DNA of 27,676 nt, from the IMG/VR virus record IMGVR_UViG_3300042691_025382, positions 1-27,676 of that record. The stretch is one strand, 5' to 3'. Under the pieces are notes generated by a model that ran no database searches, was not told the origin of the DNA, and saw only the letters and a list, made by a program, of their open reading frames with translations. The position numbers and the translations under genes were made by a program. Origin of the DNA: a virus. Positions 1 through 27,676 of the stretch are shown here, piece after piece. How positions within the stretch are numbered: the stretch's first letter is position 1; each line of letters opens with the position of its first letter.

Positions 1-1183
1 TCCAGCGATCTCGTGGCACAAACTTAGTATCGCCTACTACGTAGCCCTCTCCGCCAGGCTTGCCACCTGTGTGTGCTGAAATGTCGCCCTTGGCAGCATC
101 TAGCTCACGTATAACTTCGTTCTTAGCGGCCATAATCTCTTTGACCAAAACAAATAAGTTATCTAGAACATTAGGAATTGCATCGCTATGAGCTTTGATT
201 TTAGCTGCTTTCGCAGGAGTTTTCTGCAAGAAGTTAAAAAAAGCATCTGAATTGATATTATCTAACTGTTTTGCCTTGCTTTGAGAATTAACAAAAGTAT
301 AAATTTCACTCTGTAGATATCCCATACCTGCAACAGGCGTTAAGAATTGATTTATTGACTGTTGATTTTTAGCCAATGCCGCAATACGATCTAGGTTAGA
401 TACATCTACTTTAGGCCTATAATCTACATAGGTAAGACCAAACACAACTAAATCCGGGTTGGCATTTAATAATTTTACATCTTCTATATCTTCACCGGTC
501 TTATCACCGAAGTAATCAAAATGTTTATGTGCTGCTACAGCTATCTTAGCCTTACCTAAACGTTGGCCGACAGAACTAGTTGCCTTTACTTCATAGGTAG
601 TTTGATTGGGGGTAAACATTATCTTACCGTCACCGCTATCGTAGGGTTTTCCCGGATGGAACAGTATATCGCCGTAGATATATCCTCTAAAGTCCTTGGG
701 CGTTCCTCGTTCAAATATAGGCCATAGGCTGGCCATGTCTGATGCAAACTTCTCGCGCCAGTCTTCTCCCTTACCACGGCTCATGATAAATGATTTAAGT
801 TCTTCTGGGCTAGATGATTTACCTTCTTCACGACCCCAGTTATTCTTCCCTACCATGCGGAATGTACCATCATCATCACGACCCCAATATACAGTAGGAT
901 TACCGTCCCATTTGATAGAAATTTTAGTTTCAGGCTTTTCTAAATCTCTTAGTATCTGTATGGCACGTTGTGCGCCATTGGCTTCTGTGAAAACAAGGTC
1001 TTCTAAGTGATTAAACTCACGGCCTACTTTCTTAGGAGCAGGTGTGTCTGCTTCGTTTACGGATTCGTTCTTCTTACGACCAGCACAGTGCGCCTTCTGA
1101 CTAAACCCTTTAGGGTTGGAGCAGTTGATTGAGCGTTTGTACTTTTCGCTCCACTTCTCTGTTATTATTTCAAATGCTCTCAT
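1..1183 (-). CDS. KxDG nucleotidyltransferase/ligase-like protein (C-terminus outside window)
   Basis: The frame is open from the ATG at 1183 to the window edge (394 codons), so the C-terminus is missing. Residues 91-94 read K-W-D-G, the form of motif I (KxDG) of covalent nucleotidyltransferases such as ATP-dependent DNA/RNA ligases. About 90 residues later G-Y-I-Y-G-D-I-L-F resembles motif III and Y-E-V-K resembles motif IV. A nucleotidylation or ligase role is inferred from these motifs only; it resembles large uncharacterised phage proteins that carry the same K-W-D-G. Residues 15-38 form a basic Cys/His segment (C21, H32, C33, ending G-R-K-K). The N-terminus M-R-A-F-E-I-I-T-E resembles a T4 capsid-targeting peptide. 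Its ATG overlaps the stop of the upstream gene (ATGA), implying coupled translation. Confidence 0.7.
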   Translation of the reverse strand, partial: MRAFEIITEKWSEKYKRSINCSNPKGFSQKAHCAGRKKNESVNEADTPAPKKVGREFNHLEDLVFTEANGAQRAIQILRDLEKPETKISIKWDGNPTVYWGRDDDGTFRMVGKNNWGREEGKSSSPEELKSFIMSRGKGEDWREKFASDMASLWPIFERGTPKDFRGYIYGDILFHPGKPYDSGDGKIMFTPNQTTYEVKATSSVGQRLGKAKIAVAAHKHFDYFGDKTGEDIEDVKLLNANPDLVVFGLTYVDYRPKVDVSNLDRIAALAKNQQSINQFLTPVAGMGYLQSEIYTFVNSQSKAKQLDNINSDAFFNFLQKTPAKAAKIKAHSDAIPNVLDNLFVLVKEIMAAKNEVIRELDAAKGDISAHTGGKPGGEGYVVGDTKFVPRDRW

Positions 1184-1992
1184 TTTACAATATCAATCAT
1201 TTGTCGCATCCAACCTATGCTGCCTGGTTGATAACTTTCTATTTGATTGGCTTTTGGTAGTTCTATTCCCGACCGTGCCAGTGTCTCTCTAGCTGCTGCT
1301 ACTAGTTCTTCGTAATTTGGTAACTTGCGAATGTAATTAAGAATACTCTCTACAGAACGTATATCTTTTACAGTTGCAGTTTGGCCTAATAATTCTTTGG
1401 CGATAGTATTCCAATCATTGCCATTAGGCAAAAGTTCATCAGTCTGAGGATTTAGAAGTCCATGCTTTGGACTATATTTCTTTCCTCTGGCTCTAGCAAT
1501 ACTACTTAGGAGTATGTGTCTATGTTCTCCGCGATAAACTCCGGTTCCGCCAATCATTGAACCCTGTTGAAATTTAGGATTTGCAGAAAACATAAAGTCG
1601 GCTTGAACGAAACCGTTAGAAGGATCGCCCTTGATTGGTACTTTCCAATGTACATTATCTCCGCTGAGTTTTACATTCTCTTTGCCGAATTGTGAAATCA
1701 ATTTGTCTGCAAAGGATTTTTTGTCCACTTCGTTGGCATCAACGCTCAGATCAAGATCTCCAGAACTGTTCTTTTCAAAAGTTCCGTCCGGATCCTCTTT
1801 ACGACCAGTAGTTCCTAACCACTTTACTGGTTTTTTGTCGTCAAGATCCTTTTCTTTGGTAAAGTCTAAACCTGTAATTTTTTCGATATAAACTACAGTT
1901 TCCTCAACATCTGCCGTGGCAATGCGTTGTGTTAAAGGCTGCTTATCGGGCCCCTTAAAAACATTACCACCTTCTAATATTACATTACTCAT
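1180..1992 (-). CDS. Polymerase-beta-type nucleotidyltransferase domain protein
   Basis: 270 residues. After W-L-G-T-T-G (58-63) comes G-D-L-D-L-S-V-D (78-85), and then V-Q-A-D-F-M-F with D131. Two carboxylates in a DxD pair plus a third on a later strand is the metal-binding pattern of polymerase-beta-fold nucleotidyltransferases (CCA-adding, poly(A), aminoglycoside and MNT-type enzymes). Substrate is unknown. R154/R157 lie in a basic G-V-Y-R-G-E-H-R-H segment that could bind nucleotide or RNA. It overlaps the upstream gene by 8 nt and the KxDG protein by 4 nt, so the three look like one translationally coupled unit. The N-terminus M-S-N-V-I-L-E ends in an I-L-E site compatible with T4 gp21-type processing. 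Family assignment rests on motifs read by eye. Confidence 0.65.
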   Translation of the reverse strand: MSNVILEGGNVFKGPDKQPLTQRIATADVEETVVYIEKITGLDFTKEKDLDDKKPVKWLGTTGRKEDPDGTFEKNSSGDLDLSVDANEVDKKSFADKLISQFGKENVKLSGDNVHWKVPIKGDPSNGFVQADFMFSANPKFQQGSMIGGTGVYRGEHRHILLSSIARARGKKYSPKHGLLNPQTDELLPNGNDWNTIAKELLGQTATVKDIRSVESILNYIRKLPNYEELVAAARETLARSGIELPKANQIESYQPGSIGWMRQMIDIVK

Positions 1993-2257
1993 CTAATGAT
2001 CTCTTGGTCCTTTTTGATTCCGCAATTTTACGGATTCCCCTTGAAAACTTAGCAGGATCCTGCCCACGAATGGCGTTAAGTAGTCTTCTTTCTAATTCAT
2101 CTGCTTGTTCTGCGGTATAGTGTTTCTTAAGGCTCTCTAGCAGATTTATTGCAGAATTAATGATGTTTACGGCCCGGCTTTCGAACAGTTCGTCCTTATT
2201 CCGGATTTCCGCTAGTTCATTTAATTCTTGCAGAATAGATCTAGTTTTTAGTTTCAT
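1985..2257 (-). CDS. Small helical protein heading the nucleotidyltransferase operon
   Basis: 90 residues, highly charged and predicted mostly helical (N-E-L-A-E-I-R-N-K-D-E, then E-Q-A-D-E-L-E-R-R-L), ending in a basic tail. I do not recognise a family. It is first in the minus-strand operon and overlaps the polymerase-beta-type gene by 8 nt, which suggests co-expression. The N-terminus M-K-L-K-T-R-S-I-L-Q-E carries an L-x-E site like those cleaved by the T4 head protease. A TAAATA box lies 20 nt upstream of the ATG and a sigma70-like promoter lies further out. The region just before the ATG has only a weak Shine-Dalgarno match. Confidence 0.6.
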   Translation of the reverse strand: MKLKTRSILQELNELAEIRNKDELFESRAVNIINSAINLLESLKKHYTAEQADELERRLLNAIRGQDPAKFSRGIRKIAESKRTKRSLDE

Positions 2258-2277
2258 GTGTAACTCGTTAGATTATA

Positions 2278-2283
2278 TATTTA
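2278..2283 (-). promoter_or_regulatory. T4-type late promoter box (TAAATA)
   Basis: TAAATA on the minus strand, followed by TATAATC, 20 nt before the ATG at 2257. It matches the core of the T4 late consensus TATAAATA and recurs ahead of other late-type genes here. Confidence 0.45.
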
Positions 2284-2300
2284 CTTCAAATCTAAACAAT

Positions 2301-2327
2301 ATTATAGCATTTGTCTAGAGAAGTCAA
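2301..2327 (-). promoter_or_regulatory. Sigma70-like promoter for the 2257-1 operon
   Basis: On the minus strand, TTGACT (2327-2322) is followed by a 15-bp spacer and a perfect TATAAT (2306-2301). The spacer is short; taking TTTGAC as the -35 gives 16 bp. It would give a leader of about 35-45 nt. Confidence 0.45.
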
Positions 2328-2360
2328 AATCATATTAGTTTAGTTGCACAGCAACATTAC

Positions 2361-2366
2361 TAAATA
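2361..2366 (+). promoter_or_regulatory. Late-type promoter box (TAAATA) for the 2414-2709 gene pair
   Basis: ACTAAATACTC on the plus strand, 47 nt before the ATG at 2414, preceded by a small GTTGC/GCAAC inverted repeat. It is the only promoter-like element in the 156-bp gap between the divergent operons that faces this way. Confidence 0.4.
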
Positions 2367-2413
2367 CTCAGTAGAAACCATAAGAACCTACACACACTTA
2401 CAGAGGAATAACA

Positions 2414-2593
2414 ATGAAATATCTATCAAACAAGATGCTGATGATCTTGGAACGTCTAAGTGAAATGTTTCCGGACAGCGCATATCAAACTCGCTTAGAT
2501 CGCTATCTAAGCACCAAAAGTATTACTGATGCTGCCCAGCTAGAAAATTATATCAACGAATTCACTTACAACTCTAAGGAAAAATATCTATGA
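2414..2593 (+). CDS. Small hypothetical protein, 59 residues
   Basis: The ORF starts at an ATG with a good ribosome-binding site (AGAGGAATAACA-ATG) and encodes 59 residues, beginning M-K-Y-L-S-N-K-M-L-M and ending N-S-K-E-K-Y-L. It is Leu/Met-rich at the N-terminus with a charged amphipathic character throughout. No family is recognised. Its stop overlaps the ATG of the next gene (ATGA), so the two are coupled. Coding status is supported by the ribosome-binding site, the overlap and the TAAATA box upstream. Confidence 0.6.
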   Translation: MKYLSNKMLMILERLSEMFPDSAYQTRLDRYLSTKSITDAAQLENYINEFTYNSKEKYL

Positions 2594-2709
2594 AAACAGT
2601 TATCAATTATCTTTGGTCAATAATCGAATCATTCGGCAAAGCTAGAGCAGCAAGCCATTTTGCTCGCATGGGAGATCACGAAGCAGCTAGACGTATAATG
2701 GCAGAATAA
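2590..2709 (+). CDS. Micro-protein, weakly DUF1127/YjiS-like
   Basis: 39 residues translated from the ATGA overlap with the preceding gene. The core R-A-A-S-H-F-A-R-M-G-D-H-E-A-A-R-R-I-M resembles in general form the short helical R/A-rich proteins called DUF1127 (YjiS-like), which have a hydrophobic tryptophan-containing N-terminus and an L-x-x-M/L-x-D centre. This is resemblance only. The N-terminal third (V-I-N-Y-L-W-S-I-I) is hydrophobic. It lies 14 nt upstream of the hydrolase gene. Confidence 0.5.
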   Translation: MKTVINYLWSIIESFGKARAASHFARMGDHEAARRIMAE

Positions 2710-2713
2710 TCAG

Positions 2714-2719
2714 TAAATA
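2714..2719 (+). promoter_or_regulatory. Late-type box exactly 4 nt before the hydrolase ATG
   Basis: AGTAAATACGTC-ATG: the TAAATA ends at 2719 and the ATG starts at 2724. There is no Shine-Dalgarno sequence between. Initiation at the usual distance from such a box would put the RNA 5' end at or next to the start codon. Confidence 0.45.
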
Positions 2720-2723
2720 CGTC

Positions 2724-3299
2724 ATGCAGTTGGTTTATATACACGGTGCTAACGCTACCAGCGAAAGCTTCAACTATATACAGAGCAAAGTTGGACAGGG
2801 GATCTCTATAAACTACGACAGTCGTAACGGTTTTCAGAATAATCTGGACGACATGTTGATACAGTTGTCTAGTATCAAGGATATAGCTTTTATAGCACAT
2901 AGTTTGGGCGGTATATATGCCCTACACATCGCCAACACTCTACCTAAAAATGTCAAAGGTGCTATTACACTTAGCACACCCTACGGCGGCGCTGAAGTAG
3001 CAGAATATGCTCAATATTTTTTACCTTTTAGTAGATTGATGCGAGACATTGGTCCTAGCAGTTGGGCTATGAAACAAGCTAATCGAATAAAAATACAGCA
3101 CCCGTGGACCAATGTTGTGACTGTTAAAGGACACAGTCCGTTCATCTTATCGCCTAACGACGGTGTTGTTACCATTAGAAGTCAAAACTACCACGAAGAC
3201 ATGGAGTTAGTTCCTGTAGACTACAATCATTACGAAGTTGTGCTCAGTGACGAAGTGATAAAGATTATCAAGGAACGGCTAAAAAAATTCAGAAAATAA
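2724..3299 (+). CDS. Alpha/beta hydrolase (lipase/esterase-type)
   Basis: 191 residues. The protein starts directly with strand-loop V-Y-I-H-G-A-N (4-10), the usual oxyanion-hole HG. The nucleophile elbow is A-H-S-L-G-G with Ser60. Asp146 in S-P-N-D-G-V-V-T and His169 in Y-N-H-Y-E-V-V complete a plausible Ser-Asp-His triad. The S-T-P-Y-G-G segment after strand 6 is typical of PGAP1/lipase-like members. Substrate cannot be read from sequence; lipids or esters of the host envelope are possible. It has no signal peptide, so it should act in the cytoplasm unless released at lysis. The start lacks a Shine-Dalgarno sequence and follows a TAAATA box by 4 nt. Confidence 0.85.
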   Translation: MQLVYIHGANATSESFNYIQSKVGQGISINYDSRNGFQNNLDDMLIQLSSIKDIAFIAHSLGGIYALHIANTLPKNVKGAITLSTPYGGAEVAEYAQYFLPFSRLMRDIGPSSWAMKQANRIKIQHPWTNVVTVKGHSPFILSPNDGVVTIRSQNYHEDMELVPVDYNHYEVVLSDEVIKIIKERLKKFRK

Positions 3300-3300
3300 C

Positions 3301-3328
3301 TTGTTTTTTTGTTTTTAGACTATATAAT
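3301..3328 (+). promoter_or_regulatory. Sigma70-type promoter for the 3389 gene
   Basis: TTGTTT (3301-3306), 16-bp spacer, TATAAT (3323-3328). The predicted RNA start is near 3334-3336, where a hairpin (AACAGC at 3334-3339, GCTGTT at 3352-3357) would form at the extreme 5' end of the transcript. Confidence 0.7.
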
Positions 3329-3388
3329 AAACTAACAGCGAAAAAGAAGTAGCTGTTTTTAACAGACATTACACACAGGAGATTTAAA

Positions 3389-3661
3389 ATGTCAGAAATT
3401 TTCACTGCACCAAAACTACCAGAAGTTAAATTTAATAAGAACGGATATGAGATCCGCTCAGACATTCTTGCTATGGCTAAGGATCTAGTTGCTCAAGAAT
3501 ACACCTACAAATTCCAAGGTTGGGAAATGAGCGCAAAGCGTGATGAAAAGAACGGTCAGATCGTTACCACAGTCGGTATGCCAGAGTTTCCAGGTTTAGA
3601 AAAAGTATTAGAAACCGCCGAAAAAATGTACGCATTTGTTAACGCCGGCGTGAAGAAATAA
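3389..3661 (+). CDS. Conserved small phage protein, monocistronic
   Basis: 90 residues. It contains N-G-Y-E-I-R (18-23), a central F-Q-G-W-E-M-S, and M-P-E-F-P-G-L-E-K-V-L-E-T-A-E-K, a pattern I associate with small proteins of T4-like aquatic phages whose function is unknown to me. Expression signals are unusually complete: its own sigma70-type promoter, a 5' hairpin, a strong ribosome-binding site (CAGGAG with suitable spacing) and an ideal intrinsic terminator 40 nt after the stop. This suggests an abundant protein, possibly made early. A structural or DNA-associated role is possible, but nothing in the sequence proves it. Confidence 0.75.
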   Translation: MSEIFTAPKLPEVKFNKNGYEIRSDILAMAKDLVAQEYTYKFQGWEMSAKRDEKNGQIVTTVGMPEFPGLEKVLETAEKMYAFVNAGVKK

Positions 3662-3699
3662 TATAGGGCTCATAGAGTCATACATACTATGAAATGAAA

Positions 3700-3722
3700 A
3701 ACCCCCGAAAGGGGGTTTTTTA
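3700..3722 (+). terminator. Intrinsic terminator, probably bidirectional
   Basis: CCCCC-GAAA-GGGGG stem with a GAAA tetraloop, A-run before and six T residues after. It can end the plus-strand 3389 transcript. Because of the flanking A and T runs it can also end the convergent desaturase transcript, whose stop codon is at 3723. Confidence 0.92.
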
Positions 3723-4424
3723 TTATCTAACTTTAGCTAACTTAAAAAACTGTAACACCTTAATGTATTGCCATCCGATATCAAATTCATACCATTTCTT
3801 ACTAAACTTAGCACTAGAACCGTCACCGTGATGATTATTGTGCAACATCTCTCCACCAATCCAGAAATCGATTGGCAGTAGATTACGGCTAGTATCTTTG
3901 ACATTGTAGTTTCTATAACCCCACCAATGAGCCGCACCATTAATAACACCGGCGGCCCAAAATGGAATCCAGAGCATTTGAACTCCCCACACAACTATCC
4001 CTACAGGACCAAAGAGCAATAGGTCTATGACCAACATCAAAAGAATTCCTGTGAGGGGGTAGGGAGTGTAAACTTTTTCTTCTATCCAATCATTAGGAGT
4101 ACCTATTCCTAATTCGTTGACTAGTATTTTGTTTCTTTTGGCTTTGACATATAAGAATGCGCCACCGAACAATACTCGCCATATACCATGCTGTTTAGGA
4201 CTATGTGGATCTTGTTCAGTGTCTGCAGCCTGATGATGTTTGCGATGCACTGCTACCCACTCTCGGGTGTTCATGCCAGTGGTCATCCATAACCAAAAAC
4301 GCATGAAATGGGCTACTGCAGGATGAAACTGCACTGCTCTATGTGCCTGCGATCTATGCAAATAGAGCGTGACACACGCTATAGTGATTTGTACCATCAC
4401 CAAGGTGTAGATTATAATTTCCAT
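3723..4424 (-). CDS. Membrane fatty-acid desaturase (delta-9 type)
   Basis: 233 residues with the three histidine boxes of membrane di-iron desaturases: H23-R-S-Q-A-H28 (HxxxxH), H60-R-K-H-H64 (HxxHH) and H195-N-N-H-H199 (HxxHH). A further His166 lies in G-A-A-H-W-W-G-Y-R, typical of acyl-CoA/acyl-lipid delta-9 enzymes. Hydrophobic segments around 3-22, 36-50 and two spans between 122 and 165 fit an inner-membrane enzyme. It is shorter than many bacterial desaturases but keeps all ligands. The inferred role is to introduce a double bond into host acyl chains, changing membrane fluidity during infection. The ATG follows a TATAAATA box by 4 nt and lacks a Shine-Dalgarno sequence. Confidence 0.93.
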   Translation of the reverse strand: MEIIIYTLVMVQITIACVTLYLHRSQAHRAVQFHPAVAHFMRFWLWMTTGMNTREWVAVHRKHHQAADTEQDPHSPKQHGIWRVLFGGAFLYVKAKRNKILVNELGIGTPNDWIEEKVYTPYPLTGILLMLVIDLLLFGPVGIVVWGVQMLWIPFWAAGVINGAAHWWGYRNYNVKDTSRNLLPIDFWIGGEMLHNNHHGDGSSAKFSKKWYEFDIGWQYIKVLQFFKLAKVR

Positions 4425-4428
4425 CTAG

Positions 4429-4436
4429 TATTTATA
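4429..4436 (-). promoter_or_regulatory. Perfect T4-type late promoter box (TATAAATA)
   Basis: Minus-strand TATAAATA ends 4 nt (CTAG) before the desaturase ATG at 4424. It lies back to back with the sigma70-type promoter at 4439 that fires in the other direction. Confidence 0.65.
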
Positions 4437-4438
4437 GC

Positions 4439-4467
4439 TTGACTTTTTCATAAACTGACTATATAAT
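4439..4467 (+). promoter_or_regulatory. Sigma70-type promoter of a leaderless gene
   Basis: TTGACT (4439-4444), 17-bp spacer, TATAAT (4462-4467), then six bases and ATG at 4474. Initiation 7 bases after the -10 would start the RNA at the A of the ATG. Confidence 0.85.
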
Positions 4468-4473
4468 AACATT

Positions 4474-4665
4474 ATGGAAATCAATCCCGTAACCCAAAAA
4501 TACTATGAAGATTATCAAATCTATCTTCGTAGGATGAAAACTAAAGATCTATATGAAGCAAGAATAGATCACGAACAACACATTCAGAAACTTAAAATAG
4601 ATAACACTCAACGTGCTAGAGAGTTAGACAGACGCCTCGGCCAAAATATTGATATAACCGCATGA
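4474..4665 (+). CDS. Small coiled-coil-like protein, leaderless
   Basis: 63 residues, Tyr-rich at the N-terminus (Y-Y-E-D-Y-Q-I-Y-L) and then a charged, probably helical stretch (H-E-Q-H-I-Q-K-L-K, R-A-R-E-L-D-R-R-L). No family is recognised. It begins six bases after a TATAAT box, so no ribosome-binding site is possible on the mRNA. Its stop overlaps the ATG of the HAD gene (ATGA), so translation of the phosphatase is probably coupled to it. It may serve mainly as a leader cistron or as a partner of the HAD protein. Confidence 0.65.
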   Translation: MEINPVTQKYYEDYQIYLRRMKTKDLYEARIDHEQHIQKLKIDNTQRARELDRRLGQNIDITA

Positions 4666-5255
4666 AAAAAATCATTTTAACTGACGCAGACGGCGTCTTA
4701 TTGGATTGGGAATATGCTTTCTCAGTCTGGATGGAGCAGCACGGTTTCCAAAAAACTGATGATTGGCAGTTCAAATACGATATTGGCAAGCGATATGGTA
4801 TTGAAAAAGATCAAGCCAAAAAACTCATAAAGATGTTCAACGAATCTGCACACATGGGATTCCTTCCGCCCCTGCGTGATGCTATGTATTATGTGAAAAG
4901 ACTACACGAAGAATACGGCTATGTGTTTCATTGTATCACTAGTATGAGCGCAGATGAAAACGCACAAGAACTGCGCAAAATGAATCTCTGTAAACTGTTT
5001 GGAAAGACTGCATTCACTGAGTTTATCATATTAGATACAGGTGCAGACAAAGACGAAGTGCTGGAAAAGTATCGTGACAAAGGTTACTGGTGGATTGAAG
5101 ATAAGATTGTTAATGCGGAAGCCGGTCACAATGTAGGTTTAAAGTCTTTGGTAATGGAACACGGTCATAATATGGATTATGAGAATCCGGTAATCCCTAG
5201 GGTAAAAAACTGGAAAGAGATTTTTGAAAGGATCACCGGACAGAAAGATTATTAA
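4662..5255 (+). CDS. HAD-superfamily phosphatase (5'-nucleotidase-like)
   Basis: 197 residues. Motif I is L-T-D8-A-D10-G-V-L-L-D (DxDG), motif II is C-I-T93-S94-M, and motif IV is W-W-I-E146-D147-K followed by N-A-E-A-G, the layout of small HAD phosphatases. Between motifs I and II is a helical cap of about 70 residues, as in deoxyribonucleotidases. A role in nucleotide turnover during phage DNA synthesis is plausible, but the substrate is not shown. It is the second gene of a two-gene plus-strand operon that ends at a hairpin terminator inside the facing gene. Its last 23 bases overlap the 3' end of the amidotransferase-like gene on the other strand. Confidence 0.82.
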   Translation: MKKIILTDADGVLLDWEYAFSVWMEQHGFQKTDDWQFKYDIGKRYGIEKDQAKKLIKMFNESAHMGFLPPLRDAMYYVKRLHEEYGYVFHCITSMSADENAQELRKMNLCKLFGKTAFTEFIILDTGADKDEVLEKYRDKGYWWIEDKIVNAEAGHNVGLKSLVMEHGHNMDYENPVIPRVKNWKEIFERITGQKDY

Positions 5256-5862
5256 CAAAGTTTGCTAAAAGCAAATGATGTTTACCTCCATGCCAATGTG
5301 GCTGGAGGTATTTTTTATCATACCACCATTGTTCACTTTCTAAGTGACATCCTATCAAGGCAATATTCCTGTGGACAATTGCCATAGGATCAGAATTGCT
5401 ATAACGAGCCACAACATCCATATTATTGCCAACAAAAGCACAGCCGTCATAAAAATACATCCTTTCACTTTGTTCTAACCACTGAACTGGCATGGCTTTG
5501 GGATGCGGACGTCTGGTGCAGGTTTTTGGACGTTTGATATACTGTGTTACTTCTATACCATCTAGTAGATCAAAATAGTGTTTTCCTGCCCAATATGCTC
5601 CCATACATATGCCTAGATATCGTCCGCCGTTATTAACAAAGTTTTTTACTGTGTCAAAATTCCATTTAAGCAGCCTATCGAATCTATCCGCATCGCCAAA
5701 ACCTCCCGGAAAACAAACACAATCAACATCGTCGAAAAAAGTCGGTTCTACCTCGTCTATGGAAAATAATTTAAAGGTGTGTTGAGAATTTAGAGCTTTG
5801 ATGATACCATTAGCGGAATCAACTGCACAGACAGGCTGATGAATAAAGATTGCAATGTTCAT
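5233..5862 (-). CDS. Class-I glutamine amidotransferase-like protein (BPL_N type)
   Basis: 209 residues. F-P-G-G-F-G-D-A-D (51-59) supplies the glycine-rich oxyanion loop. Y-L-G-I-C86-M-G-A-Y is the nucleophile elbow, and G-C-H173-L-E175-S-E-Q-W-W gives the His and Glu. This resembles the N-terminal domain of biotin-protein ligases (BPL_N), part of the class-I amidotransferase/DJ-1 superfamily. No partner synthetase domain is attached, so whether it hydrolyses glutamine, cleaves peptides or binds a ligand is open. It is the last gene of the minus-strand unit running from 8561 and is preceded by a structured RNA element. The start ATG has no clear Shine-Dalgarno sequence. The C-terminal codons contain the terminator of the opposite operon. 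Confidence 0.8.
   Translation of the reverse strand: MNIAIFIHQPVCAVDSANGIIKALNSQHTFKLFSIDEVEPTFFDDVDCVCFPGGFGDADRFDRLLKWNFDTVKNFVNNGGRYLGICMGAYWAGKHYFDLLDGIEVTQYIKRPKTCTRRPHPKAMPVQWLEQSERMYFYDGCAFVGNNMDVVARYSNSDPMAIVHRNIALIGCHLESEQWWYDKKYLQPHWHGGKHHLLLANFVNNLSVR
5285..5316 (+). terminator. Intrinsic terminator embedded in the facing coding sequence
   Basis: CCTCCA-T-GCCA, loop ATG, TGGC-TGGAGG, then TATTTTTT. The stem is 10 bp with one bulge. It is correctly placed 30 nt after the HAD gene stop, yet lies within the antisense coding region of the 5233-5862 gene (codons for Q-P-H-W-H-G-G). Confidence 0.8.
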
Positions 5863-5883
5863 TGTTAGAACGTAAAATGCTCA

Positions 5884-5974
5884 CTTAGGTCGCCATTCCG
5901 GGGCACGACTCCCTTAACGACCCGCCCAGCAGCCGGGCACACACCAGTAACTATAACGTCCTAAGGTAGTGTGT
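5884..5974 (-). ncRNA. Structured, pseudoknot-capable RNA element
   Basis: Non-coding, GC-rich island between two minus-strand genes. Complementary blocks in minus-strand order: ACACAC (5974-5969) with GTGTGT (5944-5939); CTTAGG (5965-5960) with CCTAAG (5889-5884); hairpin GCCC/GGGC (5938-5924); alternative GGTCG (5922-5918) with CGACC (5892-5888). The first two helices interleave, so they form a pseudoknot. AATGGCGA directly precedes the last strand. The block order resembles HDV-like ribozymes, but I do not see a convincing P1.1 or loop-3 match. A riboswitch, processing element or antisense RNA are alternatives. The element could act from either strand. Confidence 0.5.
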
Positions 5975-5976
5975 TC

Positions 5977-6090
5977 TTATACTCTAGTTAGATTACAACA
6001 ATAAGTCGGATCGCACCAATTACTAGGCTCTACATCTGCTATAGCCAAACTAGATACTGAAAGTAAAAAAATTAAAAAAATGTTTTTCAT
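5977..6090 (-). CDS. Secreted Cys-rich micropeptide
   Basis: 37 residues. A classical signal peptide (M-K-N-I-F-L-I-F-L-L-S-V-S-S-L-A-I-A) is followed by a short mature part of about 19 residues, beginning D-V-E-P and containing W-C-D-P-T-Y-C-C-N. Three cysteines in the mature peptide suggest a disulphide-bonded periplasmic peptide. The start lies 4 nt after the stop of the upstream gene, so it belongs to the same minus-strand transcript. No family is recognised. Coding status rests on the signal-peptide character, the tight spacing and the absence of any other use for this stretch. The stop codon lies 2 nt before the structured RNA element. Confidence 0.6.
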   Translation of the reverse strand: MKNIFLIFLLSVSSLAIADVEPSNWCDPTYCCNLTRV

Positions 6091-6094
6091 AGTG

Positions 6095-7240
6095 TTATTC
6101 TTGTTTCTCGATAGTATAGTCGGCTTCAGTGCTGTCTGGATAGCGTGTGGTTAATTTATTAATGATATCTTGTCGACTTTCGCCTTCTATACGTGCAGTC
6201 TTACCTGATGCTAATTGAGTCACTAGGTAAACTCCGGGGCCATCGTTGGCATTCTGTTCAGGTTCATCTTTCTTTTCTTCTTCACCAGAAGCATAACTAA
6301 TTGGAAACTTAGACTTTAAATCCGAAATTGCACCAGCGATATCATAACCGCCCTTAGCAATTTCTTGGCTGGCTTTTTTAATTTCGTCAGATTTGGCTTG
6401 TATCCCTGCTACGATCTTTTTCATAAGTCCTGGGAATAATTCAGCAAATTTATCATCCCTTCTGATGGTTTGATTACCGTTGTTTATCTGATTAGTAGGT
6501 GCATGAATCTGCCATTTACCATTAACATCATCTACATTATCTTTGTCTATTACACTAATAATAGGACCGTCAGGTGCATATCTTTCAAACCAACGAGCAC
6601 CAGAACTTGAACCTGTGCAGAAACTAGCCTGGAAACCTGCAGAATTATTAAAGGTGTAACAGCTGCCGTAGTTGAAAGGAACCACTACTAGAAAACGCTC
6701 ATCGTCAATGATGGTAATTTCTTTCTTTTCACGTTTATGTTTTTCTATAACTTCTGCATCTTTGATTTTCTGTAGTTCATCACGATATTCTCTACTTTGT
6801 ACAATACTTTGTATCTGTCTTAGATTTTTGAAACGATTAAAATCTTGATGAGGTTCTTTTAATTTTCCTCTGATACTTAGAGCTTTCCATGCTCCTAGAG
6901 CATCGCCGCCTTCACCGTTGATATCTTCATAGTCAACAACACCATTTGTGTATAGTCGTGTTAACCATTCATCGAACTTACCGTCTTGGCTAAGGTCGCC
7001 GTAATCTGTGCTACGGAGACTGTCATCTAATAGGTCACTCCATAACTTTAAAACTTTTTCAGAATTTTCGGCTTGTTTCTTAGGATCAGTTTCTTGTCCA
7101 AATGCAGCAGATCCTAATGCAGCAATTTTATCTTTCGGTAATGTGCTGTCATGCCTCATCGCAATCGTCAGCATCTTAACGATCTTTGGATCCTTGATCT
7201 TGGCCCCGACATTGGCTTCTAGAATCTGTATGACTTTCAT
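6095..7240 (-). CDS. Large phage protein of unknown function with capsid-targeting-like N-terminus
   Basis: 381 residues. N-terminus M-K-V-I-Q-I-L-E-A-N-V-G resembles T4 internal-protein targeting peptides. The centre (about 185-250) contains G-S-C-Y-T-F-N-N-S-A-G-F, F-C-T-G-S-S-S-G-A-R-W-F-E-R-Y and G-P-I-I-S-V-I-D, then K-W-Q-I-H-A-P. This Cys-Thr/aromatic, Y-x-x-x-G-P and W-x-I-H order recalls an uncharacterised domain seen in many large phage proteins. The C-terminus has a flexible acidic linker (E-E-E-K-K-D-E-P-E-Q) followed by about 50 residues that look like a small folded domain. It overlaps the upstream gene by 4 nt. Function unknown; its context suggests a late protein that may be packaged. 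Confidence 0.7.
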   Translation of the reverse strand: MKVIQILEANVGAKIKDPKIVKMLTIAMRHDSTLPKDKIAALGSAAFGQETDPKKQAENSEKVLKLWSDLLDDSLRSTDYGDLSQDGKFDEWLTRLYTNGVVDYEDINGEGGDALGAWKALSIRGKLKEPHQDFNRFKNLRQIQSIVQSREYRDELQKIKDAEVIEKHKREKKEITIIDDERFLVVVPFNYGSCYTFNNSAGFQASFCTGSSSGARWFERYAPDGPIISVIDKDNVDDVNGKWQIHAPTNQINNGNQTIRRDDKFAELFPGLMKKIVAGIQAKSDEIKKASQEIAKGGYDIAGAISDLKSKFPISYASGEEEKKDEPEQNANDGPGVYLVTQLASGKTARIEGESRQDIINKLTTRYPDSTEADYTIEKQE

Positions 7241-8103
7241 CCTGTTATTAATGACCTTTTAAAGAAACCTAGCACAGTTCCTAATTTTTTTTGATCGCCA
7301 GCAGCTATGTCTTTCAATAATTGTCTAGGACCTTCTGAGAATTGTGCGTTATAACTGCTACCATACCCTCGAGTAATAGTACCAGTTTGCTCTGGATAAT
7401 GGTGGCTTGCTGCCATGAGCACAGCAATATTGATAGCACTTTTCACTGACCCGGGAGTATCAGCCGAACCTGATTCTAATGCTTCAAGAGCATTTTGTAG
7501 ACTTTCTACCTGTTGTAGTTTTCTTTTGGCTTTTTCGAAAGCATCATTTTTGATCATATTTGCCACATGACCTTTGATGTCTGCTATGGCCGCAGAAATA
7601 GCTCTTGCCCAAAGAGGTTTAAATTTTTGCATTAAAGTCTCTTGGTTAATTTCAGTTGTAGTTCCTTTTTTAGCATCGGCTCTTTTTGACTGCTTATCAG
7701 AAACTGCCGAAGTATTTCTACCAACATAAAATTTCTGCAACTTTCCTATATTTGATTTCAAAAAATCTAAAATGTTGCCTCCACGCCCATCACGTGCCTG
7801 TTTGACTTCGTCACCTACACTGGCCAACGCATCATAGTTGTCTCCTTTTGCACGGATAGCACCAGTGCCTTTAGATCCAACAATGATGACCCATGACCCT
7901 TTATAGGGTTCTTTGAGATCGCTCCACGAGATTTTTTCAACTTGTCTGTAATCTTGATCGTGAGCCAAGTTCATTTCTTTATGTAATTTTTTAACAACAA
8001 GGTCGCCGCCGGGATTTCCGGTAATCAAGCTCAACGAAGTCGAAGCTTCGTCAACATAATTTTCTAGCAACCTAGAAAAAACTTGAAAACTTTCTGTACG
8101 CAT
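7237..8103 (-). CDS. Unknown late protein with capsid-targeting-like N-terminus
   Basis: 288 residues. The N-terminus M-R-T-E-S-F-Q-V-F-S-R-L-L-E carries an L-L-E site. The first half includes W-V-I-I-V-G-S-K-G-T-G-A-I-R-A and a Lys/Arg-rich region (about 125-150). The second half is helical with long Lys/Gln/Glu stretches (K-A-K-R-K-L-Q-Q-V-E). No enzyme motif is recognised. It shares one base with the nuclease stop upstream (TAATG) and four with the following gene, so all three are coupled. The basic, helical composition would suit a DNA-associated internal head protein, but this is inference. Confidence 0.65.
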   Translation of the reverse strand: MRTESFQVFSRLLENYVDEASTSLSLITGNPGGDLVVKKLHKEMNLAHDQDYRQVEKISWSDLKEPYKGSWVIIVGSKGTGAIRAKGDNYDALASVGDEVKQARDGRGGNILDFLKSNIGKLQKFYVGRNTSAVSDKQSKRADAKKGTTTEINQETLMQKFKPLWARAISAAIADIKGHVANMIKNDAFEKAKRKLQQVESLQNALEALESGSADTPGSVKSAINIAVLMAASHHYPEQTGTITRGYGSSYNAQFSEGPRQLLKDIAAGDQKKLGTVLGFFKRSLITG

Positions 8104-8561
8104 TAGTTACACCAGCTTTGTTTTGCTTCGCCGAAATATTCTCTAGCGAATCCGTTTTTGATTAGTTCTGCACGTAGGCTAACACCATTTAGGATCATGT
8201 CTCCTAAAACTCTACCACCAAACTTATCCCAACCGTAAAGGATGACTTGGTGCTTTTGTGTAGATGCCACTGCGTTCTTAGTAAAGGCTGAGGCAGCTTG
8301 ACCTCGTTGATCTTCTGAAGGGCATTGGGCTCTATGTCCTTTTTCTGGAGTGTCGACTCCGTAGATTCTAACCGCAAGTTCTGGCTTGAGCGGTTTAGGA
8401 AGAAACGGCGCACTGATTACCACAGTGTCGCCGTCATTCACCCTTAGAATTTGTGCGTCATAGGTCACACCCTGTGGCGCTTTTTGTGCGAAAGCTGCTT
8501 TCCCTAAAGGAAAAAACAGTAAAAACCCTAGCATTAGCAGGATAGCTTTTTCTTTAAACAT
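8103..8561 (-). CDS. Secreted thermonuclease (SNase family)
   Basis: 152 residues. Signal peptide 1-25 (K-E-K-A then hydrophobic core, cleavage near A-F-A). SNase-like domain: N-D43-G-D45-T-V, R65-I-Y-G-V-D70-T-P-E73, and K-F-G-G-R117-V-L-G-D. R65, E73 and R117 correspond to the R/E/R catalytic set of staphylococcal nuclease, and the Asp residues to the calcium site. It should degrade DNA or RNA outside the cytoplasm. Possible roles are nutrient salvage, clearing released DNA at lysis or attacking periplasmic DNA of competing phages. It heads the minus-strand operon with a perfect TATAAATA promoter and a good ribosome-binding site (GAGGGATTTCT-ATG). Confidence 0.9.
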   Translation of the reverse strand: MFKEKAILLMLGFLLFFPLGKAAFAQKAPQGVTYDAQILRVNDGDTVVISAPFLPKPLKPELAVRIYGVDTPEKGHRAQCPSEDQRGQAASAFTKNAVASTQKHQVILYGWDKFGGRVLGDMILNGVSLRAELIKNGFAREYFGEAKQSWCN

Positions 8562-8583
8562 AGAAATCCCTCAATAATAGCTA

Positions 8584-8591
8584 TATTTATA
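8584..8591 (-). promoter_or_regulatory. Perfect T4-type late promoter (TATAAATA) for the nuclease operon
   Basis: TATAAATA on the minus strand, with a leader of about 15-20 nt containing GAGGG before the ATG at 8561. It overlaps the end of the Cys-rich gene by a few bases (that gene's stop is at 8594-8596). Confidence 0.75.
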
Positions 8592-8593
8592 GA

Positions 8594-8773
8594 TTAATAC
8601 AGATCATTATTACCTAATATCTTACCGCCTATTACAAACTTACTGCGACAATCTGAACATCGGCATTCGTTGCAGTCGCAGTCGTCAGTTAAACAGCTAT
8701 GCCCACAATGTGCGTAGCAACCGCATCCGCAGTTAGATTTAAGCCTTTGATAAGTTGTATCATCTTGATCCAT
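8594..8773 (-). CDS. Cys-rich metal-binding-like small protein
   Basis: 59 residues from the ATG at 8773, chosen because GGAG lies 5 nt upstream; a GTG two codons earlier is also in frame. It has ten Cys within about 30 residues (C-G-C-G-C-Y-A-H-C-G-H-S-C, then C-D-C-N-E-C-R-C-S-D-C) plus two His. The density and C-x-C spacing resemble metallothioneins or multi-zinc knuckles. It ends the tail operon, 8 nt after the previous stop. Metal binding or redox buffering is inferred. Alternatively it is a small structural zinc protein. Confidence 0.7.
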   Translation of the reverse strand: MDQDDTTYQRLKSNCGCGCYAHCGHSCLTDDCDCNECRCSDCRSKFVIGGKILGNNDLY

Positions 8774-8781
8774 ACTCACTC

Positions 8782-9417
8782 CTATTCGTAGGTTACTGTG
8801 TCGCTATCTCCCAAGCGCCACTTTGGGTTAGTTTCTACTACATATTTCTTAGTGCAGACTTTGAAGTCCGGGAACAGCATTTCTTTGGGATTTGAAGCAG
8901 CATCAAAGAAAAGGCAACGATTGTTAGGCTGTGCCGCATACTGTCCGTTGTCTAGCTGTATGAAGTTGAAGCTCTTGTGATCTTCAGGCCATTCGCTGTA
9001 ACTGGTATCTATGATGTTCAAATCAGGTGCAGCATTGTCTACGGTAAACATATAATCGCCCTGATACATCTGTTTGTCTTTGGCATAGAACTTGCAGCTG
9101 AGATTGCGTAGGAAAGCTTTCTGTATCACTGCTATATCGTAGCTGAAACAGTCCCAGATCTGTAGTGTGTCTAAAGGTAGAAACTTCTCCGGCTCAAGAT
9201 TGTCTGTGCGCGAAACGAACGCTGACAGAGGTAACTTGTCATAAAGAGCACCATAGCGTGGTAGATAAGCTTCAATGCGGAATGCCTGACTGCGTAGGCT
9301 TTTGATGCTGACCCAAATACAGGGTTCATATTCTCCTTGACCTTGTTGGAAATCATATAAAAACTCTCTGCGTACGAAACAGTGTACTGGGGGGATGTTG
9401 GCTACTAGGAAACTCAT
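8782..9417 (-). CDS. Conserved phage protein of unknown function in the tail operon
   Basis: 211 residues, rich in aromatic residues and strands. Features include V-H-C-F-V-R-R-E-F-L-Y near the start, E-P-C-I-W-V-S-I-K-S, and a C-terminal half with F-N-F-I-Q-L-D-N-G-Q-Y-A-A-Q-P-N-N-R. The last pattern is familiar from hypothetical proteins of aquatic T4-like phages, where no function is assigned to my knowledge. The first base of its ATG is the last base of the upstream fibre-type stop (TAATG), so it is made with the fibre proteins. It could be a tail accessory or assembly protein. No catalytic motif is visible. Confidence 0.7.
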   Translation of the reverse strand: MSFLVANIPPVHCFVRREFLYDFQQGQGEYEPCIWVSIKSLRSQAFRIEAYLPRYGALYDKLPLSAFVSRTDNLEPEKFLPLDTLQIWDCFSYDIAVIQKAFLRNLSCKFYAKDKQMYQGDYMFTVDNAAPDLNIIDTSYSEWPEDHKSFNFIQLDNGQYAAQPNNRCLFFDAASNPKEMLFPDFKVCTKKYVVETNPKWRLGDSDTVTYE

Positions 9418-10733
9418 TATCTCTGTTCAATCCATGTCATTGCTGCCAAAGCACTTTTGTTAGCGTTGGGTGAGGCTATAGCTAATGTTAATGTGTCGCT
9501 GACTGTTCCTAAACTACCTCTGCCCATCTGATATACAGTGTTTTGATCTAATCTAATGCCTGTGCCGCCACCACCAATAACGAATCCTGAATCAATGTCG
9601 ATCCCTCCTGTGTAACTAGTGGCTGAAACGTCGTACTGTGTGAATGCGTTGGCATCAGGCATGTTCACAAAATTAGCACCAGTTAAGGTAGCATTGCGAA
9701 CCAATTTGTAAAACACTGAGGTATTATCTACAGTGGCCGCTTGGAAGAACGTAGGCAACACAATGCCTTTCAGTGCGTCAGATTTCAATCTAATGCTGAG
9801 TATGGGATAAAATATGTTGGCCGAGACCATGGTCCTGCCAGTTACCGGACCAGTGATGTTCTGTGCAATGCCTAACTTAGTAGCCTCGCCTTCTGATATA
9901 AGACTGTTGGAACCTTGATATAGATAGTGTGTGCCTGAGACTCCTGTGAGATTTTCTAATTCTAATCTGATAGGCAAGAAGGGAGTAGAACTCCAAGGCA
10001 CCGTGGTGACATTGCCGTGATTAAATGTGTGAACTATATAGGTATATCCGTTTATAACAAAACCTACTACGATCTGTCCGGCGCCGTACCACTCATAGTC
10101 AAAAGTAATCATCTGTGCTTTGGTAGCATCCGCAGTAATGCCGCTTGGTCCTAGTCCATCTAATCGATCACCATTCCATTGGCTGCGGGGCACACGATTT
10201 TCAACTAAACTTCCTGATGTACTGGTACGCACCACCACATTGTATTCTGGTAATCCATCTGCTCCTAATACTCCAGCATCTTCAAAGTAAAAACCGTTTT
10301 GCTCGTCAAACAGTCCCAATCGTCTACGTATGCCTGTGACAGGCGCTTCAAGTCTCACAGCATAGGTTAGTTGAGAACTGCGTCCTGGAAGGTATCGCAT
10401 GACATTACGAGTCTGACGTATGACTTTAGATCCCAATGTGCTGCCCACTGCCATGTCTACCCAGTTAGTGTTAGAGTTCCAGGTAGCAGATCCGCCGTTA
10501 GCTGTTGATTCATCCCAGACATCTGTTTCTTTGCCGTACTGGAATGTGTTGAAGAAATCAGTTTGATAGCTTGATATCTTCATACGATTCTTGCTGGTAT
10601 AACCTGCTTGGCTGTCAACAGTACGTAAAGTTGGTCTACCATTGGCATCGTAGGTCATGGCCTTGTGCAGATTTAGTATATTAGATTCATCTGCGTGAAT
10701 GTAATTTGTTGAGTTCGGATTGCGAACGCCCAT
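9417..10733 (-). CDS. Tail-fibre/baseplate-type structural protein
   Basis: 438 residues with low charge, rich in Gly, Thr, Ser and Asn. It contains D-F-F-N-T-F-Q-Y-G-K-E-T-D-V-W-D-E-S, a segment R-R-R-L-G-L-F-D-E-Q-N-G-F-Y-F-E (about 150-165), V-V-R-T-S-T-S-G, W-N-G-D-R-L-D-G-L-G-P-S-G, and F-D-Y-E-W-Y-G-A-G-Q-I-V-V-G-F. This sequence of motifs is common to large structural proteins of tailed phages annotated as fibre or baseplate components, often beta-rich and lectin-like. The N-terminal M-G-V-R-N-P suggests a virion-attachment end. It starts 3 nt after the upstream stop. Specific virion position is not determined. Confidence 0.75.
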   Translation of the reverse strand: MGVRNPNSTNYIHADESNILNLHKAMTYDANGRPTLRTVDSQAGYTSKNRMKISSYQTDFFNTFQYGKETDVWDESTANGGSATWNSNTNWVDMAVGSTLGSKVIRQTRNVMRYLPGRSSQLTYAVRLEAPVTGIRRRLGLFDEQNGFYFEDAGVLGADGLPEYNVVVRTSTSGSLVENRVPRSQWNGDRLDGLGPSGITADATKAQMITFDYEWYGAGQIVVGFVINGYTYIVHTFNHGNVTTVPWSSTPFLPIRLELENLTGVSGTHYLYQGSNSLISEGEATKLGIAQNITGPVTGRTMVSANIFYPILSIRLKSDALKGIVLPTFFQAATVDNTSVFYKLVRNATLTGANFVNMPDANAFTQYDVSATSYTGGIDIDSGFVIGGGGTGIRLDQNTVYQMGRGSLGTVSDTLTLAIASPNANKSALAAMTWIEQR

Positions 10734-10736
10734 ATT

Positions 10737-11831
10737 TTATAATCCGTATGTCGCTTTGGTAGCGTTAAAGTTTTGTAGTACCTGTGCAGCAGATAGTTCT
10801 GCATTGTAGGCCAACACTTTACCAACACGACCTTTTAAAAGGTTACCTGTTACATAGGCAGCGATACTGGCTGTACCTGTTCCTGGGTGTGCAGTTTTTT
10901 GTGCGGTGTAGGTGCTGTCTAATGCTCCGTTAATATACAAGCTCATACCATTGGTGGTGCTAAATGTTAGTGTGACATTGTACCAAGTGCTGAGATTAAT
11001 CGTAGCCGTTGACGGAAATGCTGTGAAGAGTGCCCAATCACTATGTCCGCAGTATATTTTCTTGTCCACGCTAGCTGATGGTCCCATATAGATAAAGTGT
11101 CCGTCACCACTGAATATGTTGTTGTCTTGATAACCGTTGAGATAGAACCATGCTGATTTGGTATAGGCTGTAGACGATATCACACCAGTGCTGGCACCTG
11201 ATCCGTATTGACTAGTGCCGTTGAAAGTAAAATAACTCGGAGTACCTGAAGTATAAGTTGGACTGCCAACTAGAGTAATATTCTGTGCAGTACCTGCTAT
11301 GTCTGTCCACGTCGTACCTGATCCACTGTAACTGCTAGCATCGTCCGGATCTAAGTTTAACACTAGATTAGATGTGACCAAAGAGGATAGTGTCCAAGGA
11401 CGACCATCGGTTAGTGTACTTGCACCGTCATCCGGTTCTGGCACGTTGCCGTTATAGGGATTAGGCAAAAGATTTACATCGTAGGAGTTTAATGTTCTGT
11501 AATATATCTTGCTGGTGTCTCCGCCAGCTTTTCTTTTGACTTCTGCGATTTCAAGTTTCTGTATCTGTCTTGCCTGTTTGCTGTCTACCTGACGTGTTGT
11601 ACACAATATCGTATCACCATCTACTATTCCCATAGCTGTCAAGGTAGTTGAACTATCGCCGTAGACCACATCGTTAACAGCAGGATTATTCAATAAGCTT
11701 ATTCTATAATAATCTGTGGGCAAACCTTCGTCTGTGGCTATAGCTGTAATCAATTGGTCCACAGTAATAGTCAGTGCTACAGTCACTGAATCTTTGATGC
11801 CTGTAAGCCCCCAATAGTTTATTGTGGCCAT
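10737..11831 (-). CDS. Tail protein with ubiquitin-like N-terminus and LamG-type C-terminus
   Basis: 364 residues. Residues about 1-83 read as a beta-grasp module: T-V-D-Q-L-I-T-A-I helix start, then T-T-L-T-A-M-G-I-V-D-G-D-T-I-L-C, the end of a ubiquitin-like fold. A short charged helix (85-105) follows. From about 150 to 364 is a concanavalin-like LamG domain: L-V-L-N-L-D-P-D-D-A-S-S-Y, W-T-D-I-A-G, Y-F-T-F-N-G-T-S-Q-Y-G, A-W-F-Y-L-N-G, W-Y-N-V-T-L-T-F, M-S-L-Y-I-N-G-A-L-D-S-T, G-R-V-G-K-V-L-A-Y-N-A-E-L-S. LamG domains in phage fibres bind glycans, so a receptor-binding role is likely. It shares one base with the upstream gene (TAATG). Confidence 0.85.
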   Translation of the reverse strand: MATINYWGLTGIKDSVTVALTITVDQLITAIATDEGLPTDYYRISLLNNPAVNDVVYGDSSTTLTAMGIVDGDTILCTTRQVDSKQARQIQKLEIAEVKRKAGGDTSKIYYRTLNSYDVNLLPNPYNGNVPEPDDGASTLTDGRPWTLSSLVTSNLVLNLDPDDASSYSGSGTTWTDIAGTAQNITLVGSPTYTSGTPSYFTFNGTSQYGSGASTGVISSTAYTKSAWFYLNGYQDNNIFSGDGHFIYMGPSASVDKKIYCGHSDWALFTAFPSTATINLSTWYNVTLTFSTTNGMSLYINGALDSTYTAQKTAHPGTGTASIAAYVTGNLLKGRVGKVLAYNAELSAAQVLQNFNATKATYGL

Positions 11832-12247
11832 TATCTAACTCCGTATACTTTGCCTGGATATAGGCTAGGATGCTCGCCCTTGATATCTGCAGGATCTTTG
11901 GGTGTTTGCATTCCGCCGCCAGCTTTGGTTGTTACTGCATCTAACCCTGCATATTCTTCTTTGGGTGTGTTTGAATATTCTGTAGGTTCGCCTTGATCAG
12001 CGAGGTCTACTATCTGTCTAAATCTACGGATATCATCCGGGGCGAACTCTTCTTCTGCAGGTTCACCTTGTTTTTTCATAAAACCCACTATGTTGTCATA
12101 GTCTGCCATGGTAACAGGGCCCTGCTGTGACATTTTAATAACCGCTTCTGCAACATCATGCAAATCAGCATCTTGTTTTACATCTTCTCGAGCAAGTTCT
12201 AATAATCTTATGAATAAGGGTACATCTAGTTGTACGATATCTGCCAT
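11831..12247 (-). CDS. First gene of the tail operon, unknown helical protein
   Basis: 138 residues, acidic and helical in the first two thirds (L-F-I-R-L-L-E-L-A-R-E-D, D-I-R-R-F-R-Q-I-V-D-L-A), with a flexible Pro/Gly tail containing G-G-G-M-Q-T-P-K and Y-P-G-K-V-Y-G-V-R. It precedes the ubiquitin-like/LamG protein with a TAATG overlap, under a TAAATA box and a GAGGA ribosome-binding site. It may be a small structural or chaperone-like protein for the fibres. No family is recognised. Confidence 0.65.
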   Translation of the reverse strand: MADIVQLDVPLFIRLLELAREDVKQDADLHDVAEAVIKMSQQGPVTMADYDNIVGFMKKQGEPAEEEFAPDDIRRFRQIVDLADQGEPTEYSNTPKEEYAGLDAVTTKAGGGMQTPKDPADIKGEHPSLYPGKVYGVR

Positions 12248-12266
12248 AGTTAAATCCTCAGTCTAA

Positions 12267-12283
12267 TATTTAGCGGTTAAATA
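12267..12283. promoter_or_regulatory. Back-to-back late-type boxes forming a palindrome
   Basis: TATTTA-GCGGT-TAAATA: a minus-strand TAAATA (12272-12267) for the tail operon and a plus-strand TAAATA (12278-12283) for 5-aminolevulinate synthase, only 5 bp apart. Both start codons follow within 8 to 19 nt. Confidence 0.6.
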
Positions 12284-12291
12284 CTCTTACG

Positions 12292-13497
12292 ATGATAAAC
12301 AAAGAACCCTTCAAAAAACTAATCTTAGATCTTAAAGATTCGGGAAAATATCGTGTTTTTAACGATATTATTCGAGAGCGTGGAGATTTCCCTAAAGCTA
12401 TCTGGTATGGCCCGTACAATATTAAAACCATAGTAAACTGGTGCTCAAACGACTATTTAGGAATGGGGCAACACAAAGTAGTATTAGATGCAATGCATAC
12501 AGCTTTAGACCAAACAGGTTCAGGTTCAGGAGGTACAAGAAATATCGGTGGCACTAGCCACTATCATGTCGCTCTAGAACATGAGCTAGCAATGTTACAC
12601 AACAAGAGCAGAGCTTTATTATTCAGTTCTGCTTACGTGGCTAACGAATGGAGTTTGATTGCATTATCTAAAATTATTCCTAATATTCATTTTATTTCAG
12701 ATGCTAACAATCACAACAGTTTAATAGTGGGTATAAGTCATAGCAAAGCTTCTAAAACTGTCTTTAAACACAATGATCTAGATCATTTAGAAGAGATACT
12801 GTGCTCAGTAAAACTAGCAGGTCAAGTGCCTTGTATAGTATTTGAATCAGTCTACAGTATGGATGGCGATGTAAGTCCTATCAAACAAATCTGCGATCTA
12901 GCAGACAAATATCAAGCTATAACTTACATAGACGAAGTACATGCGGTAGGACTCTATGGAACCCACGGGGGTGGGAAGGTTGAAGAACTCGGGCTTGAAT
13001 CCCGTATTGACATAGTTAATGGTACCTTAGGGAAAGCCTATGGAGTCCAAGGTGGTTATATAGCTGCCGATGCAGACGTAGTTGACGCCATCCGTTCTGT
13101 GGCCGCAGGATTTATCTTTACAACTTCAATGTCGCCTGTGGCCTGTGCAGGTGCTCTAGCTGCTGTGAAGTATCTCAAAGATCACAACGAGATTCGAGAG
13201 AAACATCAGGAACGTGCCAATAAACTTAAACAACTGTTACGAGAAAATGAACTACCAGTAATGGATTGCTCCACAACTCACATCGTTCCTTTATTGGTAG
13301 GTGAAGCTAAGAAATGTAAAACAATGAGTGATATGTTATTGAATGAGTTCAGTATCTATGTACAACCTATCAACTATCCTACTGTAGATGTAGGTACTGA
13401 AAGGTTACGTTTTGCACCTACCCCGTTTCATGATGATTCTATGATGAATGATTTGATTGTTGCCCTGAAGTCTGTGTATCACCAGGTGCAAGTCTAA
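12292..13497 (+). CDS. hemA: 5-aminolevulinate synthase
   Basis: 401 residues, the size of alphaproteobacterial ALAS. It is a fold-type I PLP enzyme that condenses glycine and succinyl-CoA to 5-aminolevulinate, the first step of haem/tetrapyrrole synthesis in the C4 pathway. Landmarks: R21, [10 protein letters not shown] (50-59), [17 protein letters not shown] (76-92), [10 protein letters not shown] (184-193), Y-I-D214-E-V-H217-A-V-G, N-G-T-L-G-K248-A-Y-G with the PLP lysine, and the C-terminal [10 protein letters not shown] and G-T-E-R-L-R. The last two motifs and the length favour ALAS over KBL or BioF. All key residues appear intact. The start lies 8 nt after a TAAATA box without a Shine-Dalgarno sequence. 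Its 3' end overlaps the cupin gene by 59 bp. Confidence 0.95.
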
Positions 13498-13834
13498 ATC
13501 TATCTTCTACATAGTCAGCAGTTCCAACTTCAAAGATAACCGAACCAGCCACTAGTGCTTCTACTTGATGTGGACCTAATGCTCCGAAATCTGCAGTTTT
13601 ACCTTCTTCCAAGACAGCTTCTTTGACTTCGCCAGAGCTAACATCAATATAAGTCACTTTAAACTTGCCTGCATTAATGAACCAACTCTTATATTTTTCT
13701 TTGTGAAATACCAAGCTAGTCTTTGCTCCTACTCGATCAAATATCAATAATTTGCCGCAGTATTTGTCGTTATTGGCAAAGATGATTTCAAATCCCCAAC
13801 CCTTGTCAACTTTTCCTAATGTTTGTAAATTCAT
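13439..13834 (-). CDS. Cupin-fold protein
   Basis: 131 residues. A single double-stranded beta-helix reads [19 protein letters not shown] (12-30), F-H44[12 protein letters not shown]56-K-F, then L-G-P-H89-Q-V-E-A-L. This resembles small cupins of the mannose-6-phosphate-isomerase/sugar-nucleotide type. The first metal motif is partly degenerate (H44 but no HxH), so metal binding or catalysis is uncertain. The C-terminal 25 residues are polar and likely disordered; they are coded in the region that overlaps the ALAS gene on the other strand. Its ATG overlaps the ClpP stop by 4 nt, so it depends on the clpP promoter. Confidence 0.8.
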
Positions 13835-14421
13835 GGTCTCTTCTCAATAATTTTGTCTATCAAACCGTACTCGAGAGCTTCTTCAGCACTCATAAAAAAG
13901 TCTCTGTCCATATCACGTTCAAATTCTTCGTAGGTCTTACCTTTGGTATTATGTTTTACATAAAGTTCAGTCAACCGTTTTTTGATATGCATTATCTCTT
14001 TGTAGGATATTTCAATATCAGAAGCCATACCTCGTGCGCCGCCAGATGGCTGATGTATCATATGCCGAGCATTGGGTAACATGTGTCTCTTTCCTTTGGT
14101 ACCGGCCTGTGCCAAAAATGAACCCATTGAACAGGCCTGGCCCATAACATAAGTTGCTACATCACATTTAATAAACTGCATGGTATCATAGATACTGAGA
14201 CCTGCTGTGACTACACCGCCGGGACTGTTAATAAACAGATTGATATCTTTACCAGGATCTTCGGATTCCAAAAAAAGCATTTGTGCCACAATGAGATTGG
14301 CTGTGTAGTCCTCTACTGGACCATTCAACATTATAATTCTTTCTCGTAGAAGTCTACTATAGATATCGTAGGCTCGTTCGCCTTTTGATGTAGATTCAAT
14401 TACGACAGGTACCAAAGCCAT
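13831..14421 (-). CDS. clpP: ATP-dependent Clp protease proteolytic subunit
   Basis: 196 residues, the normal ClpP length. Catalytic triad: Ser98 in G-Q-A-C-S-M-G-S-F, His123 in M-I-H-Q-P, and Asp170 in F-E-R-D-M-D-R-D. The N-terminus [11 protein letters not shown] and [17 protein letters not shown] correspond to the axial loop and handle start of bacterial ClpP; I-N-S-P-G-G (64-69) is the substrate-binding strand. It should form a tetradecamer working with host ClpX/ClpA, or mix with host ClpP. No phage ATPase partner is in the window. It has a textbook sigma70 promoter and an AAAGGA ribosome-binding site, so it is probably expressed early, and it is followed by the cupin gene. Confidence 0.95.
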
Positions 14422-14448
14422 AGTGTTCCTTTTTGTAAGTAAAATTTA

Positions 14449-14477
14449 ATTATATACTTGATATTAATTATTGTCAA
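14449..14477 (-). promoter_or_regulatory. Consensus sigma70 promoter for clpP-cupin
   Basis: Minus strand TTGACA (14477-14472), 17-bp spacer, TATAAT (14454-14449). Both hexamers are perfect. It is divergent to the HNH promoter, whose -35 starts 5 bp away. Confidence 0.93.
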
Positions 14478-14482
14478 TGCTG

Positions 14483-14511
14483 TTGATTTTTTAATAATCT
14501 GAGTATATAAT
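14483..14511 (+). promoter_or_regulatory. Sigma70-type promoter for the HNH gene
   Basis: TTGATT (14483-14488), 17-bp spacer, TATAAT (14506-14511). A TAAATA box at 14536-14541, 22 nt before the ATG, may add late expression. Confidence 0.85.
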
Positions 14512-14535
14512 ATGCAGATTGTTCAATTAACCAGT

Positions 14536-14541
14536 TAAATA
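14536..14541 (+). promoter_or_regulatory. Possible late-type box for the HNH gene
   Basis: AGTTAAATACTG, 22 nt before the ATG at 14564, downstream of the sigma70-type promoter. Tandem early and late promoters are a common phage arrangement. Confidence 0.35.
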
Positions 14542-14563
14542 CTGTTTTGTAAAAGATTTCAAA

Positions 14564-15076
14564 ATGAGCACTTTGTTGTTAAACGCAGACATGCAACCTG
14601 TAAGTCTATTACCGTTATCGGTAGTTGATTGGCAGGAAGCCATTAGATATATGGTACTTGATAAAGTCAAAGTACTAGAATGGCATGACGATTGGATCGT
14701 GAGATCCGCTCGTTGGGAAACCCGTGTGCCTGCTGTTATGATGCTGACCGTATACCAAAAGCCTAAGCATACGATGCGGTTGAGCAAACGTAACATTTTC
14801 TTAAGAGATGGTTATCATTGTCAATATTGTGGCACCGAGGTTACCGAAGCAACTGCTACTTTGGATCACGTACACCCTGTAAGTCAAGGGGGTAAGACAA
14901 CCTGGGAAAACTCTACAACCGCTTGCAAACCTTGTAATTATAAAAAGGCTGCTCATGTTGGAAAGTACAAGCCAAAACAGATGCCTTACAAGCCTAGCTT
15001 TTGGGATCTAGTGGCCAAAAGAAAAATCAAAGGCTATCACATGGGGCATCCTAGTTGGGAATACTATCTAGCCTAG
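14564..15076 (+). CDS. HNH endonuclease with zinc-ribbon
   Basis: 170 residues. The N-terminal part (L-L-N-A-D-M-Q-P-V-S-L-L-P, W-Q-E-A-I) is the conserved lead-in of a common HNH family. The nuclease core is C86-Q-Y-C89-G, L-D101-H102-V-H-P-V-S-Q-G-G, W-E-N116 and C121-K-P-C124-N, so the metal-binding His/Asn and the four zinc Cys are all present. The C-terminus is basic. It could be a free-standing homing nuclease or a phage DNA-processing enzyme; no intron or interrupted gene is visible beside it. The ribosome-binding site is weak. Confidence 0.9.
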   Translation: MSTLLLNADMQPVSLLPLSVVDWQEAIRYMVLDKVKVLEWHDDWIVRSARWETRVPAVMMLTVYQKPKHTMRLSKRNIFLRDGYHCQYCGTEVTEATATLDHVHPVSQGGKTTWENSTTACKPCNYKKAAHVGKYKPKQMPYKPSFWDLVAKRKIKGYHMGHPSWEYYLA

Positions 15077-15104
15077 ATTATTTTAGATGAAACGCTGACG
15101 CACT

Positions 15105-15110
15105 TAAATA
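15105..15110 (+). promoter_or_regulatory. Late-type box upstream of the methyltransferase gene
   Basis: ACTTAAATATCG on the plus strand, 34 nt before the ATG at 15145. It is the only promoter-like element in the 68-bp gap after the HNH gene. Confidence 0.4.
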
Positions 15111-15119
15111 TCGATAGCA

Positions 15120-15147
15120 AACATTGATTAGAAGGAGAACTAATATG
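15120..15147 (+). repeat. 28-bp direct repeat, copy 1 (ribosome-binding site plus ATG)
   Basis: A perfect 28-bp copy of 15219-15246, running from AACATTGATT to the ATG at its end and including the Shine-Dalgarno GAAGGAG. The copies are 99 bp apart, a multiple of 3. Confidence 0.95.
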
Positions 15148-16290
15148 ATGCTATCAAAGGCACAGCGCCAAATCAAGCGAAAGATCTTTAATGATCTGTT
15201 TACAATACAAAAACTGCGAACATTGATTAGAAGGAGAACTAATATGCCGCAACTACTTACAGCTACTATCACCGAACAAGAGTTCAAAGACCTATTTGGG
15301 TTCGATGAACCTAGTGGTCTTTACAGCGATCCAAAGTTTAGATTAGTCATTAATAAATTTGGTAGATGTTACTGGCTACTCAGCATCGATAATCTACAAG
15401 GTCCTCGATTCAGTGGGGTCAACGTCTACTATCAGGGCAACAACAGTAGACTGATCAGAACAATTTATCCTAATGCTAGACGTATAATTGACGTCGGGGC
15501 TAATGTGGGTAACAACACTATCGCCTATGCCGAATGGGCAGATCATGTAGAATCGTTTGAGCCTACTCCTACCACACTTACTATGCTCAAGGCCAATATT
15601 GCTATTGCTCAACTCAGTAACCTACATGGTATCTATTGGCAGGGTGATCAATCTCAGGGTGCTGTTCATCGAGATCCTACACAGACTGTAGGTTGGTATA
15701 CCTGGAAGGGCGTACCTCAGAGTATGAACATCCGTGGTCAGATCACTGTACATGAAGTTGCTGTGACTAATCGGAATACAGGGTCAATTGGTATTCAGGA
15801 TCACCCCGAACACGGTGGACATAACTTCGCTGTCTATGATGAAAAACATGTTAAGAAATCAGAACACGTGGTTCAGGTACCTTGCAAGACTATAGACAGT
15901 TTTGCGTTTGAAGACGTAGACGTTATAAAGATCGACGTCGAGGGATCAGAACTATTTGTGATTCACGGTGCCAAAGACACTATTGATCGTTATCGTCCTG
16001 CGGTGCAGGTTGAGATAGTACCAAAGCAGTGTAACCAATATGGTTATGATCCGCAGGCCTTATATGACTTTTTCGCAGAGCGTGACTATGTCTGTGTCTG
16101 TGCTGTACGTAAGCCCGCAAACAAAGCACAAGAGGGCCTGTTCTTTGGTAAGGACATTGGCATGACGCATCAACAGATTCCGAAATATATGGATAGACTG
16201 TTTGTGCCTAGAGAAGTACATGAACGTACAGATTACGGTGCTATGGAACAAGCAGATAACCAATTCGATAGTTTGTTTGATTTTGGTTAA
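15145..16290 (+). CDS. FkbM-family SAM-dependent methyltransferase with two duplicated starts
   Basis: 381 residues from the ATG at 15145, or 348 from the ATG at 15244; both carry identical GAAGGAG-type ribosome-binding sites because of a 28-bp direct repeat. Counting from 15244, R-I-I-D83-V-G-A-N-V-G-N-N is SAM motif I, E-S-F-E106-P-T-P follows, and V-I-K-I-D-V-E-G-S-E-L-F-V-I-H-G-A is the second FkbM signature. FkbM enzymes O-methylate sugars or small molecules; in phages they often sit near fibre or surface-modification genes. The optional 33-residue extension is basic (K-A-Q-R-Q-I-K-R-K) and reads through the second repeat in frame. The C-terminal 40 residues are polar and acidic. Confidence 0.85.
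   Translation: MMLSKAQRQIKRKIFNDLFTIQKLRTLIRRRTNMPQLLTATITEQEFKDLFGFDEPSGLYSDPKFRLVINKFGRCYWLLSIDNLQGPRFSGVNVYYQGNNSRLIRTIYPNARRIIDVGANVGNNTIAYAEWADHVESFEPTPTTLTMLKANIAIAQLSNLHGIYWQGDQSQGAVHRDPTQTVGWYTWKGVPQSMNIRGQITVHEVAVTNRNTGSIGIQDHPEHGGHNFAVYDEKHVKKSEHVVQVPCKTIDSFAFEDVDVIKIDVEGSELFVIHGAKDTIDRYRPAVQVEIVPKQCNQYGYDPQALYDFFAERDYVCVCAVRKPANKAQEGLFFGKDIGMTHQQIPKYMDRLFVPREVHERTDYGAMEQADNQFDSLFDFG
15219..15246 (+). repeat. 28-bp direct repeat, copy 2 (internal ribosome-binding site plus ATG)
   Basis: Second perfect copy of the 15120-15147 repeat, giving the methyltransferase gene a second, equally good start at 15244. Confidence 0.95.
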
Positions 16291-16298
16291 ATTAATGG

Positions 16299-16327
16299 TT
16301 GACTATACATAGAAGTTTTGTTACAAT
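16299..16327 (+). promoter_or_regulatory. Sigma70-type promoter with 5'-terminal hairpin
   Basis: TTGACT (16299-16304), 17-bp spacer, TACAAT (16322-16327). The predicted start near 16334 coincides with a hairpin: CTGTGC (16333-16338) pairs with GCACAG (16350-16355). The leader of about 50 nt ends in AAGGAAAG before the ATG. Confidence 0.8.
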
Positions 16328-16381
16328 ATCAACTGTGCTAATTGTTTAGGCACAGAACTTTTAACTAAAGAAAGGAAAGAT

Positions 16382-17887
16382 ATGTTGCAAAACTTTTATG
16401 ACCCCACACAGGGGCGACTTGTACTGCCTGAGGGTTTTTCTGACCCTAAGAAGGGCGCCTATACTCCTGATTACAATAGCATTTACCCGGACTGTCAGGA
16501 TGACATTGATGAAGCTTTTGGTCTTACGCTACCGAAGCCTCCGAAAGAAATGTACCAGCTTACTAAAGCTGAACGCACACAAGTAATCGAAAAACTAAAA
16601 AAGTTTAGTCGTTACCCAGATGCCATCATGCCCGGTGAAGGTATCAAAGACTTTGCAGATGAATTTGCTAAAGTTGTAGCGGAATTCAAGAAATCACGTT
16701 GTTGGATTTTTAAAGATGCCAAGGGTCAAGAATATGGAGTAAAACCTCCTCCTGGTTTTTTCGCAGTTCTAGGTGTTCTTGCTATGCCCTGGAACCTAAT
16801 GCGTATCGATTATGATGCTCAGCGATGGACAGATATCCCTCACATCGCCAGAATCCTTATGAAATTTGATCCTCAAATGGCACAAGGTATTACTGCTCGC
16901 ATCACTCCAGACGGTAGACAGATTGATGTTAACGAGGGTCGACATGGCGCTATGCTGATTGCATTCACTGGTGCTCCTTATTGCTGGGGTAGAGCTATTG
17001 TTAGCAACAATCGTGGACGAAACTTTGATATCTTTGAGTTGCTCAACATTATTCCTAAGCCCACTGAACTATACGATGAGTTTCGTATTAAGGCAGGTCG
17101 AGCTTCTATGTACAAGGCAGCACAGATGGACATCAAGCAAGATGTGGGCGGGCGTATTGAAGACCAGCATGCCTATGATTTGAGCGAGCTCAATCACAAC
17201 CACGATGTTCGTTTTGTACCTAGCGCCAAGAAAAAGGGAGGCAAGAAAACACTGCTGAAGAAAGGCGACGCTTTCCGTATTGACAAGTTTTATGCGTTCT
17301 TCGAAGATGGACGCTATTCGGTCAAAGACGAGGGTATGGTTGTAGATACATATCTTGCAGACGCTTACACGGTTTTGCGTGATGCATTCTATGAAGGCTA
17401 CATGCCGCATGAACCTGCGTGGGCTATCTGTGAACTGTTTAAGCAGACTGCCGCATCCGAACCAACCGGTACCCTTACCACTAATAAGCGCAGTAAAATG
17501 CGCAAGGTCATCACTACCGTGTTGAATGAACGCTATCACATTAGCAAATATGATGACGGTCACAAGCAGGCAGAAGCCTTCTACAAGGACTTTGGCAAAG
17601 TGCGAAACAAGGTCAGTTATGATGAACCGTTTGCTGGTTACATTTCGGGTAACAACTTTGTTGAATACTTCCTTACTACTGCCCTGTATAGCATGATTCA
17701 AGAAAGTGATTTAGTTAAGATCACAGACAAATCATTGTTTGCAGTGCCTAAGGCATATTGGAACGAAGCAGGTACTGAGATCCGAGACATAGACGGAGAC
17801 TTGTTCAGTTACACTAAGTTTCTTTCAGATCCTAAAGATCAAGAAATTGACGGCTTTGAGGACGTAGAAGAAGATGAAACTGTCTAA
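16382..17887 (+). CDS. Large phage protein with a ParB-like segment
   Basis: 501 residues. It contains A-Q-R-W-T-D-I-P-H-I-A-R-I-L (146-159) and then I-T-P-D-G-R-Q-I-D-V-N-E-G-R-H-G-A-M (174-191), which resembles the start of ParB/sulfiredoxin-like domains (an interval, then D-G-x-H/R with acidic and Arg residues). E185, R187 and H188 would be the candidate active-site set. A Lys-rich stretch (K-K-K-G-G-K-K-T-L-L-K-K, about 283-294) may bind nucleic acid. The C-terminus is very acidic. A nuclease or nucleotide-binding role is possible, but family membership is uncertain. It has its own sigma70-type promoter and overlaps the next gene by 14 nt. Confidence 0.6.
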   Translation: MLQNFYDPTQGRLVLPEGFSDPKKGAYTPDYNSIYPDCQDDIDEAFGLTLPKPPKEMYQLTKAERTQVIEKLKKFSRYPDAIMPGEGIKDFADEFAKVVAEFKKSRCWIFKDAKGQEYGVKPPPGFFAVLGVLAMPWNLMRIDYDAQRWTDIPHIARILMKFDPQMAQGITARITPDGRQIDVNEGRHGAMLIAFTGAPYCWGRAIVSNNRGRNFDIFELLNIIPKPTELYDEFRIKAGRASMYKAAQMDIKQDVGGRIEDQHAYDLSELNHNHDVRFVPSAKKKGGKKTLLKKGDAFRIDKFYAFFEDGRYSVKDEGMVVDTYLADAYTVLRDAFYEGYMPHEPAWAICELFKQTAASEPTGTLTTNKRSKMRKVITTVLNERYHISKYDDGHKQAEAFYKDFGKVRNKVSYDEPFAGYISGNNFVEYFLTTALYSMIQESDLVKITDKSLFAVPKAYWNEAGTEIRDIDGDLFSYTKFLSDPKDQEIDGFEDVEEDETV

Positions 17888-18491
17888 TTTTGATTTAGAG
17901 ACACAGACTCTTTATCAGAATTTAGACGATGAATCGAAGGCGGTCTTTGACCGTCTTCATTCTTCAAACCTAAAAAAGTCTAAGAAAAAGAGTTGGACTC
18001 GTGAAGAACAAAGTGCCTATGGGACTATCGAAATTTTTGAGAGTATGGCCGATCCCAAATTGCCTACTTTTAAAGATGTAAGACTGCCCTGGGCATATAA
18101 CAGAGCCAGCAGTTATGGCATAACAGATTGGAAAGAGCTTTATGCTATCTGTCCATGGATCTGCCCTTATTTCAATAAGCCGTTAGATTACCGTCAAGGG
18201 TTCAATGACTATGTGTTGAATATATTTGAAAAAGATGCTATGAAGGTAGCCAAAAAACAATGGTACAAACCCAGCGTTCAACATATCGTACCCAGTGCAA
18301 TGGGAGGCCCTTTGAATGACATCAATAACCTAATGATCATTCCCTTAAGATATAATATCCTTTTAAGAGATATGATTCCAGAAGAAAGATTTGAAATGAT
18401 TAGAGTGCTGACTTCGGATTCTTATAAGGAAAGAGTGGGCAGGGCAGAAAAATTATTTTATAAACCCAAAATTTGGTCTGTGCTGACTTGA
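17874..18491 (+). CDS. HNH-like nuclease fold protein
   Basis: 205 residues. The distal part reads W-I-C-P-Y-F-N-K-P-L, then S-V-Q-H-I-V-P-S-A-M-G-G-P-L-N-D-I-N-N-L-M-I-I-P, which matches the H-x-x-P-x-x-x-G-G ... N-N-L pattern of HNH/His-Me-finger nucleases. The upstream zinc Cys pair is reduced to C-P-W-I-C-P, so catalysis is not assured. The N-terminus is acidic, then strongly basic (L-K-K-S-K-K-K-S-W). It overlaps the upstream gene by 14 nt, suggesting the two work together. Its last few codons contain the -35 box of the next operon's promoter. Confidence 0.7.
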   Translation: MKLSNFDLETQTLYQNLDDESKAVFDRLHSSNLKKSKKKSWTREEQSAYGTIEIFESMADPKLPTFKDVRLPWAYNRASSYGITDWKELYAICPWICPYFNKPLDYRQGFNDYVLNIFEKDAMKVAKKQWYKPSVQHIVPSAMGGPLNDINNLMIIPLRYNILLRDMIPEERFEMIRVLTSDSYKERVGRAEKLFYKPKIWSVLT

Positions 18492-18516
18492 CAACTCTGT
18501 GTTTTGATGCTATACT
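18488..18516 (+). promoter_or_regulatory. Sigma70 promoter for the DNA-ligase operon
   Basis: TTGACA (18488-18493, perfect), 17-bp spacer, TATACT (18511-18516). The -35 overlaps the final codons of the preceding gene. Confidence 0.92.
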
Positions 18517-18546
18517 ATTGTCACAGTGAATATTTAGGAGCAGGCT

Positions 18547-18897
18547 GTGCGTTACTACATTGTCAGTTGGGACAATTTGGGTGTAGAGTTCTTTGAAGAA
18601 ATCACAGAACATCATCCAGATAATTGGGCAAAAAATCATCTGTTTGACAGCATCAAACAAAGTCAGAAAGTGTCAAAGCCCATAGGTTTCAGCATGCAGT
18701 CGCTGATACTCCGTGCCCAGATGAACGCCCAGCGGCATTATGAAATCTACGTTTTCATTACCGAAGACGACATAGACAAAACAGATGTTCAAGAATGGTT
18801 CACTACTGACCCGCAGGGCTTTGCCGATTGGGTTCGAGAGAATCATAGTTATAAAGTTTATAGTAACCGTAAAACCACAAAGGATGTAATTGTATGA
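18547..18897 (+). CDS. Hypothetical protein upstream of DNA ligase
   Basis: 116 residues from a GTG start, chosen because TTTAGGAGCAGGCT supplies a strong Shine-Dalgarno sequence. The protein is rich in aromatic and acidic residues (Y-Y-I-V-S-W-D-N, H-Y-E-I-Y-V-F-I-T-E-D-D-I-D). Its sequence pattern, beta-strand then W-F-T-T-D-P-Q-G-F-A-D-W-V-R, gives no recognised family. Its stop overlaps the ligase ATG (ATGA), so it is probably co-translated with the ligase and may act on DNA as its partner. This is inference from position. Confidence 0.7.
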   Translation: MRYYIVSWDNLGVEFFEEITEHHPDNWAKNHLFDSIKQSQKVSKPIGFSMQSLILRAQMNAQRHYEIYVFITEDDIDKTDVQEWFTTDPQGFADWVRENHSYKVYSNRKTTKDVIV

Positions 18898-20213
18898 GAA
18901 CACAACCACAGATTGTTATTCAACGCCTTGAAGCTGACAACAGCCGTTTGGCCAAGGAAGCTATTTTGGCAGAAGCAATGACGGAAGGACTGGACGAATT
19001 CTTTGAAGGAGTTCGCTGGTGTCTTGACAAACTGCACACCTTTGGAGTCAAGCAGGTTCCCGAAAGCACTGCTGATGGTCAAGGACTGAGTTGGGAAAAC
19101 TTCTCAGAACTAGCAGATGCACTGTACCGTAGAACGCTGACTGGGCATGCGGCACGTGATGCTATTAAATTGGCTATGGATGTGGCTACCAAAGATCAAT
19201 GGAATGGGTTTTATCGTAGAATTTTGATTAAGGACTTACGCTGTGGTGTGTCTGAAAAGACTGTGAACTCTGTAGCCAAGAAACAGAAGAAACCTCAGTA
19301 CTGTGTGCCTGTGTTTGAATGCATGTTGGCACACGATGGAGCCAATCACGAATCTAAGATCTCAGGCAAGAAACTTGTAGAGCCTAAACTAGATGGTGTG
19401 CGTGTGCTAACTGTGGTAGACTACGAAAGCCGTATTGTTACCATGTATACTCGCAACGGTAAGGAATTAGTTAACTTCCCTCACATCGCTAAAGCCTTTG
19501 AAGACAACATGGACAATTGGGGGCGCAGTTATGTATTTGACGGGGAAGTAGTTTCTAAATCCTTTCAATCTTTGATGACCCAGGTACACAGAAAATCTGA
19601 CGTACAGGCACAAGATGCCCGACTAATGCTGTTTGATATCGTGCCGCTGACTGAATTCAAAGCAGGAGTCAGCGTCATGGGTCAAAAGCGTAGATCTACA
19701 TTCCTTAAAGAAAACTTTTCTAAGATCTTTGCAGATTCTGGTTGTATCGAAATTATTCCGCAACGTGAATTTGATCTAGATGTTTTTACTGATGAGATTG
19801 AATTCCGTGACTATAATAAAGAAATGGTTGCCGCAGGCTATGAAGGAATTATGATTAAAGACCCCAACGGTAAGTGGGAAGGCAAGCGCAGTACTGCATG
19901 GTTGAAACAAAAACCATTTATCGAAGTTTCTTTGGAGATCGTAGATGTTGAAGAAGGAACTGGTCGCAATGCAGGAAGGTTAGGTGCCGTGATCTGTGAA
20001 GGCACAGACGATGGCAAGAACATTAAAGTCAATGTAGGCAGTGGTTTCACCGACAGCGATCGTACAGAATACTGGGATAGTAAAGATAGTTTGATTGGAC
20101 AGATCGTCGAAGTGAGAGCTGACGCAGTGACGCAAAACCAAGACGGTTCTTACAGTCTTAGGTTTCCTAGATTCATGCGTTTCCGTGGATTCAAAGTAGG
20201 AGAAAAGATTTGA
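18894..20213 (+). CDS. ATP-dependent DNA ligase
   Basis: 439 residues. Motif I is E-P-K165-L-D-G168-V-R, with K165 the adenylation lysine. Motif III is V-F-D216-G-E218-V-V. Motif IV is Y-E317-G-I-M-I-K322-D and motif V is W336-L-K338-Q-K340-P. About 150 residues before motif I form an N-terminal helical domain (A-R-D-A-I-K-L-A-M, D-L-R-C-G-V-S-E-K-T-V), as in phage and viral ligases of T4 type. The C-terminal OB-fold region contains V-E-V-R-A-D-A-V-T and L-R-F-P-R-F-M-R-F-R. It seals nicks in phage DNA during replication and repair, in the cytoplasm. All core residues are present. Confidence 0.95.
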   Translation: MRTQPQIVIQRLEADNSRLAKEAILAEAMTEGLDEFFEGVRWCLDKLHTFGVKQVPESTADGQGLSWENFSELADALYRRTLTGHAARDAIKLAMDVATKDQWNGFYRRILIKDLRCGVSEKTVNSVAKKQKKPQYCVPVFECMLAHDGANHESKISGKKLVEPKLDGVRVLTVVDYESRIVTMYTRNGKELVNFPHIAKAFEDNMDNWGRSYVFDGEVVSKSFQSLMTQVHRKSDVQAQDARLMLFDIVPLTEFKAGVSVMGQKRRSTFLKENFSKIFADSGCIEIIPQREFDLDVFTDEIEFRDYNKEMVAAGYEGIMIKDPNGKWEGKRSTAWLKQKPFIEVSLEIVDVEEGTGRNAGRLGAVICEGTDDGKNIKVNVGSGFTDSDRTEYWDSKDSLIGQIVEVRADAVTQNQDGSYSLRFPRFMRFRGFKVGEKI

Positions 20214-20482
20214 AAGCACAGAACGTTATCAACTTTGTAATCTATTGTTGGAAGAGTTGGGAATTCTGGCAAAAAGCGTTGATTATCAATATTGTTTTAC
20301 AGGCCGCGTGTTGGTTGTTTGCGGAACCTTATAGGACCTATATCAGTGGTGTAGGATGGACGCTGTTGATAGGTGTATTCTTTAATTGGTGGTGGAAAGA
20401 TCTGCTCTTGCCAAAATGGCAGAAATATAAAGAGCATAAAAATCAACTATTGACAACAATCAAAGAGTCAGAGAATGTCTAG
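20210..20482 (+). CDS. Small two-helix membrane protein
   Basis: 90 residues from a TTG start (20210) that overlaps the ligase stop as TTGA, with AGGAG positioned upstream. Two hydrophobic spans are visible: about 22-38 (A-L-I-I-N-I-V-L-Q-A-A-C-W-L-F) and about 47-61 (G-V-G-W-T-L-L-I-G-V-F-F-N-W-W-W). The N-terminus is Trp-rich and the C-terminus is basic (P-K-W-Q-K-Y-K-E-H-K-N). Two short helices with charged ends would fit a holin-like or inner-membrane accessory protein, but no lysis genes sit beside it. Function unknown. Confidence 0.65.
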   Translation: MKAQNVINFVIYCWKSWEFWQKALIINIVLQAACWLFAEPYRTYISGVGWTLLIGVFFNWWWKDLLLPKWQKYKEHKNQLLTTIKESENV

Positions 20483-21062
20483 ATTGATTGCTTTTGGTTG
20501 TTCGTATACCTATGGACATAGTTTGCCAGATTGCCATGTTGATCCGGACAGACCTGGTCCAGTTGCCAGCAATTTAGCTTGGCCTGCATTGTTGGCTAAT
20601 TCTCTTAAATTAGAATGTGTTAATAGAGCATGGCCAGGTAACAGTAATAAAAAGATTTGGCATGACATTATGACTTTTGATTTTGCCGAGGATGACATTA
20701 TATTCGTAATGTGGACTAAGGTTGATAGATATTGTGTACTTCAAAAAGAACTTGAAGTACAAACAATTGGGCCTTGGATTGAAGATACAAATTATTTTAG
20801 GAATTTTTATTCCGAATATGATTCTGTGATGCAATCAAAATTGTATATAAGTCATTGTAATCATGTTGTAAAAAACAAAATACATAATCTTGTTATAGAA
20901 AGTGATCTAGGTAATCTGTTCGAATCCTTTGGAGAAAAGATTGAGCACATTCCTGTTTATCTCAACTATTTTAATCAATTTTTTTCGCGGGCATTAGATG
21001 GAAAACATCCTGGTACAGAATCTCATGCTGCCGCGGCTGACAGAATAAGAAAATTCATTTAA
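20475..21062 (+). CDS. SGNH/GDSL-like hydrolase
   Basis: 195 residues. Block I is A-F-G8-C-S10-Y-T-Y-G, with Ser10 the likely nucleophile. W-P-G-N56-S-N-K-K gives the Gly-Asn block, and D175-G-K-H178-P-G the C-terminal Asp-x-x-His. These are the S, G/N and H blocks of SGNH esterases. F-V-M-W-T-K-V-D-R at 77-85 is the central strand. Similar proteins occur widely in aquatic phages. An esterase acting on acetylated sugars or envelope glycans is the usual suggestion, not proven here. It overlaps the membrane-protein gene by 8 nt. Local base composition is more A/T-rich than the ligase gene. Confidence 0.82.
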   Translation: MSRLIAFGCSYTYGHSLPDCHVDPDRPGPVASNLAWPALLANSLKLECVNRAWPGNSNKKIWHDIMTFDFAEDDIIFVMWTKVDRYCVLQKELEVQTIGPWIEDTNYFRNFYSEYDSVMQSKLYISHCNHVVKNKIHNLVIESDLGNLFESFGEKIEHIPVYLNYFNQFFSRALDGKHPGTESHAAAADRIRKFI

Positions 21063-21079
21063 GGACTAAGTAAACTGAT

Positions 21080-21361
21080 ATGAGACAACTAGAACAATTA
21101 GACACTGACAATAATCTAGAAGAAGCAGAGATCGCTCAGGTCAATAATCTGCAGCGTAATGCCATGGCAGTCAATGAACTTAGGCAACAGCTGGAGAGGC
21201 AAAGAGCTCAACCTTCTGCTGAATTCTGTGAGGAGTGTGGTGAAGATATACCTAAAGCACGTAGAGAAGCAGTGCCTGGGGTACAACTCTGTATCTATTG
21301 CCAGACTAAACTAGAAAGATTCAAAGCCAACTATCGACAGCCTGGTGACAGCTCAGAGTAA
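21080..21361 (+). CDS. DksA/TraR-type C4 zinc-finger protein
   Basis: 93 residues. A helical, charged N-terminus (E-E-A-E-I-A-Q-V-N-N-L-Q-R-N) leads to C50-E-E-C53-G-E-D-I-P-K-A-R-R-E-A-V-P-G-V, then C71-I-Y-C74-Q-T-K-L-E. The C-x2-C-x17-C-x2-C spacing and the I-P-x-A-R-R-x-A motif are those of DksA/TraR proteins. Small phage versions can act on host RNA polymerase through its secondary channel without ppGpp, so it may help redirect host transcription. The acidic coiled-coil tip typical of DksA is short, as in TraR. It ends the ligase operon; its last 41 bases overlap the YqgE gene on the opposite strand. Confidence 0.88.
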   Translation: MRQLEQLDTDNNLEEAEIAQVNNLQRNAMAVNELRQQLERQRAQPSAEFCEECGEDIPKARREAVPGVQLCIYCQTKLERFKANYRQPGDSSE

Positions 21362-21884
21362 CTACTGACCCCCATAGGTTTTCTGTAGGCTGTTCAAACA
21401 ACCAATCAGGACCTAGGTTATTAGCAACCAGCCAAGAGTGTTCACGTTTCCACGGTCCCAGTCCTTGTAGTTCATGATCTAGCTGGCCAGGAGCCCAAGA
21501 AGCATATCCCATTAGTAATCTAAAATGTTTAGGAAAATCTCCATCTGCTAGATGATGGAACATTTCTTCTGAAGATGTCATAGCCCAAGCCGAAGTGATT
21601 ATCACAGTCTTGTCGCAGACCCAATCACTACTGTGTAACATCCAGAGGCTGTTTTGGCTGACTGGACCTCCCCAATAGATCGGTGTGCTAGGTAAGTTGT
21701 CAACTCTGAGATCACTGTCCTGTAGAATTTCATCTAGATTAAAGCCGCTGGGCTTGTTCACGCACAGGCCGTGTGCGCCTTGATTGGAAAAATGTGTGAT
21801 CATCAGTACCGAATCTCTAAAACGAGGATCCGGCATGTTAGGTGGTGCGATTAATAAATCAGTAGGTTTAAGTTCAATGTTCAT
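21321..21884 (-). CDS. YqgE/AlgH family protein
   Basis: 187 residues, the length of E. coli YqgE. Hallmarks: D-L-L-I-A-P-P-N-M-P-D-P-R-F-R-D-S-V (8-25), G-A-H-G-L-C-V-N-K-P-S-G (36-47), Y-W-G-G-P-V near 70, L-H-S-S-D-W, and the C-terminal G-Y-A-S-W-A-P-G-Q-L-D-H-E-L. The function of YqgE/AlgH is poorly defined; AlgH was first linked to regulation of alginate genes in Pseudomonas. Presence in a phage region suggests transfer from a proteobacterial host. It overlaps its upstream neighbour by 4 nt (ATGA) and runs convergently into the DksA/TraR-type gene. Confidence 0.93.
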   Translation of the reverse strand: MNIELKPTDLLIAPPNMPDPRFRDSVLMITHFSNQGAHGLCVNKPSGFNLDEILQDSDLRVDNLPSTPIYWGGPVSQNSLWMLHSSDWVCDKTVIITSAWAMTSSEEMFHHLADGDFPKHFRLLMGYASWAPGQLDHELQGLGPWKREHSWLVANNLGPDWLFEQPTENLWGSVVTLSCHQAVDSWL

Positions 21885-22372
21885 GACCAGTCGGGCAGAG
21901 GGCCGCCGTACTTCTTGCCCTTGATACGCTTACCACGTACCTTAATCCGATCGTGTCCTACCTTATGGCTCTTGCCTCCATCACGAGATCGGTACCCTTG
22001 ACTCTTGCAAGATGCCAGCTGACTGGCTCCCAGTGCAGAATCGGGCTTACCTGATTGGCAGAGTTCTCGAGAAGCTGGCTCCTCGGATACTGCTTCATCT
22101 TCAGGATTTTCAAGACCAAATAGAATGCTGTCGTTCAAGGGAAAGTCTAACTCCATAAAACGTTCCGGCAGTTCGTGTGTGTCTATGATATAGGATAACT
22201 CGTCATCTGTAGGATGTTCTTTCATTAGAACCTTAGCAGCTTCATCATGTGCATCTGCATTGCTCCAAATGTCAACGTCATAGTGTTCCTGATACAGCGT
22301 TGCCACTGCGTCCATGACTTTTCTGTAGTCGCAGGTAAAAATATTTTCAGTGACGATCTCTCTGATTTTCAT
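21881..22372 (-). CDS. Two-part protein: acidic N-terminus, basic Cys/Lys C-terminal cassette
   Basis: 163 residues. The N-terminal 95 residues are acidic and start M-K-I-R-E-I-V-T-E, a capsid-targeting-like peptide. The C-terminal 60 residues are a basic cassette with C104, G-A-S-Q-L-A-S-C-K-S-Q-G-Y-R-S-R-D-G-G-K-S-H-K and ending K-G-K-K-Y-G-G-P-L-P-D-W-S. I have an impression of similar tails in aquatic phage proteins; it looks like a nucleic-acid-binding or packaging tail. No catalytic motif is visible. It overlaps neighbours by 4 nt on each side, so it is part of the minus-strand unit 23211-21321. Confidence 0.65.
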   Translation of the reverse strand: MKIREIVTENIFTCDYRKVMDAVATLYQEHYDVDIWSNADAHDEAAKVLMKEHPTDDELSYIIDTHELPERFMELDFPLNDSILFGLENPEDEAVSEEPASRELCQSGKPDSALGASQLASCKSQGYRSRDGGKSHKVGHDRIKVRGKRIKGKKYGGPLPDWS

Positions 22373-22602
22373 GCTAGTTTTGCTCCGATCATAATGCAGG
22401 ATACCAACATGTTTTTGACATCCATATCATCTGCTTCTGCATTTAATTTATCCGAATTGATGAGATCGGCCATTAGGGCCTGATATTCAGATTCTGATAT
22501 TTCATTGCGGTGAAGTGCGCCAGTTATCTCTAATGCGAATTGAGCTCTCTGTTCAGCCCAGGGTCTGCCACAGGTAGATAAAAATTGCAGTTGTTCCATC
22601 AT
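22369..22602 (-). CDS. Small hypothetical protein
   Basis: 77 residues from the ATG at 22602, chosen because GGGAG lies 9 nt upstream and the ATG follows the preceding stop by 2 nt. An in-frame ATG at 22611 would add three residues but leaves no room for that ribosome-binding site. The protein is Met-rich and helical: W-A-E-Q-R-A-Q-F-A-L-E-I-T-G-A-L, then I-S-E-S-E-Y-Q-A-L-M-A-D-L, with a hydrophobic C-terminus M-L-V-S-C-I-M-I-G-A-K-L. No family is recognised. It overlaps the next gene by 4 nt. Confidence 0.6.
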   Translation of the reverse strand: MMEQLQFLSTCGRPWAEQRAQFALEITGALHRNEISESEYQALMADLINSDKLNAEADDMDVKNMLVSCIMIGAKLA

Positions 22603-22604
22603 GG

Positions 22605-22985
22605 TTACCATCTCCCTAGTATAACTTTACTGGCTCGTTCGCCCTGTTGTGTTAGAACTTTCTTTTTGATTTCACAATAAGTTTTGCTGCCTTCGCCTCT
22701 ATCAGTCCATTCTTTAACTGTAGCCTGCATAGGCTCTATGACTCTTAATACATCTTTTTGTAGCGTGCCTTTGGCCTGACTGTAGAGTTCAAACCTACGT
22801 AGATCTTCTCTCAATCTTTCTACCTGTGGTCGCTGTGCATCTGAGCAGTTGATACGCTCTACGCTCAGTCTGGCTTCTGTGATATAAGCTGATTGATTGT
22901 CATCCCAAAAACTAGGTATCCAGTTCTGTACAGTGGCACAGCCTGTAACCATCAAAGCGGCGATAATAGATATAACGATACGCAT
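22605..22985 (-). CDS. Phage lipoprotein
   Basis: 126 residues. It has a short lipoprotein signal peptide: M-R-I-V-I-S-I-I-A-A-L-M-V-T-G-C16 with a V-T-G-C lipobox, so Cys16 should be acylated after signal peptidase II cleavage. The mature part is soluble and helical with two further Cys (I-N-C-S-D-A-Q-R and T-Y-C-E-I-K-K-K) that could form a disulphide. A superinfection-immunity or outer-spanin-like role is conceivable, but no inner-membrane partner is adjacent. The ATG follows a TAAATA box by 4 nt with no Shine-Dalgarno sequence. Confidence 0.75.
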   Translation of the reverse strand: MRIVISIIAALMVTGCATVQNWIPSFWDDNQSAYITEARLSVERINCSDAQRPQVERLREDLRRFELYSQAKGTLQKDVLRVIEPMQATVKEWTDRGEGSKTYCEIKKKVLTQQGERASKVILGRW

Positions 22986-22989
22986 GAAA

Positions 22990-22995
22990 TATTTA
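22990..22995 (-). promoter_or_regulatory. Late-type box 4 nt before the lipoprotein ATG
   Basis: GAATAAATATTTC-ATG on the minus strand. The box overlaps the stop codon of the upstream gene (22993-22995). Confidence 0.45.
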
Positions 22996-23211
22996 TTCGG
23001 GTTTGGGTATTGATTTGATTTTAGACTCTAACTCACGTTCAGCTATCTCTGAACATGAAGGCATACCTGGAGGATCATATACAACTAATAACCATTGGGT
23101 TTTCGGAAATTGACTTTTACTGACCAATTGTGAATGATGATCTGGATCTGAAACCCATTGTTTCACAGTGTCTAGGTCTTCCATGTTTTCTATTATGTAA
23201 AATTTCTGCAT
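22993..23211 (-). CDS. Small hypothetical protein
   Basis: 72 residues from the ATG at 23211 (M-Q-K-F-Y-I-I-E-N-M-E-D-L). This start is preferred over a longer frame beginning at 23244 because ACTAAATATTAT lies directly before it; the longer version would be read across that promoter. The protein contains Q-W-L-L-V-V-Y-D-P-P-G-M-P-S-C-S-E-I-A-E-R-E-L-E, a strand followed by a Pro-rich loop and a helix. No family is recognised. It is the first gene of the minus-strand unit that continues to YqgE. Confidence 0.6.
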   Translation of the reverse strand: MQKFYIIENMEDLDTVKQWVSDPDHHSQLVSKSQFPKTQWLLVVYDPPGMPSCSEIAERELESKIKSIPKPE

Positions 23212-23215
23212 ATAA

Positions 23216-23221
23216 TATTTA
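23216..23221 (-). promoter_or_regulatory. Late-type box 4 nt before the 23211 ATG
   Basis: ACTAAATATTAT-ATG on the minus strand, with no Shine-Dalgarno sequence. Same 4-nt spacing as at 2714, 4429 and 22990. Confidence 0.45.
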
Positions 23222-23255
23222 GTAGCCCAACCACAGTTAATCAAGGTTTAAACTG

Positions 23256-23275
23256 CGCAGATAAATATTTCTGCG
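23256..23275 (+). promoter_or_regulatory. TAAATA box in the loop of a 6-bp inverted repeat
   Basis: CGCAGA and TCTGCG flank TAAATATT. The TAAATA (23262-23267) faces the gene at 23324. The perfect 6-bp arms could bind a dimeric regulator or form a hairpin in a read-through transcript. Confidence 0.5.
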
Positions 23276-23323
23276 TGTGAGGCGATCTGAGCTAGGCCTA
23301 AATCAACCCTTAAGGAGATTTAG

Positions 23324-24190
23324 ATGCAGGCCAGAACAAAGAAAGAACAGGCAGCAGCCCCTGAAACCAAATCCGAAATGGAAATGATACGAGAGCTGCA
23401 AGATGAGCTGCGATTCCTTCGCGAACAGCGCACGGCCAAATCAGCTGATCCAGAACAGATCCAAAAGCAACAGGAACTTATCGCTAAAAATACCCGACGT
23501 GCCTGGGACTCAGAAGCCCTGGTCCAGTTCAATGTAGCACAGGTACAGGTAGCACGTTCAATCGTAGAAGAAAACGTCACGGATGCCATGCAGAGCTATA
23601 CCATCAATGCGGGCGGTAATCGTGAGCTGATCATGCGTACCACAGATGATGTCTATCGTAATCGCATGATGATGCTGACACAGTTGCAGCCCTCTACACC
23701 CATGCAGGCTCTGTTCCAGGATTCAATGATCACCAAAACCAAGCTAGAGTATCTGCACCATCGTAATCATGTCAACGAAGAAATGGTTACTATCATCCAA
23801 GAAATGGCAGCAGCCATACGTGCTATCGGTGATGTTTCAGAGCGTTTCTATGCCCTCAACGAGTACATGGTAGAACACTGCGACGAAGTCTCAAATGAAA
23901 ACGCACAGTGGTTTGATGGTGAACTTCAAGCGATGATGCAGTCAGCTACACAGGACGGCAACAGCTCCAGAGTAGAACTATCAGAAACTGAAACGGATAT
24001 CTTGCTCAAAGCCGCAGAGCTGAACAAGCTGGAAATCCGGGCTTTGGCCGGCCTAGCGGATAGCTTGGGTGAACACCTACAGGAATGTCAGGACCATGGC
24101 AATGAGCTCAGAGATGAAGTCATTAACTTACGTGAAAAAGTCGATGGCACACAGAAGCGTATCGCCAATCGCATCGCGCCAGGAAAATGA
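23324..24190 (+). CDS. Coiled-coil phage protein of unknown function
   Basis: 288 residues, almost wholly helical and Glu/Gln-rich. Likely coiled-coil segments are about 14-50 (K-S-E-M-E-M-I-R-E-L-Q-D-E-L-R-F-L-R-E-Q), 55-75, 130-180 and 220-285 (L-R-D-E-V-I-N-L-R-E-K-V). It has a strong ribosome-binding site (TAAGGAGATTTAG-ATG) and a TAAATA box, both pointing to strong late expression. It might be a structural scaffold, tape-like or head-core protein. No family is recognised. Its stop overlaps the next ATG (ATGA). Confidence 0.7.
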   Translation: MQARTKKEQAAAPETKSEMEMIRELQDELRFLREQRTAKSADPEQIQKQQELIAKNTRRAWDSEALVQFNVAQVQVARSIVEENVTDAMQSYTINAGGNRELIMRTTDDVYRNRMMMLTQLQPSTPMQALFQDSMITKTKLEYLHHRNHVNEEMVTIIQEMAAAIRAIGDVSERFYALNEYMVEHCDEVSNENAQWFDGELQAMMQSATQDGNSSRVELSETETDILLKAAELNKLEIRALAGLADSLGEHLQECQDHGNELRDEVINLREKVDGTQKRIANRIAPGK

Positions 24191-24390
24191 TATTCCCAGA
24201 CAAGCCCAGACCGCCCTGGCAATATCAAAAGCCCCCGGCTGCGGGGCCTAAGGCCAGGGCAGAGCAGATCTCGGACACTGAGCCCCGGAAGCAGCCCAGA
24301 CCCCCGGGCTACTATCGTGAGCGCATAGAGTTTGCTGTGATAATTGTAGGTTTTTACTTCTGGATAAAATATTGGCTGCAATATCAATAG
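24187..24390 (+). CDS. Proline-rich tail-anchored small membrane protein
   Basis: 67 residues from the ATGA overlap. The first 45 residues are Pro/Lys/Arg-rich (D-K-P-R-P-P-W, K-Q-P-R-P-P-G-Y-Y). Residues about 49-65 (F-A-V-I-I-V-G-F-Y-F-W-I-K-Y-W-L) form one membrane segment at the C-terminus. This looks like a tail-anchored inner-membrane protein with a disordered cytoplasmic part. The gene is noticeably GC-rich with CCCGGG-type runs, unlike its neighbours. Function unknown; a small effector or lysis accessory is possible. Confidence 0.6.
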   Translation: MIFPDKPRPPWQYQKPPAAGPKARAEQISDTEPRKQPRPPGYYRERIEFAVIIVGFYFWIKYWLQYQ

Positions 24391-24644
24391 TGTTCGATGA
24401 CATCACTGTGGATCTAGTGCTGGCCCGACGCCGATGGAGTCGCATCCGTAGGATAAGGTCAGCCACAAGATCTATACGTAGACAGTGGCCACAGATACGA
24501 TTCGGTCTGCTGAGACAGGATCAAATCATTACCATAACATTTGACACAGAGCTGGACTTCTTTCAATGGCTGCTGGTTTGGCCTGCAAACATGCCCAGAT
24601 GGCGCAGATTATCGCACTGCCCTAACTATGACACTGGCAGTTAA
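24390..24644 (+). CDS. Arg/Trp-rich small protein
   Basis: 84 residues from a GTG at 24390 that shares its G with the preceding TAG stop (TAGTG). A TTG 18 nt earlier is also in frame. The middle is strongly basic (R-R-R-W-S-R-I-R-R-I-R-S, R-S-I-R-R-Q-W), followed by I-T-I-T-F-D-T-E-L-D-F-F-Q-W-L-L-V-W-P. It may bind nucleic acid or membranes. Its last 4 nt overlap the end of the convergent fibre gene. No family is recognised and the start is uncertain. Confidence 0.5.
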   Translation: MFDDITVDLVLARRRWSRIRRIRSATRSIRRQWPQIRFGLLRQDQIITITFDTELDFFQWLLVWPANMPRWRRLSHCPNYDTGS

Positions 24645-25741
24645 GTTGGAGTCAACACCCACCATAAATCGGCACCCGAACCAAGAGGATTTTCTGTCTT
24701 GATATATTCACGCCAACTCAGTCCAGGTTGACTCAAGGCAGCATCGACACTGCCAGCACCTTGCACTTCTTCTCCTATGGGCGGGTATACATTTCGTGCG
24801 CCAGCGGCGCTGTTTCTAACTGTAATTCTTGTACCGTAGGGCTGACCAGCGGGCAGAATTATGCCGCCTGAGGCCGCAGAATTTAGTATATGAGCTAGAT
24901 TAGCAGTGATCTCTGTGGCAGTGCCCTGAGTTGAGCCTCCAGGTTGAATGTTTTGATAACCTAGGCTGGTTACACCAGTAAACGTGGGGTCTTCTGTGAA
25001 TGCATATTCAGGACCAATCTTGAATTCAGCTGCCAGTGGAGTACCATCTGCTTCAAAACCCAGTCTGCGATCAATATAGGTCCTAACTGCAGATTCTGTG
25101 GGCACTGCTGATGTGCTGTTGTCTGCAAATGTAGGATCTATACTGAACTCATTAATGGCCACACCTACACTCATCTGTAGATCAGAAAGTCCTAGGAAAG
25201 CCGCAGGGAGATTCAATAGATTGTTATAGTCTATGGGTGCCTGAGAAATCAAGCTGTTGACCAAGGTTTCTGTGGCATAACGCTGACCTGACTGTGTTCT
25301 CAGTTCTCCGCGCACTGTGATGTCGTTTTCCACTGTGATGTCGCTGTTAAACACCACTGCAGGAGTGAATGAAATAGCAGAGCTGTCTGTGCTGTCTATG
25401 GCCGTGCCTGTGACTGTGACTGACCCCAGACTGGGGATCGTGGGTTTACCTGATAAGTCACTGTACTGACCAGAAGTAGACACTGTGGAAAACTGAGGCT
25501 TGCCTGTGATGTTGTTCCAGGTCAATACCCCAGATGCTGCTACTTTAGTGCTGACTGTGCTGTTAGTGACATTGGCTAGATCTGCGCGAGCCAAAGCAGT
25601 ACCACCCACTGTGGCAGCATCAAATATCCTTAGGGTCTTGGCAGTGCTGTCATAGTAGACATCGCCATTGTTGGCTGTGGTAGATGCCAAGGCGCTGGCG
25701 GTAAATGATCTTAGCCTTAGATTGCGAATTGGTTGTGTCAT
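24641..25741 (-). CDS. Tail-fibre-like structural protein
   Basis: 366 residues, very Ser/Thr/Ala-rich with few charges. The N-terminus (N-L-R-L-R-S-F-T-A-S-A-L) is followed by N-G-D-V-Y-Y-D-S-T-A-K-T-L-R-I-F-D, a unit common in phage fibre proteins. Beta repeats follow: S-D-I-T-V-E-N-D-I-T-V-R-G-E-L (about 132-146), T-E-I-T-A-N-L-A-H-I-L-N and R-I-T-V-R-N-S-A-A-G-A-R-N-V-Y-P. The C-terminus ends W-R-E-Y-I-K-T-E-N-P ... L-W-W-V-L-T-P-T. Fibrous or spike role is inferred from this composition. It has a TAAATA box and an AGGA ribosome-binding site. Confidence 0.75.
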   Translation of the reverse strand: MTQPIRNLRLRSFTASALASTTANNGDVYYDSTAKTLRIFDAATVGGTALARADLANVTNSTVSTKVAASGVLTWNNITGKPQFSTVSTSGQYSDLSGKPTIPSLGSVTVTGTAIDSTDSSAISFTPAVVFNSDITVENDITVRGELRTQSGQRYATETLVNSLISQAPIDYNNLLNLPAAFLGLSDLQMSVGVAINEFSIDPTFADNSTSAVPTESAVRTYIDRRLGFEADGTPLAAEFKIGPEYAFTEDPTFTGVTSLGYQNIQPGGSTQGTATEITANLAHILNSAASGGIILPAGQPYGTRITVRNSAAGARNVYPPIGEEVQGAGSVDAALSQPGLSWREYIKTENPLGSGADLWWVLTPT

Positions 25742-25759
25742 AGCAGAGTCCTGTTCGAA

Positions 25760-25765
25760 TATTTA
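25760..25765 (-). promoter_or_regulatory. Late-type box for the fibre-like gene
   Basis: GCTAAATATTCG on the minus strand, 18 nt before the ATG at 25741, with AGGA in the leader. Confidence 0.5.
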
Positions 25766-25780
25766 GCTGAGTCCATTAAA

Positions 25781-25818
25781 CGGCGAAGCCGCGCAGAAAA
25801 TTTTCTAGCGCGAAGCGC
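25781..25818. repeat. Palindrome flanked by two mini-hairpins
   Basis: CGGC-GAA-GCCG (25781-25791), the 12-bp palindrome AGAAAATTTTCT (25795-25806), then GCGC-GAA-GCGC (25808-25818). The two hairpins have the same GAA loop. The element lies in the 122-bp gap between the fibre-like gene and the gene ending at 25864. It could be a transcription terminator or RNA-processing site. Confidence 0.7.
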
Positions 25819-25863
25819 AACGGCAGATTGTGTGTAGAGCACCCAGATAATTATCTACGCAGA

Positions 25864-26067
25864 TTATACGTACTCTAATGCCCTCTGACGCACCAATCCA
25901 GGATACTTTAAAAGAAAAAATGCGACATATCTCGCGGGCACAAAAAAGTCTATGCAATCTCCTCTGATGCTTAAATGGCCACCCCAGCTCTGTACATCTC
26001 GCCAAATGATCTCTTCATCGTATTCTGATCCGGTATAACGATAACAGTAAATGGTTATATCAAACAT
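25864..26067 (-). CDS. Small hypothetical protein
   Basis: 67 residues with aromatic-rich strands: M-F-D-I-T-I-Y-C-Y-R-Y-T-G-S-E-Y-D, W-R-D-V-Q-S-W-G-G-H-L, I-D-F-F-V-P-A-R-Y-V-A-F-F-L. No family is recognised. Its start overlaps the end of the upstream gene by 13 nt, which supports real coding in tandem. The C-terminal half is read in another frame by a competing 66-residue ORF, which I treat as a shadow. Confidence 0.5.
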   Translation of the reverse strand: MFDITIYCYRYTGSEYDEEIIWRDVQSWGGHLSIRGDCIDFFVPARYVAFFLLKYPGLVRQRALEYV

Positions 26068-26243
26068 AACATTAGGTAAGTGGCGTCATCACAGTCTACG
26101 AGAACTATGTAGTGGTCTTCCCAGTGGCTGCTAAATCCCCCAGAGTCCTCACAGAGTACGTGTATGATTCGAATGGGCATGCCCCGAGCAATCAAATCAT
26201 GACAGCGTTCAAGTTGATCTAAGGTATAGTCTAGAGTATACAT
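26055..26243 (-). CDS. Small hypothetical protein
   Basis: 62 residues from the ATG at 26243 (M-Y-T-L-D-Y-T-L-D-Q-L-E-R-C-H-D). An in-frame TTG at 26252 would add M-L-I. The N-terminal half is helical. The C-terminal half, I-R-I-I-H-V-L-C-E-D-S-G-G-F-S-S-H-W-E-D-H-Y-I-V-L-V-D-C-D, suggests alternating strands. No family is recognised. A TTAAATACTT box lies 12 nt upstream and there is no clear Shine-Dalgarno sequence. Confidence 0.5.
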   Translation of the reverse strand: MYTLDYTLDQLERCHDLIARGMPIRIIHVLCEDSGGFSSHWEDHYIVLVDCDDATYLMLCLI

Positions 26244-26255
26244 GATAAGCAAAAG

Positions 26256-26261
26256 TATTTA
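26256..26261 (-). promoter_or_regulatory. Late-type box for the 26243-25864 pair
   Basis: ATTTAAATACTT on the minus strand, 12 nt before the ATG at 26243 (3 nt before the alternative TTG). Confidence 0.4.
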
Positions 26262-26317
26262 AATATGTATATGATGAATTGGCAATCGACCACAGGCATG
26301 CGGGCCGCTAGAGGACT

Positions 26318-26572
26318 ATGAAAACCACTGTATATTATCTAGTACACAAAGACAGCCAAACTCGACTGCGTTACTATAAGACTCTTGCCGGTGCAAGAAT
26401 CGCACAGCACAGTCGTAACAGGCATTTGGGCTTCCATGACAGAATAGAGCGTGTAGAGCAGTTTGACAACTGGGAAGTAGAGTTATACAGATTAGCAGAC
26501 GGAAGCATAGTGGAAGGTACGTATTGCATAGTAGAAGATACTGTAGACTCTTGGGATTTTTTACTGAGCTAA
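26318..26572 (+). CDS. Small hypothetical protein
   Basis: 84 residues from an ATG with a good ribosome-binding site (GCTAGAGGACT-ATG). Sequence includes V-Y-Y-L-V-H-K-D-S-Q-T-R-L-R-Y-Y-K, a basic helix A-R-I-A-Q-H-S-R-N-R-H, and W-E-V-E-L-Y-R-L-A-D-G-S. The strand-helix-strand pattern with positive charge suggests a small nucleic-acid or protein-binding module, but no family is recognised. It opens the plus-strand run of tiny genes that continues to the end of the window. Confidence 0.6.
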   Translation: MKTTVYYLVHKDSQTRLRYYKTLAGARIAQHSRNRHLGFHDRIERVEQFDNWEVELYRLADGSIVEGTYCIVEDTVDSWDFLLS

Positions 26573-26599
26573 GAATGGCATAAACACTGGGGTTTAAGC

Positions 26600-26758
26600 A
26601 TGAAATGGATTTTGGTATTTTGGTTGCAGTATCCAGAAAACTACACAGTGTACACAGAGTATAAGACAGAACGCGAGTGTAGGGACGCAGAATATCTATG
26701 GCAGCGTAGACTGACCATAGTTAACTCAAAGCTGATAGCGGAGTGTAGAACAAGATGA
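26600..26758 (+). CDS. 52-residue hypothetical protein
   Basis: M-K-W-I-L-V-F-W-L-Q-Y-P-E-N-Y at the start, then charged Y-K-T-E-R-E-C-R-D-A-E-Y-L-W-Q-R-R-L and ending A-E-C-R-T-R. Two Cys and several aromatic residues are present. The hydrophobic start is too short for a full membrane span. Coding is supported by a GGGG ribosome-binding-like stretch and by the ATGA overlap with the next gene. No family is recognised. Confidence 0.55.
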   Translation: MKWILVFWLQYPENYTVYTEYKTERECRDAEYLWQRRLTIVNSKLIAECRTR

Positions 26759-26895
26759 TGAAACTGACTGTGTTTGCGATATATTGGTTGAGCCTTGTGT
26801 TGACCATGCGACAGGGAGCGTTATGGATGTGGTTTATATTGCTGCCTACGTTCTTATTGCTGTATCTGTGGGCAGAAGAACAGGACACGTATTAA
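26755..26895 (+). CDS. 46-residue two-span membrane peptide
   Basis: M-M-K-L-T-V-F-A-I-Y-W-L-S-L-V-L-T-M-R-Q-G-A-L-W-M-W, followed by a second hydrophobic stretch F-I-L-L-P-T-F-L-L-L-Y-L-W-A and an acidic end E-E-Q-D-T-Y. It looks like two short helices with a turn at R-Q-G, a small hairpin membrane peptide. It overlaps the preceding gene by 4 nt. A longer ORF in another frame (26784-27059) covers it, but this frame has better coding character. The stop is followed at once by the first 14-bp repeat. Confidence 0.55.
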   Translation: MMKLTVFAIYWLSLVLTMRQGALWMWFILLPTFLLLYLWAEEQDTY

Positions 26896-26909
26896 GGCCC
26901 CGCTGTAGG
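26896..26909 (+). repeat. 14-bp repeat GGCCCCGCTGTAGG, copy 1
   Basis: GGCCCCGCTGTAGG directly after the TAA of the 26755 gene. Copies 2 and 3 are at 27188 and 27411. The stretch 26910-27037 that follows holds no gene I can support; a 46-codon frame from 26920 to 27059 lacks a ribosome-binding site. Confidence 0.9.
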
Positions 26910-27037
26910 ATCGTGCGTATGTGTGCTAAATCGCTCAGTAAGTGTGATTTACTGATCACCAGAATGCGCATAGAGGTCTATACAGGCGGTGGGAGGACGG
27001 AAACAGTGCAGAAAAGTAGTAAAAAGTGTGATAAAGT

Positions 27038-27208
27038 GTGGAATTGTGTGACCATTTGAGCATAGCCTCTCAAACCAAAGGTCTTGACTTTGATCTCTAC
27101 TGTGATTTCACTATAGAACCTAACGAAAATGAACCATATTCTACCATTTACCACCGTGCCCCAACCGTTAAACGGTGTTTCTACGGTGGCCCCGCTGTAG
27201 GGGATTAG
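27038..27208 (+). CDS. 56-residue hypothetical protein ending in the repeat
   Basis: Open frame with coding-like composition: K-G-L-D-F-D-L-Y-C-D-F-T-I-E-P-N-E-N-E-P-Y, then R-A-P-T-V-K-R-C-F-Y and the C-terminus G-G-P-A-V-G-D. The GTG at 27038 is the first possible start; TTG at 27056 is an alternative, and neither has a good ribosome-binding site. The 14-bp repeat (27188-27201) encodes the C-terminal G-P-A-V-G. The stop is 2 nt before the next ATG, as expected for a tandem gene. No family is recognised. Confidence 0.45.
   Translation: MELCDHLSIASQTKGLDFDLYCDFTIEPNENEPYSTIYHRAPTVKRCFYGGPAVGD
27188..27201 (+). repeat. 14-bp repeat GGCCCCGCTGTAGG, copy 2
   Basis: Identical to copies 1 and 3, here inside a reading frame. 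CCCC and GGGG flank the 6-nt loop GCTGTA, so it can form a 4-bp hairpin. Confidence 0.9.
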
Positions 27209-27210
27209 TC

Positions 27211-27408
27211 ATGATACACACAGAATACAGAGACTATATCCCTCACTACACAGTCTACGATCGCAATCACAGCATAGTGGTCTACACTACTATGATGTCT
27301 GTGGCTCGCGACTTTGAATACTTTGTCTCACAGGGACACACAGCTAGAACTCTGCTGATCTTGGCTCGCAGGCAGCAGAAGACGCAGAACAAAAATCCAA
27401 AACGCTAG
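27211..27408 (+). CDS. 65-residue hypothetical protein
   Basis: Starts at the ATG at 27211 (M-I-H-T-E-Y-R-D-Y-I-P-H-Y). A longer frame from 27175 would run through the repeat and the end of the upstream gene, so I prefer this start; upstream GTAGGGGATTAGTC offers a GGGG-type ribosome-binding site. The protein is Tyr/His-rich with V-V-Y-T-T-M-M-S-V-A-R-D-F-E-Y-F and a basic tail A-R-R-Q-Q-K-T-Q-N-K-N-P-K-R. No family is recognised. Its stop is 2 nt before repeat copy 3. Confidence 0.6.
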   Translation: MIHTEYRDYIPHYTVYDRNHSIVVYTTMMSVARDFEYFVSQGHTARTLLILARRQQKTQNKNPKR

Positions 27409-27410
27409 CA

Positions 27411-27424
27411 GGCCCCGCTGTAGG
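27411..27424 (+). repeat. 14-bp repeat GGCCCCGCTGTAGG, copy 3
   Basis: Third identical copy, between the stop at 27408 and the -35 box at 27428. Outer CTAGCA (27405-27410) and TGCTAG (27437-27442) can also pair around it. Confidence 0.9.
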
Positions 27425-27427
27425 GTC

Positions 27428-27456
27428 TTGACTTTTTGCTAGTTTGATCGTATAAT
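27428..27456 (+). promoter_or_regulatory. Sigma70-type promoter of a probably leaderless gene
   Basis: TTGACT (27428-27433), 17-bp spacer, TATAAT (27451-27456), six bases, then ATG at 27463. This has the same geometry as the promoter at 4439-4467. Confidence 0.85.
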
Positions 27457-27462
27457 ATACAC

Positions 27463-27676
27463 ATGCTTAAGAAGCGCAGACTATCATCTAGCAGAGATTG
27501 GGATATGACATTACCAGATGAGCGATATCGTGCAGTAGTACAGACCCGGAGGTTCTTGATGGATCTCTGCAATCCTGAACACACACCCAGGATTCCACGA
27601 TTGATCCGTGACACAGCGAGATCTATGCTGCGCCACTATCCTTCAGAATGGGATCTAGATCGTGCTGCAGAAGCCT
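27463..27676 (+). CDS. BPSL0761-like small protein (3' end outside window)
   Basis: 71 codons are visible before the window ends. The core from the second in-frame ATG (27505) reads M-T-L-P-D-E-R-Y-R-A-V-V-Q-T-R-R-F-L, then A-R-S-M-L-R-H-Y-P-S-E-W-D-L-D. This matches my recollection of the BPSL0761 family, small bacterial proteins of unknown function that begin M-T-x-P-D-E-R and contain L-R-H-Y-P. The ATG at 27463 adds 14 basic residues (M-L-K-K-R-R-L) and would be leaderless, as it follows TATAAT by six bases. The ATG at 27505 matches the family start. Both are in frame and I cannot decide between them. Confidence 0.7.
   Translation, partial: MLKKRRLSSSRDWDMTLPDERYRAVVQTRRFLMDLCNPEHTPRIPRLIRDTARSMLRHYPSEWDLDRAAEA

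Follow-up and report, generated by a model that had tools for sequence, protein, structure and literature searches.

A phage RNA family with a loop complementary to helix 69 of 23S rRNA in uncultured T4-like phages

The question raised by this locus is why viral DNA should carry a near-copy of a piece of ribosomal RNA, and on which strand, if any, the likeness matters. The window, i.e., the whole stretch of DNA that was analysed, is a virus record of 27,676 bases, the plus strand of which reads CCAGCAGCCGGGCACACACCAGTAACTATAACGTCCTAAGGTAG at positions 5926-5969. An rRNA comparison bore out the near-copy with one missing G that had been noticed in the sequence: positions 5947-5969 (+) equal nucleotides 1910-1933 of the Escherichia coli K-12 23S rRNA (rrlB) minus one G (23 bases), a segment comprising helix 69 plus the bases after it. 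Next to it, positions 5926-5935 (+) are identical to 16S rRNA 518-527 (rrsB), a 10-mer that is meaningless by itself, since 201 10-mers are common to the window and the 16S/23S rRNAs. By rough arithmetic, a 23-mer with one deletion has a chance of ~1e-4 per window and could be obtained from a large scan. The claim of the original prediction that a chance match is unlikely is not secured by the 23-mer alone, but it stands on the family profiles given below. Besides the gapped 23-nt segment, the longest gapless rRNA match lies elsewhere in the window and measures 13 nt, no extended colinear similarity to rRNA genes was found in the window, and the exact 22-mer was absent from other viral contigs in a viral contig search. 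As the locus was chosen because of its rRNA match, weight was placed on the tests that leave the window out.

Relatives of both neighbouring genes revealed a conserved element of ~100 nt that immediately follows the stop codon upstream. When 39 diverse members were aligned, the alignment supported three hairpins (P1, P2, and P3) and a pseudoknot joining the P3 loop (UCGU) to the 3' tail (GUGA), with 90% of the cells paired (28-51% in slid controls), a covariation of 0.301 (0.096 when shuffled) and 122 double-sided changes (38 in shuffles). The four pseudoknot pairs are possible in all 39 members of this first alignment and in 298 of 344 wider members, two of which have an altered tail (ACGA) with the pairing retained. 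A covariance model built from the 39 members found the window copy as a full-length, covariation-supported match of 101 nt (5878-5978, minus strand; 87.9 bits), and in a wider set of 99 mostly new sequences 85.9% of the cells were paired, with a covariation of 0.503 vs. 0.132. That a structured RNA family is present is thus almost certain. Folding of the window as a single strand was uninformative (z-scores of - 0.75 and + 0.51), which is what a pseudoknotted RNA would lead one to expect. P2 contains a G-U pair in 39/39 sequences, and this pair fixes the transcribed strand, which is the minus strand in the window. The conserved transcript is therefore antisense to rRNA and the plus strand holds no conserved RNA; a plus-strand mimic of helix 69, one of the roles suggested at the outset, disagrees with the fold, the covariation and the invariant G-U pair alike, while the alternative of a minus-strand transcript antisense to helix 69 agrees with a complementarity that extends over the family.

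In the window (all on the minus strand), the P1 stem was read from the sequence as ACACACUA (5' strand, 5967-5974) pairing with UGGUGUGU (3' strand, 5939-5946), and P1 covaries in the family. The segment CUACCUUAGGACGUUAUAGUUAC (5947-5969) is complementary to 23S 1910-1933 save one G and is the top rRNA site in co-folding (- 20.0 kcal/mol). It contains the P1 loop core CCUUAGGA (5959-5966), complementary to 23S 1923-1930 and the best-conserved part of the P1 arm, and the P1b region CGUUAUAGUUAC (5947-5958), which the alignment shows to be a hairpin that varies among relatives, is lacking in minimal members and is weak in the window. In such minimal members, e.g., L482 (ACUCG-CCUUAGGACC-GAGU), the P1 loop is exactly that 10-mer. 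The P2 hairpin GCCCGGCUGCUGGGC (5924-5938) has covarying outer pairs and an invariant core, GGCUGCUG. P3 (5888-5922), supported by covariation, consists of an outer stem GGUCG/CGACC, an inner stem GGG-A-G/C-CCC, and the loop UCGUG, and according to the pairing counts the GUGA of the tail AAGUGAGC (5879-5886) can pair with UCGU of this loop. P1 together with the CUUAGG/CCUAAG of the window, which resembles a P2 pairing, had suggested an HDV-like or theta ribozyme (a nested double pseudoknot). This candidate was dropped, as the 3' side reads CUUGAAG, UCGAG, CGAAAG or otherwise in relatives and the Rfam HDV models gave no match. At the orthologous place in another contig (L131:4106-4198, plus strand), a divergent element with CACCTTAGGA and AAAGTAAGC but a different P2 scored 14.4 bits.

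Because P1b is free to vary and the window is the closest of all aligned members to helix 69 (21.5 of 24), an accident confined to the window was expected first; this expectation was dropped once profiles that left the window out had been tested. One of these, built from 89 members, was searched against both strands of 16S and 23S rRNA, and its top match was antisense to 23S 1938-1909 (17.7 bits, E 6e-6; consensus CTACCTTAGGACCGTTATGGTTAC vs. rRNA CTACCTTAGGACCGTTATAGTTAC). The highest scores in controls were 6.8 bits for 400 shuffled rRNA sets, 8.2 for 500 column permutations and 8.8 for 600 pair-preserving permutations. All seven P1b subfamilies ranked the antisense 23S helix-69 site first, and a disjoint set of 91 new, more distant relatives gave 16.2 bits at antisense 23S 1935-1908 (maximum in permutations, 8.6). 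In 5.3 Mb of other DNA, clear chance matches of this 91-member profile reached ~9 bits or less, with higher scores coming from truncated members or loci fetched by pattern from the RNA, which were set aside. The genome-wide best match was antisense 23S helix 69 in two of four bacterial genomes, both proteobacteria (3.9 and 6.3 Mb), and helix 69 was not matched in the two Gram-positive genomes: in Mycolicibacterium CCATCC replaces CGGTCC in the helix-69 stem, and in the second the helix-69 pattern was nowhere matched. Thus, complementarity to helix 69 is a property of the whole family, far above chance, as looked for between loop and target in a trans-acting antisense RNA, and the profile tests that leave the window out confirm the match in the window as real. 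The permutation tail, by extrapolation, puts the chance of such a match at ~3e-6 per RNA family, so low that it would turn up rarely, though possibly, even if thousands of such families were scanned.

Co-folding of 18 diverse members with 540 rRNA windows, opening costs included, ranked helix 69 first in 14 (down to - 23 kcal/mol) and not in the other four. Whether relatives keep the match, as the original prediction had asked, depends on the part considered. The P1 loop core CCUUAGGACC is nearly invariant, but in part of the family the P1b half drifts into unrelated hairpins (L189) or is gone (L196, L228) with the fold kept, even though proteobacteria hardly vary in the helix-69 target. The complementarity is broken by the bases that follow TTAGGA in 69 of 344 members, the window included, which read TTAGGACGT or TTAGGAACG, and the longest exact match of aligned members to antisense 23S 1881-1965 is 15 nt.

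The resemblance to the 530 loop, an element of the decoding centre, fared differently. The P2 segment CGGCUGCUGG (5926-5935, minus strand) is complementary to 16S 518-527, and antisense 16S 528-509 is usually the second-ranked rRNA match of the family profile (3.3-4.6 bits; with the full sets, E 0.06-0.18), which alone is not significant, lies within chance, and falls partly within a stable stem. What did stand is its place in an invariant loop: the P2 core GGCTGCTG is carried by 202 of 204 members that had been fetched by P1 and the tail only, P2 not being used. That both loops are antisense and both point towards decoding-centre elements is suggestive. A third antisense element in the P3 loop was given little weight, since complementarity there is seen in part of the family and not in the window type. 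The P3 loop variant UUCGCUACC, which about half of the aligned members have (L012, L107, L482-L546), shows complementarity to 23S 1929-1937, adjoining the P1 target, while the window variant GUCGUGCC has no complementarity to these nucleotides.

At the locus itself, the RNA abuts the stop codon of a small ORF of 37 codons (5977-6090, minus strand; MKNIFLIFLLSVSSLAIADVEPSNWCDPTYCCNLTRV followed by a stop), which starts like a signal peptide and is rich in Cys towards its end, and related small ORFs precede the RNA in L082, L103, L117, and L010. The upstream gene (6095-7240, minus strand) has relatives, although none in cultured phages, and no family could be assigned to it (no Pfam or PHROG match). 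Downstream lies a glutamine-amidotransferase/BPL_N-like gene (5233-5862, minus strand; Pfam PF09825, E 3.5e-10), the start of which is ~15 nt past the RNA tail (5862-5878, minus strand); no Shine-Dalgarno-like sequence is visible between the two, while clear ones precede some other genes at related loci. Host-like genes elsewhere in the window encode a fatty acid desaturase (3723-4424, minus), a ferredoxin-type PHROG (8782-9417, minus), an aminotransferase (12292-13497, plus), a ClpP protease (13831-14421, minus), and an AlgH-like protein (21321-21884, minus).

No promoter or terminator of its own was seen for the RNA on the minus strand of the window. Across 330 members, the stop codon of an ORF of ≥ 50 codons occurs ≤ 60 nt upstream in 225 (19% for random positions), and the median distance from the upstream stop to CTTAGG is 10 nt. 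A T4-late-type TAAATA is found ≤ 60 nt downstream in 23% (vs. 2% at random), and terminator-like hairpins follow in just 10 of 342 members. This arrangement suggests that the RNA is the last piece of the upstream transcript, from which it is probably released by processing.

A pattern from the middle of the RNA occurs in more than 120 viral contigs at least, and variants with GGCGGCTGCTGCC as P2 or GATTCGCTACC as P3 loop, both recognised by the first covariance model, gave many further matches each, so that at least 344 distinct sequences of ~80-110 nt were gathered in all. Each of the 18 large phage records that have the RNA holds exactly one copy, with contigs of up to 364 kb. The upstream and downstream genes differ between carriers, and in the L142 and L145 contigs the RNA lies far from the gene that usually precedes it, which makes it a genetic unit of its own. 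The carriers are large uncultured T4-like phages of water, an assignment made from neighbouring genes, among them those for a T4-type DNA ligase, a DsbA-like regulator, and a virion protein that shares ~50-57% identity with its cyanophage counterparts. Within the collections searched the distribution is restricted to phages: in GTDB genomes, the pattern CCGGCTGCTGG...GGAGTCGTGCC occurred at 50 places, none of which had the remaining RNA. Blastn with five members found nothing in cultured-phage records, and neither did the covariance model in six phage records (including two kyanoviruses, HTVC008M, and T4). Rfam 15 gave no match above gathering thresholds in the window, 10 relatives, or 10 variants and nothing credible at E ≤ 10, and no description of such an RNA was found in the open-licence literature. 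At the least, abundant uncultured T4-like phages share a large, hitherto undescribed family of structured RNA, with one copy in each genome.

As to its function, we marginally favour that the RNA is directed at rRNA in some way. More specifically, it may be a trans-acting small RNA of the phage that acts on decoding-centre rRNA by binding the subunits and altering host translation, a reading that we judge evenly balanced. The RNA would be made at the 3' end of the upstream phage transcript, beginning right behind the stop codon, and would fold into the three hairpins and the 3' pseudoknot, offering two loops to host rRNA. The P1 loop CCUUAGGACC(G) would pair with 23S 1920-1930, at helix 69 on its 3' side; with less certainty, the 16S 530 loop around 520-526 would be the partner of the P2 loop GGCUGCU. 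In the mature ribosome most of either rRNA site is base-paired, and access to them needs explaining; most likely, the RNA would bind free or maturing host subunits, perhaps while their rRNA is still folding, and host translation would be lowered or redirected. Helix 69 is an intersubunit bridge. As a peptide nucleic acid (PNA) against helix 69 inhibits the growth of E. coli, according to a review (PMC7038079), binding of an RNA at such a bridge would plausibly lower translation as well. From the sequences we infer transcription and pairing with rRNA in the cell and, as a doubtful point, an inhibitory direction: that the RNA inhibits host translation is rather unlikely in our estimate. Only tentatively can the family be read as a widespread class of phage RNAs that attack or commandeer host ribosomes through antisense pairing with the two subunits simultaneously, in their decoding centres (helix 69 of 23S and the 530 loop of 16S), and such an antisense takeover is, to our knowledge, unreported for any phage.

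The complementarity would have to be coincidental if the structured RNA had another job, e.g., binding a ligand or a protein of phage or host, as contact with such a partner could equally keep loops invariant, P1b is free to drift, the 530-loop match by itself is at chance level (E 0.06-0.18) and selection matters in a locus picked for its match. We regard this as unlikely, though by no means negligible, given a chance of ~3e-6 per RNA family (extrapolated from the permutation tail) and a helix-69 match that was repeated in disjoint members and is the genome-wide best in two bacteria. The position just after stop codons and ahead of the next promoter (225/330 members; TAAATA in 23% vs. 2%; hairpins in 10/342) would also suit a cis-acting 3'-UTR element that protects, processes, or ends the upstream transcript. 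Such a role is improbable, because a single copy per genome behind many unrelated genes is atypical of general 3' elements, an exact loop of 8-10 nt exceeds the needs of stability, and the rRNA complementarity would be left unexplained.

The same complementarity data would fit an RNA that helps at decoding-centre rRNA, either shielding helix 69 and the 530 loop from host defence ribonucleases or guiding modification. Bacterial ribonucleases that cut eukaryotic helix 69 exist (PMC13189344), and TlyA methylates C1920 of helix 69 in some bacteria (PMC12805891). No C/D boxes (RUGAUGA, CUGA) or H/ACA guide boxes were seen on inspection of the alignments, and no adjoining partner enzyme was identified, which makes a helper RNA very improbable. 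The locus could also be captured rDNA or, as was proposed originally, the scar left by homing, the helix-69 sequence being the I-CeuI core. This is hardly credible, since only short loop segments match rRNA and the unrelated flanks covary as RNA; among the scanned proteins of the window no known family of homing endonucleases was present, LAGLIDADG included, and Rfam gave no intron.

Among known systems, the plasmid antisense RNAs that act by kissing loops (ColE1 RNAI, R1 CopA) are, like the phage RNA, small and folded, with hairpin loops complementary to hairpins in the RNA that they target. They are encoded opposite these targets, whereas the predicted target of the phage RNA is host rRNA encoded elsewhere, and its two loops match two different rRNAs. 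The PNA mentioned above is likewise complementary to 23S helix 69 but is man-made and unfolded, in contrast to a natural family (PMC7038079). The C/D and H/ACA guide RNAs of archaea and eukaryotes likewise have two antisense elements to conserved rRNA sites; unlike the phage RNA, they possess C, D, H, and ACA boxes, and the hosts of the phage RNA are bacteria. RNA C and RNA D of phage T4, abundant and stable RNAs of unknown function, resemble the phage RNA in being single-copy small RNAs of T4-type phages. The covariance model had no match in the T4 genome.

If the complementarity works as read, the family would amount to a naturally occurring antisense RNA aimed at the decoding centre of the ribosome, and it would account for the control that some large phages exert over host translation, by RNA and not by protein. 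Since the target sites in E. coli are identical, the pairing of RNA and rRNA is directly testable with E. coli ribosomes. If the phage RNA tracks its host, phages of Actinobacteria would carry UUAGGAUGG rather than UUAGGACCG; in the actinobacterial genomes G041-G043, helix 69 reads GTAACTATAACCATCCTAAGGTAG / ..AACCAUCC.. and not ..CGGTCC...
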